Below are positions 1 to 64,000 of a stretch of DNA of 64,000 bases, in pieces; the first letter of the stretch is position 1, and the number at the start of each line of letters is the position of its first letter. Origin of the DNA: Oscillospiraceae bacterium (GTDB lineage: Bacteria > Bacillota > Clostridia > UBA1212); NCBI GenBank assembly GCA_015069195.1, contig SVJA01000001.1, positions 202,148-266,147 of the forward strand, given 5' to 3'. Position numbers and translations under genes: made by a program. Under the pieces are notes generated by a model, which saw only the letters and a list, made by a program, of their open reading frames with translations, did no database searches and was not told where the DNA came from.

Positions 1-3
1 AAA

Positions 4-834
4 TCATACCGCAACTTCAAATCTCGGTATCTTTTCACCGTGAACATAATCGGTAACTTTGAAGCTGTCGGGAGTAAACTGATAAAAATCAGTAATGCTC
101 TTGTCAAGCTCCACCTTCGGTGCAGGATGAACCTCACGCTGAATAAGTTCCTCTACAATCGGTATATGTCTGTCGTAGATGTGAGCATCGGCAATAACAT
201 GAACAAACTCACCGGGTTTAAATCCGGTAACCTGAGCAATCATCATCACCAAAGCCGCATACTGAGCAACATTCCACGCATTCGCTGCAAGCATATCCTG
301 TGAACGTTGATTGAGTATCGCACAAAGTCTGCCGTCAGTAACATTGAACGTCATACTGTAAGCACAAGGATACAATGCCATCTCGTGAAGGTCTGCAAAG
401 TTGTAAAGGTTTGTCATAATACGTCTGCTGCAAGGGTTGTTTTTGAGATCGTATATAACTCGATCAATCATATCAAACTCGCCTTCTTTGTACTTATGCT
501 TTACACCTGCCTGATATCCGTAAGCTTTGCCGATAGAGCCTGTCTCATCTGCCCATGAATCCCAGATGTGGCTGTTAAGATCGTTAATATTATTTGACTT
601 TTTCTGATAAATCCAAAGTATCTCATCAACCGCAGCCTTCAGACTTATAGGTCTGATTGTGATAAGAGGGAACTCTTCTTCCAAGTCATATCTGTTTACA
701 ACGCAAAACGATTTCTTTGTGTAAGCAAGAGTGCCATCAGCCCACTTCGGTCTGACCTTCTCATCCTTTACCCACGAACCGTTTTCTAATATCTGTTTAC
801 AAGTATTTATAAATGCAACATCAGCCGAACTCAT
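4..834 (-). CDS. thyA: Thymidylate synthase (ThyA)
   Basis: Makes dTMP from dUMP using methylene-tetrahydrofolate; cytosolic. The 276-residue protein has the usual ThyA layout: an Arg-rich phosphate-binding region (SRRIM, about residue 136), the catalytic Cys157 in the motif YPCAYS, the RSQD dUMP-binding motif, an Asn in WNVAQYA, and a late HIYDRH motif. The active-site Cys is followed by Ala-Tyr, where many ThyA proteins have PCH; I recall such variants among Firmicutes but cannot check it here. The start is supported by GGAGAGG seven bases before the ATG. It appears to be transcribed alone. The stop lies three bases from the window edge, so downstream partners such as dihydrofolate reductase cannot be seen. 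Confidence 0.95.
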   Translation of the reverse strand: MSSADVAFINTCKQILENGSWVKDEKVRPKWADGTLAYTKKSFCVVNRYDLEEEFPLITIRPISLKAAVDEILWIYQKKSNNINDLNSHIWDSWADETGSIGKAYGYQAGVKHKYKEGEFDMIDRVIYDLKNNPCSRRIMTNLYNFADLHEMALYPCAYSMTFNVTDGRLCAILNQRSQDMLAANAWNVAQYAALVMMIAQVTGFKPGEFVHVIADAHIYDRHIPIVEELIQREVHPAPKVELDKSITDFYQFTPDSFKVTDYVHGEKIPRFEVAV

Positions 835-958
835 AATGCAACCTCTCCGTTATGTAAATAATATTCGATTAATCAATAATATCTTTTGTAATACGTTGCG
901 TCTATTGTAACACGAATGAAAGGAATTATAAAGAGAAAGTTGCAGAAACAGAATAAGG

Positions 959-1086
959 AAAAAGACCACCCTACCGAGGTGGTCTATTCAACGAACCATT
1001 AAGTGACGTTCAGACAGTACAAGCGAAGGGATGTGCGATTGACGTGACGGAACTTATGCGGAGTTCCTGTTTCGCACATATATAAA
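959..1086 (-). repeat. Intergenic repeat element, copy 1 (possible small RNA)
   Basis: This is one of two related elements of about 130 nt (the other is at 3520-3657). Read on the minus strand, both begin TTTATATATG, share blocks CAGGAnCTCCGC, GTTCCG and CAATC, then GTCACTTAAT, and end in an identical hairpin of GACCACC and GGTGGTC arms followed by a T-run. Each lies downstream of a minus-strand gene. This copy starts directly after the terminator of the GH94 gene. No open reading frame is conserved. It could be a small RNA with its own terminator or a non-autonomous repeat. I do not recognise the family. Confidence 0.6.
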
Positions 1087-1088
1087 AA

Positions 1089-1135
1089 CTCCTTTGTTGA
1101 TTTGATAACACTGCTATTATCTGTCAACAAAGGAG
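1089..1135 (-). terminator. Terminator of the GH94 gene
   Basis: Arms CTCCTTTGTTGA and TCAACAAAGGAG (12 bp, perfect) enclose a partly paired loop. On the minus strand they are followed by TTTTTATAT. The hairpin lies shortly after the GH94 stop codon. Confidence 0.85.
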
Positions 1136-1152
1136 CTTTATTTATTCAATTA

Positions 1153-3405
1153 TCAAGCAATAATAACTTCGATGTTATGCTCTCCGTTGTCGTCGAATGC
1201 AGGAACAACGTTGGTACCAATTGCCTTGCCGTCAACTACCAAAGTGACATTCTTGCCACCGTTATTTACGTACTTGATGTTAAGCTTATTGCCTCTGAAA
1301 TTACGTGTAGCGCTCACATTCTTCCAACTTGCGGGGAACGCCGGGTTTATATGGAGACCGTCATAGTCACGGTTAAGACCGAGAATACCTTCATAGCAAC
1401 ACATCAAACCCCAAGCAGATGTACCTGTCTGCCAAGCAAATCCTACCATCATATCCATGCTCTCGTGTTTGAGATAGCAGTTTGTGAATACATAAGGCTC
1501 ACATGTAGTCTTTTCGGAAGGGTTAGCTTTGCCGTCGGGAATGATTTTGAGAAGAGTTGCAACCGCCTCATCTCCGCGACCAAGCTTACAGTCAGCCATA
1601 ACTTTGAAACAACCTGCATGGTTGTAAATACCGCCGTTTTCATAAACACCGGGAAGCATACCGCTCATACGTCCCACGTTGGGATCATAAACGCCATATG
1701 CAGGTGAGCAAAGCGGAACACCCTCTTCGGTTTCCATTTCTGCAACAGATGCCAATACTTTATCCAATCTCTCAGGAGGACAAATACCCGAAAGAATAGA
1801 CCATGACTGGGGATTTACATAAATCTTACCGCCGTTTTCTGCGTCCTTGTCACCTACAACGCCTGCTTTAGAGAATGCTCTGACATAGTAATCACCGTTG
1901 AACGCAACATCGTTTGTAACGTCCTTGAGTTCTTTGTAAAGTGCTTGAACCTCATCTGCATAATCATTCTCACCGATATATCTTGCAAGGTGCTCAATCT
2001 CAACATACGCCTTACCGATAAGCATTGACATAAGCACGGATTCGCCGTTTTCATCGGGAATGTTAAGAGCGTCATTCCAATCCGCGAAATGAATTTTAGG
2101 GATACCGTGAGGACCTTTGTTATCTTCGCGCGAGAACCACTTAACAGCAGCCTTAAGATGCTCCCAGACTGTTCCTTCACCGCCGTCCATCCAAGCAAAT
2201 TTCTTGTTTAAATATTCGAGATCACCTGTCTCCTTGATGTATTCTGTAATTGCAAATGTAAGCCAGGTAGAAGGATCGGAATATATGTGAGTGTCTGCGA
2301 TCGGGAACCAAAGCAACACTGCGTGACCATCGGAGTACTGGTGAACGATGCACTCCTCGATTACATCTCTTGCCTTGTCAGGATCACAGTTAAGAATAGC
2401 CATAGCAAGCTGTGCATTGTCTCTTACCGCCTTTTTACCGATCATACAGTTGCGTATCTGATGCTCTGCCCAGTGGTTAAGTACACGGTTGATCTGAGGT
2501 TCGGGGCACTCAACAGAAAGAGAGTCAAAAGGTGAAGGAGCAGAGAGACGCTCATTCATAATAGCCTCAAGCTCAGCGTGAAGCACGCCCTCTCCCTTGC
2601 AAAGCTTTGCCTTGTCATCAGTAAGACCGTAAGCATAGTAAACGGTAACACTCTCACCTGCAGCGATAGTGAAGTCATTCTGAAGGATTGCACCGCGACA
2701 ACGAACGGTTGCGTTAACGTTCGGAAGATCCTGACCAAGTTCTAAAATCTTTGGGTTTACATGAGAATAAGCGGTTCCAATGAATTTTTGAGGGTTACCG
2801 CAATATGCCACAACAGGCTGTGATGATACAAGATATCCTGAACAGATTTCGTGAGGACGGTAAGGGTTCTTATTCTGGCAGTAAATGCCGTTTGCCTCCG
2901 GAACATATTCTGTTGCTGAAGTCGTGGGCATATTATAGTAGAAAGGCTGCGCAAAGCCTTCGAGCGAGAACATGGTGTATGGAATCGCACTGATAACTCT
3001 TTCACGGTCAGTCATGTTGGTGAGGGTCAGCTTCCAAATCTCACAAGTATCTGTGGGGTGAATCGCGTAAACCACTTCGCCCTTTATTCCGGAATAAGAT
3101 GAAGAAATCTTGGTATAATTCTGTGAGTGTTCACAGCAATAGTTTTCGATCGGCTTAAAAGTAGGATACGGTCCGATGCTCCAATACTCATTACTTTTTT
3201 TGTCACGGATATAGATAGCAGAAGGACATCCGCTGAGAGCGATACTAATACAATCACTATTAAGGTATCTGGAAAAGCTGAATCCCACATGGCTAACATT
3301 ACAGATGTAACTTAAATCGTTGAAAAAGATATTCTCCCAGTCCTTGCCGGTTTCGGGGTCGTAGAGATAGAACGAGCCCTTTTGGGTATTAAAGTCGTAT
3401 TTCAT
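1153..3405 (-). CDS. GH94 glycoside phosphorylase (cellobiose phosphorylase-like)
   Basis: Expected to split a beta-linked glucoside with inorganic phosphate, giving alpha-glucose 1-phosphate in the cytoplasm and saving ATP on imported oligosaccharides. The 750-residue protein has the family layout: an N-terminal beta-sandwich, an (alpha/alpha)6 barrel with the catalytic Asp in FADWNDALN near residue 440, and a C-terminal beta domain. No signal peptide. Acceptor specificity (cellobiose, cellobionate, chitobiose or other) cannot be read from the sequence; length and the DWND motif fit the cellobiose phosphorylase group. The start is the ATG at 3405, preceded by AAAGGA; an in-frame TTG five codons upstream has no ribosome site. 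It has its own promoter and terminator and no transporter next to it. Confidence 0.85.
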   Translation of the reverse strand: MKYDFNTQKGSFYLYDPETGKDWENIFFNDLSYICNVSHVGFSFSRYLNSDCISIALSGCPSAIYIRDKKSNEYWSIGPYPTFKPIENYCCEHSQNYTKISSSYSGIKGEVVYAIHPTDTCEIWKLTLTNMTDRERVISAIPYTMFSLEGFAQPFYYNMPTTSATEYVPEANGIYCQNKNPYRPHEICSGYLVSSQPVVAYCGNPQKFIGTAYSHVNPKILELGQDLPNVNATVRCRGAILQNDFTIAAGESVTVYYAYGLTDDKAKLCKGEGVLHAELEAIMNERLSAPSPFDSLSVECPEPQINRVLNHWAEHQIRNCMIGKKAVRDNAQLAMAILNCDPDKARDVIEECIVHQYSDGHAVLLWFPIADTHIYSDPSTWLTFAITEYIKETGDLEYLNKKFAWMDGGEGTVWEHLKAAVKWFSREDNKGPHGIPKIHFADWNDALNIPDENGESVLMSMLIGKAYVEIEHLARYIGENDYADEVQALYKELKDVTNDVAFNGDYYVRAFSKAGVVGDKDAENGGKIYVNPQSWSILSGICPPERLDKVLASVAEMETEEGVPLCSPAYGVYDPNVGRMSGMLPGVYENGGIYNHAGCFKVMADCKLGRGDEAVATLLKIIPDGKANPSEKTTCEPYVFTNCYLKHESMDMMVGFAWQTGTSAWGLMCCYEGILGLNRDYDGLHINPAFPASWKNVSATRNFRGNKLNIKYVNNGGKNVTLVVDGKAIGTNVVPAFDDNGEHNIEVIIA

Positions 3406-3442
3406 ATTTTTTCCTTTCAAAAAATCAAATTTTATTATCGTG

Positions 3443-3472
3443 ATAGTACCATTTTATGCAAGCTTCTGTCAA
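3443..3472 (-). promoter_or_regulatory. Sigma-A-type promoter of the GH94 gene
   Basis: On the minus strand TTGACA, an 18-bp spacer and TACTAT lie about 38 bp before the GH94 start. Confidence 0.7.
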
Positions 3473-3519
3473 GGAAACAGGACAAAATTGCGGCAGCAAA
3501 CTTATGAGGAAAGATGAAG

Positions 3520-3657
3520 AAAAGACCACCCTACCGAGGTGGTCTATGCGACGTACAATTAAGTGACACCCCAAGAACGCAAGCGTTAGCGATGCGTGAT
3601 TGGCTTGGCGGAACGTATGCAGAGCGAAGCGGAGCTCCTGTTGCTTTCATATATAAA
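3520..3657 (-). repeat. Intergenic repeat element, copy 2 (possible small RNA)
   Basis: Second copy of the element at 959-1086, slightly longer, with the same TTTATATATG start and the same terminal GACCACC/GGTGGTC hairpin (3524-3544) ending in TTTTC on the minus strand. The middle adds a small AACGC-AAGC-GTT-type hairpin. It sits about 100 bp beyond the terminator of the GH13-like gene and before the GH94 promoter. The rest of this 400-bp gap (3658-3756) is AT-rich with nothing recognisable. Confidence 0.6.
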
Positions 3658-3756
3658 CCTCATCTTTTTACAAATTTAATGTGATATTTAGCATCACTCT
3701 TTTTCAAAAATTATGAATAGAATTTACAATTTTTTGATCTTACATCTTGATTTAAA

Positions 3757-3788
3757 AAGGGCGATGACTCGAAAAAGCCATCGCCCTT
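3757..3788 (-). terminator. Terminator of the GH13-like gene
   Basis: Arms AAGGGCGATG and CATCGCCCTT (10 bp) are followed by TTTTTAAAT on the minus strand, about 20 bases after the stop codon. Confidence 0.85.
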
Positions 3789-3809
3789 AATTGTTAGTTA
3801 GTTATTTAT

Positions 3810-6788
3810 TCAGTGTTTTACCGTGTATCTTCTTTTTATATCGACTATGGCCAATGTTACCACTGCACCGCCGCTTATAAAGAGAAGTGCAATCAAAAGA
3901 AACATATTGCTGTTATCAGCGGTCTGAGGATTCTCAGGCTCATCTACAGTGTTGTCAGGATCAGTTACAGGCTTGTCAGGATCGGTTATAGGGTTGTCTG
4001 GATCGGTTACAGGCTTGTTCAGTTCTGCCAAAGCTGCCTTTGCGTCATCAAGATCCTTCTTTGCAGCCTCGTCTACAAGAGATTTCTCATAATCAGAAAG
4101 TGCATTGTAGGCTTCGTCAGCCGCTTTGATAGCCGACTCATCGGACTTTTCGATAGTGTCAGGTATTTTGTCAATGAGTTCTTCGACCGCCTCTACATTG
4201 CCGATAATTTCAAGTGCATCGTCAATGTCGTCAATGGCATCTTGGATATTCTTCTTGTCATCCTCGGTGTAGGAGTCATCCTTTAATTCCTCTTCGAGTT
4301 TTGCCTTGTTATCTTCAAGTTCGGTCTTATCATCAAGCTTTACTTCATTGGGCTTTATGGCAGGAATTTTCGTATAAACAGCATTAATATACGTATCGTC
4401 GATGATGTTCTTACCGTCGGAATCCCACTTGCCGATATATCCTTCCTTGTGGGGAACAGAGGGAAGCGTAGAATCCTTGCCGCATTCGACATCTTCGGTG
4501 AATACGGTCTGACCGTCTGCAATATAGATTACCGTATGGGTGTGATTTTCCTTCCATACTGCCCTTGCAACAGAGTTCACAGAGAACTCCACCTCATCTC
4601 CGGGCTGATACATAGTTCCGTTTACATTCCAACCCGCAAACAAAGAATTCGCAGGAGCAGTAAATGTGCATTCGGGCAATATAGCCTTTTCATTTCCCTT
4701 GATGCTGATGCTACTTATGGTGCCTGATCCACCGTTTGCTGAAAAACGCAGAGTGCGGCTCGCCGCAGACATTCCTGCGGCATCCAAGCCGGTAAAGCCG
4801 GATGCACAACACACGTATACGCGCATACTGCCCGAGCTGACTGAACCCACAGTCAATGTACCATTGGTCACGTTCTGCACATCTCCGGTAACTACATCTA
4901 TATATTTTCCATTCGGAATATTCTTAAAAGTCGCACCGCCGGAGATAGTAACCAGCGCCAAGCTGTCAATTCCCTCAGATCCATTGGTATACCTCTTGAT
5001 AAAAGCCATATTTCCCGCGACATAATCACTGCTGATGGTATATTGGCCTTTGCGCAGAGCAGGCACACTCATACGAATCGCATTGAGCTGGCGGATATGA
5101 ACAGCCAAAAAGCCGTTCAGTGTTTCACCAATCTTGCCGTCAGCCGTAAAATTCAGGAATCCGTCTGAAGTAATTGTTCCTGTCAGATTGTCACCGTAAT
5201 AAGCTCTACCGGTTTCAGACAAAGGCACATTAGGACCCATATCAATGGGCACATTTTTTTGAAACTCAATCTCTGTACCGTAAAGGATACTGGGTATTCC
5301 GCGGAAGGTGAACATCAGGTTCAGGTTTTCCGCCCAAGCTTGCGTTCCTAATGAATATCTGTTTTTTTCCATACCGTCCGGTCCGTAGGCCCAAGTATCC
5401 ACGCTGGTGAGATTCCATGTAGAATCATTCATATATTGGTCCTCGGCCAATCCTGCACGGAAGGCATTACCTGCGTTTTCGAAATTCCACATCATTGTAA
5501 AATCATAGGGATGCATACCGGAGGATTTACTGTAGTCCGGTGCATGATATGTGATGCCGTCCAGAACGGCATTACTACTGGTAGGAACATCACCAAGCGT
5601 ACTATGTGCGTTATAGTGTTCGATAGAAGTTTGAACATTGGCACCGGCATTCGTGCTGTCCCAGTTGTTTTGCCATTGGCTTTCGGTCTCTTTCCATGTA
5701 TAAAACGGCACAGAAGCGGACGGGTTGTTGTTGTCCCAAGTTTCCCGTGTACGCGAAACCACCTCACAGAAGATTTCCAATTCTATATCGGCATCGTCCA
5801 GCATACCCCGCAGGAGCGGCAGGATACCTTCGTTCAGGGACCAGCGGTTAATATGCCTTGCATCTGAGATCATAATAGCGTCCACGCCCATTTCCGCGTA
5901 GGAAAAGCAACTCTCTGCAAGATACAAAGCAACAGCGGCATTTTCCGTGTTAAGATCTAAACAATCGCCGGCGATGCTGCCATGTTGCAAAAGATAGTTA
6001 TAGTAATTCATACTCGTTTCATTGTGATAAAACTCATCAGTGTTGAGAGATCCTTTTATCAGATCCATTCGTGCCTGAAACTGCTGAAAGACAGGCAGAT
6101 CAGTGTAATCAGGATACTTTTCCAAAAGCAGTTCAGTCGGAACCAAAGCCTCGGTAATATCAGACCAATCAGCATCTTCGTTCACGTCAAATATATTTCG
6201 CAAATTTTCTTCGCCGAAGTTTGATGTGCTGTTAAGTACCACATCCTGCATAACCTTAAGACCTTTTGCGTGGCAGGCATCAATCACATCCTGATAAGTA
6301 TAGCCATCAGACTCATAACGAAAATCGATTTCTTTAAGATTGATGGGATGATATCCATGGTAGTCATAGCCGGAGGCATTCTGCGCCACGGGGTTTAGAC
6401 GGATAGCAGTAAATCCCAGCGCCTTGATGTAGTCCAGCTTTTCGATCAGACCCTTGAAATCTCCGCGCCATGCCGGATCGGTATCCGGATTTCCTGCCTG
6501 AGCATCATCCCAACAATGAACGTTGTTACTGCTGTCACCGTCGTTAAATCTGGTGATCATAAGAGTATAGACTGATTCATCTCGGAAATCCGTTCTGGTA
6601 GCATTAAAGATGTCTTCCTGCACGGTTATAGCACTTTTGAGATAAATTCCGCCGGGTACGGCAGTTTTCCCCTCCGCTTTTTGGTTAGTTTCCGCCGTAA
6701 ATGCCCACAGCGGCAAAGATGTGGCTACCATCGCCGCACACAGTAATATACTGAGCAATTGTTTTGTAAACTTAATTTTCATTTTCAT
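3810..6788 (-). CDS. Secreted, wall-anchored GH13-like (alpha-amylase-like) protein, probably catalytically impaired
   Basis: 992 residues: signal peptide (1 to about 32); a GH13-type barrel (about 65-600); an InlB-like beta repeat (FSANGGSGT, about 690-760); a second small beta domain; a charged helical stretch rich in Asp/Glu/Lys; repeats of VTDPDNP/ITDPDKP; and a sortase-like tail NPQTADN, hydrophobic helix, basic end. The fold is clear, but catalytic positions look changed. Region I reads DVVLNS (His replaced by Ser187). Region II GVDAIMISDARHI has Met306 where Arg, and Ser308 where the nucleophile Asp, are expected. Region III keeps Glu342 (FCEV). Region IV reads VDTWA in place of VDNHD. 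It may bind starch or glycogen rather than cut it, or use Asp309. It lies 15 bp after a TetR gene in one transcript. Start supported by GGAGG seven bases upstream. Confidence 0.8.
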   Translation of the reverse strand: MKMKIKFTKQLLSILLCAAMVATSLPLWAFTAETNQKAEGKTAVPGGIYLKSAITVQEDIFNATRTDFRDESVYTLMITRFNDGDSSNNVHCWDDAQAGNPDTDPAWRGDFKGLIEKLDYIKALGFTAIRLNPVAQNASGYDYHGYHPINLKEIDFRYESDGYTYQDVIDACHAKGLKVMQDVVLNSTSNFGEENLRNIFDVNEDADWSDITEALVPTELLLEKYPDYTDLPVFQQFQARMDLIKGSLNTDEFYHNETSMNYYNYLLQHGSIAGDCLDLNTENAAVALYLAESCFSYAEMGVDAIMISDARHINRWSLNEGILPLLRGMLDDADIELEIFCEVVSRTRETWDNNNPSASVPFYTWKETESQWQNNWDSTNAGANVQTSIEHYNAHSTLGDVPTSSNAVLDGITYHAPDYSKSSGMHPYDFTMMWNFENAGNAFRAGLAEDQYMNDSTWNLTSVDTWAYGPDGMEKNRYSLGTQAWAENLNLMFTFRGIPSILYGTEIEFQKNVPIDMGPNVPLSETGRAYYGDNLTGTITSDGFLNFTADGKIGETLNGFLAVHIRQLNAIRMSVPALRKGQYTISSDYVAGNMAFIKRYTNGSEGIDSLALVTISGGATFKNIPNGKYIDVVTGDVQNVTNGTLTVGSVSSGSMRVYVCCASGFTGLDAAGMSAASRTLRFSANGGSGTISSISIKGNEKAILPECTFTAPANSLFAGWNVNGTMYQPGDEVEFSVNSVARAVWKENHTHTVIYIADGQTVFTEDVECGKDSTLPSVPHKEGYIGKWDSDGKNIIDDTYINAVYTKIPAIKPNEVKLDDKTELEDNKAKLEEELKDDSYTEDDKKNIQDAIDDIDDALEIIGNVEAVEELIDKIPDTIEKSDESAIKAADEAYNALSDYEKSLVDEAAKKDLDDAKAALAELNKPVTDPDNPITDPDKPVTDPDNTVDEPENPQTADNSNMFLLIALLFISGGAVVTLAIVDIKRRYTVKH

Positions 6789-6803
6789 ATCGTTGCCTCC
6801 ATA

Positions 6804-7562
6804 TCAGGAATTTAAGGAATCGGCTTTTGCCGTTAATTGTTGGTTAATAGATTTGCTGTTCTTTATTCGATTACCTTTAATCATTAGCTCCAAGGTTTCT
6901 TCGTTCGTCCTTTCAACATAGCGGATAAATTCGCGGAACACTTGCTTGCTGATCAGCCGACAGTCCTTCGTCAGAACTTTCTCAATCTCCTCTTTGCGTA
7001 TATCTTCATCTACGTTATATATGCTGAGAATCTGATTCAGTGCACCCGCTATCCTGCTTTTCAACGGAATATCCGCATTTGTCGGAACGATAGCTGCATA
7101 TTGAAGCCCCATAATAAGAATCTCCGCCTGGTGAAACTGCTCATCCGTCCGGTCAGAACACTCTTTTGCAAATATTTTTTTTGCCCGTTCTACGTGTTTA
7201 TCGCGCAGATAATTGCGGCATAGCTCACTTTGGAAAGCGGCCGTAAAGAAATCTCTTGCAATCTCACTCTCATCACATGCGACAGCCACCGTCATCGTTT
7301 CAAGACAAATGGATGCAACAGAGCAAATCCCTCTGTCAGCCTCAATCTCCAACATCTTGCACTGAAAATCACATAGCATCTCTACAATGACTGCCAATAA
7401 ATGTTCTTTTGTCGGAAAGTAGTAAGTAATATTTCCTGTACTGAGACCTAATTCTTCCGCAATCATTTTGGGAGATGTATGGGAATACCCCTCACTCATA
7501 AAAAACTCTGATGCGACCTGAATTATCTCATATTTCGTCGTTACAACTCTTCTTCGAGCCAC
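6804..7562 (-). CDS. TetR-family transcriptional regulator
   Basis: 252 residues. The N-terminal HTH is typical (AEELGLSTGNITYYFPTKEHL, about residues 30-50); the remainder is a helical ligand-binding domain of unknown specificity. The start is a GTG seven bases after AGGAGG; an out-of-frame ATG lies too close to that site. It is the first gene of a two-gene unit with the secreted GH13-like protein, so it probably controls itself and that gene. A perfect palindrome on the -10 box of its promoter is a likely operator. Confidence 0.9.
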   Translation of the reverse strand: MARRRVVTTKYEIIQVASEFFMSEGYSHTSPKMIAEELGLSTGNITYYFPTKEHLLAVIVEMLCDFQCKMLEIEADRGICSVASICLETMTVAVACDESEIARDFFTAAFQSELCRNYLRDKHVERAKKIFAKECSDRTDEQFHQAEILIMGLQYAAIVPTNADIPLKSRIAGALNQILSIYNVDEDIRKEEIEKVLTKDCRLISKQVFREFIRYVERTNEETLELMIKGNRIKNSKSINQQLTAKADSLNS

Positions 7563-7605
7563 CGCATTACCTCCTGTTCGATTCTAAACACACTGAAAAG
7601 GCAGT

Positions 7606-7665
7606 TTGCACTACGTTTGTTTTTTGCACTGGTGCAATTATATCGATAAAACAAGGATAATGCAA
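7606..7665 (-). promoter_or_regulatory. Promoter and likely TetR operator
   Basis: On the minus strand TTGCAT (7660-7665), a 17-bp spacer and TATAAT (7637-7642). The last base of the -10 box begins TTGCACCAGTGCAA (7624-7637), arms TTGCAC/GTGCAA around 2 bp. A further half-site GTGCAA lies 13 bp downstream (7606-7611). The placement over the transcription start fits autorepression. Confidence 0.7.
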
Positions 7666-7695
7666 TATTTTTTTAACTTCGCCGGCAAATAAAAA

Positions 7696-7733
7696 AGCAA
7701 AAAGACACCTCAGTGATGAAGTATCTTTTTGCT
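7696..7733 (-). terminator. Terminator of the surface-protein operon
   Basis: Near-perfect 13-bp arms AGCAAAAAGATAC/GTGTCTTTTTGCT (one G-U pair), followed by TTTTTTATTT on the minus strand, downstream of the last gene of the operon. Confidence 0.8.
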
Positions 7734-7785
7734 CATTCTGAAATTTTTAATTTTTCAATTCATATAATTTTATCAATCTCACCGT

Positions 7786-8217
7786 TTATTCGCACGCCTC
7801 TATGCTTTCCAAAACAGCCTGAACATCTGCGTCATCAAGTGAGATTTTATGTTCTCCGTTTTCTGTCAGAATCATAACCTGAAATGTTACATCGTTGTGT
7901 GTCGCATGCAACATTGTATACGGATAACCAAAACTGGTACAGGTATAGCCGTTCCATAAATAACCACCGCATTCAAACGGTTCCAAGTCGCAAATATTAT
8001 CATAGAGCACTCTTATCGAAAGGAATATTTCGTCTTTTCCGTAAAAGCAAATTGTAATCCCTGCCTTGGAAAAAATATCCAGTTCGGTCTGAGCATCCTT
8101 GTAAATATGCAACTTTTTCGGACTTTCCTTGCCATCAGAATCTATTCCGTGGAAAGCCAGCCACCCTTCCGGAACGAACACACGGAGAACACCGTTATCA
8201 AACACCTGACCGATCAT
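7786..8217 (-). CDS. Unknown protein, 143 aa
   Basis: I do not recognise this protein. It is soluble, acidic and beta-rich in appearance, with no signal peptide or membrane helix. It begins MIGQVFDNGVLRVFVPEGW, which resembles the opening of proteins that describe a peptide or lipid ligand in a small beta barrel, but this is only an impression. Its start overlaps the stop of the upstream gene by 4 bp, so the two are translationally coupled. It is the last gene of the five-gene operon that begins with two anchored surface proteins. Confidence 0.75.
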   Translation of the reverse strand: MIGQVFDNGVLRVFVPEGWLAFHGIDSDGKESPKKLHIYKDAQTELDIFSKAGITICFYGKDEIFLSIRVLYDNICDLEPFECGGYLWNGYTCTSFGYPYTMLHATHNDVTFQVMILTENGEHKISLDDADVQAVLESIEACE

Positions 8218-8813
8218 GCCCAGGGATCTTCTTCGACAGGAACTCTGATATCAGAAAGGCACTGAATATCATTCAGGAACCACTGGCCGGTAGATGCTTT
8301 TCTGCGCAATTTGATTTGGCGCGGATTGTCGGCGCCGCCGCTTGTTACGTACAATGTTGCCCAGTTTTCCTCATCAAACGAATAAGGAGTTTCGCTTACG
8401 GTAATTGTGTAAGGAGTTGTAGGAACATAGCCGTTTTGGGGAGTTGCTCCTGCAAAAAAAGATCTCGCTTTATACATTTTGCCTGTCATTCGTTCGCGGA
8501 TAAACTGCTTTTCGTATGTGCTTACTTCAGCAGGTCCCTTAAGGAAATTCAACATTGCAATTGACTCATCCGGGTTATGCTCATAGCGACACAATGCCAC
8601 CAAAGTGAGTGCTGTTGTCTTAAATGCGGAATCAAGTGATGCTTCCGGCAAAGCCTGAAGCTCTGCAACAGTTGTCGGAAGATTCGGGAAAGTGAAAGTT
8701 TCCGAGTGATTTCTTCCCTTTCCTACAGATTTCACTGCATCATTGACAGCTTTTGAAGCTTCTTTCTTCAAACCTGACTCTGCTGCCCTTCTTAAAGAAT
8801 CAAAAATACCCAT
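8214..8813 (-). CDS. Unknown protein, 199 aa
   Basis: Not recognised. The N-terminus (about 1-35) is an amphipathic, Ala/Lys-rich helix; the middle (about 40-110) is helical; and the C-terminal half (about 125-195) looks like a small beta domain (TPYTITVSETPYSF, LYVTSGGADNPRQIKL). No signal peptide or membrane segment, so cytoplasmic. The start is supported by GGAGG just upstream. Coupled to the next gene by a 4-bp overlap. The order surface protein, surface protein, then three small soluble proteins suggests a shared role, but no function can be assigned. Confidence 0.75.
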   Translation of the reverse strand: MGIFDSLRRAAESGLKKEASKAVNDAVKSVGKGRNHSETFTFPNLPTTVAELQALPEASLDSAFKTTALTLVALCRYEHNPDESIAMLNFLKGPAEVSTYEKQFIRERMTGKMYKARSFFAGATPQNGYVPTTPYTITVSETPYSFDEENWATLYVTSGGADNPRQIKLRRKASTGQWFLNDIQCLSDIRVPVEEDPWA

Positions 8814-8829
8814 TATTCATTCCTCCTGT

Positions 8830-9273
8830 TCAGTCAACTTTTTTATATCGGGTAGTCACAAAGTTAATGAAGCCTTCATCATCAGAAGCCTTTACCCATC
8901 CGTCTTCACTCATACCCATACCTACTTCAAGCCACAATGCACCGTCACGCTCTTCCCAAGCTTTTGGCTCATCGGTTATCATACCGTCGCAAAGCTTGAT
9001 AACTCCTGCAGCAACAGCCGCATCTACCTCAGCCTGCGAGACACCTTCAGGAAGCGGCATCAACATATACAATTTGCCGTCTTCACAAACTTTAATTTGT
9101 CCGCCGACCATCTGCTTTCTTTCCTTCATTTCATCAGCGATGGCTTCCGGATCGGTTTCATCGACATACGGCATAGGTGAATTTATATATTCTTCTGCAT
9201 TCAGATATACAAACTCGTCGTTGTCATTCATCGTGCCTATTGAATGAAATACCCATTTTCCGACATAGTTCAT
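8830..9273 (-). CDS. Unknown acidic protein, 147 aa
   Basis: Not recognised. The protein is acidic, starts MNYVGKWVFHSIGT, and has a lipocalin-like feel (short strands, GKW opening, then EDGKLYMLMPLPEG and GALWLEVGMGM), which could indicate a ligand-binding beta barrel; this is a guess from sequence pattern only. No export signal. Preceded by AGGAGG and located 20 bp after the second surface-protein gene, 16 bp before the 199-residue protein. Confidence 0.75.
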   Translation of the reverse strand: MNYVGKWVFHSIGTMNDNDEFVYLNAEEYINSPMPYVDETDPEAIADEMKERKQMVGGQIKVCEDGKLYMLMPLPEGVSQAEVDAAVAAGVIKLCDGMITDEPKAWEERDGALWLEVGMGMSEDGWVKASDDEGFINFVTTRYKKVD

Positions 9274-9292
9274 AGATAATACCTCCTACGTG

Positions 9293-11695
9293 TTATTTTA
9301 TTGAAGATTTCTTCTTATTGAATACATTAACTGCAAGTACGATACAACCGACAAGCATCAAAGCAAACAATGCCCATATAATGTTGCTGTCTCCGGTTGA
9401 CGGATTTCCGGGTCTTGTACTCATAGGGTTGCCGCAAGTATCACAAGAACCATCTCCGTCGTTGTCCGCGTGATCGTGTCCTGCAGGAATAGTTTCCCAA
9501 GTAGCAACAAGAGTGATATCGCCGTTCACTGCAGTATTGAAATTATAAGCAGAACCGTTCAGGGTCCAGCCCTTGAAATTAAATCCACTCTTAGTAGGAT
9601 CAGCAGGCTTGGTAACCTTCTGTCCTTCTTCGATAGTCTGTGCAGTGACAGCAGAGCCACCGGCAGAATCAAAAGTTACGGTATATGTGGTTACAGGAAT
9701 ATCTTCCCAAATTGCATAGAATGTTACGTTGGAATCAACAACACATCCATAACCCGCATAATACTGAGTGCCGCTTACGCTATCTTCTGCCCAGCATTTG
9801 AACTTCTTGCCGGCAGGAGCTGTAAATTCACAAAACGGAAGCATATAATCGCCTGACATTCCTGTTACGTCAGCCATTGTACCTGTGCCGCCGTTAGCAT
9901 TAAATGATACGGTGTAGGTAGTAACAGGAGCATCTTTCCACAAGAATTTCAGGGTGATGTTCTGTGTTACAAGATAATCTTCTCCTAAATTATATGGCAC
10001 ACCGTTGATTTCATAACCTGCAAGTACTTTTCCGGTTGGAGGCGTTACAAATCCTTCGATTTGCGGATTGAGGTATATACTCGAATTCGCCTCAACTTCA
10101 CCACTGGCAGGCATTGTACTTGTTCCGCCGTTGAAATCAATCGTCATCAGGAACTTTCCACCCACAGGACTCGGGGTCCATTTTGCATAAAGCGTAATGT
10201 CGCCGGTAATTGGCGTATTAAAATCAAACGCCTGTGTCAATTCCTCATCCTTATACCAGCCGGCAAACGCATAATATGCACGTGTCGGATCAGCAGGTGG
10301 CACAAGAGTCTTGCCATTTGCCACTTTTATAGGGCTTATCGCACTGCCGCCGTTGGTTTCAAAACTGACAGTATATTGAATAATATCATCAAGCAAATAT
10401 ATGCCGTTAAAGGTTTCATATTCGACAAGTTCTTCTATTATATCGACGAGTGAGCGATCCAAGGAAACGCTTTGAGCGGTCAGGTCACTGATGTCGTAGC
10501 CATTTTTTGCGCGCAATGAAACAGCAATCGCATATATTACATCTTTTTCAAATATGCCTGTTGCCTCAGCGTAACCATCAGGCTGTCCGTCTCCGTTGCT
10601 GTCAACCATTTTCAAAAAGCCCAACACCTCAGCATCAACCATAGCGTCCGTTTCTACGGTAGCTGCCGAAATCTGTGCGCCAACCTCATAACCATTCAGA
10701 ATCATATTCACACTCGGCACACTGACAGGAGGCTGAACGTTGGGATCGTCAACAATCGTAAAGGCAGGAGAATCAATGTTGGCATGGGAGTAATCAGGAT
10801 GAACACTTGGCTTTCCGTTGTTTTCCACTGTCCATGCTTGACCGTTGACCGTAAGAGTGGTAGGATTGCCCAACTCGTAATAATACCCATCTGTTCCGTC
10901 AATACGTAACGAAGTTGAAATCCTCCACTCTCCCGGAGTGAATCGACCGGAGTCCTGATTGGTCCAGACACCTTCAATTTTCTTCTGCCATATAAGATTG
11001 CTTGTAGAGGCATTAATATAGGCAGGAGCACCTTGGGTAACGTTAAATGTAGGAATTTTGATTAACCCATACAGTTTAAAGATAGTGTCTAAATCCGAAG
11101 ATGTTGCCACAACATCCGAAATTACCTGTCTGGAGGATGTTATTGCCTCCCAAACCGCCTTGACAGTGACATTAGCGGTGATGGTGATTTTATCACCCGG
11201 GTCATACTCATCGTTTTGCACTCCGACTGCCCAACATTTGAACTGTTTGTTTGCAGGAGGAGTAAAGCTATTAGCAGGCAAAGTATACAATGACGGAGCG
11301 TTAGTCACGCTTGCCATACTGCCGCTTCCTCCGTTACTATCAAAAGAAACCGTATAGGATGTTGCTACAATATCTTTCCATACCGCCTTTACGGTAACAT
11401 TTGATGTTACTGAAATTGATTCAAACGGATTTTTTTCTATACCGTTCACACTCCAGCATTTGAACTGTTTGTTCGCAGGAGGAATAAAGCCATTCGGCGG
11501 AAGTGTATAGCTTCCGGAAACATTGTTTACGGATGTCATAGTGCCTGAACCACCGTTGGCATCAAAATTTACGGTGTAGGTTGTAGGTTGTTGAGGAATA
11601 TCTTCTGTGGCAAATACCGTCATCGGTACTAAGCTGAACAACATCACGATACAAAGCAGAAGACTGAACATTCTTTTTTTGATCATTTTGTTCAT
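9293..11695 (-). CDS. Anchored surface protein with InlB-like beta repeats
   Basis: 800 residues with a signal peptide (about 1-30), several InlB-type B repeats recognisable by FDANGGSGTM, FDSNGGSGSM, FETNGGSA, FNANGGTGTM and FDSAGGSA, each ending near AVWK/AKW/AIW, and a non-repeat region (about 185-430) with beta-rich sequence. Near the end DNDGDGSCDTCGN may bind a metal ion. The tail NPSTGDSN followed by a hydrophobic helix and a Lys-rich end is a sortase-type sorting signal. Such proteins are usually adhesins or surface scaffolds. Second gene of the operon, 69 bp after the first surface protein. The start has AAGGAG upstream. Confidence 0.85.
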   Translation of the reverse strand: MNKMIKKRMFSLLLCIVMLFSLVPMTVFATEDIPQQPTTYTVNFDANGGSGTMTSVNNVSGSYTLPPNGFIPPANKQFKCWSVNGIEKNPFESISVTSNVTVKAVWKDIVATSYTVSFDSNGGSGSMASVTNAPSLYTLPANSFTPPANKQFKCWAVGVQNDEYDPGDKITITANVTVKAVWEAITSSRQVISDVVATSSDLDTIFKLYGLIKIPTFNVTQGAPAYINASTSNLIWQKKIEGVWTNQDSGRFTPGEWRISTSLRIDGTDGYYYELGNPTTLTVNGQAWTVENNGKPSVHPDYSHANIDSPAFTIVDDPNVQPPVSVPSVNMILNGYEVGAQISAATVETDAMVDAEVLGFLKMVDSNGDGQPDGYAEATGIFEKDVIYAIAVSLRAKNGYDISDLTAQSVSLDRSLVDIIEELVEYETFNGIYLLDDIIQYTVSFETNGGSAISPIKVANGKTLVPPADPTRAYYAFAGWYKDEELTQAFDFNTPITGDITLYAKWTPSPVGGKFLMTIDFNGGTSTMPASGEVEANSSIYLNPQIEGFVTPPTGKVLAGYEINGVPYNLGEDYLVTQNITLKFLWKDAPVTTYTVSFNANGGTGTMADVTGMSGDYMLPFCEFTAPAGKKFKCWAEDSVSGTQYYAGYGCVVDSNVTFYAIWEDIPVTTYTVTFDSAGGSAVTAQTIEEGQKVTKPADPTKSGFNFKGWTLNGSAYNFNTAVNGDITLVATWETIPAGHDHADNDGDGSCDTCGNPMSTRPGNPSTGDSNIIWALFALMLVGCIVLAVNVFNKKKSSIK

Positions 11696-11764
11696 AAAAT
11701 TATTCTCCTTCTCGAATAATTTGGTGTTTTATGTATTCAATCTTTATTAACTTAAAAAATTGAA

Positions 11765-13684
11765 TTATTTAGCTTTTTTCTTTTTCAATACTACAAATAC
11801 AATAACTCCGCCTGCCGCAAGAACAGCTACTGCACCAATGATAATCCAGATAAGCGCACCGTTATTCTTTTTGTCATTTTTGGAATCATCTTTTTTATCG
11901 TTATTACCCTTATCAGCAGTATCTTCTGTCGCTTTAGGTTCATCAGCAGGAGCCTGTGTTGCAGGCGGATTATTTGTTTCTGTCGGAACAGAAGAATTTA
12001 CGGGTTCCTGTGTATCTCCGGATGGACTGGTTGTCGGATTGACATTTTGCGGGATAGCATAACTGCAAACATCACACTTATTATCTTTGTTTTGATCCTT
12101 GTGTGCTTCCTTTGCCATAGTAATGGTACCGCAATCTGTACAAACCTTCCAGTGGTTGGCAGTGTCATTTTGCCAACTTGATTCAGTATGTTTATGGTCT
12201 TTGTTTAATGCGGTAAATTTTACCCAAACATTGATACTGCCATCATCAAAGGCTTCAACCGTCGCAGTTTTACCGTTAATCTTGGCAGTTAATAATTTAC
12301 TGAACTTATATCCGTCATTTGGAGTAAGTGCAATCTTTACGGTGTACTCCGACCCACCGATGAATGTTTCGGTAGTACCGGGACTTATGTAAGAGGACGT
12401 AGTTTTATACCAAGCAATGCCGTTTTTATAAACTTTTGTAGAAGTTCCGTTTAAGCCATTATCACTGTAATAACCCGTGCCTTCAATTTTGGTATATGTT
12501 GGTTTTTCGCCGTTCTTGGGAGCGGTCACGTTCAGTTCCAGAGTAGCAATCTCCTCTTTACCGTCCCCGGGGACCAGGTCGTTCAGAGAGATAATAGCAT
12601 GAGTGGAGTCCGTCACTGCTATGCTGGCAGCGACCCCGTTGATGGTGCAGTTTGTGCCGGTGGTGAACTTATACCCATCCTTGGCAGTGAGGTAGTATGA
12701 CACCTTATACTTTACACCCTCCTTGAAGGGGTTGCTGACGGTGAGGTTTACACCGCTGCTCTGATTGGTCCATGTCACTCCGTTAGAACAGTTGGAGACA
12801 GTGCCGTATTTCTCACTGACATACTGAGCGGTGTCCACCTTGGCAAATGTTGGAGTCTTGCCGATGATTGGCTTGACCACTGTCAGTGCGACATTGGAGA
12901 TGGCTGTCTTGTCACCGGGTGTGAGATCGCCTAATGACACAATGGCATGATAGTGATCTGTCAAGGTAACGGTAGCGGTAGCACCGTTAATGGTAGCCTT
13001 GGTGTTTTTGTCGAACTTATACCCATCCTTAGCGGTGAGGTAATATGACACTTTGTATTTCACACCCTCTTTAAAGGGATTGCTGGAGGTGAGGTTTATA
13101 CCACTGCTCTGATTGGTCCATGTCACTCCATTGGAACAGTTGGATACGGTGCCGTATTTCTCGCTGACATACTGGTCAGTATCCACCTTGGCAAATGTTG
13201 GAGTCTTGCCCACGTAGGGGCGGACTACCGTCAGGTCCACCTTGCCGATAGCATCCGGCATCTTAGTTGCCTGATATGACGTATAAAAACAAACCTTTGT
13301 TCCGTTTGCCTGAACAGAGTTGCCTGACATTTTAGCGGATGTATTATTTATAGTACCGGTAACACTGTTTCCAAATGTGTTTCCAGAAGTCGTTTCCAAA
13401 TAAACAGATACCACGTACCAATAGCCCTCCTTGAAGGTATCGGTATCAGTCATATCCTTTTGCCATTCCCAACCCTCATCGTATTCGGTCCACTTAACAA
13501 GAGTTATTTTATGAGTACCGGAATTATTTCCCAGTGTAGCCGTGAAATCTGGCTTGTTGCCAGCGAGGGGGAGGGTGATTCCATCCACGTCAACTATCAT
13601 AACCATTGAAGCAAAGACAGTGGTAGTCGAAGTAACAGATAATAATAAGACTGTCACCAACATCAATAATAAAAACTTTTTCAT
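11765..13684 (-). CDS. Secreted repeat protein with C-terminal membrane anchor
   Basis: About 639 residues: signal peptide (MKKFLLLMLVTVLLLSV, about 1-25), then about four tandem beta domains of around 110 residues. The second and third are nearly identical (both carry KYGTVSNCSNGVTW and PFKEGVKYKVSYYLTAKDGY). Next come a CTDCG and a DNKCDVC pair of Cys motifs (about 510-545), a Pro/Thr-rich stalk, a Lys/Asp-rich linker and a C-terminal hydrophobic helix followed by KKKKAK. No clear sortase motif, so membrane anchoring is more likely. Upstream in-frame ATGs at 13720 and 13705 would place residues before the signal peptide; AAAGGA lies 12 bases before the chosen ATG. First gene of the five-gene operon. 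Function unknown; an adhesin-like role is an inference. Confidence 0.8.
   Translation of the reverse strand: MKKFLLLMLVTVLLLSVTSTTTVFASMVMIVDVDGITLPLAGNKPDFTATLGNNSGTHKITLVKWTEYDEGWEWQKDMTDTDTFKEGYWYVVSVYLETTSGNTFGNSVTGTINNTSAKMSGNSVQANGTKVCFYTSYQATKMPDAIGKVDLTVVRPYVGKTPTFAKVDTDQYVSEKYGTVSNCSNGVTWTNQSSGINLTSSNPFKEGVKYKVSYYLTAKDGYKFDKNTKATINGATATVTLTDHYHAIVSLGDLTPGDKTAISNVALTVVKPIIGKTPTFAKVDTAQYVSEKYGTVSNCSNGVTWTNQSSGVNLTVSNPFKEGVKYKVSYYLTAKDGYKFTTGTNCTINGVAASIAVTDSTHAIISLNDLVPGDGKEEIATLELNVTAPKNGEKPTYTKIEGTGYYSDNGLNGTSTKVYKNGIAWYKTTSSYISPGTTETFIGGSEYTVKIALTPNDGYKFSKLLTAKINGKTATVEAFDDGSINVWVKFTALNKDHKHTESSWQNDTANHWKVCTDCGTITMAKEAHKDQNKDNKCDVCSYAIPQNVNPTTSPSGDTQEPVNSSVPTETNNPPATQAPADEPKATEDTADKGNNDKKDDSKNDKKNNGALIWIIIGAVAVLAAGGVIVFVVLKKKKAK
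12545..13245 (-). repeat. Tandem ~350-bp repeats inside the surface-protein gene
   Basis: Two adjacent units encode nearly the same domain, and the DNA itself is highly similar over about 200 bp (12667-12880 against 13015-13220). The units look richer in G and C than the ends of the gene. This points to recent duplication or exchange and makes the copy number prone to change by recombination. Confidence 0.75.
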
Positions 13685-13725
13685 AATGATATACGTTCCT
13701 TTCATAACTTTGTATAACATCTATA

Positions 13726-13771
13726 ATTATAAGTGGTCCTATACCTATTGTCCCCATACTAAAAGTATGGG
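13726..13771 (-). promoter_or_regulatory. Promoter region and inverted repeat before the surface-protein operon
   Basis: On the minus strand a TATAAT-type -10 box lies at 13726-13731. An inverted repeat, CCCATACT-3 nt-AGTATGGG (13753-13771), covers the place where a -35 box would sit; no good -35 sequence is present. The layout suggests a regulator binding site. Confidence 0.5.
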
Positions 13772-13848
13772 ATTGGGTAATTTTTGTAGAAAATCGGAAG
13801 ATTTTATTGATTTTTATGCAGTTTTTATGAAACAGCAACATCGCTTGG

Positions 13849-13877
13849 TTGCAGACTTTCAAATTATGTTATATAAT
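13849..13877 (+). promoter_or_regulatory. Promoter of yebC
   Basis: TTGCAG, a 17-bp spacer and TATAAT, about 44 bp before the start codon. Confidence 0.7.
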
Positions 13878-13920
13878 TGTCGGAGAATTTTTTAATTAGT
13901 TAATCGGAGGTTGTTTATCC

Positions 13921-14658
13921 ATGTCAGGACATTCGAAATGGGCAAATATAAAGCGTAAAAAGGGCGCAGCAGATGCACAGAAAGGTAAAATTTTCACAAA
14001 GCTCGGCAGAGAGATTCAGGTAGCGGTCAGAGAAGGCGGCGGACCAGACCCGGCATCAAACAGCAAGCTCAAGGATATTATTTCCAAGGCAAAAGCGGCA
14101 AATATGCCTAACGACAATATTCAAAGAAGTATAAAGAAAGCTATGGGCGAAGGCTCAGCAGAAAATATAGAAGAAATCGTATACGAGGGATACGGCCCCG
14201 GCGGAATTGCAGTTATTGTAGAAGTTATGACGGATAACAGAAACAGAACGGCAAGTGACGTTCGACACATTTTTGATAAGAACGGCGGAAACTTGGGTTC
14301 TTCAGGTTGCGTGTCTTTTATGTTTGACAAAAAAGGACTTCTCATCGTCGCAAACGACGGCAGCCGTGACGAAGAAGAAGTTATGATGGACGCACTTGAC
14401 TCAGGTGCAGAAGACTTCACTTCCACAGAAGAGACCTTCGAAATTATGACAGCACCTACAGACTTCTCAGCAGTTCGTGATGCACTTGAGGAAAAGGGCT
14501 ATGTATTTGAAACAGCAGAGCTTTCTATGATTCCTCAGAACTATTCAAAGCTCGAAGATGAAGCGCAAATAGCACAGATGGAAAAGATGCTCGATATGCT
14601 TGATGACAACGATGATGTCATGGAAGTTTATCACAACTGGGAAACTGACGACGAATAA
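13921..14658 (+). CDS. yebC: YebC/PmpR-family protein
   Basis: 245 residues, the family's normal length. The diagnostic N-terminus MSGHSKWANIKRKKG and the following region KGKIFTKLGREI are present, as are the conserved block YEGYGPGG and an acidic middle domain. The family has long been annotated as DNA-binding transcriptional regulators, and more recent work connects members to relief of ribosome stalling at proline stretches; which applies here is unknown. It is a single-gene unit with a promoter 44 bp upstream, a GGAGG ribosome site and a strong terminator 22 bp after its stop. Confidence 0.95.
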   Translation: MSGHSKWANIKRKKGAADAQKGKIFTKLGREIQVAVREGGGPDPASNSKLKDIISKAKAANMPNDNIQRSIKKAMGEGSAENIEEIVYEGYGPGGIAVIVEVMTDNRNRTASDVRHIFDKNGGNLGSSGCVSFMFDKKGLLIVANDGSRDEEEVMMDALDSGAEDFTSTEETFEIMTAPTDFSAVRDALEEKGYVFETAELSMIPQNYSKLEDEAQIAQMEKMLDMLDDNDDVMEVYHNWETDDE

Positions 14659-14679
14659 TAATTTACGGTTCAGAGAAGA

Positions 14680-14713
14680 AGTAGCCTGCCCGAGCTTGCT
14701 CGGGCAGGCTACT
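14680..14713. terminator. Bidirectional terminator between yebC and the glucan synthase
   Basis: Perfect 16-bp arms beginning AGTAGCCTGCCCGAGC, separated by two bases. TTTTATTTT follows on the plus strand and TTCTTCTCT on the minus strand, so it can serve both convergent genes. Confidence 0.9.
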
Positions 14714-14729
14714 TTTATTTTCCCAAAAA

Positions 14730-17700
14730 TCATTTGAGAATGATTTTTTGGGAACCTTTTGACAAATCAATCTCATAGTTTTTACCGTTGTGACGATATA
14801 TTACCGTCGCTTTGCCGCGCCACTCAGGCGGCAAAGCGGGCGAAACATAAAGAATATTGCTGCGACGTTTTAAACCGATAAGATTTTCGATGCAAAGCCT
14901 GTAATACCATCCGGCAGAGCCTGTGTACCATGTCCAGCCGCCGCGACCGGTATTTATACCTCCATAATAAACATCTGCCGCCATAACATACGGTTCTACT
15001 TTATAAATATCAGCCTCGCTTTGTGTACGACTGTGATTTATCGGATTCAGCATAGAAAGAAGTTCGTAGCCCTTTGAAGCATCACCGGATTCATAAAACG
15101 CTTTTGCGAGCCAGATAGCAGCATGGGTGTACTGTGCACCGTTTTCCCGAATACCGGCAGGATAGTCTGATATATATCCCGGATTTTTCTGCGAAAGTCC
15201 GGTGAATGCAGGTGAAAGAAGTCGTATAACTTTTGCTGATTTGTCAACAAGATTCGTATAAGCGGTATTGATAGCAATCAAAGACCGTTCCTTATCACCT
15301 GCTCCGCTGATGACACTCCACGATTGCGATATTGAATCGATTTCACATTCAACGCACGACGCAGACCCCAAAGGAGTTCCGTCGCCGTAAAACGCCCTTA
15401 TATAACGATCGTTTTCCCATGCATTCTCCTCTATCGCCGCAGAAAGTTTTGCGAGAGATTCCGAATAATCAAGCCCTGCGTTTATCCTGTTTGAAAGATA
15501 TTCCATACATTTAAATATTTTGCAAAGGAACCAGCCGAGCCAGACACTTTCGCCGCCGTTTTCACCGACTTTGTTCATACCGTCATTCCAGTCACCGCCG
15601 CCCATAAAAGGAAGGTCGTGAGTGCCGAAACGCATTGCATGTTCTGTCGCACGCTTTAGATGTTCGAAAAGACTTTCCGTGTAATCGGTAATTTCAGTTT
15701 TTTCATATCGGTCATGTTCGGTAGGTTTCAAAGGTTCGCTTTTAAGAAACGGAACCTGCTCATAAAGTATCGAAGCATCGTCAGTGAATTCAACGTATTT
15801 GCAGACTGCATACGGAAGCCACAAAAGATCGTCGCTGTAATTGGTTCGTACTCCCCGGTTTTCGGGAGGATGCCACCAATGCTGAACGTCGCCCTCCTCG
15901 TACTGCCTTGATGCACATAAAAGTATCTGTTTTTTTACCGTTTCAGGTGATGAGTGAAGAAGTGCAACCGCATCTTGTAACTGGTCACGGAAGCCGTATG
16001 CACCACCCGACTGATAAAAACCGCTTCTGCCGTCAATTCTGCATGATTTTAACTGATATAAAAGCCATCCGTTTACCATAAAGTCAAACGCTTTGTCAGG
16101 TGTCCGTACTTCTATTTTTCCCAAGAAGTCATTCCACAGTTCTTTTACGGTATCAAGTTCCGCAAAAGCATTAAAAGGATTTCTCAACTTTTTCAAAGCA
16201 CTTTCAAGAACTTCTTTATCGTTTTTTGGTTCTGCACCCAAAACATATATGACAGAAACCGCAGAGCCGGATTTGATTGTCACCGTGTTTTTCATTGCCA
16301 TACAAGTATTAAGGCCGAAACCGCTTTTATCGCTCAGAAGTATACGTTTACCGCCCATTGCAACAGGTATTCCTTTCAGTAATCGCCTTTGAAATTCGTT
16401 CCCGTAAAATTCCGTTTCATCACAAGTAAAAGAGTCCGGCACAAGTGAAGACGTTATAAAAAGCCGCTTTGCAAAAATTTCACCGATTTCGTGATTCTTT
16501 TTATTTTCACACGCCAAGAAATTATTATCATCATCCCAGTATGTTTCAAGGAAACTACCGGTTATGTTTTTTTCTTCCGCAACCGGTTTTACACAGTAAG
16601 CAATTGATATATCGACTGCATTCGCTCCGACATTTTCTATCTCAACCAACGAAATTTTAAGCGGCAACACACTGTGAGCAAATACATTAAGAGTTGTTTT
16701 TAATCCGTTTTCAGTTCGTACAAATTCGGAGTATCCGAATCCGTGCTCTGTCACAACGCACCTTGAACCTTCATATTCCTGTGTTTCAAAGCCCGTCAGT
16801 GAAAATGTTCTGCCGTTAATTTCGTTTCTGACAAAAATCGCTTCTCCAACAGCATCATGGGCAGGACTGCTGCACCAAGGTGTAAGCCTGTATTCGTGGC
16901 TGTTTTTGTACCATACAAAACCGCCGCCTCTCTCCGACACTGTAAAACCAAATTCTCCGAAAAACGATGAAATACAATTTATCCATGGCGCAGGAGTATT
17001 CTTTTTATTTAATATGAAATATCTCTTTCCGTCGGGACTAAACCCACCATAAACATTATCAAAACAGAGTTCTCCTCTGAAAATATCCGGCAAATTCCCG
17101 TTTTTTTCAGTCTCACACGAAGTGATATACCCCGAAATTTTTCTGTCCGCTTCCGCGCCGGAAACTATTCCGATTCTGTTTCTTCTCTTTGGCACAAGCA
17201 CCGACGAAGCCGCAGCATAAATGCAATTTAATTCACTATCTGTGATCTGACTTTCCTTTATTGCAAATATTCCGCAATTCAGGTTAACGCCCGACAATCG
17301 TGCATCACACATACCAAGTGACGCACGATACTCAACAAACGAATAAAGAGGTGCCATATATCCGTCAGTTTCATTTACAATTATAACAAGATCGGCACAC
17401 ACTCCCCTGCTATAAAGAAGTTTCCACAAATCAATTATTTTTTCAGTAAAAATACTGTTCTCAGAATGCATCACTCTTGTAACTATCAGAGGATTGTTGC
17501 CCGAAATACCGAATTTCCACAGACACGGAATAATTTCGTTTGCTATCGTCTGCCCTTTCAATAAACTCAGCTGCACACATTTTTCCCTGCTGTAAATTTG
17601 TTTGAGAACAGTTCCGAAATCTTCAAGCAAATCCTTTGAAAGATTAAATTTTTCTCTTTCTGTCACCGCATTTGTATATGCTATATCAAATGTTCTCGTG

Positions 17701-20700
17701 ACAGCTCTGTTGTCACGGTATTTTTCGGCAATCATTCTTGTGCGGGCTTTTGCAGGCATAGCATCTTCGAAGCCCGCTGCAGCACCGAGGGCTGTATAGA
17801 TATTCACTGTTTCACCGGGCACCGCAGCAATGCGGACACGCCCTGCAAAGCAGGGCGTCAGGACGGCGCCTTGCTTTGCACCTAACGGGCGGCGTCCTGC
17901 TACGGCAGAGGGAATTTCTGCGAAATTCCCTCTGCCGGTAATACCGATCGTTTCTGTGTCAAAACCGACTGCTCCGTCAAAAGCTTTATCCGACCAAATC
18001 GATAAAAACACCGAAATATCATCTTTCATTCCGCTGTTATATACTTTGTCTGCAAACAGGATAATTCTGTCGTTGGTTGTTTTGCTCTCCGTCACCGTAT
18101 TTATATCGCTGTAAGATCTGTGTGCGTCAAAGTCATTCTTCCCGGATGCCGCAATCTCCGTAAAAGCGCTTATCTCAAATACAGCATTCGCTGCCGTGCC
18201 GTTTGTAATTTCCAGACGGTAAACGGCAGAGCTTTCCTCACCGGAAACACAAAGATGCAATTCAGAATTAAAACCTTCTGTATTTTTGCAGAAAATCGCA
18301 CGCTCCGGATAAAACAGCACTCTGTATTCATCACTGTCCGATACAATACCCTTATCGGCGGTTGCCGTCCATACTTTTCCCGAATTACATTCTCTTATGA
18401 AAAATCGCAGACCTCTCTCGCAGGTTATCGACATGTCACCCACAGACAAAAGATTGTCGCCGAGCTCGTTTACGAAAAGAGAAACATTCTTTCCAGAGTA
18501 ATGATTTACCGCAGGATACAACGAGGAAATTCCATCGTGCACAAACGGTATAAAGTAATCATTTTCCGCTTCCGCAGTTTTTTTCGGTAAATTTTCCGCA
18601 CTGATTATTTCGTCGAATTTTACTTTGCTGTCGCCGTAATCCTTGTCGCATTTTTCGGCAAGCAACAACTCACACGCCTTGAATTCCGGCACAGAAGAAA
18701 ATGCCTCGCCTGTGATATCGCGATCAAGATAGTTTGCACATCCTGTAAACGCCATGCCGATATGGTGCGCCATACAGCTTTCTACAACACCTTTGCTATC
18801 CTTGGTAAAATCAATAGCTTCATAAAATCCGTATTTACCGAATGCGCCATTTTCTTTCAAAGCTTTCATATTTTCTTTTACGGATGACGGTGCAAATTCC
18901 ATCGCCATAAGACTTGCATACGGCGCAATCACAAGCCTGTCACAGCAATCGTTACTCATTGCAAGTATCGGCACACCGAAAGCTTTGTATTGGTAGTTTA
19001 AATTCACATCTCGCATATTGTAACCCGACTCGGAAATACCCCACGGCACGCCTTTTAATTTACCGTAATCACGCTGTGCCTCTATCATCAATTTTGTTGT
19101 CTTATCCCACAAAAGTTTCGGGTACGATTTAAAAAATAGTTCCGGCAACAAGTATTCAAACGCAGTTCCTGACCACGACCTGAGTATACCTTCGCCCCTG
19201 TCGGCAAAACGCCTTGCAGGTCTGTAAAAAGCATCAGCAGACACATCGCCCTTTGCGATGGCAAAATATACCGAAAGTCTTGCTTCCGACACCGCTATAT
19301 CGTAGTGCGAATCGCTGAGACGATTGTCCTTAACGGAAAATCCCGTCGCAAAGCAACCTTTTTTCCTGTCAAACAAAAATGAAAAATCCATATCAAATGC
19401 AAATTTATTCAGTTTATCCGAAACCGCCTTCGTATTGCACACAATCACACCTGTTGCACTCTCCGCAGCAGACACTTTCTGACTTTTTTTAAGCTCGTCG
19501 GCATAAATCCTGCAAGACGAATACAACTTATTTAAATAGCCATCTATCTGATTGTCCCAGATGTTTTTCTCACAGAACTTAATGCAGGAATTTAGTATAT
19601 TTCCCCACTCGTCAAGGTTTGTACCGTCAAAATCTTCCGGTAATTTCAGCCTGTCATCTAAATCATTTCTGTTGTCTTCCCATATTATTTCCGCCAATGC
19701 TTTCAACGCATAAAATCTTGACTTTATCACGTCACAAGGATCATTTTCATACCTTTCCTTTTCCCTTGAAAGTATCTCAGCTGCGGTCACCATGCACACT
19801 GCAAGATTGCCGCTGTCAACTGTTGAAATAAACGGCGGATTTAAAACTTCAAGATCTTTGGTACCGTACCAATTCAAAAGGTGTCCGTTTAACTTTTTCA
19901 TTTTTTCCATGGTGCCGAGAGTTTGCTCTATGATGTAAAAAGCCTCGCCGAGTGTTATAAATCCAAGGTGTGACGCCTGCGCGGTACATAAAATATAAAA
20001 TCCGATATTGGTAGGCGAGGTTCTTTTTGCTGTCTTTATTTCGGGTTTAAACTGCACGTTATCGGGCGGCAGGAATGAATTCTCGGGAGCATAATCCTCA
20101 TAAAACGCCCACATTCTTCTTGTGAGCGCAAGAACTTCGATGTCATTGTAAAGCATTCTCTGAGTAATTTTACTTTTCTGATTTTCCCCGGTCTTTTTCA
20201 GTATCAAAGGCGCAGCAAACCACAGCAAGCTTATCGGGCTTACCGTAACAATTCCCATGACTATGCATTGCCACATATATCTATAATATCCGGCGACTGT
20301 TTTTATCGCACTTTTCTCTGCATCCGCCGCAGTCACCCATTCAAGCAAATGTTTATGGCTTACATTTATTCGCCAAAGCGTTCTTACTATCGCATCTACT
20401 GTCATATAAGCCTCGTGAGGCAATGAGCAAAGCGACAGACTGCAACGTTTAAAGGTTTTTGCCGTCGGATTTAAAATGCATGGATAATATGAATACCCGA
20501 GCAAAATCAGATGCCACAACCACGCAATCCGCGGCACAAATATCATTCCTACAATAAACACCAGAACACTGCAAGGTGCACCGAGGCTTCTTTGCAGATT
20601 GTTTGTCATTTTATAAAGTGATATAAAGTTAAGCGGATTTTTTACTTTCCTACCAAGGCGGTTTATGAACATCTCTTTCTTATACGGAAGCAATTGCCAG

Positions 20701-23003
20701 TCTCCCCTTATCCACCTGTGTTGCCTTTTTATATATGCAACGTAATTTCCGGGGAATCCGTCAAATATCATTATGTTCGATGTAAACGCAGTTCTCATAT
20801 AAGAGCCTTCAAGCAAATCGTGGCTCAGCACGGTCTCGTCGCGGAAAGTATCTTTTGATATTTCATTAAATACTTTCGGGTCGTACATACCCTTACCTGT
20901 ATAAATTCCCTCCGAACAAACATCAAAATAGAAGTCGGAATTTCTGGCAAAATATGCATCAATTCCGACATCACCGGTATATGTTTCGGCAAACGGGCTT
21001 CGCCCTTCTCTTGTCGGTTCAGTCATCACCGCCGGTTGCAAAATACCGTAGCCGCGTTTGACGAAAGCGCATCCGCCGCTGTACTCAACAATCGGTTGAT
21101 TCAGCGGATGCGCGCAAATCGCCGCCATTTTTTTAATTGCATTGTTCGGAATTCTTGTGTCCGCATCCACCGTAAAAATAAATTTTGTATTCGGCACATT
21201 TTCCGTCATTCCGAGCAAACGATGATTATGTTCTCCTGTCACCAATTTGTTAAAATCAATCAACGCGCCTCGTTTTCGCTCTTTTCCGAGCCATTTACCC
21301 TCACATTCGTGATACACTCTCGGGCGGTACAAAAAGTAAAATTTATTCTTACCCGCTTTGGCGTATTTTTTATTAAGTCTTTCCGCCTCTTTAAGTCCGG
21401 TGTTGTAAACATCGCTGTCCCAATCCGCTTTTTCACAATCACTTTCTGCGGCATCTGCAACTACCGCAAAATATATATTTTTTTCCCGGTTTGCAAGGTA
21501 AATTATTTCAAGCTCCGACATTATTTCTTTTACTCTTGCGGAATTTTTCATAAGAACAGGCATTACAAAAAACACCGATGAACTTTCCGGTATTCCTGTT
21601 TCGAAGTTCATCGACGGCATCACGGCAGGCTTATAAAATCTCGCAAATATTGTCTGTATAACGCTTACGGAAATGTTCATATAGATAATGAACGCCGGCA
21701 CCACTGTAAACACCATAGCGGCAAGGTGCGCAAAAGTGTTGTTCCACAGATATGCAACTTCTCTTGAAATTGCCACCGCAGTTATAAAAGTCAACATCGC
21801 TGTCACCACCGCACTGCACGCCATAAACGTCGTGGCAGCTACCGTGCCTCTGGGACGCTTCGGCATTTTTATACGAAACCCTTTTCGCACTTTGTCGGAA
21901 AGATCTTTCACGCCGTCATCACAAAGATAATAACCTACATGAGCCCTGTAATCATCCTTGTCGATTGCATAAAATGCAGTCGCTTTCTCAACTGCGGCAG
22001 ATGCCACCGACACGGCACTTACGTTTCCTCTGCGTGCAATATTCTCTGTACATCTTATATAAAAGCCTCGGCTCTCCCTGTCCATGAGCGGAAAAACTCC
22101 GCTTGGATCACGGTCAAGTATTCTTTCAACGGTCGATAATTCTGAACTTAAAGTATCCCAATCAAAACTTTCAAGTGATTTAAGCGATCTCACAGCATTA
22201 CCCATTGTGATTCCGAGCGACGTACGCACATTTGCTTCTGCCGCAAGCATCTTATCTACGGTAGTTTTTCGTCCTGCGAGCTTCAAGTCAAAAAGTTCCC
22301 TGTATCCGGAAGTATCACCATTTACGGAAGCGGCAATACGAAGCACCGTTTCCGCCAGAACAGGCGTCAATTCATCGGTGCTTGAAATCCATATATCGAT
22401 TGCTCTTTTTCTTTCAGCAGGTGTCACCTCGCCTTCATCGAGGTATCTGTTTAGTCTTTCAAAAAGTTTCTCAGATGTGTAGCGTTCCTCATTTATTTGC
22501 TCTGTTTTACTGCAGATATCAGCGATCTTCACAAGCAAAGAAATCCTGAGCATTTCCCCGATGTTGCTTATTTCAGCCGATGTGAGCGCAGTTATTTCCT
22601 GATATTCTTCTATAAATTCTCTGAGGCAGTTTTCGTCAATGTGTGCGTCATATAGTTCAGTAATATGCATTGCAATATCATACGCACGAAGTACTTCGCC
22701 GTCTCTACCGCAAACGGTCGGCATTCCTTTAAACGCATTTCTGCAAAATCGCTTTATATATGAAATAACATTTTCATACTGTTCGGACAATATGTGGTAG
22801 TTGTCGCAAAGCCACTCCTCTGCCGGCATAACGGCTTTTTTATAACCGCACCTGTTTACTGCGACCTTTTTATACAAATCAGCCGCAATATCCCTGCACT
22901 TTTCTATATCCGGCAAAAACTTCACATTACCGTCGCGTTTTATTATTTTATGTCGTTCCGCAACAGACGAAGCGCTTATTTTAGTAGGAAATGTAAGCAT
23001 CAT
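14730..23003 (-). CDS. Cyclic beta-1,2-glucan synthase (GT84-GH94)
   Basis: A 2757-residue membrane protein of the size and order expected for cyclic beta-1,2-glucan synthases. N-terminal region; membrane helices about residues 390-460 and again about 800-880 and 930-960; a GT84 glycosyltransferase domain with FTVDADTRIP near 610 and QHRWIRGDW near 765; two beta-rich domains; and a C-terminal GH94-like module with GGGDWNDGMNK near 2470. In characterised enzymes one protein primes, elongates and cyclises beta-1,2-glucan from UDP-glucose, and the GH94 part sets chain length by phosphorolysis. The start is taken at the ATG at 23003, eight bases after GGGGGA; the frame stays open 52 codons further upstream but without ribosome sites. 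A palindrome touches the ribosome site. Three hairpins lie inside the gene at 17838-17937. Confidence 0.9.
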   Translation of the reverse strand: MMLTFPTKISASSVAERHKIIKRDGNVKFLPDIEKCRDIAADLYKKVAVNRCGYKKAVMPAEEWLCDNYHILSEQYENVISYIKRFCRNAFKGMPTVCGRDGEVLRAYDIAMHITELYDAHIDENCLREFIEEYQEITALTSAEISNIGEMLRISLLVKIADICSKTEQINEERYTSEKLFERLNRYLDEGEVTPAERKRAIDIWISSTDELTPVLAETVLRIAASVNGDTSGYRELFDLKLAGRKTTVDKMLAAEANVRTSLGITMGNAVRSLKSLESFDWDTLSSELSTVERILDRDPSGVFPLMDRESRGFYIRCTENIARRGNVSAVSVASAAVEKATAFYAIDKDDYRAHVGYYLCDDGVKDLSDKVRKGFRIKMPKRPRGTVAATTFMACSAVVTAMLTFITAVAISREVAYLWNNTFAHLAAMVFTVVPAFIIYMNISVSVIQTIFARFYKPAVMPSMNFETGIPESSSVFFVMPVLMKNSARVKEIMSELEIIYLANREKNIYFAVVADAAESDCEKADWDSDVYNTGLKEAERLNKKYAKAGKNKFYFLYRPRVYHECEGKWLGKERKRGALIDFNKLVTGEHNHRLLGMTENVPNTKFIFTVDADTRIPNNAIKKMAAICAHPLNQPIVEYSGGCAFVKRGYGILQPAVMTEPTREGRSPFAETYTGDVGIDAYFARNSDFYFDVCSEGIYTGKGMYDPKVFNEISKDTFRDETVLSHDLLEGSYMRTAFTSNIMIFDGFPGNYVAYIKRQHRWIRGDWQLLPYKKEMFINRLGRKVKNPLNFISLYKMTNNLQRSLGAPCSVLVFIVGMIFVPRIAWLWHLILLGYSYYPCILNPTAKTFKRCSLSLCSLPHEAYMTVDAIVRTLWRINVSHKHLLEWVTAADAEKSAIKTVAGYYRYMWQCIVMGIVTVSPISLLWFAAPLILKKTGENQKSKITQRMLYNDIEVLALTRRMWAFYEDYAPENSFLPPDNVQFKPEIKTAKRTSPTNIGFYILCTAQASHLGFITLGEAFYIIEQTLGTMEKMKKLNGHLLNWYGTKDLEVLNPPFISTVDSGNLAVCMVTAAEILSREKERYENDPCDVIKSRFYALKALAEIIWEDNRNDLDDRLKLPEDFDGTNLDEWGNILNSCIKFCEKNIWDNQIDGYLNKLYSSCRIYADELKKSQKVSAAESATGVIVCNTKAVSDKLNKFAFDMDFSFLFDRKKGCFATGFSVKDNRLSDSHYDIAVSEARLSVYFAIAKGDVSADAFYRPARRFADRGEGILRSWSGTAFEYLLPELFFKSYPKLLWDKTTKLMIEAQRDYGKLKGVPWGISESGYNMRDVNLNYQYKAFGVPILAMSNDCCDRLVIAPYASLMAMEFAPSSVKENMKALKENGAFGKYGFYEAIDFTKDSKGVVESCMAHHIGMAFTGCANYLDRDITGEAFSSVPEFKACELLLAEKCDKDYGDSKVKFDEIISAENLPKKTAEAENDYFIPFVHDGISSLYPAVNHYSGKNVSLFVNELGDNLLSVGDMSITCERGLRFFIRECNSGKVWTATADKGIVSDSDEYRVLFYPERAIFCKNTEGFNSELHLCVSGEESSAVYRLEITNGTAANAVFEISAFTEIAASGKNDFDAHRSYSDINTVTESKTTNDRIILFADKVYNSGMKDDISVFLSIWSDKAFDGAVGFDTETIGITGRGNFAEIPSAVAGRRPLGAKQGAVLTPCFAGRVRIAAVPGETVNIYTALGAAAGFEDAMPAKARTRMIAEKYRDNRAVTRTFDIAYTNAVTEREKFNLSKDLLEDFGTVLKQIYSREKCVQLSLLKGQTIANEIIPCLWKFGISGNNPLIVTRVMHSENSIFTEKIIDLWKLLYSRGVCADLVIIVNETDGYMAPLYSFVEYRASLGMCDARLSGVNLNCGIFAIKESQITDSELNCIYAAASSVLVPKRRNRIGIVSGAEADRKISGYITSCETEKNGNLPDIFRGELCFDNVYGGFSPDGKRYFILNKKNTPAPWINCISSFFGEFGFTVSERGGGFVWYKNSHEYRLTPWCSSPAHDAVGEAIFVRNEINGRTFSLTGFETQEYEGSRCVVTEHGFGYSEFVRTENGLKTTLNVFAHSVLPLKISLVEIENVGANAVDISIAYCVKPVAEEKNITGSFLETYWDDDNNFLACENKKNHEIGEIFAKRLFITSSLVPDSFTCDETEFYGNEFQRRLLKGIPVAMGGKRILLSDKSGFGLNTCMAMKNTVTIKSGSAVSVIYVLGAEPKNDKEVLESALKKLRNPFNAFAELDTVKELWNDFLGKIEVRTPDKAFDFMVNGWLLYQLKSCRIDGRSGFYQSGGAYGFRDQLQDAVALLHSSPETVKKQILLCASRQYEEGDVQHWWHPPENRGVRTNYSDDLLWLPYAVCKYVEFTDDASILYEQVPFLKSEPLKPTEHDRYEKTEITDYTESLFEHLKRATEHAMRFGTHDLPFMGGGDWNDGMNKVGENGGESVWLGWFLCKIFKCMEYLSNRINAGLDYSESLAKLSAAIEENAWENDRYIRAFYGDGTPLGSASCVECEIDSISQSWSVISGAGDKERSLIAINTAYTNLVDKSAKVIRLLSPAFTGLSQKNPGYISDYPAGIRENGAQYTHAAIWLAKAFYESGDASKGYELLSMLNPINHSRTQSEADIYKVEPYVMAADVYYGGINTGRGGWTWYTGSAGWYYRLCIENLIGLKRRSNILYVSPALPPEWRGKATVIYRHNGKNYEIDLSKGSQKIILK
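17838..17937. repeat. Cluster of three strong hairpins inside the glucan synthase gene
   Basis: Three adjacent inverted repeats in 100 bp: 17838-17858 (9-bp arms ACGCCCTGC, 3-nt loop), 17859-17899 (CAGGACG arms with bulge) and 17903-17937 (16-bp perfect arms starting CGGCAGAGGG, 3-nt loop). They are visibly richer in G and C than the flanks. The reading frame stays open through them (GRGNFAEIPSAV ... GAVLTPCFAGRV). Confidence 0.7.
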
Positions 23004-23017
23004 AAAAGCAATCCCCC

Positions 23018-23033
23018 GATAAAACGTTTTATC
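23018..23033. promoter_or_regulatory. LacI-type palindrome before the glucan synthase
   Basis: GATAAAACGTTTTATC is a perfect 16-bp palindrome with a central CG, the form typical of LacI/GalR-family operators. It directly touches the GGGGGA ribosome site of the glucan synthase. It could bind a repressor or fold as an RNA hairpin next to the ribosome site. Confidence 0.5.
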
Positions 23034-23200
23034 AGTAGGATTGCCTGAAAATTTGTAAAATATGCCTTTTATACGATATAACCATAAATAAATACGAAAA
23101 AAGCCGCAAAATTTTTTAAATATACAATGATATTGTAAAGTGTTTGTTTTTACGAACACAAGTATCGTAACACATAATCACAGGCAATATTACTGCATAT

Positions 23201-24247
23201 TTACTTTATATCAATATCATTTTGTTCATTTTTTCTTTTCAATATAAATGACGCAGCTGCAGTCATTATTCCGCAAATTATTATTTGCGTATAGAAACTT
23301 ATTCCTCGGCTTATCATCATACCCGGAAGTACCAAAGTCTCTCCGAATATCGGCAGAAATATTTCCAGGAACAGATTTTCGCTTATGCCCATTCCGCCCG
23401 GAAGCGGCAACATATCGGCAGCAACCGAAATCATTGCCTGAAGAACTATTATCAGTGCAATTGAATGTCCGTTCAAGCCGAATGCAAGATATGTAAACCA
23501 GGTTATCGCAAACAACAAAAATCTTTGTAACAATGTTATCATAAAAACATTGAATATTATCAGCGGATGCTTTTTGTAAAATTCAGATGTACCTGTATAC
23601 TGCTCGGTCAATCTGTCCACCGTCGCAAGCTTTTTTTCAAAATTTTTAAAGTGTAAAAACTTATTCAGTAAATGAAGACTTTTTCTCGCAAAATAATTTA
23701 CAATCCCGGGCTTAAACACAAGCAATAAAAGTATAGCAACACAACCTACGTTCAGTACGATACCGAGATACACTATGCTTTCCACCGGCTCAATATACTG
23801 CATAACAGCATCCGGCCTTATTATGAGAACGGCTACACCAATTATAACAAGTACTGCTTTGTAGGTAATGGTTACTATTGCAAGCACCACGGTAGACACA
23901 GCATAAGAAATACCATCTTTTCTCATAGCAACAGCCTGCATCGGCTGACCGCCGGATGCCGACGGAGTTATGCTGCTGTAAAAGAATCCTATAAATGAAT
24001 AAAGACAACAATGACCTAGTTTAGCCTTTTTTTCGAGCGAATGAAGCAAATAATATACAATTACCGACTCACTCAATATAAACAAGAAGACACAAACAAC
24101 TCCATGCAGAATATATTTATCATCCGCTTTTTTCAAAAGTTCGAAGGTCTCGGATAAATCTTCTCCGCTGAATACAGTCCATATCGTAAGCGCGAATACC
24201 GCTATAAAAAACAAAGTACTTAAAACTTTTTTCTTATCTATTTTCAA
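23201..24247 (-). CDS. Flippase-like membrane protein (LPG synthase transmembrane-domain family)
   Basis: 348 residues with about eight membrane helices. The motifs TPSASGGQP and PLPGGMGISE are typical of the family of the membrane domain of lysylphosphatidylglycerol synthase (the UPF0104/AglD-like group). There is no soluble synthase domain, so it is not a full MprF; stand-alone members are thought to move lipids or lipid-linked sugars across the membrane. The start is taken as TTG at 24247, seven bases after AGGGGGT; a GTG three codons earlier overlaps that site. It stands between the glucan synthase and the GT87 glycosylation genes, which suits a role in surface glycolipid export, an inference. 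Confidence 0.8.
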   Translation of the reverse strand: MKIDKKKVLSTLFFIAVFALTIWTVFSGEDLSETFELLKKADDKYILHGVVCVFLFILSESVIVYYLLHSLEKKAKLGHCCLYSFIGFFYSSITPSASGGQPMQAVAMRKDGISYAVSTVVLAIVTITYKAVLVIIGVAVLIIRPDAVMQYIEPVESIVYLGIVLNVGCVAILLLLVFKPGIVNYFARKSLHLLNKFLHFKNFEKKLATVDRLTEQYTGTSEFYKKHPLIIFNVFMITLLQRFLLFAITWFTYLAFGLNGHSIALIIVLQAMISVAADMLPLPGGMGISENLFLEIFLPIFGETLVLPGMMISRGISFYTQIIICGIMTAAASFILKRKNEQNDIDIK

Positions 24248-24290
24248 TCCGAGCACCCCCTTTTATCAGATACTATATTTTATAAAAAAA

Positions 24291-24328
24291 ATCCGAACAT
24301 ATTCTCAACTATCAAGAAATGTCCGGAT
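24291..24328 (-). terminator. Terminator after tRNA-Lys
   Basis: Arms ATCCGgACAT and ATGTtCGGAT (one G-U pair) separated by about 18 nt and followed by TTTTTTTTAT on the minus strand. Confidence 0.85.
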
Positions 24329-24336
24329 ACAAAAAA

Positions 24337-24409
24337 TGCACCTTCAGGGACTCGAACCCTGGACCCACTGATTAAGAGTCAGTTGCTCTACCAGCTGAGC
24401 TAAAGGTGC
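24337..24409 (-). tRNA. tRNA-Lys (anticodon CTT)
   Basis: 73 nt with acceptor arms GCACCTT/AAGGTGC, T8-A9, a normal D arm, anticodon stem ACTGA/TCAGT with loop CTCTTAA, and a T arm with GGTTCGAGTCC. Discriminator A; CCA is not encoded. A strong promoter lies 30 bp upstream and a terminator directly downstream, so it is a single-gene unit. Confidence 0.95.
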
Positions 24410-24438
24410 ATAACATCTGTTGCAAACGCAACATTGCC

Positions 24439-24467
24439 ATTATATACATCGCAATTATAGTTGTCAA
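24439..24467 (-). promoter_or_regulatory. Promoter of tRNA-Lys
   Basis: Consensus TTGACA, a 17-bp spacer and TATAAT on the minus strand. Confidence 0.9.
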
Positions 24468-24506
24468 CACAAATTTTTATATTATTTAATTTATTCTTCC
24501 GTGAAA

Positions 24507-25352
24507 TCAATGAACGGTTTCACGATGTTGCTTTACGTTCTCCACAAACAAAGTTTCTTCTATGGACATCTTTCGGATAAGATTTTTTACGGTTATATCT
24601 ATACCTGAATTTTCTCTGTAATCGGCAGGATATGTAAAGTCCACCCTACCCTTTGTCAGGAGCTCATCAACCTTTTCTTTCTCACCGTTCTGGTACACCG
24701 CAATCGACGAACCGCCGTAAGCCTTTACCATCTTCATACACGGTACATCAGAAAGTCCGTCACCTATATAAATCATATTTGAAAATCTTACACGTTTGCT
24801 GTCTTCGGGCATGGATTTATTAAGATCCACATCGTTTGAAATATCGAGAACACCTTTGTTTATTCTGTATACAAACTGTGTTTTGTTTGTATAGTTTACC
24901 GCAGCTTTAGGCCATACGGCATTATCATTTTCGCCGTAATAAAACTCACTTGCAAAAATTTCCGTAAACGCATCATTTATTTTGGAACCCTGAATAATTT
25001 CCTTAAGACCAGACGATATAACATAGTGCTCAATTTTTACGTTCTGCATACGGCCGTATTCGTTTATACGATCAAACCATTCGTCTACACCGGGGAAGAG
25101 TTCTACTTTGTTTCCCATAGAAACAAGTGTGTCACGGCTGAGTTCTATGCCTTTTTCTTTTGCACGCATTATCATTACATACATATACGCCAAAATGCCG
25201 TCCATATGTTCTTTATGTGCAAGACCGTTTGCCTCCTGCCAGAACTCCGAAGCTTCCATACCGAGACTCGGTATAAATTGATACTCCTGCATATCCCTTG
25301 TACAAAGAGTACGGTCAAAATCATACATTATCGCAATGATTGGTAAATTCAT
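24507..25352 (-). CDS. HAD-superfamily phosphatase
   Basis: 281 residues. HAD motif I is YDFDRT (Asp nucleophile, near residue 10), motif II is VISSG (Ser), and motif IV is IGDGLSDVPC. The cap between motifs I and II is large, in the manner of phosphoserine phosphatase-like enzymes. The substrate is unknown; a phosphorylated sugar or polyprenyl intermediate would suit the neighbours. The start at 25352, with GAGGAG upstream, lies one base after the stop of the GT87-GtrA gene, so the two are coupled. The open frame extends 23 codons upstream, but these overlap the previous gene. Confidence 0.85.
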   Translation of the reverse strand: MNLPIIAIMYDFDRTLCTRDMQEYQFIPSLGMEASEFWQEANGLAHKEHMDGILAYMYVMIMRAKEKGIELSRDTLVSMGNKVELFPGVDEWFDRINEYGRMQNVKIEHYVISSGLKEIIQGSKINDAFTEIFASEFYYGENDNAVWPKAAVNYTNKTQFVYRINKGVLDISNDVDLNKSMPEDSKRVRFSNMIYIGDGLSDVPCMKMVKAYGGSSIAVYQNGEKEKVDELLTKGRVDFTYPADYRENSGIDITVKNLIRKMSIEETLFVENVKQHRETVH

Positions 25353-25353
25353 T

Positions 25354-27285
25354 TTATATCTCCTCATTTTCCGTTTCAGCCGGAACGTCATTTTTAACTT
25401 TACGCTTTTCTCCGTATGCAAAAAACTTATTTAAAACATAATTCAAAGGAATAGTAACAAGCAAATTTATAATCGGCGCTATAACACCCGATATGTTCAG
25501 CAATTCCACTTCCACGATTATCATAATCTCGCTGAGTAAAAACGTAGAACCGTAACATATATAGGTTTTAAGCAGCACCGCAAAGTTTTTACGCTTTTTG
25601 CCATCGGTTTTGTCTTCTTTAAATACAAATTTACTGTTCCAATAATAAGCATTCAATACACTTACTATGAATCCTACCGCGTTTCCTACAAAGTACAAAT
25701 CTTCGCTAATAAAATAGAATATGTAGTATACAGCAAGTGAAACAAAAGTGTTGCTCACACCGACAAGTCCGAATTTTACAAATTGTCTGAGACCGTTATA
25801 TTTGTCATCAAGCGGAAGCCACCAAGCAAGGAAAATAATTCCCGCAAAGCAAACGATGCCGAGGATCGAAGACACTACCATTTTTAGAAATGACGAAGAA
25901 ATTATAAAACCTGCATCAAAAAGTGCGGCAACAGGAAAATCGCCTTCTTTAAGACCACCCGGAGCTATAAACAATGCACAAACTGCTATAACTGCAGACA
26001 GTAAAGCAAACGACAAAACGGTAATTTTCGATTTTACATTTAACTTTTCCGAAAAAACTTTACACATATCGGAAACGCCTGAAACTATGAGCATCAACGT
26101 TAACAACATTATCGTATAACTTGTGACCTTTGTACCGACAAAACGAGTCCATTCTCCTGTCACCGGGTTCACTATGGCAGGAGCCGATATTATCAACGCA
26201 AGAAACGCAGTATAAACATAGTTTATTTTCTTATTCTCACGGACATCGTCTATAAGAGCGACTACGGGGATTATGAACAATACCAATACATATGTCGCAA
26301 CGGTATCCTGGAAACCGTAAATAAAGCACACACAAGCGCACAAAGTTTTCCACTTTTCTTTGCTGAACAATGCCGCAAAAACACAACCTACGGACAATAC
26401 ATATTTGAATACATCGCCTATTGCAAACAATGTCTCGTTGGACAAATTAAACATAGAAAACGGCAATATAATCATTTTTGAAAAGCTGAGCTGTACACCT
26501 GTAGATAGACCTCTTGTCGCATTGAATCCTGAGAGATTTTCTATCATTCGTACGATATCGCCGAAACCGTCGTAAAATACAAACATAGGGACAATAAAGA
26601 GCAACAAACTGTACAGAGTGCCTCTGATGAGCTCCTTGTACTTTTTATCCTTCAGAAGCAGAACAAAAAGCACTATCGGATAAAGCTTTATCGCAGAAGC
26701 AACCGCCAAGGATATAATACCTATCTCCTTAAACAATTTGCTTTTGGAATCTTTTAATCCAAGGAAGAACAACATTCCGATAAAAGCAACTATAATGCTG
26801 TTTGCACGTTCAAATGCAAACAACATTGAACCGGAAAATACACAAAGTGCGCAAAACAACAGTTTCTCCTTTTTGTCTCCGCCTTTGTATTTCATCATTG
26901 CATAGAAAAGCAAGACCGATGTAACTATTATATATATCATAAACGGCACAATAAACTGTTGCATTTTGAGTACATCATTACTGTAATAAACGGCGTTCTC
27001 CTCTGTAACAATCTGCGAAAGAGCCTTATCAGGTACCAAAAACAAAAGCATTTTGTACATACAGTTCGATAGCGGCGGATATATCACACTGCTCGCATAC
27101 GGATCGCCGGTATTTTGGAGAAGGCTGTTGAAAAAGTCCATAAAGACTTCGCCTTTCCGAACATACAACAATCCTGAGGCGCTCACGCCCCCTGTCGCAA
27201 AAAGCAGAATGAAAAATATAACAATGTTTGAAGCAAGAAATATATAAAACAAATGTTTATAATAAGTCTTTTCTTTATCAGGCAT
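25354..27285 (-). CDS. Membrane glycosyltransferase (GT87-like) fused to a GtrA-like domain
   Basis: 643 residues, almost all membrane. Residues about 1-430 form a multi-helix glycosyltransferase-C-like domain with a large extracytoplasmic loop near the start, similar throughout to the neighbouring 452-residue protein; a conserved FAFERAN segment near 155 is shared with it. Residues about 500-635 are a four-helix GtrA-like domain (RQFVKFGLVGVSNTF near the start, PLNYVLNKFFAYG at the end). GtrA proteins help flip polyprenyl-phosphate sugars, so the fusion would join donor flipping to sugar transfer outside the cell. It overlaps the upstream gene by 8 bp and is followed after one base by the HAD phosphatase. 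Family names are by pattern; the sugar is unknown. Confidence 0.75.
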   Translation of the reverse strand: MPDKEKTYYKHLFYIFLASNIVIFFILLFATGGVSASGLLYVRKGEVFMDFFNSLLQNTGDPYASSVIYPPLSNCMYKMLLFLVPDKALSQIVTEENAVYYSNDVLKMQQFIVPFMIYIIVTSVLLFYAMMKYKGGDKKEKLLFCALCVFSGSMLFAFERANSIIVAFIGMLFFLGLKDSKSKLFKEIGIISLAVASAIKLYPIVLFVLLLKDKKYKELIRGTLYSLLLFIVPMFVFYDGFGDIVRMIENLSGFNATRGLSTGVQLSFSKMIILPFSMFNLSNETLFAIGDVFKYVLSVGCVFAALFSKEKWKTLCACVCFIYGFQDTVATYVLVLFIIPVVALIDDVRENKKINYVYTAFLALIISAPAIVNPVTGEWTRFVGTKVTSYTIMLLTLMLIVSGVSDMCKVFSEKLNVKSKITVLSFALLSAVIAVCALFIAPGGLKEGDFPVAALFDAGFIISSSFLKMVVSSILGIVCFAGIIFLAWWLPLDDKYNGLRQFVKFGLVGVSNTFVSLAVYYIFYFISEDLYFVGNAVGFIVSVLNAYYWNSKFVFKEDKTDGKKRKNFAVLLKTYICYGSTFLLSEIMIIVEVELLNISGVIAPIINLLVTIPLNYVLNKFFAYGEKRKVKNDVPAETENEEI

Positions 27286-28636
27286 CTAACACACCCCCAT
27301 TCTGCAAAAGAGGTAATTCTTCCGCTACGATGCCTTTTGTCTTTTTCTGTTTTATATACTTTGTAAATGAAACAACATAACTTACAATCGTATCAGCAAT
27401 AATCACGGCTGCCACCGCAAGCATCGAAAGGCTGGAAATCTTTCCGGTCATATATACCGACCAACCGCCTTTGTTCGGGTCAGGCAACACTATCGGAGCT
27501 ATTATCAATATCAAAAATATAAGTGTTATGTAATTAAAAACAGTATTTTTCTTTTCACTGTCAAGCAACATAACTATCGGCACGAAGAAGAATATAAGCA
27601 AATACTTCGGACATGAACCTTGGTAACCGCAAATAAAGCAAGCACACAAAGCGGCAGCTTTCCAATTCGACCTTGCCAAAAATGTAAACAATATACAAGA
27701 ACCCGTAACTGCATATCTGAATATGTTAGCCATAGCATCAGTATCGGATAATTTTATTCTGAAAAATCCCACAAGATAATAGAACATACCCTTAAAGCTG
27801 AGCTGACCGTCAATATTTACACCTGCAGATCTTTTACCGTCAAATTTAGAAAGTCTTTGCAGGAAATAATCTATACTCTGTATTCCGTCATAGAAAACAA
27901 AGAACGGTAGAATAACCAGCACGGCACAATATATACCTGCCCTCACAAGCTCTTTGTACTGTTTGTTACGGAAAAGCAACACGCCGAAAGCTATCGGGTA
28001 CAGCTTGAAAGCCACTGCAACAGCAAGTGATATCAATGCAATTTCCCTTATAATTTTATTTTTTGAATCATAGTAATTTACAAATATAAAAGAAAAAATC
28101 AACGGTATAATGAGGTTGTTTCCTCGTTCCAATGCATACAGCATTGGACCTGACAACAACAACAACGCAGAAAGTATTGCTTTTTCGTAGTTTCTGCCCT
28201 TTTTACACAGATAGACTGCCGCCATAAATGCAAAAATCGAGGCAGTCATAAATATTATAAATTGGAATGCAAAACCTTGTGTCAGTTTAACATCTCTTGG
28301 CTGTGCAAGTACCGTGGGGTCGGAAACAATCTCATTAAAAACATCCTCCGGTATCAATTTTAAAAGACAACCGTATGTAAAAGTAGCAAGCGGCGGATAT
28401 ACTACACCGTTCTCATACGGATTTATTTTATTATAAATGACACTGTTATAGTGATCCATAAAGGTATCCGATGCATCCCCCATGAGCATGCCTTTAAAAC
28501 TCGCACCGCCGGTCGCATACGCCAAAACAAAGAATGCAAGAACAGAACAAGCCATCAATACATAAAAGACATGCTTGTAATATGTTTTTCCGCTATCTTT
28601 TTTTAAATCGTTTCCTTTGTAAAAATTCTTAAACAT
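27278..28636 (-). CDS. Membrane glycosyltransferase, GT87-like (paralogue of the next gene)
   Basis: 452 residues with about ten membrane helices. The first helix is followed by an extracytoplasmic loop with NPYENGVVYPPLATF, and YALERGNNLIIP matches the FAFERANSII segment of the downstream paralogue. The pattern is that of GT-C glycosyltransferases of the GT87/DUF2029 group, which use polyprenyl-phosphate sugars as donors on the outer face of the membrane. No GtrA domain here. The 8-bp overlap with the next gene shows they are one operon and suggests duplication followed by fusion of the second copy. Confidence 0.75.
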   Translation of the reverse strand: MFKNFYKGNDLKKDSGKTYYKHVFYVLMACSVLAFFVLAYATGGASFKGMLMGDASDTFMDHYNSVIYNKINPYENGVVYPPLATFTYGCLLKLIPEDVFNEIVSDPTVLAQPRDVKLTQGFAFQFIIFMTASIFAFMAAVYLCKKGRNYEKAILSALLLLSGPMLYALERGNNLIIPLIFSFIFVNYYDSKNKIIREIALISLAVAVAFKLYPIAFGVLLFRNKQYKELVRAGIYCAVLVILPFFVFYDGIQSIDYFLQRLSKFDGKRSAGVNIDGQLSFKGMFYYLVGFFRIKLSDTDAMANIFRYAVTGSCILFTFLARSNWKAAALCACFICGYQGSCPKYLLIFFFVPIVMLLDSEKKNTVFNYITLIFLILIIAPIVLPDPNKGGWSVYMTGKISSLSMLAVAAVIIADTIVSYVVSFTKYIKQKKTKGIVAEELPLLQNGGVLDA

Positions 28637-28707
28637 ACGCCTTTTCCGACTTTCAAAGTATATCGGTTAAATTATAAATGTGCACTCTCTCAATGTCAAC
28701 AAAAGCC

Positions 28708-30102
28708 TTATTCCGCACGACGATTTCTCACAACAATAATCACAATCATCATAACAGCCGCAATCAATACGCCGACACACAAAGCAACTGTCAATACGGC
28801 AGAATTATCTTTCTCCGGTTTATTATATTTAGGTTCAGAAGTAGAAACCGGATTAGAATTATTTTCTTGCGGAACTTTATCCTCAGGTTCTGTCGGAGTT
28901 TCAGTATAATCCGGAATTTCCGTTACCTGATCACTGTAGGGTATAATATTTTCAAGAAAATCCTTTTTTTTGACATCGGCTCCCACGGTCGTACGATAAA
29001 GACCGTACTTACATGGGCTGTAATCCTTTATATCTGCAGCTTTCTTAACACCCCAATCGGATTTAAGTCCTATCCATTTGGCAAACCAAGTCCAATGCTG
29101 TGACTCATGACACTTAAATCCTTCGAGCGATACCTCATAAGCAGTCTTACCGCCGAATTTTTCAAGAGGAATATCCCAATCAATATTTATCTGATTTTCT
29201 TCGTACAAATGAAGATATGTTTTCGGAACATCCCACACACCGTATTTGTCAGCCGACTCAACATACTCATCAGGGTTATTGCATATCTCCAATGCTTTTC
29301 TTAGAGTGTGCGTATTTACTATATGCTGTCCGTGTGAATATTCGCCGTTTACATCATGTCCGACAACAATCTGCGGTTTAAATCTTCTTAGCATTTCAAC
29401 CTGGTATCCTATAAGCTTTTCTTCAGAAAAACCGCTGTCTTTGAAATTTGCCAAGCCCTCCGAAAGAGACTCAGACCAGGCATCCGGTGCATCACCTATC
29501 ACTGGATAATTTCTTACACCTACTGTCCATAAACCGTTCAAAAGTTCATGCGGTCTGCTGTCCGTATCATTATGATTCACAAAATACACAACCTGTACAT
29601 TCAATCCAAGCTCACCTGCATAATACGGAAGAACTCCCAGAAAAAACAACTGTTCATCGTCTGCGTGTGTCGTACAAAGCATAAGGTCCGCCTTTTCACA
29701 AGGCACGTCCCACACCTGTACCCAAGCCGGCAGTTCTCCTTCGGTAAAAACATAAATTTTCTTTACCGAAATTTCTTTTTCACGTCTGATCTCGGCATAC
29801 TTCGTGCCACCCTTTATCTCCGAAAACTCGTGTAAAAATCCTTTCCGACCGAAAAGAGTCTCTCCGTTTCCGTCAAAAAGTTTCCAGCTTCCCGGAAACT
29901 TTGTCCATTCGATATAAATACCGTAAAACATTTTGTCCGACGATATTTTTATATTTTTACCGTCATAATCAATCTCAGCACTATCCGTTATATCTTCTGC
30001 AATTGTCTCTGCAGAACATTCAGGCGCAGAAACAGTACAGAATCCGGTCAAAATGACACAAACCATAAAAAACGATAAAATTTCAGCAATGTATTTTTTC
30101 AT
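28708..30102 (-). CDS. Secreted, membrane-anchored PIG-L/LmbE-family deacetylase
   Basis: 464 residues: signal peptide (about 1-31), an N-terminal beta domain (about 35-125), a PIG-L/LmbE domain (about 135-330) with the zinc-site motif TTHADDEQ and a later HDVNGEYSHGQH, a Pro/Thr/Glu linker, and a C-terminal membrane helix with a basic end. The family removes acetyl groups from N-acetylglucosamine-type substrates using Zn2+. Placement outside the membrane and upstream of two membrane glycosyltransferases suggests trimming of a surface glycan. The first motif has Ala where AHPDDE-type enzymes usually have Pro. It probably starts the surface-glycan operon and is separated from the upstream pentose phosphate genes by a strong terminator. 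Confidence 0.85.
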   Translation of the reverse strand: MKKYIAEILSFFMVCVILTGFCTVSAPECSAETIAEDITDSAEIDYDGKNIKISSDKMFYGIYIEWTKFPGSWKLFDGNGETLFGRKGFLHEFSEIKGGTKYAEIRREKEISVKKIYVFTEGELPAWVQVWDVPCEKADLMLCTTHADDEQLFFLGVLPYYAGELGLNVQVVYFVNHNDTDSRPHELLNGLWTVGVRNYPVIGDAPDAWSESLSEGLANFKDSGFSEEKLIGYQVEMLRRFKPQIVVGHDVNGEYSHGQHIVNTHTLRKALEICNNPDEYVESADKYGVWDVPKTYLHLYEENQINIDWDIPLEKFGGKTAYEVSLEGFKCHESQHWTWFAKWIGLKSDWGVKKAADIKDYSPCKYGLYRTTVGADVKKKDFLENIIPYSDQVTEIPDYTETPTEPEDKVPQENNSNPVSTSEPKYNKPEKDNSAVLTVALCVGVLIAAVMMIVIIVVRNRRAE

Positions 30103-30127
30103 ATTATCACCCGGGAAATTATTAACG

Positions 30128-30162
30128 AAGCCCCCGCCGCGCTATCAGCGCGGCGGGGGCTT
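30128..30162 (-). terminator. GC-rich hairpin after the transketolase operon
   Basis: Perfect 16-bp arms starting AAGCCCCCGCCGCGCT around a 3-nt loop. The following minus-strand sequence is only moderately T-rich. It separates tktC from the PIG-L gene. Confidence 0.8.
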
Positions 30163-30178
30163 TAAACCAAATACCTTA

Positions 30179-31114
30179 TTACTTAGATGCCAAAGCCGCT
30201 TTAACTTTCGAAGCGATAGCTTCGCCTGTCAAACCGTACATATCGAGAAGCTCCGCAGGAGTACCCGATGTACCGAACTTTTCTTCTACACCGATCATCT
30301 TCACCTTGCACGGATAATTTTCCGCCAGTGCCTCACATACGGCACTTCCTAGACCGCCTGCGATATTGTGTTCTTCGACAGTTACGATAAGACTTGTCTC
30401 TTTTGCAGCCTTTACAAGAATATCCTTATCGATAGGCTTTATAGTATGCATATCAATAAGTCTTGCAGATATGCCTTCTTTTGCAAGAATCTCGCAAGCT
30501 TTTATCGACTCCTGAACCATAAGACCCGCTGCAACGATTGTAACATCACTGCCGTCTTTTACAGTGATACCTTTACCAAGCTGGAAAGTATAGTCAGATG
30601 CATCAAAAACATCTTCTACGGCAAGTCTGCCGAGTCTGATATACATAGGTCCGTCGTATTCGATAGCCGCTTTTATAGCCATTTTTGTTTCGATAGCGTC
30701 ACACGGACATACAACAACCATACCGGGAATAGCACGCATAACTGCGACATCCTCTATACACTGGTGAGAAGCACCGTCTTCGCCGACTGTAAGACCCGCG
30801 TGAGTCGCTGCAACCTTAACATTGAGTTTCGGATAACAAACAGAGTTTCTGATCTGCTCTGCCGCACGAACTGCAGCAAACATTGCGAAACTGCTTGCAA
30901 ATACGATTTTACCGCAAGCTGCAAGTCCTGCCGCAACACTCATCATATTTCCCTCTGCGATACCCATATTAAGATGTCTTTCAGGATATACAGCAGCAAA
31001 TGTAGCTGTCTTTGTGGATTTTGAAAGGTCGGCATCAAGCACAACTATTCTTTCGTCTGAACCGAATTCTGCGAGAGCTTTTCCGTAAGCGTCTCTTGTA
31101 GCTGTTTTTCCCAT
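30179..31114 (-). CDS. Transketolase, C-terminal subunit
   Basis: 311 residues, corresponding to the pyrimidine-binding and C-terminal domains of transketolase. Visible family features are the DADLSKSTKT opening, GIAEGNMMSVAAGLA with the Glu that activates thiamine diphosphate, THAGLTVGEDGASHQ, and a final domain with EEHNIAGGLGSAV. It works with the N-terminal subunit encoded four bases upstream to move two-carbon units between sugar phosphates. Split transketolases are normal in many Clostridia and archaea, so this is not a frameshift. GGAGG stands before the ATG. Confidence 0.92.
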   Translation of the reverse strand: MGKTATRDAYGKALAEFGSDERIVVLDADLSKSTKTATFAAVYPERHLNMGIAEGNMMSVAAGLAACGKIVFASSFAMFAAVRAAEQIRNSVCYPKLNVKVAATHAGLTVGEDGASHQCIEDVAVMRAIPGMVVVCPCDAIETKMAIKAAIEYDGPMYIRLGRLAVEDVFDASDYTFQLGKGITVKDGSDVTIVAAGLMVQESIKACEILAKEGISARLIDMHTIKPIDKDILVKAAKETSLIVTVEEHNIAGGLGSAVCEALAENYPCKVKMIGVEEKFGTSGTPAELLDMYGLTGEAIASKVKAALASK

Positions 31115-31118
31115 CGTC

Positions 31119-31961
31119 TTATGCCTCCAATCCTTTTATATACGCATCTATCTCAGCAAGAGCCTTTTCTGTCTGCTCGGCATTCGGAGCAACACCGTGC
31201 CAACCGTAATCATTTTCCATAAATGATACACCCTTACCTTTTACTGTTTCGCAGACTACCATTGTGGGCTTACCCTTTACAGTCTTCGCAGACTCTATAG
31301 CACCCTTTATCTGTTCTAAATCATGACCATCTATAGAAATAACATTCCAACCAAATGCAGCAAATTTGTCAGCTACGGGGTTAGGATTCATAACATCTGC
31401 AATATTTCCGTCTATCTGAAGATTGTTATGATCTACAAATGCAACAAGGTTATCAAGTCCGTAATGTGCAGCAGCCATAGCAGCTTCCCAGACCTGACCT
31501 TCCTCAAGTTCTCCGTCACCGAGTATAGAAAATACTCTATAATCTTTTTTGTCTATCCTTCCGGCAAGAGCCATACCTACAGCGCAGGAAATACCCTGTC
31601 CGAGCGAACCGGTAGACATATCGCAACCGGGAACCTTTCTCATGCTCGGATGTCCCTCAAGGTAGCTGTCTGTCTTTCTGAGAGTTACGAGATCCTCTTC
31701 GGGGAAGAATCCTTTTATAGCAAGCGCCGCATAATATGCTGGTGCCGCGTGACCTTTTGAAAGAACGAATCTGTCTCTGTCTGCCCAAGAGGGATTTTTC
31801 GAATCAATTTTCATTTCGTCAAAGAAAAGAACCGTAATAATATCCGTAGCCGAAAGAGATCCGCCCGGATGACCGCTGTTTGCCGCTGCAACAGACTCTA
31901 TCACATGGCGTCTGATCTTCGCTGCAGTAAGTTTGAGTTCATTCAATTTGCTGCTGTCCAT
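31119..31961 (-). CDS. Transketolase, N-terminal subunit (thiamine diphosphate-binding)
   Basis: 280 residues with the N-terminal transketolase domain: SGHPGGSLSATDI near residue 30, the SKGHAAPA segment, GSLGQGISCAVGMA, and the ThDP/Mg2+ motif beginning GDGELEEGQVWEA and ending with NN. It pairs with the C-terminal subunit encoded next. With rpiB upstream it forms a small non-oxidative pentose phosphate operon, useful for making ribose phosphate in an anaerobe and for feeding the nucleotide genes. Confidence 0.93.
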   Translation of the reverse strand: MDSSKLNELKLTAAKIRRHVIESVAAANSGHPGGSLSATDIITVLFFDEMKIDSKNPSWADRDRFVLSKGHAAPAYYAALAIKGFFPEEDLVTLRKTDSYLEGHPSMRKVPGCDMSTGSLGQGISCAVGMALAGRIDKKDYRVFSILGDGELEEGQVWEAAMAAAHYGLDNLVAFVDHNNLQIDGNIADVMNPNPVADKFAAFGWNVISIDGHDLEQIKGAIESAKTVKGKPTMVVCETVKGKGVSFMENDYGWHGVAPNAEQTEKALAEIDAYIKGLEA

Positions 31962-32015
31962 TTTATTCTCCTTTTAACATACAATGTTATCTATGTGTGC
32001 TTTATAATAAGCTTT

Positions 32016-32456
32016 TTACTGTCTCTTTTCGATATCCATCATCATATCGACTCTGGTCTGATGTCTTCCGCCCTGAAAATCTGCGTCATACCACGCATCG
32101 ACAAGCATCTTTGCCATCTCTGTACCGATAACTCTCGCACCGAAGCAAAGAACATTTGCATCATTGTGCTCCTTTGACATCTTTGCGGAAAACGGCTCCG
32201 AACAACAAACTGCTCTGATACCTTTCACTTTGTTTGCCGCAATCGACATGCCTACACCTGTTCCGCATATGAGAATCGCTCTCTCGCACTCTCCCGAAGC
32301 AACTGAATTTGCAACAGTCTCCGCAATCTCGGGGTAATTGCTCGCAGTAGTGCTCTCCGTGCCGAAATCCTTTACGGTCTCGCCCTTGTCCTCAAGGTAT
32401 TTTTTTATAATTTCTTTCAATGCCACACCTGTGTGGTCGTTTCCTATAGCGTACAA
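32016..32456 (-). CDS. rpiB: Ribose 5-phosphate isomerase B
   Basis: 146 residues, the usual RpiB length. Interconverts ribose 5-phosphate and ribulose 5-phosphate. The motif GNDHTGVALK near the start, the catalytic Cys in ICGTGVGMSIAANK and HNDANVLCFGAR are all present. The start is TTG seven bases after AGGAGGAG; no ATG or GTG lies nearby in frame. First gene of the rpiB-tktN-tktC unit, 54 bp before tktN. Members of this family also isomerise allose 6-phosphate, but the transketolase context supports ribose phosphate. Confidence 0.93.
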   Translation of the reverse strand: MYAIGNDHTGVALKEIIKKYLEDKGETVKDFGTESTTASNYPEIAETVANSVASGECERAILICGTGVGMSIAANKVKGIRAVCCSEPFSAKMSKEHNDANVLCFGARVIGTEMAKMLVDAWYDADFQGGRHQTRVDMMMDIEKRQ

Positions 32457-32580
32457 GATTATACTCCTCCTAAATAAGACAATAACCTACAGGCAAACAT
32501 TATATACTAAATCGTTTAAAATACCAAGCCTAAAAACGCACTTTTATTAAATATTTATTTCAATATTTTTCACCCGGTGC

Positions 32581-35082
32581 TTAATCTTCTCTTTTTCGTC
32601 CCGAAGTGTATATCACACCTGAAACAGGACCTATCAAAGTTATCATTGTTATAGTTATCCATTCTTGAAAACCAAGCGCCGCCGTACTGAATACACCCTG
32701 CAGTATCGGGATGTAAACAACTGCAACCATAAGCAGAAGCGATATTATGACCGACACAAGTAAGAAATAGTTTCCCCGTATACCAATCTGAAAGAAATTC
32801 TTTGTCTCACTGCGACATTCAAATGAATGAACAAGCTGTATGAGTACCAGTGTCACAAATGCAGTTGTACGTGCCAGAACGATGTCATGACTGCTGTGAA
32901 GTACCAACGCAAACGCTGCCAGAGTACAAAAACCTGTCAATATGCCTCTGAAAATCACGAGACCCGCCATTCTTTTTGTAAAAATTCCTCCGTCTTTTTT
33001 CATCGGCGGTTTCTTCATTATGTCATCGTCTTCGCCGTCCATGCCGAGAGCAATGCCCGGTAATCCGTCTGTCACAAGGTTTACCCACAAAATCTGAATT
33101 GGTATCAAAGGAAGAGGAAGTCCGGCAATTATCACGGAAAGCATTGTTATAACTTCTCCGAGGTTGCACGCAAGCATATATCGTATGAATTTTCTGATAT
33201 TCGCATAAATTGACCTGCCGCATCGCACAGCCGAAACAATTGTTGCAAAATTATCATCAAGTAGTACCATTGACGAAGCTTCGCGGGTAACCTCCGTGCC
33301 GTTTTTACCCATTGCAATACCTATGTCAGCCTCTTTTACGGCAGGAGCATCGTTTACTCCGTCGCCCGTCATTGAAACGATATTTCCGTTCTTTTTGAAC
33401 GCTTTGACAAGTCTTAACTTATGCACGGGAAGAACTCTTGCAAACACGGAAACTTTCTTTACTTTTTCAGCAAGCTCGTCATCCGACATATCATCGATTT
33501 CTGTTCCCGTAACAACATCAGTTTCGCTGTTACAAAGACCCATTTCAGTACCGATTGCCTTTGCTGTATTTTTATGATCTCCGGTTATCATAACGGTTCG
33601 TATGCCTGCTTCCCTACAGGTCTTTACTGCATCGGGTACTTCGGGGCGGAGAGGGTCGGCTATGCCGCAAAGACCTGCAAAAATCAATCTGCTTTCGGCT
33701 CTTCTTTCATTTCCCGAAGAAATCGTTTCATCTCCGCTAAACTCCCTTTGTGCAAAACCGATAACTCTCAGCGCAGATGCCGCCATATTATCAATGGAAG
33801 AATCTATTTTTTTACGCATCGCAGCATCAAGCGGAGCAATCCTGCCGTTTCTGTATACGTGAGTACATTTTGATAAAACGACATCGGGAGCCCCTTTTGT
33901 CATGATGAGTCTTCTATTTTCCTTCAGAACTCCTACCGACATACACTTTCTCGACGAACTGAACGGAATCTCACCGATTCTGCAAAATTTCTCTTTTCCC
34001 GCAAACTTTTCCAGTTCGTTCAGAGACTTTTCGGTCGCACCCTCTCCGTTGTTGCAGTTCACGGCAATTTCAGCAAGCTTTTTGAGTGCTTCATCGTTTG
34101 GATTACCGCTGTTTTCTATGCCGTTCATAATATCATCCGGCGTCATTATTTTTCTTACGGACATCTTGTTCATAGTAAGTGTTCCGGTTTTGTCCGAACA
34201 TATCACGGAAGTGCTTCCGAGAGTTTCAACGGCAGGAAGTTTTCTGACCAAAGCATTTTGAGCAGCCATTTTTTGAACACCCATTGCAAGCGAAATGGTA
34301 ACGATTGCAGGAAGTCCCTCAGGCACAGCCGCCACTGCAAGACTTATACCCGCCATAAGCATTTGCCACATCGGTTCACCTTTTATAATACCCACCGCAA
34401 TTACAACGGCGCATATCACGATACAACCGATCACAATAATTGTTCCGAGCTTTGCCAGGCGCTTCTGAAGAGGTGTTCGCTCCGTTACGGCGTCTCCAAT
34501 CATTCCCGAAATCTTACCCATTTCAGTGTTCATACCGGTTTCTGCGACATGCATTATACCGTGACCGCCTGTTATTACGGTTCCCGAGTAAAGCAAACCT
34601 TTTTCTTTGTAAACTGCAACCGATTCACCCGTGAGCACCGACTCATCAACATTAAATCCCGATGTTTCAATTATCTTTCCGTCGGCAGGTACCCTGTCAC
34701 CTGTTGTTATTTTAACAAAATCACCGGGCACAATGTTTTCCGCGGGAATTCTGACTTCTTTACCCTCACGAACTACAACAGCGGTAGGGGCAGTCATTCC
34801 TCTCAAAGCTTCAAGTGTTTTTTCGGTACGAAACTCCTGAATAAATCCGAGAAATGCATTTACTATAACTATGCACACCATCACAATTGCTTCGAGCATA
34901 TCACCCATAAAAGCCGACACTACGGTACATCCAAGCAATATCAATATCATAAAATCGGCAAATTGGCTCAGAAATACCACAATCGGTAATTTCTTTTTAT
35001 GCCTTCTGAGTGTATTTTTTCCGTACTTTTCCAAATTTATCTTTGCCTCTTCCTCAGAAAGTCCGGTGTATTTTTTTTCCAT
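32581..35082 (-). CDS. Calcium-translocating P-type ATPase
   Basis: 833 residues, P-type ATPase of the Ca2+ group. N-terminal cation ATPase domain (LSEEEAKINLEKYG), actuator motif LTGES, the membrane motif PEGLPAIVT in helix 4 (a Ca2+ site feature), the phosphorylation motif CSDKTGTLT, TGDHKNTA and TGDGVNDAPA in the P domain, and a C-terminal group of membrane helices. The family exports Ca2+ from the cytoplasm. It is transcribed alone and is divergent from the flavin reductase gene. GGGGAGGTAG precedes the ATG. No regulatory partner is nearby. Confidence 0.93.
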   Translation of the reverse strand: MEKKYTGLSEEEAKINLEKYGKNTLRRHKKKLPIVVFLSQFADFMILILLGCTVVSAFMGDMLEAIVMVCIVIVNAFLGFIQEFRTEKTLEALRGMTAPTAVVVREGKEVRIPAENIVPGDFVKITTGDRVPADGKIIETSGFNVDESVLTGESVAVYKEKGLLYSGTVITGGHGIMHVAETGMNTEMGKISGMIGDAVTERTPLQKRLAKLGTIIVIGCIVICAVVIAVGIIKGEPMWQMLMAGISLAVAAVPEGLPAIVTISLAMGVQKMAAQNALVRKLPAVETLGSTSVICSDKTGTLTMNKMSVRKIMTPDDIMNGIENSGNPNDEALKKLAEIAVNCNNGEGATEKSLNELEKFAGKEKFCRIGEIPFSSSRKCMSVGVLKENRRLIMTKGAPDVVLSKCTHVYRNGRIAPLDAAMRKKIDSSIDNMAASALRVIGFAQREFSGDETISSGNERRAESRLIFAGLCGIADPLRPEVPDAVKTCREAGIRTVMITGDHKNTAKAIGTEMGLCNSETDVVTGTEIDDMSDDELAEKVKKVSVFARVLPVHKLRLVKAFKKNGNIVSMTGDGVNDAPAVKEADIGIAMGKNGTEVTREASSMVLLDDNFATIVSAVRCGRSIYANIRKFIRYMLACNLGEVITMLSVIIAGLPLPLIPIQILWVNLVTDGLPGIALGMDGEDDDIMKKPPMKKDGGIFTKRMAGLVIFRGILTGFCTLAAFALVLHSSHDIVLARTTAFVTLVLIQLVHSFECRSETKNFFQIGIRGNYFLLVSVIISLLLMVAVVYIPILQGVFSTAALGFQEWITITMITLIGPVSGVIYTSGRKRED

Positions 35083-35194
35083 TTGTATCTACCTCCCCGA
35101 ATTATGTAAAATATTTATTCGGGATTGTCCTCGGTTATGACATAACTTATTGACATAAATCCCAATCAAAACTATTATTTATTCGGTGATTATT

Positions 35195-35770
35195 ATGGAA
35201 AAAACTCAGTTAAAACCCGGAACGCTTCTCGCACCTCTGCCATCGGTAATGGTCAGTTGCGGCACGGAAGAAAAAGCTAACATAATTACAATTGCATGGA
35301 CAGGCATCATAAGTACGATTCCCCCGACGCTTTATATATCGGTTCGTCCCGAAAGACATTCTTACAGTATTATGAAAGAGACCGGCGAATTTGTAGTAAA
35401 CATTCCAAGTGCAAATCTTGCCAAGCGCACAGACCTCTGCGGTATGAAAACCGGTAAAAAAGAGGACAAATTCAAAACCTGCGGATTTACAAAACTGCCG
35501 AGTGCAAAAGTAAACTGTCCCGGCATAGAGGAATGTCTGATAAATATCGAATGTAAAATCCGTCAGATTATCCCGATGGGCTCGCACGATATGTTTATCG
35601 CAGACATTGTTTCGGTTTCCGTTGACAGCAACCTTATCGACAAAGACGGAAAGCTCCGTGTGGACAAAGCAGACCCTATCGCATACGCTCACGGCGAATA
35701 TTTTGCTCTCGGTAAAAAAATCGGCAGTTTCGGTTTTTCGGTGAGGAAGAAAAGTAATAAGAAGAAATAA
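35195..35770 (+). CDS. Flavin reductase-like FMN-binding protein
   Basis: 191 residues of the flavin reductase-like (DIM6/NTAB, Flavoredoxin) split-barrel family. Typical features are the opening LLAPLPSVMVSCGTEEKANI, then AWTGIISTIPPTLYISVRPERHS and FVVNIPSANLAKRTDLCG. Members bind FMN and transfer electrons or reduce small substrates; the physiological partner here is unknown. The ATG at 35195 has GGTGAT close upstream, while an in-frame GTG three codons earlier overlaps that site. Single-gene unit with a terminator. Confidence 0.85.
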   Translation: MEKTQLKPGTLLAPLPSVMVSCGTEEKANIITIAWTGIISTIPPTLYISVRPERHSYSIMKETGEFVVNIPSANLAKRTDLCGMKTGKKEDKFKTCGFTKLPSAKVNCPGIEECLINIECKIRQIIPMGSHDMFIADIVSVSVDSNLIDKDGKLRVDKADPIAYAHGEYFALGKKIGSFGFSVRKKSNKKK

Positions 35771-35801
35771 AAATATCAATCAATTTACTAATATCAACTG
35801 C

Positions 35802-35826
35802 ACGGCTTTGAAAATTTCAAAGCCGT
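35802..35826 (+). terminator. Terminator after the flavin reductase-like gene
   Basis: Perfect 12-bp arms ACGGCTTTGAAA and TTTCAAAGCCGT with a run of T (TTATTTTTTG) behind. Confidence 0.88.
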
Positions 35827-35889
35827 TATTTTTTGTTCGTTTTTTGCTTAAAATCCGAACAATTTTACACTAATCAACCAATCTTTGAT

Positions 35890-36114
35890 ACACAATATCT
35901 TGTGTCTAAAAAAATTTTTTACCACAAGAAAAAAATTTTTTACGTCTTAAAAAAGCCTTTAAAAACAGCAAAAACATCGTATTTTAAAGCATTTTTGCCA
36001 CCCTTAACCACACATTTTTTCATCTCATAAACCACAATATATAGCGGTTTTGCAAAAAAAATATACAATATATCAAAAATAGGGGTAGAAATTTTTTTTA
36101 CTCTGTTGTATAAT
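35890..36114 (+). promoter_or_regulatory. NrdR boxes and promoter of nrdDG
   Basis: ACACAATATCTTGTGT (35890-35905) fits the NrdR box consensus. Two further boxes, CCACAATATATAGCGG (36032-36047) and a weaker ATACAATATATC-type site (36063-36078), have CAATATAT cores exactly 31 bp apart, the spacing known for paired NrdR boxes. A TATAAT -10 box is at 36109-36114. NrdR is an ATP/dATP-sensing repressor of ribonucleotide reductase genes. The rest of this 370-bp gap is very AT-rich. Confidence 0.75.
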
Positions 36115-36148
36115 AATTTCGCAACACTTTTTGAAAGGGACTAAAGAA

Positions 36149-38314
36149 ATGAAAATTATCAAAAGAAACGGTTCAGAAGTAAACTTTGATGTAAACAAAA
36201 TCATCGTCGCTATTTTGAAAGCAAATACATCAAACGAACTTGCTGCAGAACAGATAATTAAAATAGGTGAGTCTATCGAGGCTTACTGCGATTCTATGGG
36301 CAGAGCGCTTTCTGTCGAAGAAATTCAGGAGCTCGTAGAGACAAAACTTATGCAGAGCGGAGCTTATGAAACGGCAAAGAGATATATCCGTTACAGATTT
36401 ACTCATAACCTTTTCCGTTCGGCAAATACTACCGACAACCAGATTCTCTCATTGCTTGAGTGCAATAATGAAGAGATCAAACAGGAGAACTCAAACAAAA
36501 ATCCTACCGTAAACAGCGTTCAGCGTGACTACATGGCAGGCGAGGTCAGCAAGGACCTTACAAAGAGACTCCTTTTGCCGCCGGATATCGTAGAGGCACA
36601 CGACGAAGGACTCATTCACTTCCATGATATGGACTATTTTGCGCAGCATATGCATAACTGCGACCTCGTAAACCTTGAGGATATGCTCAACAACGGTACT
36701 GTTATCAGCGGCACTATGATAGAAAAGCCACACAGCTTCTCTACGGCTTGTAACATTGCTACACAGATTATTGCGCAGGTTGCCAGTAGCCAGTACGGCG
36801 GTCAGAGCATCAGCCTTGCACACCTTGCTCCTTTTGTGCAGATTTCAAGAGAGAAAATCCGTGCAACAGTTTTGGAAGACTTGGAGCTTTCCGGTGGTAA
36901 TAAAGACGATGAGACCGTTAATGCACTCGTAGAAAGACGTCTCCGCGACGAAATCCGCAGAGGTGTTCAGACTATCCAGTATCAGGTAGTTACACTTATG
37001 ACTACAAACGGACAGGCACCTTTTATCACAGTATTTATGTACTTAGGCGAAGCTAAAAACGAGCAGGAGAAAAAAGACCTCGCAGTTATCATCGAGGAGA
37101 CACTTCTCCAGCGCTATCAGGGCGTAAAGAACGAGGAAGGCGTATATATCACACCTGCATTCCCGAAACTCATTTACGTTCTCGAAGAGCAGAATATCAG
37201 ACCCGACTCAGAGTACTGGTACCTCACAGAGCTTTCAGCAAAATGTACTGCAAAGAGACTTGTTCCGGACTACATTTCAGAGAAAGTAATGCTTAAAAAC
37301 AAAGTTGACAAAAACGGCGAAGGTCATTGCTACACATGTATGGGTTGCCGAAGCTTCCTCACACCTTATATTGACGAAGAAGGCAAACCGAAATACTACG
37401 GCAGATTCAATCAGGGCGTTGTTACCGTTAACCTCGTAGATATCGGACTTTCTGCAGAAAAAGATATGAACAGATTCTGGCAGATATTTGATGACCGTAT
37501 GGAACTTTGCCACAGAGCACTTCAGAAGAGACACGAGAGACTCAAAGGCACAAAGTCAGATGCAGCTCCTATCCTCTGGCAGTACGGTGCTCTTGCACGA
37601 CTTGAAAAAGGCGAAACAATCGACAAACTTCTCTACGGCGGCTACTCCACTATTTCGCTCGGATACGCAGGTCTTTGGGAATGTGTATACAGTATGATCG
37701 GCAAGAAGCTCACAGAACCCGAGGGCGAAGCATTCGGACTTGAGATAATGAGAAAACTTAATGAGTACACAGCAAAGTGGAAAGCAGCAGAAGGCATGGA
37801 TTACAGTCTTTACGGCACTCCCCTTGAGAGTACAACATACAAGTTTGCAAAGAGCCTCCAGAAGAGATTCGGAGTGATCGAAGGCGTTACAGATAAGAAC
37901 TACATCACAAACTCTTATCACATCCATGTAACAGAGCCTATCGATGCATTCGAGAAGCTTCGCATAGAGTCAAAATTCCAGGCACTTTCACCGGGTGGCG
38001 CTATCAGCTACATCGAAGTGCCGAATATGCAGGACAACATTCCGGCAGTTCTTTCAGTCATTCAGTACATCTATGACAACATTATGTACGCAGAGCTCAA
38101 CACAAAGAGCGACTACTGCCAGATTTGCGGTTATGACGGTGAAATCCAGATTATCGCAGATGATGACGGAAAACTCATTTGGGAATGTCCTAAGTGCAAA
38201 AACCGTGACCAGGGCAAGATGAATGTTGCAAGAAGAACCTGCGGCTACATCGGTTCACAGTTCTGGAACCAGGGAAGAACTCAGGAAATCAGAGAAAGAG
38301 TTCTCCACCTGTAA
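36149..38314 (+). CDS. nrdD: Anaerobic ribonucleoside-triphosphate reductase (class III)
   Basis: 721 residues. Reduces ribonucleoside triphosphates to deoxy forms with a glycyl radical and works only without oxygen. The N-terminal ATP-cone (KIIKRNGSEVNFD, about 1-90) senses ATP/dATP. The catalytic barrel follows, with Cys residues in CYTCMGCRSF. Near the end CQICGYDG and CPKC form the zinc site, and RRTCGYIG carries the glycyl radical. The start is the ATG at 36149 after AAAGGGAC; an in-frame TTG six codons earlier overlaps that site. The activase gene nrdG follows after a hairpin. Confidence 0.97.
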   Translation: MKIIKRNGSEVNFDVNKIIVAILKANTSNELAAEQIIKIGESIEAYCDSMGRALSVEEIQELVETKLMQSGAYETAKRYIRYRFTHNLFRSANTTDNQILSLLECNNEEIKQENSNKNPTVNSVQRDYMAGEVSKDLTKRLLLPPDIVEAHDEGLIHFHDMDYFAQHMHNCDLVNLEDMLNNGTVISGTMIEKPHSFSTACNIATQIIAQVASSQYGGQSISLAHLAPFVQISREKIRATVLEDLELSGGNKDDETVNALVERRLRDEIRRGVQTIQYQVVTLMTTNGQAPFITVFMYLGEAKNEQEKKDLAVIIEETLLQRYQGVKNEEGVYITPAFPKLIYVLEEQNIRPDSEYWYLTELSAKCTAKRLVPDYISEKVMLKNKVDKNGEGHCYTCMGCRSFLTPYIDEEGKPKYYGRFNQGVVTVNLVDIGLSAEKDMNRFWQIFDDRMELCHRALQKRHERLKGTKSDAAPILWQYGALARLEKGETIDKLLYGGYSTISLGYAGLWECVYSMIGKKLTEPEGEAFGLEIMRKLNEYTAKWKAAEGMDYSLYGTPLESTTYKFAKSLQKRFGVIEGVTDKNYITNSYHIHVTEPIDAFEKLRIESKFQALSPGGAISYIEVPNMQDNIPAVLSVIQYIYDNIMYAELNTKSDYCQICGYDGEIQIIADDDGKLIWECPKCKNRDQGKMNVARRTCGYIGSQFWNQGRTQEIRERVLHL

Positions 38315-38334
38315 TAACTGACAAATAATTTAAT

Positions 38335-38371
38335 CAAGCCGCGCGCCCGAATCTAAAAAGCGCGCGGCTTG
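38335..38371 (+). terminator. Hairpin between nrdD and nrdG
   Basis: Perfect 12-bp arms CAAGCCGCGCGC and GCGCGCGGCTTG, 13-nt loop. The following sequence (TTCATTTAATTTAT) is only weakly T-rich, so it may reduce but not stop read-through into nrdG, or protect the nrdD transcript end. Confidence 0.65.
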
Positions 38372-38406
38372 TTCATTTAATTTATCCGACAAAGGAATTG
38401 TTAAAT

Positions 38407-38928
38407 ATGAATTATGCAAATATAAAAAAACGTGATATCGCAAACGGAACAGGCGTCAGAGTTTCACTTTTTGTTTCCGGCTGTACGCATCATTGCAAAG
38501 GCTGTTTCAACAGCGAAACATGGAGTTTCAGCTACGGAAATCCGTTCACCGAAGAAGTCGAAAACGAAGTCATTGAAGCACTCTCCCCCGACTATATGGA
38601 AGGTCTCACGTTGCTCGGCGGCGAACCGTTTGAACCGGTTAATCAAAAAGGTCTTTTAAATCTTTTGAGACGCGTAAAAAAAGAACTTCCCGAAAAAAAC
38701 ATCTGGTGCTACACAGGATATCTTTTTGATCAGGATCTTGTCCCGGGAGGCAAAGTTCACTGTGAGGTAACCGACGAAATGCTTTCAATGATTGATGTAT
38801 TGGTTGACGGAGAGTTTGTGCAGGATTTATACGACATAAGCCTCAAATTCCGCGGTTCATCAAATCAGAGAATTATTAACGTAAAAAAATCACTTGAATC
38901 GGGCGAGATAGTTTTGCATATGTCTTAA
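38407..38928 (+). CDS. nrdG: Anaerobic ribonucleotide reductase activating protein
   Basis: 173 residues. A radical SAM enzyme that makes the glycyl radical on NrdD. The CX3CX2C iron-sulfur motif is CTHHCKGC near residue 27, and LLGGEP is the usual SAM-binding segment. The ATG at 38407 is preferred (AAAGGA ten bases upstream); a TTG three codons earlier sits too near that site. 92 bp after nrdD, in the same direction. Confidence 0.95.
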   Translation: MNYANIKKRDIANGTGVRVSLFVSGCTHHCKGCFNSETWSFSYGNPFTEEVENEVIEALSPDYMEGLTLLGGEPFEPVNQKGLLNLLRRVKKELPEKNIWCYTGYLFDQDLVPGGKVHCEVTDEMLSMIDVLVDGEFVQDLYDISLKFRGSSNQRIINVKKSLESGEIVLHMS

Positions 38929-38966
38929 TTACAGCAAACTCAGTGCAAGTTAAAAAGAGGTCAAAA

Positions 38967-39734
38967 ATGGGTCAAAAAGTCAAGGTTGCAACATACAACA
39001 TATGTCACGGTCTCAACTACGAAAAAGCCGATTCCGGCGACAGAAAAAGCCTTAAAATTGATTTGAAGCGAACCGCCGATACAATCGTTTCGACAGGTGC
39101 TGAAATAGTGTCGCTTAACGAAGTTTACGGCAGAGGACCTTTCAAATTGAACCGTCAGGAAAAGAAACTTGCACGCTACGCCGGTTTCAGATACAGCAAG
39201 TTCGGCAAAGCAATCGCTTTCGGCAAAATGTTTGCTAAAATCCATTACGGAAATGCATTGATTTCAAAGCACCCTATCATATCTTCAAAAGTAGTACCCG
39301 TTCCTGCTCCCGCAAAAGCCGAGCGCCGCGCAAACGAAACCAAACTTTACGAAGACCGCAATATTTTAGTTTCACTTTTAAACGTGAACAACACGGCACT
39401 CACCGTCATAAATACTCATTTCGGTCTCAACTTAAAAGAACAAGAAAACATGGTAGCAAAACTCGTTGAAATTATCGAAAGCTGCCAAACCCCGGTTATT
39501 CTTATGGGCGACTTTAACGTGACACCTCATTCAGAAGTCCTTGCGCCACTTTACGAGCATTTAAAAAGCGCCGCAGATGAATGCGACGCTGATGATTTCA
39601 CTTTTTCGACCTACAATCCACACATCGTAATCGACTACATCTTTGTGTCAAAAGAGGTCAAAGTCTTGGATTATACCGTTGTAAAAAGCAAAGTGTCAGA
39701 CCACTTCCCGTGTGTTGTGACGGTAGAAGTCTGA
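38967..39734 (+). CDS. Endonuclease/exonuclease/phosphatase-family protein
   Basis: 255 residues of the metal-dependent EEP superfamily (DNase I/sphingomyelinase fold). Motifs are ATYNICHG at the start, SLNEVYGRG (metal-binding Glu), NTHFGLN, MGDFNVTP and a final VSDHFPCV with the catalytic Asp-His. No signal peptide, so it acts inside the cell unless exported in another way. The substrate (nucleic acid, phosphoinositide or other) cannot be told. AGAGG lies before the chosen ATG. It follows nrdG by 38 bp and could be in the same transcript. Confidence 0.85.
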   Translation: MGQKVKVATYNICHGLNYEKADSGDRKSLKIDLKRTADTIVSTGAEIVSLNEVYGRGPFKLNRQEKKLARYAGFRYSKFGKAIAFGKMFAKIHYGNALISKHPIISSKVVPVPAPAKAERRANETKLYEDRNILVSLLNVNNTALTVINTHFGLNLKEQENMVAKLVEIIESCQTPVILMGDFNVTPHSEVLAPLYEHLKSAADECDADDFTFSTYNPHIVIDYIFVSKEVKVLDYTVVKSKVSDHFPCVVTVEV

Positions 39735-39755
39735 CACGAAGTATCTTTATTATAT

Positions 39756-40289
39756 TCAATTATTATAGCAATAATATTTATCTTGCAATATCGGCATCAA
39801 TAAGTTTCTTATATCTTCAACGGTGCCGCCGGTTATTGTAGTTTTGTCCACGATGAAAGCCTGTCGCTTATTTTGGTATATGTAAATATACCTAGGTTTC
39901 TCTATTACTTTTTCAATCATGCAATATTTCATTTTGCTTTCTCCGTTTATACCATCTGTATTTGATGTCGCACGTAAATAATCGTCATAAAAAGTAAATT
40001 CATTCTCAACATTTTGCATCTTTCCAAGCGAATTATATTGTATTTTCGGCATAACATAATACATAAACAATGATATTCCGAACATAATAATTATCCCTAT
40101 TAATAATACTAACATAGTTTTACTTATACCGAAAAGAAACATCACAAATATAATAACGACAATTGCCGCAACAGATGAAAAAATATTAAATATCATATGT
40201 TTTTTAGCATCCGATTTAGGAACAGCACTAAACCTGACATAATCACGCATTGTTTCATAATCAAATTTACTTGTAGCTTTAATTTCCAT
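39756..40289 (-). CDS. YcxB-like membrane protein
   Basis: 177 residues. The N-terminal cytoplasmic stretch is followed by two membrane helices (about 32-80) and then a soluble C-terminal domain with the pattern NEFTFYDDYLRATS, KMKYCMIEKVIEKPRYIYIYQNKRQAFIVDK, which resembles the YcxB-like domain. Function unknown. AAGGAG precedes the ATG. Last gene of a three-gene minus-strand set of small membrane proteins. Confidence 0.7.
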   Translation of the reverse strand: MEIKATSKFDYETMRDYVRFSAVPKSDAKKHMIFNIFSSVAAIVVIIFVMFLFGISKTMLVLLIGIIIMFGISLFMYYVMPKIQYNSLGKMQNVENEFTFYDDYLRATSNTDGINGESKMKYCMIEKVIEKPRYIYIYQNKRQAFIVDKTTITGGTVEDIRNLLMPILQDKYYCYNN

Positions 40290-40299
40290 AGTAATCTCC

Positions 40300-41070
40300 T
40301 TACATATCTATAAATGATAAAATCTCAAAATACAGAGATAGCAAAAGAAGCGGTATGCCTATTACAAAGGTAATTACTTTGGCACGAGTTCCGCAATTAT
40401 TTTCTTTGAATGAATAATGCAAAAATGCCATAAGAAAAATCGGCAGGCATACAGGCAAGAATAAAACAGTGCTTTTTCCGCTACTTAAAACAAATCGCAC
40501 AGCATCGACAAGTACATAATCAATACCGATAGCTACGCCTGATATGACAAGAACAATTTTTCTGCTATTTGGTATCCAATGGCGTAACATTTTATTTAAA
40601 ACATACAAAGAAAACGCTACACCCCATAATCGGAGATATGTATGTAAAATCACTTTAATCGCAAAGCTCGGAACAATGGCATATATAACCAAAAGCACTA
40701 TAAAAATCACTAACGGACTTAACAAAGCGATTGTTTTTAAAACTTTATCTTTCATCGTTCTCGCCTCCGTTTTTTTATTCCGTATATAACAAGCAACTAT
40801 CGCGATGGCTATGTAACTAACACTTACCAATATAAGTAACCATCCCCAAAAATTCTTTATACTATCAATCAAGAACAGCACTCCGAAAATTAATGCAAAG
40901 AAAACCAAAATACCCATTATACCGAATATGATTCGTATAACAGTTTCCGCTTTCTTACCTTGAAGTTTTTCCGGAATAAAAAATTCCGCAAATCCGACAA
41001 AAACTTCCAGAAACACTGTACCTATCACTTCAATAAATATTTCGCCTAAAACTTCAAACAGACACCCCAT
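40300..41070 (-). CDS. Unknown multi-helix membrane protein, 256 aa
   Basis: About seven membrane helices and no recognised motif; a basic loop (RNKKTEARTMKDK) lies near residue 100. The N-terminal amphipathic stretch (LGEIFIEVIGTVFLEVFVGFAEFF) resembles that of the small 100-residue membrane protein at 60731. Its ATG directly abuts the stop of the upstream YgjV-like gene, so translation is coupled. Function unknown. Confidence 0.7.
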   Translation of the reverse strand: MGCLFEVLGEIFIEVIGTVFLEVFVGFAEFFIPEKLQGKKAETVIRIIFGIMGILVFFALIFGVLFLIDSIKNFWGWLLILVSVSYIAIAIVACYIRNKKTEARTMKDKVLKTIALLSPLVIFIVLLVIYAIVPSFAIKVILHTYLRLWGVAFSLYVLNKMLRHWIPNSRKIVLVISGVAIGIDYVLVDAVRFVLSSGKSTVLFLPVCLPIFLMAFLHYSFKENNCGTRAKVITFVIGIPLLLLSLYFEILSFIDM

Positions 41071-41589
41071 TTATTCACCCTTCTTCTTGCGTATATCATA
41101 CCTGTATATCGCAAGTCCGATTGAAACCATCGTCATAACATCGCCTATCGAAGAACCATACGCACCCGAGTACAAATTATATGCAAACCAAAAAGGCGAT
41201 CCGGCAAACGACATAAAACGAATTTTCTTTTCATTACTAAACCAGAATGCTCCTGTGTGAAGCAACACGCCGAACATCGGAAGCAAACTGAAAACATTTT
41301 CATACAGCAAAAGTCCGGCAGCAACAATTACCACATTCACGCCGATTATAACCGCGGTCTGATATTTCTTTATAAACTTTGAGTCCTTGTTCTGCGCCAG
41401 AACCGATGCCAAAACACCTACTATATCAAGCACCGCACCTTCAAATGCACCGAGCAACAAATATTGCGCCACATAGAGCACACGCGAAATAACATTGCAC
41501 AAAACAATGCCTTTTCGACTTTTCATCTGATAACTCAGCACGAACATTATAACGGCACAAATGCCTACTATATTTGCAATAATCTTCAT
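41071..41589 (-). CDS. YgjV-family membrane protein
   Basis: About 172 residues with five or six membrane helices and the pattern of the YgjV family (LSYQMKSRKGIVLCNVISR, VLYVAQYLLLGAFEGAVLD). Function in E. coli and elsewhere is unknown. The start is uncertain: GTG at 41604 has no ribosome site, while ATG at 41589 has a modest GGTGA about 11 bases upstream. First gene of a three-gene unit, followed without a gap by the 256-residue membrane protein. Confidence 0.75.
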   Translation of the reverse strand: MKIIANIVGICAVIMFVLSYQMKSRKGIVLCNVISRVLYVAQYLLLGAFEGAVLDIVGVLASVLAQNKDSKFIKKYQTAVIIGVNVVIVAAGLLLYENVFSLLPMFGVLLHTGAFWFSNEKKIRFMSFAGSPFWFAYNLYSGAYGSSIGDVMTMVSIGLAIYRYDIRKKKGE

Positions 41590-41663
41590 CAAAACTTGTT
41601 TCACCGTTTTTATTATTTACATTTCTTTACAAATTATAGCATAAATGACACTTTAGTAAAACA

Positions 41664-41695
41664 AAAACTCCCGAGTCCTGTGACTAGGGAGTTTT
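41664..41695 (-). terminator. Terminator of the tRNA cluster
   Basis: Arms AAAACTCCC and GGGAGTTTT with a T-run behind (TTGTTTT) on the minus strand, just after tRNA-Cys. Confidence 0.85.
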
Positions 41696-41701
41696 CAGAA
41701 G

Positions 41702-41772
41702 AGGCACCACCCAGACTTGAACTGGGGGTAAAGGTGTTGCAGACCTCTGCCTTACCACTTGGCTATGGTGCC
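41702..41772 (-). tRNA. tRNA-Cys (anticodon GCA)
   Basis: Acceptor arms GGCACCA/TGGTGCC, anticodon loop TCTGCAA, discriminator T as expected for Cys. CCA not encoded. Last tRNA of a five-gene cluster. Confidence 0.95.
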
Positions 41773-41825
41773 GCTAGAAAAAAGAAAACAGATATTTTTC
41801 AATATCTGTTTTCTTTTGTAGAATA

Positions 41826-41900
41826 TGGAGCGGGTTACGAGATTTGAACTCGCGACTTTCACCTTGGCAAGGTGACACTCTACCGCTGAGTTAAACCCGC
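41826..41900 (-). tRNA. tRNA-Gly (anticodon GCC)
   Basis: Acceptor arms GCGGGTT/AACCCGC, anticodon loop TTGCCAA, discriminator T, CCA encoded. Fourth in the cluster. Confidence 0.95.
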
Positions 41901-41903
41901 AAA

Positions 41904-41979
41904 TGGTGCCCAGAGACGGAATCGAACCGCCGACACGGGGATTTTCAGTCCCCTGCTCTACCAACTGAGCTATCTGGGC
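41904..41979 (-). tRNA. tRNA-Phe (anticodon GAA)
   Basis: Acceptor GCCCAGA paired with TCTGGGC, anticodon loop CTGAAAA, discriminator A, CCA encoded. Three bases from tRNA-Gly. Confidence 0.95.
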
Positions 41980-42024
41980 GCATAACGCCTCCGCTATCAG
42001 ACTGGTGAAGCGTTAAAAAAATGA

Positions 42025-42101
42025 TGGCGACCCGGAAGGGGCTCGAACCCTCGACCTCTAGCGTGACAGGCTAGCGTTCTAACCAACTGAACTACCGGGC
42101 C
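42025..42101 (-). tRNA. tRNA-Asp (anticodon GTC)
   Basis: Acceptor GGCCCGG paired with CCGGGTC (one wobble), anticodon loop CTGTCAC, discriminator G, CCA encoded. Confidence 0.95.
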
Positions 42102-42104
42102 GTT

Positions 42105-42180
42105 TGGTGGGAGTTACAGGGATCGAACCTGTGACCCCCTGCTTGTAAGGCAGATGCTCTCCCAGCTGAGCTAAACTCCC
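42105..42180 (-). tRNA. tRNA-Val (anticodon TAC)
   Basis: Acceptor GGGAGTT/AACTCCC, anticodon loop CTTACAA, discriminator A, CCA encoded. First tRNA of the cluster. Confidence 0.95.
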
Positions 42181-42237
42181 ACGATACCACCAAATGTCTG
42201 CTTGCGAACTTGAGCATTGCCACAAGCGACATTGGCT

Positions 42238-42266
42238 ATTATACACATGAGGCATTTCCTTGTCAA
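42238..42266 (-). promoter_or_regulatory. Promoter of the Val-Asp-Phe-Gly-Cys tRNA cluster
   Basis: Consensus TTGACA, a 17-bp spacer and TATAAT on the minus strand, about 57 bp before tRNA-Val. Confidence 0.9.
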
Positions 42267-42333
42267 CACCTTTTTTCAAATTTTTTGAAAAAATTTTTTC
42301 ATGAATTTTTTTACATTTTTTTGAATTTACCTA

Positions 42334-42362
42334 TTGCATTTTTTTATACCTACTGCTATAAT
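42334..42362 (+). promoter_or_regulatory. Promoter of tRNA-Gln
   Basis: TTGCAT, a 17-bp spacer and TATAAT, 11 bp before the tRNA. Confidence 0.85.
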
Positions 42363-42373
42363 ACGCTTTGCGT

Positions 42374-42444
42374 TGCGGAATTGTGTAAAGGTAGCACGAA
42401 TGACTCTGACTCATTTTGTCTGGGTTCGAATCCTAGTTCCGCAG
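42374..42444 (+). tRNA. tRNA-Gln (anticodon CTG)
   Basis: Acceptor TGCGGAA/TTCCGCA with U1-A72 as usual for Gln, anticodon stem AATGA/TCATT with loop CTCTGAC, T loop GGTTCGAATCC, discriminator G. CCA not encoded. It decodes only CAG, so a TTG tRNA for CAA must lie elsewhere. Own promoter and terminator. Confidence 0.93.
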
Positions 42445-42450
42445 TATTTC

Positions 42451-42478
42451 AAAGTGACCATCGCGAGATGGTCACTTT
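42451..42478 (+). terminator. Terminator of tRNA-Gln
   Basis: Perfect 12-bp arms AAAGTGACCATC/GATGGTCACTTT with a GCGA tetraloop, then TGTTTTTA. Confidence 0.92.
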
Positions 42479-42491
42479 TGTTTTTATAAAA

Positions 42492-43166
42492 TCAATTGTA
42501 TTGGTAAAGGCTCAGTTGTTTATCTTTATTGTATATTCCTAAGAAAATATCTTTTACATTCTTATAACCCTGAGACGTTATTTGCTTTTGCAACCACTTT
42601 TCATCGTGTCCCATGCGTTTTAAGTTTTCACCGAGTATTCTTCCGTCCATTATTACCTCTACTCCTATATAGTCCTGTTTCGGGTTCAAATTCATATCGG
42701 TTGGGTTTACAGGTCTCTTTGAACTAATCGGAAGAATTGTCAATCTGCCATTGTACTCAAATATCGCAGTCTGAATTTCGCTTAGATCAAAATATCCCTC
42801 TTGCCTGCATAAAACCATAAATTCACTCAGGTCAAGTTTTGCTTTTTTCATATTTTTTCGATATAACTTTCCGTCATCCATAATAATTGTAGGAGTTCCG
42901 TTTATAAATTTTCGCATTGACGGAAATTTGTTTGTTATAGTTGTTAAAACTACCGTTATTAAACCGTATACAATCATTGCAGTAAACGATTGCCACGGGG
43001 CCTCTAAATCTGTAGCAAGTTCCGCTGCGATTGAACCTATGGTAATACCGGTGATGTAATCAAAAAAATCGAGTTGCGAAATTTGTTTGTGACCCATTAT
43101 TTTTGCAATTATAAATAGTGTAACAGCAGACAAAATCGAAACAAGTACAATTTTTAATATCTCCAT
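42492..43166 (-). CDS. DUF421 (YetF-like) membrane protein
   Basis: 224 residues: three N-terminal membrane helices (about 1-85), including KIMGHKQISQLDFFDYITGITIGS, then a soluble domain with NGTPTIIMDDGKLYRKNMKKAKL and SEFMVLCRQEGYFDLSEIQTAIFEYNG. This matches the DUF421/YetF family, found in Bacillus spore and membrane proteins; function is not established. The tRNA-Gln terminator (42451-42478) can also serve this gene on the opposite strand. GAGGTG precedes the ATG. Confidence 0.85.
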   Translation of the reverse strand: MEILKIVLVSILSAVTLFIIAKIMGHKQISQLDFFDYITGITIGSIAAELATDLEAPWQSFTAMIVYGLITVVLTTITNKFPSMRKFINGTPTIIMDDGKLYRKNMKKAKLDLSEFMVLCRQEGYFDLSEIQTAIFEYNGRLTILPISSKRPVNPTDMNLNPKQDYIGVEVIMDGRILGENLKRMGHDEKWLQKQITSQGYKNVKDIFLGIYNKDKQLSLYQYN

Positions 43167-43215
43167 ATGACACCTCCGTTTTTGTTAAGTATTCCACAAA
43201 ATAGCAAAAATAACC

Positions 43216-43250
43216 GGCGGCAGAACAGACCAAAAGTCTGCTCTGCCGCC
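43216..43250 (-). terminator. Terminator of the GH36-galM operon
   Basis: 15-bp arms starting GGCGGCAGA, with one G-U pair in the minus-strand RNA, then TTATTTTTGCTATTTT. Confidence 0.85.
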
Positions 43251-43282
43251 TAATCTGTTTTTTATTCATTTTTTAAATAAAC

Positions 43283-44350
43283 TTATTTCACATCAAAAGC
43301 ATAAATTGTTGTTGAATTGAAATGTTCGCCGGCTTTGATGACGGAAGATGTCGGGAAGTGCGGCATATTTATTGCATTGGGAAGTATCTGTGTTTCGAGG
43401 CATACAGCGTTGCGGAAGTTGTAGATTGCACCGCCCTTGCCTTTTCTGCCGTCAAGGAAGTTGCCCGTGTAGAGTTGGATACCCTCTGCGTCAGTTAAAA
43501 CATTGAGTCGCACATCACCTGTCGGAGACTCTGCCCAAGCTACCTGTCTTATCTCTTTGGTAGGGTTGGGCTTTAAAATATAGTTGCAATCATATCCCTT
43601 TGAATCGACAAGCTGATAGTGTGAATCTTCTATGCGCTCGCCTATTTCGTGAGGTTCGTTGAAGTCATAAGCAGTGCCTGCAACATCTGAAATTTTGCCT
43701 GTTACAATATTCTGCAAAAGTTCATTGATTTGGTCGGAATCGATGCAAACTTTGTGTTTCAGATTTATTCCGCTGTCATGGCCTGCCAGATTGAAATAAC
43801 AATGGTTTGTCGGGTTGCAGATTGTGTCCTTGTCAGAAACTGCGTCATATTCTATTTTGAGAGCATTATCTCCGCCAAAAGTCATCCGCACCGTAAGAGT
43901 CAGATTTCCGGGATAATTTTCTTCGCCGTCGGGAGAAGTGTATTTAAACTCCACATAATCGTCGCCGGTTGTGTAGTCGAATACTTTTTGATCAAAACCG
44001 ATTACACCGCCGTGAAGCGATGCGCCATTGCCGGATGTGTCGGCAAGATAATAAGTTTTGCCGTTCAATATAAAACCGGGCTTGCCTGTATCGTCGCAAG
44101 CATTTATTCTGTTAGCTATTCTGCCGATTGTTGCGCCGAAATAAGTATCTTTATCAGCTTCGTATTCTGCAGGCGTATCATAACCGAGCACAACATCGCG
44201 AATGCTGCCGTCAGCCATTTTAAGTTTTATACTAGTTACGCAAGCACCGTAGTTAGTCACTTCAAGAGTGCTTCCGGACGAATTCTGAATCGCAATAAGA
44301 TCAACTTCCGTTCCGTCAGCAAGTTTGCCGAAAGGCTTAATTGTTACCAT
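43283..44350 (-). CDS. galM: Aldose 1-epimerase (galactose mutarotase)
   Basis: 355 residues. Interconverts alpha and beta anomers of galactose and other aldoses. Typical features are NYGACVTSIKL, VVLGYDTPAEY, GATIGRIANRI, ASLHGG (substrate His), NPTNHCYFNLAGH (catalytic His) and a late CLETQILPNAIN with the catalytic Glu. No signal peptide. The start is the ATG at 44350, after AAAGGAG; the open frame extends upstream only into the alpha-galactosidase gene. It is 16 bp after the GH36 gene and would feed the galactose released by it into the Leloir pathway, whose kinase is not in this window. Confidence 0.93.
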   Translation of the reverse strand: MVTIKPFGKLADGTEVDLIAIQNSSGSTLEVTNYGACVTSIKLKMADGSIRDVVLGYDTPAEYEADKDTYFGATIGRIANRINACDDTGKPGFILNGKTYYLADTSGNGASLHGGVIGFDQKVFDYTTGDDYVEFKYTSPDGEENYPGNLTLTVRMTFGGDNALKIEYDAVSDKDTICNPTNHCYFNLAGHDSGINLKHKVCIDSDQINELLQNIVTGKISDVAGTAYDFNEPHEIGERIEDSHYQLVDSKGYDCNYILKPNPTKEIRQVAWAESPTGDVRLNVLTDAEGIQLYTGNFLDGRKGKGGAIYNFRNAVCLETQILPNAINMPHFPTSSVIKAGEHFNSTTIYAFDVK

Positions 44351-44366
44351 ATTATCAAGACTCCTT

Positions 44367-46373
44367 TTATCCTTCGATTTTGTATATTGCACCGATATTG
44401 TTTCGGTAAATTCTTTTTCCAAGTTCTTTCGGCAGCCCGAAAGTCATAAAGTCGTGCGGTATATAAAAGTATCTGTTTGAACCGTCAGCGACGCTGTCCC
44501 TGATATCAAAAGTTTCATTTATACCCATGTAGAAATTTGTATCATCACACAAGAAAAACGGTCTTTCTTTTCCTCTCGTAGGCATACCCGCTCTTGTTTT
44601 AGAAGGATTGCGTACCAAAAGCAAACAACGCGTACTGTGCGGAGGAAGATTTTCCAATGTGATATCGCCTTTAAATTCTCCCAAAAACTCTTTTGTCCAA
44701 CAATCGAATGCAAACACGCTCTCGCGGTTTGAAATGGTTTTGTCGCAGGCAGTATCGTCCCAATTAAACACAGCAGCAATGCGTCTGCCGTCAGTTTCAA
44801 TATTTGCTCTTGTGCAACGCGGATATTCAAAAAAATCTTCAGGCTGTGCCGCAATACCTATCGGCGGTAAAACATTTTTTACAATCGTCTTGCGGACTTC
44901 ATCAAGTTTTTCAAGTTCTTCATTTATAAGAACAGTACCACCGCTGAGCGCAACAAGAGTTGCCATAACTCTTGCTTCGTCCTCGCTTGCACGGAAATCA
45001 TCATCGGTGTCACCCATAACGCCACGCACAAGAAGAGCATCGGGATCGCATACAAAAACTTTGCCGTTATAATAACTTCTCAGGAATATATTCTGAGCAT
45101 TTTTTACAATTATATTCCAATAGCCCGGATGGTTATCGTCAATCTTTTCCCACGTTACATCCGGAGTTGTCCTTATCGCATCAAAAACACCCACAGACTC
45201 CGTTATAGGAGAAGTACACGCAAGAAGAGTAATATCTTTACCTACGGCTTTTCTGATCGATTTTGTAATATTTTTGTAGACCTTTGTGCTGTAATCCTTT
45301 TTATATCTTATATACGCATTTTGTTCGGGATTAAACAGCGAATGATTTGTGAAATCAATTTTAAAATATCTGCAACCGTAATTCTCAACAGCATTTTTGA
45401 ACGAATTGATTATATGTTCCTTTACTGCCTTGTTTTCAAGGTCAAGAGTATATACGGAGTATTCTGTACCGACAGGTTGTGTAGTCACTTTAAAGCACCT
45501 TTTTGCCTCTGTAAACGCATATTCAGGATGCTCTGCATAAAATTCGCTGCTGTCGCCGACAAGCGTAGGCGCCAGCCATAAACCGAGATTCTGGTTGCGG
45601 GATTTTAACTTTTCGGAAAGCGATGCCATTCCGCTCGGAAAAGTCTTTACACTACCCGTCCAATCACAGCAGAAACTCCAACCGTTTTGCCAGCTATCAT
45701 CAATCTGAATCAAATCAGCGCCCAAACTGCTATACTCCCTTTGCAAATTTTCACTCTGCAAATCAATATTCTCTTCATTTATATCGTGATAATAACACGA
45801 CCACGAAGACCAACCGCTCTCAACCTTTTCGGAAATCTCTATTGAATACTTCTCCGCCATATATGTGCAGTATTTCTCGAAAAACTCACCGCCGGTAACC
45901 TTATCAGAAACAATAAAACTTTCAAGAACTATTTCTTTGTCCGCAGGTACAGCCTTGTCCTCAAACTCATATTTTACACAAAGACAGTTTTTATTCGTAT
46001 TGAAAGTCACATAGAAACATTCGGCAGAAGTCATGGCTACGCTAAAAATATCCTCTCCGCATTTTATCATAGCAATATCTCTTGACACCAAAGTATCATC
46101 ACCAAGTTCTGTGATACTTACCCAATCATTTGTAGTAGAAGCATTATTAAAAAAAAGCGGACTCTTCTCATCAAACACTCCGTTAAATAAGAATTTTACG
46201 GAAACACAGCCGACTTTAGTTTTCTTATTAAATCTGATTGTCGGCAAATACTCTGTGGCAAAACCAAGCGATTTTTCACTTACAGAAAATGAAAAAATAT
46301 CGTTAACGGCGCGCCCGTTAATAACGGTAACCTCTGCATCGTCAACGGCAATTACTGTATCAAACACTACCAA
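44367..46373 (-). CDS. GH36-family alpha-galactosidase
   Basis: 668 residues. N-terminal beta domain (about 1-180), then a barrel with GWSSWSCYY, LIQIDDSWQ, LGLWLAPTLVG and the likely nucleophile Asp in FKIDFTNHS (about residue 325); RTTPDVTW supplies a likely acid/base Asp near 395. A C-terminal beta domain ends with LPPHSTRCLLLVR and an unusual tail of about 80 residues. No signal peptide, so it acts on imported alpha-galactosides. GH36 also contains alpha-N-acetylgalactosaminidases and transferases. The start is TTG, seven bases after GGAGG; no ATG is available nearby. Operon with galM, divergent from an XRE regulator. Confidence 0.85.
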   Translation of the reverse strand: MVVFDTVIAVDDAEVTVINGRAVNDIFSFSVSEKSLGFATEYLPTIRFNKKTKVGCVSVKFLFNGVFDEKSPLFFNNASTTNDWVSITELGDDTLVSRDIAMIKCGEDIFSVAMTSAECFYVTFNTNKNCLCVKYEFEDKAVPADKEIVLESFIVSDKVTGGEFFEKYCTYMAEKYSIEISEKVESGWSSWSCYYHDINEENIDLQSENLQREYSSLGADLIQIDDSWQNGWSFCCDWTGSVKTFPSGMASLSEKLKSRNQNLGLWLAPTLVGDSSEFYAEHPEYAFTEAKRCFKVTTQPVGTEYSVYTLDLENKAVKEHIINSFKNAVENYGCRYFKIDFTNHSLFNPEQNAYIRYKKDYSTKVYKNITKSIRKAVGKDITLLACTSPITESVGVFDAIRTTPDVTWEKIDDNHPGYWNIIVKNAQNIFLRSYYNGKVFVCDPDALLVRGVMGDTDDDFRASEDEARVMATLVALSGGTVLINEELEKLDEVRKTIVKNVLPPIGIAAQPEDFFEYPRCTRANIETDGRRIAAVFNWDDTACDKTISNRESVFAFDCWTKEFLGEFKGDITLENLPPHSTRCLLLVRNPSKTRAGMPTRGKERPFFLCDDTNFYMGINETFDIRDSVADGSNRYFYIPHDFMTFGLPKELGKRIYRNNIGAIYKIEG

Positions 46374-46421
46374 TGCTTATCCTCCAAAAATTTATTAAAA
46401 ATCAAGACTCATTTAATGAAA

Positions 46422-46450
46422 CTTATATACTATTTTACCGTAATTGTCAA
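46422..46450 (-). promoter_or_regulatory. Promoter of the GH36-galM operon
   Basis: TTGACA, a 17-bp spacer and TATAAG on the minus strand, in the divergent region shared with the XRE gene. Confidence 0.75.
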
Positions 46451-46517
46451 ATTATGCACCTATAAAACCGGACATAATTTTATAGTTATTACTAAAATTT
46501 TAACGACAACAAACAGT

Positions 46518-46539
46518 AATAACTAAAACTTTAGTTATT
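46518..46539. promoter_or_regulatory. Inverted repeat between the GH36 and XRE genes
   Basis: Perfect 10-bp arms AATAACTAAA and TTTAGTTATT around AC. A related half, AGTTATTACTAAAA, lies about 40 bp to the left. These could be sites for the XRE protein. Confidence 0.55.
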
Positions 46540-46626
46540 GTTATCTTCTTATTACTGCAATTTAACTTTATAAAAATACTATAGAGTTAACAAAATCTAT
46601 ATATCAATCAAGCAAGGAGTAGTACT

Positions 46627-46968
46627 ATGAATATAGATTTCAGTTTAATAGGACAAAGAGTAAAACAGAAAAGAAAAGCTGTCGGATTGACACAAGAAAA
46701 ACTTGCAGAAGAACTCTCGGTTACAGTCGGTTATGTCAGCCAAATAGAAAGCGGACGGGTAAAAGTCAATCTTGAAATGCTGGGCAAAATTGCGGCTGTT
46801 CTCAACTGCGATGTCGGTTATCTCGTATCAGGCACAGCATCCGAACAAAGCACTTATCTCAGCACCGAATTTCAGAAAAGATTTGACAGAATGAACAGTG
46901 ATGACAAAAGATTGCTTCTCGATTTTGCCGATATGTTGATAAAAAACAGCCAAAAGAAATCCGGCTGA
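46627..46968 (+). CDS. XRE-family transcriptional regulator
   Basis: 113 residues. The N-terminal helix-turn-helix (about 8-62) is clear: RVKQKRKAVGLTQEKLAEEL, VGYVSQIESGRVKVNLEMLGKIA. The C-terminus is a short helical tail that may help dimerisation. It is divergent from the GH36-galM operon, with a palindrome in the shared region, which suggests it controls that operon or itself. AAGGAG is upstream of the ATG. Confidence 0.92.
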   Translation: MNIDFSLIGQRVKQKRKAVGLTQEKLAEELSVTVGYVSQIESGRVKVNLEMLGKIAAVLNCDVGYLVSGTASEQSTYLSTEFQKRFDRMNSDDKRLLLDFADMLIKNSQKKSG

Positions 46969-46998
46969 ATTTATCTTACTGAATTATAATAGTTATTC

Positions 46999-47045
46999 GT
47001 CCAAGCACAGCAATTATTTCAGACAGATAATCGCTGTGCTTGGAC
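46999..47045 (+). terminator. Hairpin after the XRE gene
   Basis: Long arms GTCCAAGCACAGC and GCTGTGCTTGGAC, extended by ATTAT/ATAAT, without a strong T-run. Confidence 0.6.
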
Positions 47046-47055
47046 CGGTTTAAAA

Positions 47056-47086
47056 AAGCTCTGCCAAAACATCTTTAGCAGAGCTT
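47056..47086. terminator. Second hairpin between convergent XRE and CofE-like genes
   Basis: 9-bp arms AAGCTCTGC/GCAGAGCTT. The minus-strand side is followed by TTTTTTAAACC, which suits termination of the CofE-like gene. Confidence 0.75.
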
Positions 47087-47115
47087 AATACATTTTTATT
47101 TTAATTGAAATAAAA

Positions 47116-48315
47116 TCAGTTTGTATAGTTGTCAAAGTATCCCTGTACCAAAACAACCGGTGTACCCTTATCACCGCTACCGCTTGTAAGGTCGCAAAGT
47201 GAACCGATAAGGTCTGTAAGCTGACGAGGTGTTGTACCCTGTGAAGCCATATTACCTACGAGATCTGCATCCTTAGCCTTTATAGCCGCAGAAATAGCAT
47301 CTTTAAGTGCTTCACCGCTGAGATCTTTGTAATCGTTATCAGCAAGATATTTGAGTTTAAGTTCGCTCGGTGTACCGATAAGTCCGTCTGTGAAAGCGGG
47401 GGATACAACCGGATCTGCAAGCTCCCATATTTTACCTTGAGGATCTTTAAACGCACCGTCGCCGTAAACCATAACTTCTACGTGTTTGCCGGTAGCTTTG
47501 AGAATTCTGTCCTGGATATCGAGAACAAGATCTTTGCACTCTTTCGGGAACAACTTTATAGTGTCCTCTGTAGATTTGTTTGAACCCAAAAGGCCGTATT
47601 TCTCATTATAACCGCTTCCGTTTATGGAGGCATTGAGAATATCATCAAGTCCGCATACAGCCTTTGCACCTGCAGCTTTTAAGATACGTTTTGTTCTTGC
47701 ACGCGTATGAATGTCGCAAGTAAGTACGCAGTCTGTGTAATTCAAAATTGTCTTCGCCTGATTTGCAAAAACAATCTCAGCCTCTGCGCCGGCTTCTTCT
47801 ATAATATTCTGATAGTAAGCAACGTAGTCAACGCCTGTGAACTCATGCTTGTTCTCACCGAAAAGTCTTCTGTAATCAGCAAGCGAAAGAACATCGCTGT
47901 AAGGATTTATGCCGGCCTCGTCTACCTGGTCGTATGTAATCAAAGCATTACCAACCTCGTCTGACGGATAGCTGAGCATAAGTACAACTTTCTTTGCGCC
48001 CATAGCAATACCTTTGAGGCATATGGCAAAACGGTTTCTGGAAAGTATCGGGAATATAACGCCGATTGTGCCTCCGCCTAATTTAGCCTTAACATCCGCT
48101 GCAATATTTTCTACCGTAGCGTAGTTGCCCTGACTTCTTGCAACAATAGACTCTGTAATGGAAATAACATCTCTGTCTCTGAGGGAGAAACCTTCGCTCT
48201 CTGCAGCTTCTAATACACTGTCAGCTACGATAGCGGCCAAATCATCGCCCTGTCTGATAATGGGACAACGAATGCCGCGAGATACTGTACCGACTTTACG
48301 TTCTGTGTTATTCAC
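47116..48315 (-). CDS. CofE-like (coenzyme F420-0:L-glutamate ligase family) protein
   Basis: About 399 residues. The sequence from RGIRCPIIRQGDDL through DRDVISITESIVARSQGNYATV matches the CofE family, which joins L-glutamate to coenzyme F420-0 using GTP. No other F420 genes are present and F420 is not expected in this kind of organism; from memory, CofE homologues without F420 exist in many Firmicutes, and one in Chlamydia adds glutamate to folate. The substrate here is therefore open. The start is placed at GTG 48315, about ten bases after AAAGGTG; the frame stays open 17 codons upstream, across leader sequence. A structured leader with an internal terminator and a good promoter lies upstream. 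Confidence 0.75.
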   Translation of the reverse strand: MNNTERKVGTVSRGIRCPIIRQGDDLAAIVADSVLEAAESEGFSLRDRDVISITESIVARSQGNYATVENIAADVKAKLGGGTIGVIFPILSRNRFAICLKGIAMGAKKVVLMLSYPSDEVGNALITYDQVDEAGINPYSDVLSLADYRRLFGENKHEFTGVDYVAYYQNIIEEAGAEAEIVFANQAKTILNYTDCVLTCDIHTRARTKRILKAAGAKAVCGLDDILNASINGSGYNEKYGLLGSNKSTEDTIKLFPKECKDLVLDIQDRILKATGKHVEVMVYGDGAFKDPQGKIWELADPVVSPAFTDGLIGTPSELKLKYLADNDYKDLSGEALKDAISAAIKAKDADLVGNMASQGTTPRQLTDLIGSLCDLTSGSGDKGTPVVLVQGYFDNYTN

Positions 48316-48502
48316 TATCAATCTACACCTTTCTAAATACACTTTCAGGAGGTCTAAAAAAGTCAAATCCGAGTATGCCTCCGCCTAAGCAGCGAAAACC
48401 CGACTCGGAATCATATACCATCTTAAATATATTTTCTCTTTCTCATCGGGGCCTCCCGTAAGCAATGTTTCCGTACCGCAAATGCGTACTATCGAAAACA
48501 AC
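48316..48502 (-). ncRNA. Attenuator-like 5' leader of the CofE-like gene (possible riboswitch)
   Basis: A promoter (TTGAAA 48532-48537, 17 bp, TATAAT 48509-48514) starts a leader of about 190 nt. Near its start GUUUUC...GGAAAC enclose an inner GUAC/GUAC hairpin (48452-48500 area). Further on, TCCGAGT and ACTCGGA (48368-48409) form a stem followed by TTTGACTTTTTT, a terminator before the gene. The CCCCGA at about 48444-48449 can pair with TCGGG inside the terminator's 5' side, giving a possible anti-terminator. No known riboswitch consensus was recognised (not TPP, SAM, FMN, glycine, cobalamin, purine or THF-I as I remember them). Confidence 0.55.
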
Positions 48503-48508
48503 TGAATT

Positions 48509-48537
48509 ATTATATCACGCTTATTTTTTCGTTTCAA
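48509..48537 (-). promoter_or_regulatory. Promoter of the CofE-like leader
   Basis: TTGAAA, a 17-bp spacer and TATAAT on the minus strand. Confidence 0.8.
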
Positions 48538-48570
48538 TATTTTTCTTCAGAAAAACAAGCTTCGGTTTTA

Positions 48571-48626
48571 TTGTTTTTCACCACTGAAAGGTATATAATT
48601 GTTACAGTTTTGTGACAAGTTTCACA
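48571..48626 (+). promoter_or_regulatory. Promoter and CRP/FNR-like palindrome before the ABC exporter
   Basis: TTGTTT (48571-48576), a 17-bp spacer and TATAAT (48594-48599). Just downstream, TGTGA-CAAGTT-TCACA (48611-48626) has the exact TGTGA-N6-TCACA form of CRP/FNR-family sites and ends at the ribosome site, where a bound protein would block transcription. Confidence 0.65.
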
Positions 48627-48636
48627 GGAGGTTTGT

Positions 48637-49557
48637 ATGGAAAATAAAAACATAATTGATATAAAAAACCTTAACAAATCATTCAGCGAAGTAAAAGCCG
48701 TTCAGGACTTATCATTCGTTGTAAAAGAAGGCGAACTTTTTGCTTTCTTGGGAGTCAACGGCGCCGGAAAATCCACCACGATTTCAATTATCTGCGGTCA
48801 ACTTGCAAAAGACAGCGGAGAAGTTTTCGTATGCGGAGATAACATTGATAAAGGCATCGCAAACATCACAAAAGAGCTCGGAGTAGTTTTCCAGAATTCG
48901 GTTTTAGACGCATCCCTCTCCGTAAAAGACAATCTGCAATCCAGAGCCGCGCTTTACGGCATAAAAGGCACAGCGTTCAAAGAAAGACTTGCAGAACTTG
49001 CGAAATTGCTTGACTTTGAAGATTTACTCGGACGCACCGTCGGAAAACTTTCCGGAGGTCAGCGCAGAAGAATTGATATCGCAAGAGCACTTCTTCACAG
49101 ACCGCGCATACTCATATTGGATGAGCCGACAACGGGGCTTGACCCGCAGACAAGAAAACTTCTCTGGAACACCATAGAAAGCCTCAGAAAAGACGAAAAT
49201 ATGACAGTTTTCCTCACTACTCACTATATGGAAGAAGCAGCGGGCGCTGATTACGTTATAATCCTTGACAGCGGAAAAATTGTAGCGAAAGGCACTCCAC
49301 TCGAGTTAAAAAACACTTACACAGGTGATTTCATAACACTTTACAATGTAACTGACGAGCAGATTGAAAAGCTCGGACTTGAGTACGAAAAAGTCCGCGA
49401 CGGTATCATTGTTTCAGTACCGAATACAGCTGCAGCCACACAACTTATAATAGAACACCCTGAAATTTTCACAGACTACGAAATCACAAAGGGAAAGATG
49501 GATGACATATTCCTTGCCGTTACAGGAAAGAAACTCACGGGAGGTGAAGGAAAATGA
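48637..49557 (+). CDS. ABC-2-type exporter, ATP-binding protein
   Basis: 306 residues with all ABC ATPase motifs: Walker A GVNGAGKST, signature LSGGQRRR, Walker B ILILDEPTTGLDP and switch His TTHYMEE. The C-terminal extension (about 225-306) is like those of drug or polysaccharide exporters of the DrrA/NodI type. It overlaps the permease gene by 4 bp (ATGA), so the two are made together. Substrate unknown; no cargo or resistance gene is adjacent. Confidence 0.92.
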   Translation: MENKNIIDIKNLNKSFSEVKAVQDLSFVVKEGELFAFLGVNGAGKSTTISIICGQLAKDSGEVFVCGDNIDKGIANITKELGVVFQNSVLDASLSVKDNLQSRAALYGIKGTAFKERLAELAKLLDFEDLLGRTVGKLSGGQRRRIDIARALLHRPRILILDEPTTGLDPQTRKLLWNTIESLRKDENMTVFLTTHYMEEAAGADYVIILDSGKIVAKGTPLELKNTYTGDFITLYNVTDEQIEKLGLEYEKVRDGIIVSVPNTAAATQLIIEHPEIFTDYEITKGKMDDIFLAVTGKKLTGGEGK

Positions 49558-50453
49558 CCGGTCTCGGAAATCTCATAGAAAGAAACACGAAGATGTACTT
49601 CAAAGACAAGGGCATTTTCTTCACATCACTTATCACACCGCTTATATTGCTTGTACTTTACGCAACATTTCTCGCAAATGTATACAAGGACAGTTTCATG
49701 TCGGCAATACCCGAATTCATAAAAGTATCTGACGAACTCGTTGATGCAATGGTAAGCGGCCAGCTCTTTTCTTCGCTGCTTGCCGTATGTACAATCACGG
49801 TTGCATTCTGTTCAAATATGCTTATGGTACAGGACAAAGTGACCGGTGCTAAAAAAGACTTATGCGTCACACCTGTAAAAAAATCAACGCTTGCACTTTC
49901 TTATTACATCGCAACATTCATCTCTACTATGATAATTTGCCTTGTAGCTACACTCGCCTGTCTGATTTACATATACAACACAGGCTGGTATATGACAGTT
50001 TCCGATGTCGGCTACATACTTCTTGACGTATTTTTACTTGTAATGTTCGGAACAGCGCTTTCAAGTATAATCAATATGTTCTTGTCATCGCAGGGACAGA
50101 TTTCGGCCGTAGGTTCAATAGTTTCATCGTGCTACGGATTTATATGCGGTGCATATATGCCTATTGCATCATTTAGCAAAGGTCTTCAGAAAGTACTTTC
50201 ATTTCTTCCCGGAACATACGGCACGTCAATTCTCAGAAACCATGCACTTCGCGGAGTATTTGAAGAAATGAGTTCCATAGGGTTCCCGAAAGAAGTTGTA
50301 ACCGGACTCAGGGACGCCGTAGACTGCAACATTTACTTTTTCGGCGACAAAGTTGAAATAAGTTCAATGTATATATACCTTGCAAGTGCCGTAGTCATTC
50401 TTGTGGCGGTATATGTAATTTTGAATATGGTTATGAAAAATAAAGCGAAATAA
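49554..50453 (+). CDS. ABC-2-type exporter, permease
   Basis: 299 residues with about six membrane helices and the ABC-2 permease pattern (a first helix near 25-45, a soluble loop, then five helices from about 70). SSQGQISAVGSIVSSCYGFICGAYMP is typical of the daunorubicin-resistance permease group. Works with the ATPase encoded directly upstream. The protein exports an unknown molecule or lipid. Confidence 0.88.
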   Translation: MTGLGNLIERNTKMYFKDKGIFFTSLITPLILLVLYATFLANVYKDSFMSAIPEFIKVSDELVDAMVSGQLFSSLLAVCTITVAFCSNMLMVQDKVTGAKKDLCVTPVKKSTLALSYYIATFISTMIICLVATLACLIYIYNTGWYMTVSDVGYILLDVFLLVMFGTALSSIINMFLSSQGQISAVGSIVSSCYGFICGAYMPIASFSKGLQKVLSFLPGTYGTSILRNHALRGVFEEMSSIGFPKEVVTGLRDAVDCNIYFFGDKVEISSMYIYLASAVVILVAVYVILNMVMKNKAK

Positions 50454-50542
50454 TTTTTATAATTTCACATTTTTTGATACCTTTTAAGGTGCTTTTTCAC
50501 GTTTCCCGAAAAATTCATTTTGTCGATGCGAACAGACTTATG

Positions 50543-50570
50543 TTGTATAATTCCCTGAAAATGTTATAAT
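50543..50570 (+). promoter_or_regulatory. Promoter of the cobalamin riboswitch transcript
   Basis: TTGTAT, a 16-bp spacer and TATAAT, just before the riboswitch core. Confidence 0.7.
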
Positions 50571-50576
50571 ACTCAT

Positions 50577-50745
50577 AGTCCGGAAAGGAAACAGGTGAAA
50601 ATCCTGTACGAGCCCGTCGCCGTGATGCGCGACAAAATGACTTTTCTGCCGGAGGTGCCGCAAACCTTCGGGACAAGCCATTGAAGCAAAAGCTTTGAGA
50701 AGGTGAAAAGTCTTGCGCAAAGTCGAAATATTTTCCGAACAGATT
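50577..50745 (+). promoter_or_regulatory. Cobalamin riboswitch
   Basis: The sequence has, in the right order, the landmarks of cobalamin riboswitches: AAAGGAAACAGGTGAAAATCC (as two adjoining parts AAAGGAAACAGG and TGAAAATCC), ACGAGCCCGTCGCCGTGA, then GCCATTG, AGC-AAAA-GCT, GAGAAGGTG, and AAAGTC with a following arm. It lies 75 bp before a DUF4430 lipoprotein and an ECF S component, both of types tied to vitamin B12. A GC-rich segment, CTGCGGGCGCCGG (50758-50770), may take part in control of the ribosome site. It probably shuts down uptake when cobalamin is plentiful. Confidence 0.85.
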
Positions 50746-50819
50746 GCTCTTTATAAACTGCGGGCGCCGGTTTTCAAGAGAAAAGATATCATAAAATTTA
50801 TTTTAAGGAGATTACAACT

Positions 50820-51314
50820 ATGAAAAAAACACGTTTAAAAAATGTGTTGTCTCTCATCGTTTGTATCGTGCTTATTGCGGCTATGGCACTTTCTGCATTC
50901 GGTTGTACAGACAACAAAAACTCTTCCACGCCTACGGCTACTCCAAACAGCGTAACCGAAGGACCTATGACAACAGCTGACAACGCTGAAAAATTCAACG
51001 AAGCCGGTGATAAAATTGTCGGAACAGGCAACACCGTATTTACATTCAAAGTCGTTGACGCAGACAAAAAAACAACTACTTTTGAAGTCCACACTGACAA
51101 AAACATTGTCGGAGACGCACTTCAGGAGCTCGGACTCATTGCAGGCGAAGAAAGTCAGTACGGTCTTTTTGTCAAAACGGTAAACGGTGTCACCGTAGAA
51201 TACGAAAACGGCGGCAAATACTGGGCTTTTTACGTTAACGGTAAATACGCACCCAAAGGCGTAGACCAGACCGAAATCAACACATCAGACATCTATTCTT
51301 TTGAGGTTAACTGA
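50820..51314 (+). CDS. DUF4430 (transcobalamin-like) lipoprotein
   Basis: 164 residues: lipoprotein signal peptide with cleavage before Cys in SAFGC (about residue 28), a Thr/Ser-rich linker, and a DUF4430 domain (about 75-164) recognised by IVGDALQELGLI and YWAFYVNGKYAPKGVDQTEI. This domain resembles the C-terminal part of transcobalamin and intrinsic factor. Behind a cobalamin riboswitch and before an ECF S component, it is a good candidate for a surface cobalamin-binding protein that delivers to the transporter (inference). AAGGAG lies upstream of the ATG. Confidence 0.85.
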   Translation: MKKTRLKNVLSLIVCIVLIAAMALSAFGCTDNKNSSTPTATPNSVTEGPMTTADNAEKFNEAGDKIVGTGNTVFTFKVVDADKKTTTFEVHTDKNIVGDALQELGLIAGEESQYGLFVKTVNGVTVEYENGGKYWAFYVNGKYAPKGVDQTEINTSDIYSFEVN

Positions 51315-51316
51315 TT

Positions 51317-51835
51317 TTGAAACCGACAATCAAAGAAACAGTCATCTTCGGTATGCTCGGAGCAATGATGTATGCATCCAAACTCATAATGGAAGCATTT
51401 CCTAACATTCACCTGCTCGGTGTTTTCGTAATAGCAATGACTGTGGTTTACAGACAAAAAGCGCTCTACCCTGTCTACATCTATGTATTTTTAAACGGTA
51501 TATTTGCAGGATTTAATATGTGGTGGATTCCGTATCTCTACATATGGACAATCCTTTGGGGAGCGACTATGCTTCTTCCGAAGAAAATACCTGCAAAAAT
51601 TAAACCGATAGTATATATGGTGCTTTGTGCTTTACACGGATTTTTGTTCGGCATACTTTACGCACCGGCACAAGCAATAATGTTCGGGCTGAATTTTGAA
51701 GGAACAATCGCTTGGATCGTTGCAGGGTTGCCGTTTGATTTAATTCACGGTATCAGTAATTTTTTCTGCGGATTATTGATAATGCCTATAATAGCAGTTT
51801 TAAAGAAATTCTCGCAAAGTAAAAGCGGTAATTGA
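51317..51835 (+). CDS. ECF transporter S component, probably for cobalamin
   Basis: 172 residues, five or six membrane helices, start TIKETVIFGMLGAMMYASK and later WWIPYLYIWTILWGATML and GLPFDLIHGISNF, in keeping with S components of energy-coupling-factor transporters (CbrT-like group). The riboswitch and DUF4430 gene make cobalamin or a precursor the likely substrate. The start is TTG two bases after the stop of the lipoprotein gene, with GAGG in the end of that gene; no ATG fits. The shared ATPases and T component (EcfA, EcfA', EcfT) must be encoded elsewhere. Confidence 0.8.
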   Translation: MKPTIKETVIFGMLGAMMYASKLIMEAFPNIHLLGVFVIAMTVVYRQKALYPVYIYVFLNGIFAGFNMWWIPYLYIWTILWGATMLLPKKIPAKIKPIVYMVLCALHGFLFGILYAPAQAIMFGLNFEGTIAWIVAGLPFDLIHGISNFFCGLLIMPIIAVLKKFSQSKSGN

Positions 51836-51844
51836 CAGAACAGG

Positions 51845-51876
51845 CGAAGCCTGCGGAGTATTTGCCGCAGGCTTCG
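51845..51876. terminator. Terminator of the cobalamin uptake operon
   Basis: Perfect 12-bp arms CGAAGCCTGCGG/CCGCAGGCTTCG, then TTTTGTTTTTC on the plus strand. Confidence 0.9.
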
Positions 51877-51901
51877 TTTTGTTTTTCGGATAAGACTATT
51901 A

Positions 51902-53377
51902 TTATTTCTTTTTTCCTCGTTTAAAAACGCTGTAATCTTCATCCTTCGGTCTGATCCTGTGCGGATCGCTGAAAAAGTCCTCTGTAAGGCGTTTTATAAC
52001 CGGGGCTAGCAATATAAGGGCTATGAGGTTTGGAATCGCCATAAGACCGTTAAACAGGTCTGCAAACTCCCATACGACATCTATCTTTGAAATACAGCCG
52101 AAATAAATCATTGCTATGTACAAAATCTGATAAAATCTTATAACAATTTGATTCTCGTGAGTGAGATATTCTACACACTTTTCACCGTAATAATACCACG
52201 CAACAGCAGTTGCAAAGGCGAACAACGTAAGTCCCACGCTGACGATATATTCGCCGCCCGTAAATGCCTGACCGAATGCATTGAGGCTTATCGTGCTTTC
52301 ATCCATTCCGGTTTGCCACAAGCCTGATGTCAGTATTACAAGTGCAGTAATCGTACACATCACTATACTGTCCAAAAATACTTCGAATGCACCCCAAAGT
52401 CCCTGTCTTGCCGGATGATCGTTATCGGCAGAAGCGTGAGCAATCGGAGCAGAACCCATTCCTGCCTCGTGAGTAAATACACCACGCGCCATACCTATAC
52501 GCATCGCATACATTACTGATGCGCCTAAAAATCCACCGGTAGCCGCAGTTCCCGTGAATGCACTCTTAAATATTGAGCCGAATGCTTCCGGAATACCTTT
52601 TATGTTCAAAACAAGTACCACAAGCGCACCGCCTATGTAAAACAGCGCCATTACCGGAACAAGTATTTCCGTAACATTGGCGATTCGCTTTATACCTCCC
52701 ATTATGACAAGTGCGGCTATTATTACGACTACAATGCCTATGATATAAGTAGGAATACCAAATGCCGAGTTAAGTCCCGACGCAAGCGAATTGCTCTGTA
52801 CAGATGCACCTATACCAAATGATGCCATTGCTCCAAAGAATGCAAACAGCATTGCTAAAAACTTTGAACCTATTCCGTTTGAAATGTAGTACATCGGTCC
52901 GCCGACAATTTCAAGTTTATTGTTCACACCGCGGTAAACCATCGAAAGCGTAACTTCGCAGTATTTTATAACCATTCCGACAAGCGCGGAAACCCAAAGC
53001 CAGAAAACAGCTCCGGGGCCGCCGGTAGCAATAGCAAGTGCAACACCGACAATATTTCCCGTACCTACAGTCGCAGCAAGGGCAGTACATACCGCCTGAA
53101 ACGGAGTTATTGTACCCTCGCCTCTCTCATTAGGCTTCTTTCTCTTGAATATAGTACCTGCGGTATATTTCATGAGAACTCCGAATTTGCGGAAAATTAC
53201 ACCCTTTGTCAGCACCAACAAAAATACACCTGTACCGATCATCAAAATAACCATCGGCAAACCCCAGATAATTTTTGAATTTAGCGGCTCTAAAAATTTT
53301 GCTATTTTATTTAAAGTACCTATGACAGTGTTAAAAAAGTCTATAATTATATTAAAAAATGCAATGACAGCGTCCAA
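51902..53377 (-). CDS. Alanine/sodium symporter family (AGCS) protein
   Basis: About 491 residues with ten or more membrane helices. The diagnostic AGCS segment GTGNIVGVALAIATGGPGAVFW is present (as GTGNIVGVALA and ATGGPGAVFW), as are GGPMYYISNG and FTHEAGMGSAPIAHA. The family imports alanine or glycine with Na+. The start is most likely the TTG at 53377, eight bases after AGAGGGG; an earlier TTG at 53395 lies upstream of that site and no ATG is near. Monocistronic. It converges with the cobalamin operon at a shared terminator. Confidence 0.92.
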   Translation of the reverse strand: MDAVIAFFNIIIDFFNTVIGTLNKIAKFLEPLNSKIIWGLPMVILMIGTGVFLLVLTKGVIFRKFGVLMKYTAGTIFKRKKPNERGEGTITPFQAVCTALAATVGTGNIVGVALAIATGGPGAVFWLWVSALVGMVIKYCEVTLSMVYRGVNNKLEIVGGPMYYISNGIGSKFLAMLFAFFGAMASFGIGASVQSNSLASGLNSAFGIPTYIIGIVVVIIAALVIMGGIKRIANVTEILVPVMALFYIGGALVVLVLNIKGIPEAFGSIFKSAFTGTAATGGFLGASVMYAMRIGMARGVFTHEAGMGSAPIAHASADNDHPARQGLWGAFEVFLDSIVMCTITALVILTSGLWQTGMDESTISLNAFGQAFTGGEYIVSVGLTLFAFATAVAWYYYGEKCVEYLTHENQIVIRFYQILYIAMIYFGCISKIDVVWEFADLFNGLMAIPNLIALILLAPVIKRLTEDFFSDPHRIRPKDEDYSVFKRGKKK

Positions 53378-53565
53378 AACCGTTGCCCCTCTCAATTACT
53401 TGTCTAATCAAACGTATTCTATTATACACGAATTTATACTTATTTCAAATAAAGCAAAAAAGCCACAAATAATTTGCTTTGAACGTAATAGTTATTGGTT
53501 TTAAATCAATACATCTTTGTCTTAAAACTTTTGAAACAAATAACTCGAAAAAACACAAAATTAAA

Positions 53566-53597
53566 ACACCGCATCACGCCTAAACGCAATGCGGTGT
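53566..53597 (-). terminator. Terminator of rhaA
   Basis: 9-bp arms ACACCGCAT/ATGCGGTGT and TTTTAATTTTG behind on the minus strand. The remaining gap up to the symporter start is AT-rich with no clear feature. Confidence 0.85.
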
Positions 53598-53633
53598 AAA
53601 ACTTTAAATCAGTTTAAATTTCGAAACAGAGGA

Positions 53634-54884
53634 TTAAACTCTCTTAAGAAGAACTTCTTTCTCGTAAGCTTCGATCTCATCATAGTAGTTGTCAGCTGTT
53701 ACGCCGCACTGTCTGCAGTACTCAGCCCAAACATCGCCGATAGGAAGCATCTTGCAATCTTCCATAGCAGCCATTTTGCGTGAAAGCTGGTTTGTATCCT
53801 GGAGATCCTTAAGCATAGCGCTCGGAGTACAGAGAGCATTGAGAAGAGCTTTCTGCATGCTTCTGAAACCTGTTACCCAAGCAGATACACGGTTAATAGA
53901 AGCATCAAAGAAGTCGAGTGCAATGTATACACGATCCAAAGCGTTGCAACGAACGATTTCCTGAGCGATTTCTTTTGTCTCATCATCGTAAACTACAACG
54001 TGGTCAGAGTCCCAACGAATACCTCTTGTAACGTGGAGAGCAACCTCAGGGAAGAAGCAAAGCAATGCAGGGATCTTATCAGAAACAACCTCTGTCGGAT
54101 GATAGTGGCCGTTGTCCATAAGAGGCAAGCATTTTTCTTTGTTCATAGCAGCATAGCTGAGAGCGAACTCTGCAGAACCTGCTGTGAAAGCTTCTACGCC
54201 GATACCGAATACTTTAGACTCTACGCAGGGCTTAACCATCTTGATGTCATAAGGCTCTGAGAGAATCTCATCGATAGACTGTTTGTAACGCATTCTGGGT
54301 CCCATACGGTCAGCCGGAACATCTTTGTAACCGTCACCGATCCAAATGTTCATAACACAAGGAACACCTGTCTGCTCAGCCATATAGTTAGAAATACGGA
54401 TACAAGCTTTACCATGCTCTACCCAGAATTTTCTGGTAGCTTCGTCGGGGCTTGTAAGTGTCAAACCGTCTTTAACCTTCGGGCTTGAGAAGAATGTGGG
54501 GTTGAAGTCAAGACCCATACCTCTCTCTTTTGCGAAGTCAACCCACTTCTGGAAGTGCTTCGGCTCGAGAGCGTCACGATCTGTGAATGTGCCATCTTCG
54601 AAAATAGCGTAGCAAGCGTGAACGTTGATCTTCTTAGCTCCGGGCATAAGGCTCATAGCTTTATCCATATCTGCCATCAATTCATCGGGAGTTCTTGCTT
54701 TTCCGGGGTAATTACCTGTAGTCTGGATACCGCCTGTCAAGCCTCCGTCATGGTCAAAACCGATAACGTCATCACCCTGCCAGCAATGAAGTGAAACAGG
54801 AATTTCTTTACATTTAGCAATAGCTGCATCTGTGTCTACGCCATACTTTGCGTAGATCTCTTTAGCTGATTCATACCTTGTCAT
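53634..54884 (-). CDS. rhaA: L-rhamnose isomerase
   Basis: 416 residues. Converts L-rhamnose to L-rhamnulose; cytosolic, Mn2+-dependent. The family's start pattern (VSLHCWQGDDVIGFD), NVHACYAI, GLDFNPTFFSSP, the metal-site residues in MNIWIGDGYKD and PLMDNGHYHPTE, and VTRGIRWDSDHVV are all visible. The start is fixed by AAGGAGG eight bases before the ATG. No rhamnulokinase or aldolase adjoins; they must be elsewhere. An AraC-family regulator is divergently encoded, as is common for rhamnose genes. Confidence 0.95.
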   Translation of the reverse strand: MTRYESAKEIYAKYGVDTDAAIAKCKEIPVSLHCWQGDDVIGFDHDGGLTGGIQTTGNYPGKARTPDELMADMDKAMSLMPGAKKINVHACYAIFEDGTFTDRDALEPKHFQKWVDFAKERGMGLDFNPTFFSSPKVKDGLTLTSPDEATRKFWVEHGKACIRISNYMAEQTGVPCVMNIWIGDGYKDVPADRMGPRMRYKQSIDEILSEPYDIKMVKPCVESKVFGIGVEAFTAGSAEFALSYAAMNKEKCLPLMDNGHYHPTEVVSDKIPALLCFFPEVALHVTRGIRWDSDHVVVYDDETKEIAQEIVRCNALDRVYIALDFFDASINRVSAWVTGFRSMQKALLNALCTPSAMLKDLQDTNQLSRKMAAMEDCKMLPIGDVWAEYCRQCGVTADNYYDEIEAYEKEVLLKRV

Positions 54885-55025
54885 GTATGTATCCTCCTTA
54901 AAAATTTTCATAGCACAATGATACTATACACGCTACATTAAATTTTAGGTCAATTTCATAAAAAAAATAGGACCTTATTTGCAATTATGTGTTATAATAA
55001 TTTCGTTATTGAAGGAGGTACTTTT

Positions 55026-55991
55026 ATGGACAGAGAATTACTTAATTATCTTCAAAAAATAAGCCCCGAAGAAGAGCGTATATTAAACGGTCAGAACGAT
55101 ATTCAAAAAGAACTTTATACATCACAGGAAAACTTTGTTATAGACAGCAAAAAACTGCTTGAAAAAGGACGTCTTATTGAGGTGCGACCTCATACTAGAT
55201 TTGCACATTTCCCTAAACACGGACACACCTACGTGGAAATGGTATATATGTGCAGCGGAAGTACTACACATGTAATAAATGATACAGATAAAATACAACT
55301 TGCAGAAGGCGATCTGTTGTTTCTTAACCAAAATGTTACACAGGAAATATTGCCGGCATCCGAAAACGACATTGCGGTAAACTTCATTATCTTGCCGCAG
55401 TTCTTTGACCGACCATTCAGTATGATAGGACAAGACAATGTTCTCCGTGATTTTCTTATATCTACACTGTCGAAGGGTAATACGATGTCAAACTATCTGC
55501 ATTTCCGTGCGAAAGATGTACTTCCCGTAAAAAATCTTGTTGAAAATATGATTTGGACATTGCTTAATAAACGAGCTGAAAATGATACTATAATTCAAAC
55601 AACTATGGGACTTCTTTTTATGAACCTGTCACAGTTTACCGACAAATTGAATCAGGATAACCCCCATCAATACGACAGAAATATTGTATTTGCCGTACTT
55701 AAATATATAGAAATACATTATAAAGACGGTACTTTAGCAGACATATCGGAGGAATTAAAGCAAACCCCCTACACCATAAGCAGACTACTGAAAAAACACA
55801 CTACATTCAACTTTAAAGAACTTCTTCAGCAACGCAAGCTCCAACAGGCCGCCTATCTGCTCAACCAGACGCCGCTTTCAGTCGAATCCGTTATGAGCGC
55901 CATCGGCTATGACAACAGCAGTTATTTCTACAGAAAATTCAGAGAAAAATACGGTTGCTCGCCAAAAGAATTTCGTGTTAAAGATAAATAA
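55026..55991 (+). CDS. AraC-family regulator, probably of rhamnose use
   Basis: 321 residues. The N-terminal cupin-type sugar-sensing domain (about 50-150) includes HFPKHGHTYVEMVYMCSG and LAEGDLLFLNQN. The C-terminal DNA-binding domain (about 220-320) has two helix-turn-helix units, the second being GYDNSSYFYRKFREKYGCSPKEFR. AAGGAGG precedes the ATG; the frame opens earlier at 54987 without a ribosome site. It is divergent from rhaA with a 140-bp shared control region, including TTGACC and TATAGT on the rhaA side and TATAAT on this side. Control of rhaA by L-rhamnose is an inference from position. Confidence 0.88.
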   Translation: MDRELLNYLQKISPEEERILNGQNDIQKELYTSQENFVIDSKKLLEKGRLIEVRPHTRFAHFPKHGHTYVEMVYMCSGSTTHVINDTDKIQLAEGDLLFLNQNVTQEILPASENDIAVNFIILPQFFDRPFSMIGQDNVLRDFLISTLSKGNTMSNYLHFRAKDVLPVKNLVENMIWTLLNKRAENDTIIQTTMGLLFMNLSQFTDKLNQDNPHQYDRNIVFAVLKYIEIHYKDGTLADISEELKQTPYTISRLLKKHTTFNFKELLQQRKLQQAAYLLNQTPLSVESVMSAIGYDNSSYFYRKFREKYGCSPKEFRVKDK

Positions 55992-56050
55992 TTTTTATAC
56001 AACGACTGAGCGGCAGCGCTGAAAAGCATTGCCGCTTATTCGTTGTACAA

Positions 56051-56083
56051 AAGAGCGAAAAGGCACACCGCATTTTCGCTCTT
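56051..56083. terminator. Hairpins between the AraC gene and the lipoprotein gene
   Basis: Arms AAGAGCGAAAA/TTTTCGCTCTT with a 12-nt loop. A second hairpin (AGCGGCA/TGCCGCT) lies at about 56010-56035. Together they probably end both convergent genes. Confidence 0.7.
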
Positions 56084-56122
56084 TACAAACTTCAGAAATT
56101 CAATTTTTATCGATTAGCAGAT

Positions 56123-56941
56123 TTAATAATACAACATCAGATCAGAATAATCAGGATTGTAGAAAAGTCTGTGTTCTGAATATCCCACGTCGTACTTTTT
56201 TCCGTCTGCAGTCTTATCTGCACCTATAAGTACACCTTTTTCGTTGTATATATACTCGTATTCAGCAATAACCGTTTCCTCTCCGTCCTTAATACGGCAA
56301 GAACGCTTTACAGAAAGCTGTTCATTTTTGTTGTATGAAAACTTATTTATCGTAACGGTTCCGTCGAAATCGGTTATTGTTTCTTCTGTTACCTTGCCGG
56401 ATGTGCCATACTTGTAATCTTTTTTTGCAAAATTCTCCTCGGCGTCTTTCATAACGATTTCATACAATCTGCCCTCTCCGTCAAAAGTATATGATGCAGT
56501 GAACTTTTTGTCGCCATTGCTTCTGAACTCAGAAGTCTTGAGAAGACCATTTTCATAGGTAAATCTTTCAGCTGCCGTCATTACGCCGGACTCATGATAG
56601 GACCTCTCAAGTATAATGCCGCCTTTGCCATATGAAAACATTGTAATATCATAATTGTCAGGGTTTGTCTCTCCGGCTTTTCGCTCTGCCATCTTTCCCG
56701 GAAGATGATAAAAATTCTCAAGAGCCTCCGCAGCCTTATCATAATCGCTTATCGACAAAAGTGCCGCATACCCCATTTCATAATTTCCTTTTGACACATA
56801 ATACATAGCAAGATTATAAGTCTCCTCTGCCGGTCTCGGTGTAGCAAGTGCGGGCTTTTCACTTTCTTCCGAACCGCATGCACAAAGGCATACGCTGAGC
56901 AACATTATCAAAGCAAGTGCAAATGTAATTCTTCTTTTCAT
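56123..56941 (-). CDS. Lipoprotein of unknown function
   Basis: 272 residues. Lipoprotein signal peptide with Cys in LCACGS (about residue 23); a short helical region resembling one tetratricopeptide-like unit (TYNLAMYYVSKGNYEMGYAALLSI); then a series of beta-hairpin repeats such as TYENGLLKTSEF, TFDGEGRLYEIV, KYGTSGKVTEET and IYNEKGVLIGAD, similar in style to YD/MORN-type repeats. Anchored outside the membrane. Function unknown. The start at 56941 has GAGGAG six bases upstream; an earlier ATG at 56962 falls before the signal peptide. Divergent from the GntR operon. Confidence 0.8.
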   Translation of the reverse strand: MKRRITFALALIMLLSVCLCACGSEESEKPALATPRPAEETYNLAMYYVSKGNYEMGYAALLSISDYDKAAEALENFYHLPGKMAERKAGETNPDNYDITMFSYGKGGIILERSYHESGVMTAAERFTYENGLLKTSEFRSNGDKKFTASYTFDGEGRLYEIVMKDAEENFAKKDYKYGTSGKVTEETITDFDGTVTINKFSYNKNEQLSVKRSCRIKDGEETVIAEYEYIYNEKGVLIGADKTADGKKYDVGYSEHRLFYNPDYSDLMLYY

Positions 56942-57018
56942 AAGAAACTCCTCTTTATACAAGCGGATATGTGTTCCGCAATAATTTCTGTCGTGTATTA
57001 TACTATTTTAATTTTTCC

Positions 57019-57066
57019 TTGACAACGATAAAACGCAACTGTATTATTGTGTTAGTACACTAATAC
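57019..57066 (+). promoter_or_regulatory. Promoter and GntR (YtrA-type) operator
   Basis: TTGACA, a 17-bp spacer and TATTAT (57042-57047). The imperfect palindrome GTGTTAGTACACTAATAC (57049-57066) lies on the transcription start, 15 bp before the GntR gene. The form matches operators of YtrA-type GntR regulators, so the operon likely represses itself. Confidence 0.75.
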
Positions 57067-57081
57067 AAAAGAGGTGGTCAT

Positions 57082-57441
57082 ATGGCTTGGAACTTTTCAT
57101 CGGGCAAACCGGTATATCTTCAAATAGCTGAACGTATCACGCGTTCGGTCCTTTCCGGCGAATACGTAGCCGGCGAGCAAATACCGAGTGTCCGACAGAT
57201 TGCACTTGATGCAGCCGTAAATCCCAACACTGTCCAGCACGCCTTTTCAGAACTTGAATATGAGGGCATCATCATAGCCCAAGGTACTTTAGGACGGTTT
57301 GTTACGGAAGACAAAGAGGTTATAGAATCCTGTCGAAAAAAGATGGCAGAAAACCTCGTTAAAGAATTTATCGAAAACATTTCACAACTATCCGTTCCGA
57401 AAGAAGATATTGTGAAAATGATAGAGGAGGTTGATTTATGA
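57082..57441 (+). CDS. GntR-family regulator, YtrA subfamily
   Basis: 119 residues. The N-terminal winged helix has the GntR pattern (YLQIAERITRSVLSGEYVAGEQIPSVRQIA, AVNPNTVQHAFSELEYEGII), with only a short helical tail, which defines the YtrA subgroup. Such regulators usually control the ABC transporter genes behind them, often in response to cell-wall-active compounds. The gene overlaps the ATPase gene by 4 bp. Confidence 0.93.
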   Translation: MAWNFSSGKPVYLQIAERITRSVLSGEYVAGEQIPSVRQIALDAAVNPNTVQHAFSELEYEGIIIAQGTLGRFVTEDKEVIESCRKKMAENLVKEFIENISQLSVPKEDIVKMIEEVDL

Positions 57442-58139
57442 ATATTTTAGAATGCAGAGACCTTAACAAATCCTATAAAAAAGGCACACCTGTTCTTTCG
57501 GATTTCAATATTGATATTCCGGCAGGCAGAATTATCGGTCTGCTCGGTCCTAACGGTTGCGGAAAATCCACATTGATAAAATTGGTCGCAGGACTTTTAC
57601 AACCTGACTCAGGAAGCATCACCATAGGTGGTTATCCTGTTGGTGAAAAAAGTAAAGCACTTATATCTTACTTACCTGAGCGTACATATTTTGATTCATC
57701 TATGCGTGTAAAAAATCTTGTCGCATACTTTGAGGAGTTTTATAAGGACTTTGATACTCAAAAAGCATACACACTCCTGGCTGATCTTAAAATAGATCCC
57801 GAGGCTAAACTCAAAACACTGTCGAAGGGTACAAAAGAAAAGGTTCAGCTTATCCTTGTTATGGCGAGAAATGCTATGCTCTATCTTCTTGACGAGCCGA
57901 TAGCAGGTGTAGACCCGGCCGCAAGAGAATACATCCTCAGTACAATTGTCGGTAACTACAACCCTGAGGCATCCATAATTATAACAACACACCTTATTAC
58001 CGATATTGAGCAAGTGCTTGACGACTTCTTCTTTATGGCACCGGGCGGAGATATTGTCCGTGCAGGTAACGCCGAAGACATCCGAAACGGCACAGGCAAA
58101 TCTCTTGACGAATTGTTTAAGGAGGTATTCAGATGCTAG
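57438..58139 (+). CDS. ABC transporter ATP-binding protein (YtrB-like)
   Basis: 233 residues with Walker A GPNGCGKST, a slightly unusual signature LSKGTKEKVQL (GGQ replaced by KGT, common in this subgroup), Walker B LYLLDEPIAGVDP and His switch TTHLITDIE. Coupled on both sides: 4-bp overlap with the regulator and 7-bp overlap with the membrane protein. Likely part of a YtrABC-type exporter of unknown substrate. Confidence 0.92.
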   Translation: MNILECRDLNKSYKKGTPVLSDFNIDIPAGRIIGLLGPNGCGKSTLIKLVAGLLQPDSGSITIGGYPVGEKSKALISYLPERTYFDSSMRVKNLVAYFEEFYKDFDTQKAYTLLADLKIDPEAKLKTLSKGTKEKVQLILVMARNAMLYLLDEPIAGVDPAAREYILSTIVGNYNPEASIIITTHLITDIEQVLDDFFFMAPGGDIVRAGNAEDIRNGTGKSLDELFKEVFRC

Positions 58140-58972
58140 GAAAATTATTTAAATATGATTTTAAATCCATGATAAGATTCTGGTGGATAGCCGCGCTTGC
58201 CGTAACAGGACTTTCCGTTGTCGGCGGTTTCGCATTCACTGCGATTAATTCCGACAAGAATTTGCCGGGAAGTGTATATGTTGTACTTTATATGGTACTT
58301 ATGCTTATATACTTTGCATTTATCGCATTCGGAATTCTTAGCGTTGTTTCGATTTTTGTACGTTTCTACAAAAACTTTTTCAGTGACGAAGGCTATCTTA
58401 CTTTTACCTTACCGGTAAAAAAGACACATCTTCTTAATTCAAAAATCCTTTCTGCAACACTTTTAGAAATAATTACCGGCGCAGTAATATATGCAAACAT
58501 ATTTATTATCATTTGCATAACGTTTGCAAAAGATATATTCACCACGCAATTTATAAATGAATTTATCGATGGTATAACCGAGATTTTTGCCGAAGCTACC
58601 GTATCCGACATAGTATATTTAGTAGTATGGTTCATAGAAATCTGTGCAATACTTTTGCTTTCAAGTCTCTTTTCCCTGCTTTTATTATACTTATGCATAA
58701 CACTCGGCTCAATTATCACGAAAAAAGCCCGGGTTGTCGTTGCCATTGCCATCTATTACGGGGTTGTCAATGTCTTAACATTTATCATATATATACTTTT
58801 ACTCTTCGGAATAGAAAGTGCCGTAATATGGATAAGTGATATTCCGGAAGCTGTCGGTCCTTTAATTCTGACACTTATATTTTTTGCAATTATTCTTTTG
58901 ATGAGTGCGATATGTATGCTTATGTATACACTCGAATACAGAATGCTAGACAAAAAGCTCAACTTAAGTTAA
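58133..58972 (+). CDS. ABC transporter membrane protein (YtrC/D-like)
   Basis: 279 residues with about six membrane helices, the first after KYDFKSMIRFWWI; the region FYKNFFSDEGYLTFTLPVKKTHLLNSKI between helices 2 and 3 is typical of permeases partnered with YtrB-like ATPases. It ends 13 bp before the next gene of the operon. Substrate unknown. Confidence 0.85.
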   Translation: MLGKLFKYDFKSMIRFWWIAALAVTGLSVVGGFAFTAINSDKNLPGSVYVVLYMVLMLIYFAFIAFGILSVVSIFVRFYKNFFSDEGYLTFTLPVKKTHLLNSKILSATLLEIITGAVIYANIFIIICITFAKDIFTTQFINEFIDGITEIFAEATVSDIVYLVVWFIEICAILLLSSLFSLLLLYLCITLGSIITKKARVVVAIAIYYGVVNVLTFIIYILLLFGIESAVIWISDIPEAVGPLILTLIFFAIILLMSAICMLMYTLEYRMLDKKLNLS

Positions 58973-58985
58973 GGAGGAAAGAATT

Positions 58986-59924
58986 ATGAAAAGATTTATA
59001 ACTTTTATTATTGCAGTAGTTGTCCTTTCTTCCTGTCTCGGAATCACGGTTTTTGCAAAAAGTGACACAGTTACATTTTCAGATGATTTTCAGAAGCTTT
59101 ATACGGAAGACGGCACATACTCACCTATAAATATAAGCAACCTCAGGCAAGAATATATATATTACAGCAACAGAGAACCGATGCTTAACGAAAAGCAAAA
59201 AGAAACTGTTTCAGATATCGAGCTTGAGGCAAACGACAAAGAAACTTTATTCCGCGCAACGATAAATTACAAAAACGGTACTCAGCTGATTATATCGTAT
59301 CTTCTTGACGAATATCATAACGTGTACAACGATGTGGTTTCAGGTAATATTTCAACATATATCGTTGACTTTACTTATCCGTATGAAAACCACGCAGAAG
59401 TAAAAAAAGACGCACTTTTCGGCGAGAAGGTTACTTTGAGCAGTAAAGAATTGCATCGTTGCGACTATTACAATGTGTATGTCGAAAACAGCGCTGCTGA
59501 CATCAGTTCTTTTACAGGTGTACTTTTGATATACAAAGACAACTATTACTATGCAGACTTTAATGAAATCGGTTACGAAAAAAGAAAAGTGTATGAGTTC
59601 AACCCATATGATTTCGATGAGTTGGATGTACACATAATAACCGATACTGATGCGTTACAAGCAGTTCGTTCATCGGAAGAAGACTTCTACAATGATGATT
59701 TCGGATTTTTCTTCGACGACAGTTTTGCAGAAAATATTTCGTTAGTATTTATCTTTTTGGTATTTGCGATCGCTCCCCTTGCACTATTCATTGTTGCTTT
59801 GATTTTTGCAATAAGAAATAAGGGATTATACAAAAAACTGTATACAGCTGTTTTGGCGCTCAGCGGTTGCGAATTAGTAGTATTCGGAATAATTTTTGTG
59901 GTCACATATTTTTCGATGAAGTAA
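58986..59924 (+). CDS. Unknown exported protein with C-terminal membrane helices
   Basis: 312 residues. A signal peptide or first membrane helix (about 1-25, ending FAKS) is followed by an extracytoplasmic domain (about 26-245) rich in Tyr and acidic residues, then two closely spaced membrane helices (about 250-310). No recognised motif. GGAGG lies upstream of the ATG. Position behind the transporter genes suggests an accessory role in that system; this is an inference. Confidence 0.75.
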   Translation: MKRFITFIIAVVVLSSCLGITVFAKSDTVTFSDDFQKLYTEDGTYSPINISNLRQEYIYYSNREPMLNEKQKETVSDIELEANDKETLFRATINYKNGTQLIISYLLDEYHNVYNDVVSGNISTYIVDFTYPYENHAEVKKDALFGEKVTLSSKELHRCDYYNVYVENSAADISSFTGVLLIYKDNYYYADFNEIGYEKRKVYEFNPYDFDELDVHIITDTDALQAVRSSEEDFYNDDFGFFFDDSFAENISLVFIFLVFAIAPLALFIVALIFAIRNKGLYKKLYTAVLALSGCELVVFGIIFVVTYFSMK

Positions 59925-59950
59925 GTTCAACGTGCTAAATTTTACGAGAG

Positions 59951-59991
59951 CATAGTATGTTTAGCAGATATACTCTGTTAAACATACTATG
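59951..59991. repeat. Inverted repeat between two operon genes
   Basis: Perfect 13-bp arms CATAGTATGTTTA and TAAACATACTATG around 15 nt. No T-run follows, so it is not an obvious terminator. It may be an RNA stem or a protein site controlling the next genes. Confidence 0.55.
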
Positions 59992-60039
59992 TGCCGGAAA
60001 GGTGATATAATATGCTCACACAATGTAGGGGGTGCCTAT

Positions 60040-60744
60040 TTGGAACTTAAAGTAAATATGATTATTAGCGAAGAGGTGCCTGCTGAATTCAAAGTAACAG
60101 TCTCAGGTCAAACAAAAACGATAGACGGTACTGATAAAAGTGCTATATTCACTTTTGACGAAGCCGGCACATACGACATTGAATTTTCACAACAAGTAAT
60201 CGATGAATCATTTTCGTTCTCGCAGAAAATTATGTATTTATTATTTTTGCCGTTAACAGGAATTCTCTCTTTGATTCTGTTGTATGGTGAATCACCTTGG
60301 CCAATATACAAAAAAATTCATCCGTATCTGATTTCGCAGAAAATCAGCTTAACCATACAAGAAGATTTGCAGCTTAACGTAAGATATGTGCCGTCGGTTT
60401 ATAAAGCAGGATATTGGTCAAAGCCGGTTTTAATATTCTCCGAGTGCGACACGGCAGAGGAACCTGCCATCACCAAAAACGATAAAGCTTTTGATAACTG
60501 CTATTTGGAATTCAAGCGTTCATTCGGCTCAGCGTTTTTTGTAGTTGCATTATTTTTCAGTATAATAGGCATTATAGCCTTGTGTAAAAGCGATTTGGTT
60601 GCATTTGCTGTATTCATATCACTTGCAGCAATTCTTGCCGTGGTTTGCATCGTCACAATTACGGTAGTGAAAAACAAGATAAAAAAGGCAAAAGAAGAAT
60701 TTCAATGTGTGGAAGTAGGTGTAATCGAGAATGTTTTTTCTTGA
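60040..60744 (+). CDS. Unknown membrane protein, 234 aa
   Basis: Starts with a soluble beta domain (about 1-60: EVPAEFKVTVSGQTKTIDG, FTFDEAGTYDIEF), then a membrane helix pair, a second soluble stretch and two further helices (about 165-215), ending in a basic helix. Not recognised. The start is a TTG six bases after AGGGGGT; the earlier in-frame ATG at 59989 lies inside the inverted repeat and has no ribosome site. It overlaps the following small membrane gene by 14 bp. Confidence 0.7.
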   Translation: MELKVNMIISEEVPAEFKVTVSGQTKTIDGTDKSAIFTFDEAGTYDIEFSQQVIDESFSFSQKIMYLLFLPLTGILSLILLYGESPWPIYKKIHPYLISQKISLTIQEDLQLNVRYVPSVYKAGYWSKPVLIFSECDTAEEPAITKNDKAFDNCYLEFKRSFGSAFFVVALFFSIIGIIALCKSDLVAFAVFISLAAILAVVCIVTITVVKNKIKKAKEEFQCVEVGVIENVFS

Positions 60745-61033
60745 CTTGATTGTTGACATGATTATTTACGGCTGGCTTGAGTTAATGCAATGGATCATTC
60801 CGAAAAAAATAAATAAAAAAGCACAAATTGCACTTAAAGTAATAGTTTGGATTGTTTCAATAATATTACTGTTTTTTATACTTCTTGGTGTTTTTGGATT
60901 GCTTATCTCTTTGATCAGCAGTGACTTAGTTGTAAGAAAGCTCAGTTTATATTTTATCTTTATACCTCTCGGCATAAGTCTCATTCAAATTATCTTCGGA
61001 ATAGTAATACGTGCAGTAAAAAATAAGCGGTAA
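60731..61033 (+). CDS. Small membrane protein, 100 aa
   Basis: Two to three membrane helices with basic loops (PKKINKKAQ, AVKNKR). The N-terminal pattern resembles the first part of the 256-residue membrane protein at 40300. No known family. Translationally coupled to the preceding gene. Function unknown. Confidence 0.65.
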   Translation: MFFLDLIVDMIIYGWLELMQWIIPKKINKKAQIALKVIVWIVSIILLFFILLGVFGLLISLISSDLVVRKLSLYFIFIPLGISLIQIIFGIVIRAVKNKR

Positions 61034-61153
61034 TTTCAGTGTCAAACTATTGCAATATTTTAATTCAGAAGTAATAGAAAATGAAGAACTTTATTGATTT
61101 TTCAAATGAACCGAAAAAACACTGAATGTTTTTCGATTGAAAACAGTTAACTG

Positions 61154-61180
61154 AGCAGGGGCTGCTTTACAGCCCCTGCT
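61154..61180. terminator. Hairpin between convergent operons
   Basis: Perfect 11-bp arms AGCAGGGGCTG/CAGCCCCTGCT with a 5-nt loop. T-runs are weak on both sides. Confidence 0.7.
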
Positions 61181-61200
61181 CTCATATAATCAGCCATTTA

Positions 61201-61821
61201 TCATCTTATCTTCACCAATAATAACCTACCCTGTTTAACACTTATTTCAGCCGTTTCGCCCGGCAACACTTCGTTACTTATGCCGTACTGGTATTCGCAC
61301 GAAATCGACGCATTTTCAAGCGGATATTTGGCTCCTATCACAGTAATCCCCTCAGCTGTTCCGCTTATATTCAAAAGCGAAAAATATTTAAATGTACCGT
61401 CAACATACGAAACCTTATCATTCACTATTTCCATCTCGGAAAAGTCATCAACAATCTTCGCAGTTATGCCCAAAACATCAAGATATAGTAAGATTGACAC
61501 ATTACCCATAGAATGGTCAAAACGTTCACCGATAACTCCGATCAAAAGAAACTCGTCAAATCCGCGTTTCACCGCTTCTTTAACTGCAAACACAGTGTCG
61601 GTATCATCCTTTTCACGAGGCAATACAATAGTTTCCACCGATAGCATAGGGTTTTCCGACGAATCAAAGTCCCCCACTATCAAATCCGGCTTAACCGAAA
61701 GCTTTTCAGTATGGCGTGTACCGCAATCACAGCAAACGATAAAATCGCCTTCATTTATATATTCATTTATTTTTTCGTATTCTTTTATATCGGCTCCGCC
61801 GACTATGACACATTTTTTCAT
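61201..61821 (-). CDS. thiN: Thiamine pyrophosphokinase
   Basis: 206 residues. Transfers pyrophosphate from ATP to thiamine to make thiamine diphosphate, the cofactor of transketolase encoded elsewhere in this window. Motifs are CDCGTRH, PDLIVGDFDSS, the acidic EKDDTDTVFAV, GVIGERFDHSMGN, and a C-terminal beta domain. The start at 61821 has GGAG eight bases upstream; the frame is open 28 codons further but without a ribosome site. Single gene, divergent from licD. Confidence 0.93.
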   Translation of the reverse strand: MKKCVIVGGADIKEYEKINEYINEGDFIVCCDCGTRHTEKLSVKPDLIVGDFDSSENPMLSVETIVLPREKDDTDTVFAVKEAVKRGFDEFLLIGVIGERFDHSMGNVSILLYLDVLGITAKIVDDFSEMEIVNDKVSYVDGTFKYFSLLNISGTAEGITVIGAKYPLENASISCEYQYGISNEVLPGETAEISVKQGRLLLVKIR

Positions 61822-61960
61822 GAAGATAACTCCAAACAAAACTTTCAACACATATTTTTTACCACAAAAACGATATAAATTCAATGCAGATTGAAAAACA
61901 GACAAACTTATGCTAATATGTTAAAAAATTAATACTACACATTCTTTGAGGTTATATTCT

Positions 61961-62770
61961 ATGAAAAGAGAAGAACTACACGATATATTGTACGGCATTC
62001 TTTGTGCGATAGATGATGCTTGCAGAAAAGAGAACATTCCGTACTTCTTGGCAGGTGGTACAATGCTCGGAGCTATCAGACACCAAGGATTTATTCCGTG
62101 GGATGATGACGTGGATATTTCAGTATGGCGAGATTATTATCCGGCAATGAAAGAAGCTTTGATAAAGCACCTTCCGCCTCATATGAGATTGGTTGAGCCT
62201 GAGGATCTTTCACCTAATTTCTACGATTTTATCGCTCGTGTTCAGGATACCAGATATCATTGGCACGAACCAACAGAGGAAGATATCAAGTACGACAATA
62301 AGCAAAATTATATATGTGTTGATATTTTTACATCTATCGACTGCTCCGACAGTGAATTCGGAATTAAAATGTATGCTTTGAAGCAAAAGATTTTATATGG
62401 AATGGCTATGGGACATCGGGCAGATATTGACTATTCCAAATATTCTTTTATGCAGAAGTTGCAGGCAGGTATACTTTCCACCATCGGCAAGATGTTTAGG
62501 ATGGATACAATTCTTAAATGGCACAGAAAACTCAGTGCACCGAAAGGTAAAAAATACACTTATTCGTTTTGCGTAGATACGCTTCCCGGTGAGATGGGCA
62601 TTCTTAACAGATGTGAATGGTTCAGAGAAACTGTCGATAAACCTTTCCGCGACAGAATGTTCCCTGTTCCGGCAATGTATCACGAAAAACTTACTGCAAA
62701 TTACGGTGACTATATGCAGCCACCGAAAGACAAAAATGCTTACGTACAGCATATGACATTTGAAGATTAA
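61961..62770 (+). CDS. LicD-family phosphotransferase
   Basis: 269 residues. The family signature is clear: FLAGGTMLGAIRHQGFIPWDDDVDISV, where Asp residues bind metal (given here as LGAIRHQGFIPWDDDVD). LicD proteins transfer phosphocholine from CDP-choline, or a related group, to surface polysaccharides or teichoic acid. A LicC-like nucleotidyltransferase is encoded convergently 370 bp away, which supports a phosphocholine or similar decoration pathway. GAGG stands nine bases before the ATG at 61961. No signal peptide; it acts on the cytoplasmic face. Its terminator begins three bases after the stop. Confidence 0.9.
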   Translation: MKREELHDILYGILCAIDDACRKENIPYFLAGGTMLGAIRHQGFIPWDDDVDISVWRDYYPAMKEALIKHLPPHMRLVEPEDLSPNFYDFIARVQDTRYHWHEPTEEDIKYDNKQNYICVDIFTSIDCSDSEFGIKMYALKQKILYGMAMGHRADIDYSKYSFMQKLQAGILSTIGKMFRMDTILKWHRKLSAPKGKKYTYSFCVDTLPGEMGILNRCEWFRETVDKPFRDRMFPVPAMYHEKLTANYGDYMQPPKDKNAYVQHMTFED

Positions 62771-62772
62771 TA

Positions 62773-62845
62773 CAACCGTAAAAAATCACTTAAAATCCTG
62801 GTTTAGCTTACGCTAAAAAGGATTTTAAGTGATTTTTTACGGTTG
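62773..62845 (+). terminator. Long terminator hairpin of licD with nested cap
   Basis: 26-bp perfect outer arms (left 62773-62798, right 62820-62845, the right arm starting GGATTTTAAGTG). Inside is a second small hairpin TTTAGC-TTAC-GCTAAA (62802-62817). The same cap occurs in the terminator at 63070-63144 although the outer arms differ. Confidence 0.85.
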
Positions 62846-62928
62846 TTTCGATTGTTTAGGGTTTAGCTTACGCTAAAAAGGATTTTGAGTATTTTTTTCG
62901 GTTGTTCGGGCTTAGCTTATGCTAAACC
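62800..62928. repeat. Tandem copies of the TTTAGC cap and its right flank
   Basis: GGTTTAGCTTACGCTAAAAAG occurs at 62800 and again at 62860 (given as GGTTTAGC, TTAC, GCTAAAAAG), exactly 60 bp apart and followed by similar sequence (GGATTTT-A/G-AGT, CGGTTGTT). A third, divergent cap, CTTAGC-TTAT-GCTAAA, is at 62911-62926. The rest of the gap to 63069 holds nothing else that I recognise. Confidence 0.75.
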
Positions 62929-63069
62929 AAGATTTACGGCCGGTGTTTTTTTATAAATTTTCAACAATTTCCGTCACATAGTAATGGCATGCATCGAAAT
63001 TTTAGCACCACACTAAATCTAAATTTGCATATATGAAAGAATTCCGTGCCACCGACATTCCCACTGCAT

Positions 63070-63144
63070 AAAAACAAAAGAGCCGGTTTAAAAACCTTTT
63101 TAGCGTGAGCTAAACCAGGTTTTTAAACCGGCTCTTTTGTTTTT
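63070..63144 (-). terminator. Long terminator hairpin of the licC-like gene with nested cap
   Basis: 28-bp perfect outer arms (left 63070-63097, right 63117-63144) around an inner hairpin TTTAGC-GTGA-GCTAAA (63099-63114). It overlaps the stop codon of the licC-like gene and is T-rich on both outer ends. Confidence 0.85.
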
Positions 63145-64000
63145 ACATTTTATACAAAGGATCAATAGCCTTTAATTCATTGAATGTGTCAATTTCGACA
63201 ACATCTTCAAAACGACATTCGCGGACGGAAACCTGATACTCATCATGGTAGTAGACAAGCGGAACCTGTCCCCAAAGTCTTTCCTTGCCGCCGGGCTCGT
63301 TGTAAACGTGCTTTATATGTTCTACAAGTCTTGAGCCGTCATAGTCTGTCCAATATGAAATACCGACAATCTGATGACAATTTATACCGCCGATACCGAC
63401 TGTGCTGATGTAACCGTTTTTATCGAGGTGTATACACCAATCGTCTGTACGTTCAACCGGTATTCCGAGATAGTTGGAACTGTATTGATATTTTGTTATA
63501 AGTTTCGGATTTGAAAGAACCAAGTCAGCCTCTAATATATACGCGTTTCTTATCAGCGGACCTGCACATACAATAGAAGCAATGTTATTGGCTTCATTAA
63601 AAAGCGGATTCTCAATGAACTTTATCATCGGATATTTGTAGAGAAGCTGATCGAACTGTTCGCTGAGGTAACCTCTGATGACGTAGATTTCCGGAATTCC
63701 GGCTGCAATAACTGCATCCAGCAATGTGTCAATCATTCGTGTACCCTTCACACGAACGAGAGGTTTCGGAGTATTAAGGGTGAGCGGAACCATTCTGGAA
63801 CCAAAGCCTGCCGCCATAAAGATAGCTCTCTTTACGCGATAAGGTTCAAGTGCATCATAACCTTTTTCGGTAATACGGCTATCTTCTATCAAACCTTCGG
63901 CAGTTAATTCCTTTATGAGCTTGTTAACAGCTCCCACTGACATTCCAAGCTTCTGAGAAATTGCTCTCTGAGATTTTGCTGCGTCCTTTTCTGTAAGATA
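63143..64000 (-). CDS. LicC-like nucleotidyltransferase with N-terminal HTH domain (partial)
   Basis: Incomplete: the frame stays open to the window end, so the true start lies beyond 64000. The visible part begins with a winged-helix or HTH segment (KSQRAISQKLGMSVGAVNKLIKEL), followed by a nucleotidyltransferase domain: AIFMAAGFGSRMVPLT, TPKPLVRVKGTRMIDTLLDA, then EADLVLSNP and a late VVEIDTFNELKAID. This is the pattern of choline-phosphate or sugar-phosphate nucleotidyltransferases of the LicC type. With the nearby LicD-family gene, activation of phosphocholine to CDP-choline is the likely role (inference). The HTH part could give autoregulation. Ends in the nested terminator. Confidence 0.85.
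   Translation of the reverse strand, partial: YLTEKDAAKSQRAISQKLGMSVGAVNKLIKELTAEGLIEDSRITEKGYDALEPYRVKRAIFMAAGFGSRMVPLTLNTPKPLVRVKGTRMIDTLLDAVIAAGIPEIYVIRGYLSEQFDQLLYKYPMIKFIENPLFNEANNIASIVCAGPLIRNAYILEADLVLSNPKLITKYQYSSNYLGIPVERTDDWCIHLDKNGYISTVGIGGINCHQIVGISYWTDYDGSRLVEHIKHVYNEPGGKERLWGQVPLVYYHDEYQVSVRECRFEDVVEIDTFNELKAIDPLYKM

Follow-up and report, generated by a model that had tools for sequence, protein, structure and literature searches.

Riboswitches that act by terminating transcription, such as THF-I, purine and preQ1-I, combine a promoter, a conserved folded 5′ domain, a variable linker and a terminator-like hairpin in front of a metabolic gene. In attenuators of the trp/his type, and in antibiotic-inducible ones with an upstream ORF, a Shine-Dalgarno (SD) sequence and an AUG open a short reading frame 5′ of the terminator. 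The put RNA of phage HK022 is an antitermination RNA made of two adjacent bulged hairpins that do not overlap the terminator. We have analysed a window of 64,000 nucleotides from the genome of a gut bacterium (Oscillospiraceae), in which the leader of a CofE-like gene resembles each of these systems in part. It shares the whole series of elements, from promoter to metabolic gene, with the terminating riboswitches. Unlike them, however, it matches none of 4227 Rfam models, be it at gathering thresholds or at E values up to 10 (where chance matches only were obtained), in agreement with a preliminary description of this DNA that could assign it to no known riboswitch class. Furthermore, no pair of mutually exclusive folds that is both conserved and convincingly strong was found in it, and it occurs in one genus with one copy per genome, a range that is unusual for a riboswitch and counts against the attenuator reading proposed below.

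The leader is preceded on the minus strand by a sigma-A type promoter (TTGAAA-17-TATAAT, 48509..48537, with the hexamers at 48537-48532 and 48514-48509), which matches the consensus at 11 of 12 positions, has a TG-extended -10 and carries hexamers identical to those of the sister genome (G001). Both this promoter and a leader of about 190 nt had been claimed before and are borne out by our analysis: transcription is predicted to start at ~48502-48503 (minus strand), and from ~48502 to the GTG start codon at 48315 the leader measures 187 nt. The RNA begins with CAGUUGUUUUCGAUAGUACGCAUUUGCGGUACGGAAACAUUGCUUACGGGAGGCCCCGAUGAG, runs through an A+T-rich linker and the hairpin UCCGAGU/ACUCGGA to UUUGACUUUUUU, and reaches the GTG start by way of the SD sequence AGAAAGG of the CofE-like gene (48328..48334, minus strand), which is conserved in G001. 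Conservation in a close relative, which the preliminary description had proposed as a check, was found as well, since G001 carries the same leader, with promoter, leader, hairpin and gene order all as in the window genome.

Two hairpins are predicted at the 5′ end of the RNA: P1 (CAGUUGUUUUC-GAUA-GUACGC AUUU GCGGUAC-GGAAACAUUG; 48463..48504, minus strand) and P2 (CUUA-CGGG-AGGC-CCCG-A-UGAG; 48442..48462, minus strand), the latter with a pair probability of 0.96-1.0 as long as the terminator arm has yet to be transcribed. A compact folded region had been noticed here from the sequence, and the two-hairpin region indeed beats shuffles in folding (z about -2.2). Over leader columns 1-62, the window species and G001 differ at a single position, which lies in the apical loop of P1, whereas their CofE-like genes show 42.5% divergence at fourfold sites (dS ~0.8). 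With fourfold-site divergence as the reference, one difference in 62 nt has a neutral probability of about 6e-14, a comparison of two sequences, G001 being the one further genome examined from the genus. The A+T-rich linker 3′ of this block diverges at about the neutral rate. The leader thus has, in these two genomes, a conserved folded sensor domain of the kind expected of a riboswitch. Because the P1 pairs are invariant between the two species and P2 loses its outermost pair in G001, the structure of P1 and P2 is predicted rather than proven by covariation. The idea that motifs of P1 are repeated in P2 was dropped, as 22% of shuffles contain as much repetition. The strict constraint on 62 nt in a leader of a single genus makes it a test case for the origin of cis-regulatory RNAs.

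The terminator-like hairpin (48368..48409, minus strand) was compared between the window species and G001. Its outer 7 bp, UCCGAGU/ACUCGGA, are invariant in both species, and in its inner stem of 9 bp all pairs are kept despite two two-sided (compensatory) and two one-sided changes. A shuffle test of the stem, which uses two sequences and hence has low power, gave 126 of 500, and slid controls were without any two-sided change. Of the terminator-like stem that had been claimed, UCCGAGU/ACUCGGA followed by UUUGACUUUUUU is present, but the U-tract (48356..48361, minus strand) stands 6 nt past the drawn stem (2-3 nt if weak pairs extend it), which makes for a less than ideal terminator, and a simple terminator scan does not call the hairpin, which is called by a looser scan. 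If it is non-terminating, the hairpin may instead belong to a 5′ UTR with more extensive structure.

The minimum-energy fold contains P1, P2 and the terminator-like hairpin side by side in the window species as well as in its sister (-45.4 and -48.0 kcal/mol), and the computed default of the leader is therefore OFF. Two exclusive folds had been proposed in the preliminary description, with CCCGA pairing to UCGGG within the terminator. This pairing reaches a probability of 0.55-0.69 in a window transcript truncated before the terminator 3′ arm, but it is confined to the window species, since the sister has UGCGG and P2 there stays at a probability of at least 0.96. Of the pairings tested, the one common to both species that most directly opposes the terminator is formed by 5 bp between CGGAA in the P1 3′ strand and UUCCG in the terminator 5′ arm; it barely exceeds what shuffles give, and the alternative fold that contains it lies 10-14 kcal/mol above the ground state. 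A pairing between the start of the leader and the 3′ arm of the terminator was discarded, as it is not significant in the window species.

The leader is very likely a functional RNA that acts in cis, through attenuation. On balance, we take it to be a genus-restricted, cis-acting transcription attenuator of the CofE-like gene, which is monocistronic, and the folded leader probably decides whether this gene is read. Transcription would begin at ~48502, and the first 62 nt would fold into a two-hairpin sensor of P1 and P2, to be followed by the fast-evolving A+T-rich linker and then by the terminator-like hairpin. All three hairpins would be present together in the ground state and keep the gene OFF by default; a signal acting on P1/P2 would relieve termination, and CGGAA of the P1 3′ strand may pair with UUCCG of the terminator 5′ arm as a weak antiterminator. 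Since the RNA block is conserved and the leader peptide discussed below is not, sensing at the level of the RNA is favoured, and it seems more likely that a small molecule or RNA-binding factor reads the putative sensor directly than that the signal passes via a leader peptide.

The preliminary description had called the leader non-coding. However, an SD-like GGGAGG (48457-48452) and a start codon, both contained in P2, open a predicted 7-codon reading frame that extends into the variable linker (ATG AGA AAG AGA AAA TAT ATT TAA, MRKRKYI*; 48423..48446, minus strand). This makes it conceivable, though in our view unlikely, that attenuation is ribosome-mediated, such that a ribosome on the Lys/Arg-rich leader peptide holds the terminator 5′ arm open upon starvation, in the presence of an antibiotic or through initiation controlled by P2. 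As in leader-peptide attenuators, an SD, an AUG and an ORF of 7 codons, or of 11 in the sister (MKKKVYYLASK*), lie before the terminator-like hairpin at the level of sequence. The strong SD and its good spacing to the ATG (GGGAGG-CCCCG-ATG) are identical in both species, and GGAGG, ATG and an ORF occur together in 0.6% of dinucleotide shuffles, a rate that rises to 6% when any strong SD and any start codon are allowed. A [R/K]K[R/K] pattern is kept in the first codons, and the sister's stop codon abuts the terminator stem, but that of the window lies 13 nt 5′ of it. The peptides themselves differ between the two species and contain neither conserved regulatory codons nor a conserved stalling peptide, and the differences in the ORF region look neutral, with 0 synonymous changes. 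Thus, unlike in known leader-peptide attenuators, the peptide varies while the strictly conserved part is the RNA upstream of the ORF, and the ORF region forms no antiterminator.

The coexistence of P1, P2 and the terminator in the ground state, along with the lack of a strong antiterminator common to both species, also fits antitermination directed by a protein or by the polymerase itself, in which P1/P2 would either be bound by a protein or work like put, causing RNA polymerase to ignore the terminator while forming no base pairs with it. This we consider quite unlikely. Its appeal lies in two adjacent hairpins that begin at +1 and in the gene-specific, single-copy distribution of the leader; P1 and P2 would resemble HK022 put in that two bulged hairpins stand side by side at the start of the RNA, clear of the terminator. 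However, neither a partner protein nor a neighbouring regulator was identified, the likeness to put is one of anatomy, a relation in sequence is not expected, and polymerase and host differ between the two systems. It is very unlikely that the leader does not regulate the gene and is instead a small RNA in its own right, with its 3′ end at the hairpin, or an operator in the DNA across the transcription start: the conserved block does lie directly 3′ of the promoter with an imperfect dyad, and the hairpin could close an RNA of 130-150 nt, but no second promoter can be made out in the stretch from the hairpin to the gene, a 4-nt bulge makes the dyad asymmetric and like an RNA stem rather than an operator, and the sister retains promoter, leader, hairpin and gene order.

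As to the distribution of the leader that we read as an attenuator, a covariance model built for it (R1) finds exactly one copy each in the window genome and G001. A scan of 31 genomes of the order, 391 of the class and 399 of the phylum, the latter two being samples of those groups, gave no other credible R1 match; the weak matches (23-27 bits) are fragmentary alignments, two of which read as coding sequence. A relaxed pattern uncovered no further copy in the 391 class genomes, 3 pattern matches in IMG/VR included none that matches R1, and blastn of the leader against phages and plasmids returned nothing relevant. Beyond the sister, BLAST of the 5′ domain in the 31 order genomes yielded short matches only, and those inspected (L033-L036, L056, L057) are identities of 15-19 nt, the best of which (L034) is inside a reading frame. 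The leaders of 104 CofE-like relatives, when compared, had no element in common with that of the window. Relatives across Clostridia had been expected at the outset; instead, neither the other 29 order genomes nor the hundreds of class and phylum genomes contain the leader. Within the genomes scanned, it is a genus-restricted element and not a widespread riboswitch class.

Other leaders are found in front of CofE-like genes elsewhere in the order. Within the family, the closest other genus (L006) has, ~60-105 nt 5′ of the CofE-like start, a promoter-like sequence with a long hairpin and U-runs (GUAGUUGUUUUUUUAAAAACAGCUGCGCUUUUUG) immediately 3′ of it, an element that resembles a promoter-proximal terminator for the CofE-like gene and whose base resembles that of P1. 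In another genus of the order (L004/L005), a structured leader with the pairings CCGUUG...CAACGG and GAGRC...GUCUC follows a clear -10, ~80 nt 5′ of the CofE-like start.

The gene downstream of the leader (47116..48315, minus strand; 399 codons, GTG start) was correctly placed in the CofE family, as it matches PF01996 (F420_ligase) with an E value of 4.5e-59. It shares this family with the CofE/FolC2 (COG1478) enzymes; unlike them, it scores 45 and 42.5 bits with the NCBIfam CofE equivalogs, far under the cut-offs of 274 and 181, and CofD was not found in its genome (~96% complete). A role as the CofE of F420 biosynthesis was rejected on both counts, in line with the earlier remark that F420 would be unexpected here. 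We know of no assigned function for the CofE-like family in Clostridia, where such genes are common, with matches in 40 of 58 sampled genomes and 80 further loci.

With respect to gene neighbourhood, the CofE-like gene adjoins GMP synthase, not folate genes, in ~40 of 104 relatives (including L003, L004, L005, L006 and L116). In L116, the GATase match spans 76 of 190 profile positions, which suggests that this GMP synthase has a shortened glutaminase domain. In L019 and L020 the CofE-like gene follows diaminopimelate dehydrogenase, and in other relatives it follows what we take, from reading the translation, to be LL-diaminopimelate aminotransferase. In the genome of the window, guaA lies away from the CofE-like gene, beside a recombinase-like ORF, and no Rfam leader was found within 6 kb of it. 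At this locus outside the window (L149:1611-4477), guaA reads as an ORF of 355 aa that lacks the glutaminase part, and the ORF immediately 5′ is serine-recombinase-like, which may reflect an insertion beside or within guaA.

It is tempting to see in the leader a new riboswitch class peculiar to this lineage, with either the substrate or the product of a CofE-like ligase functionally tied to GMP synthase as its ligand, but we regard this as doubtful. If the leader does sense a substrate or product, it would offer a direct handle on what the CofE-like enzyme does. Folate is a possible field for the enzyme, since the Chlamydia member of COG1478, CT611 (CofE/FolC2), complements a folC mutant (PMC1971073), although the gene order would point equally to purine nucleotides.

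A different structure, an H-type pseudoknot, was seen before CofE-like genes of other Clostridia (L069:1435, L100:1432, L103:1432), where it overlaps the ribosome-binding site and ends in AGAAAGG. It was also found at L153-L172 and L176 (around 1501-1575), and its consensus is (stem) NGYYCRC (stem) N15-25 UUUGYGRRCAGAAAGGCUAUG. A model of it (R2), which comprises stem 1 only and leaves the pseudoknot helix outside, was run with the loose threshold of E 0.05 or better and has matches in 108 of the 391 class genomes, with up to 12 per genome; the weaker of these were not individually verified, and SD-like sequence raises their scores. In the 21 best matches, compensatory changes affect 9 of 11 pairs, 98.6% of cells are paired, the covariation score was reached by none of 500 shuffles, and covariation is strong in both helices. 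No Rfam family matches the pseudoknot, and after a light check of the literature it is possibly a new widespread RNA element. The genes 3′ of it presumably encode, to judge from reading their translations, ClpX, Rho, ArgH, an aldolase, RnfD and others, a diversity that speaks for a general element of translation and against a switch for one metabolite. Such a covarying pseudoknot at ribosome-binding sites may have broader importance. The window leader was also considered as a degenerate copy of this class, which was rejected, as there is no R2 match near the locus.

Lastly, the window contains a cobalamin riboswitch (38.8 bits) at 50564-50753 on the plus strand, seen also at L150:5422-5612, which is conserved in the sister genome and lies before two genes, one DUF4430 lipoprotein-like and one for a small membrane protein.
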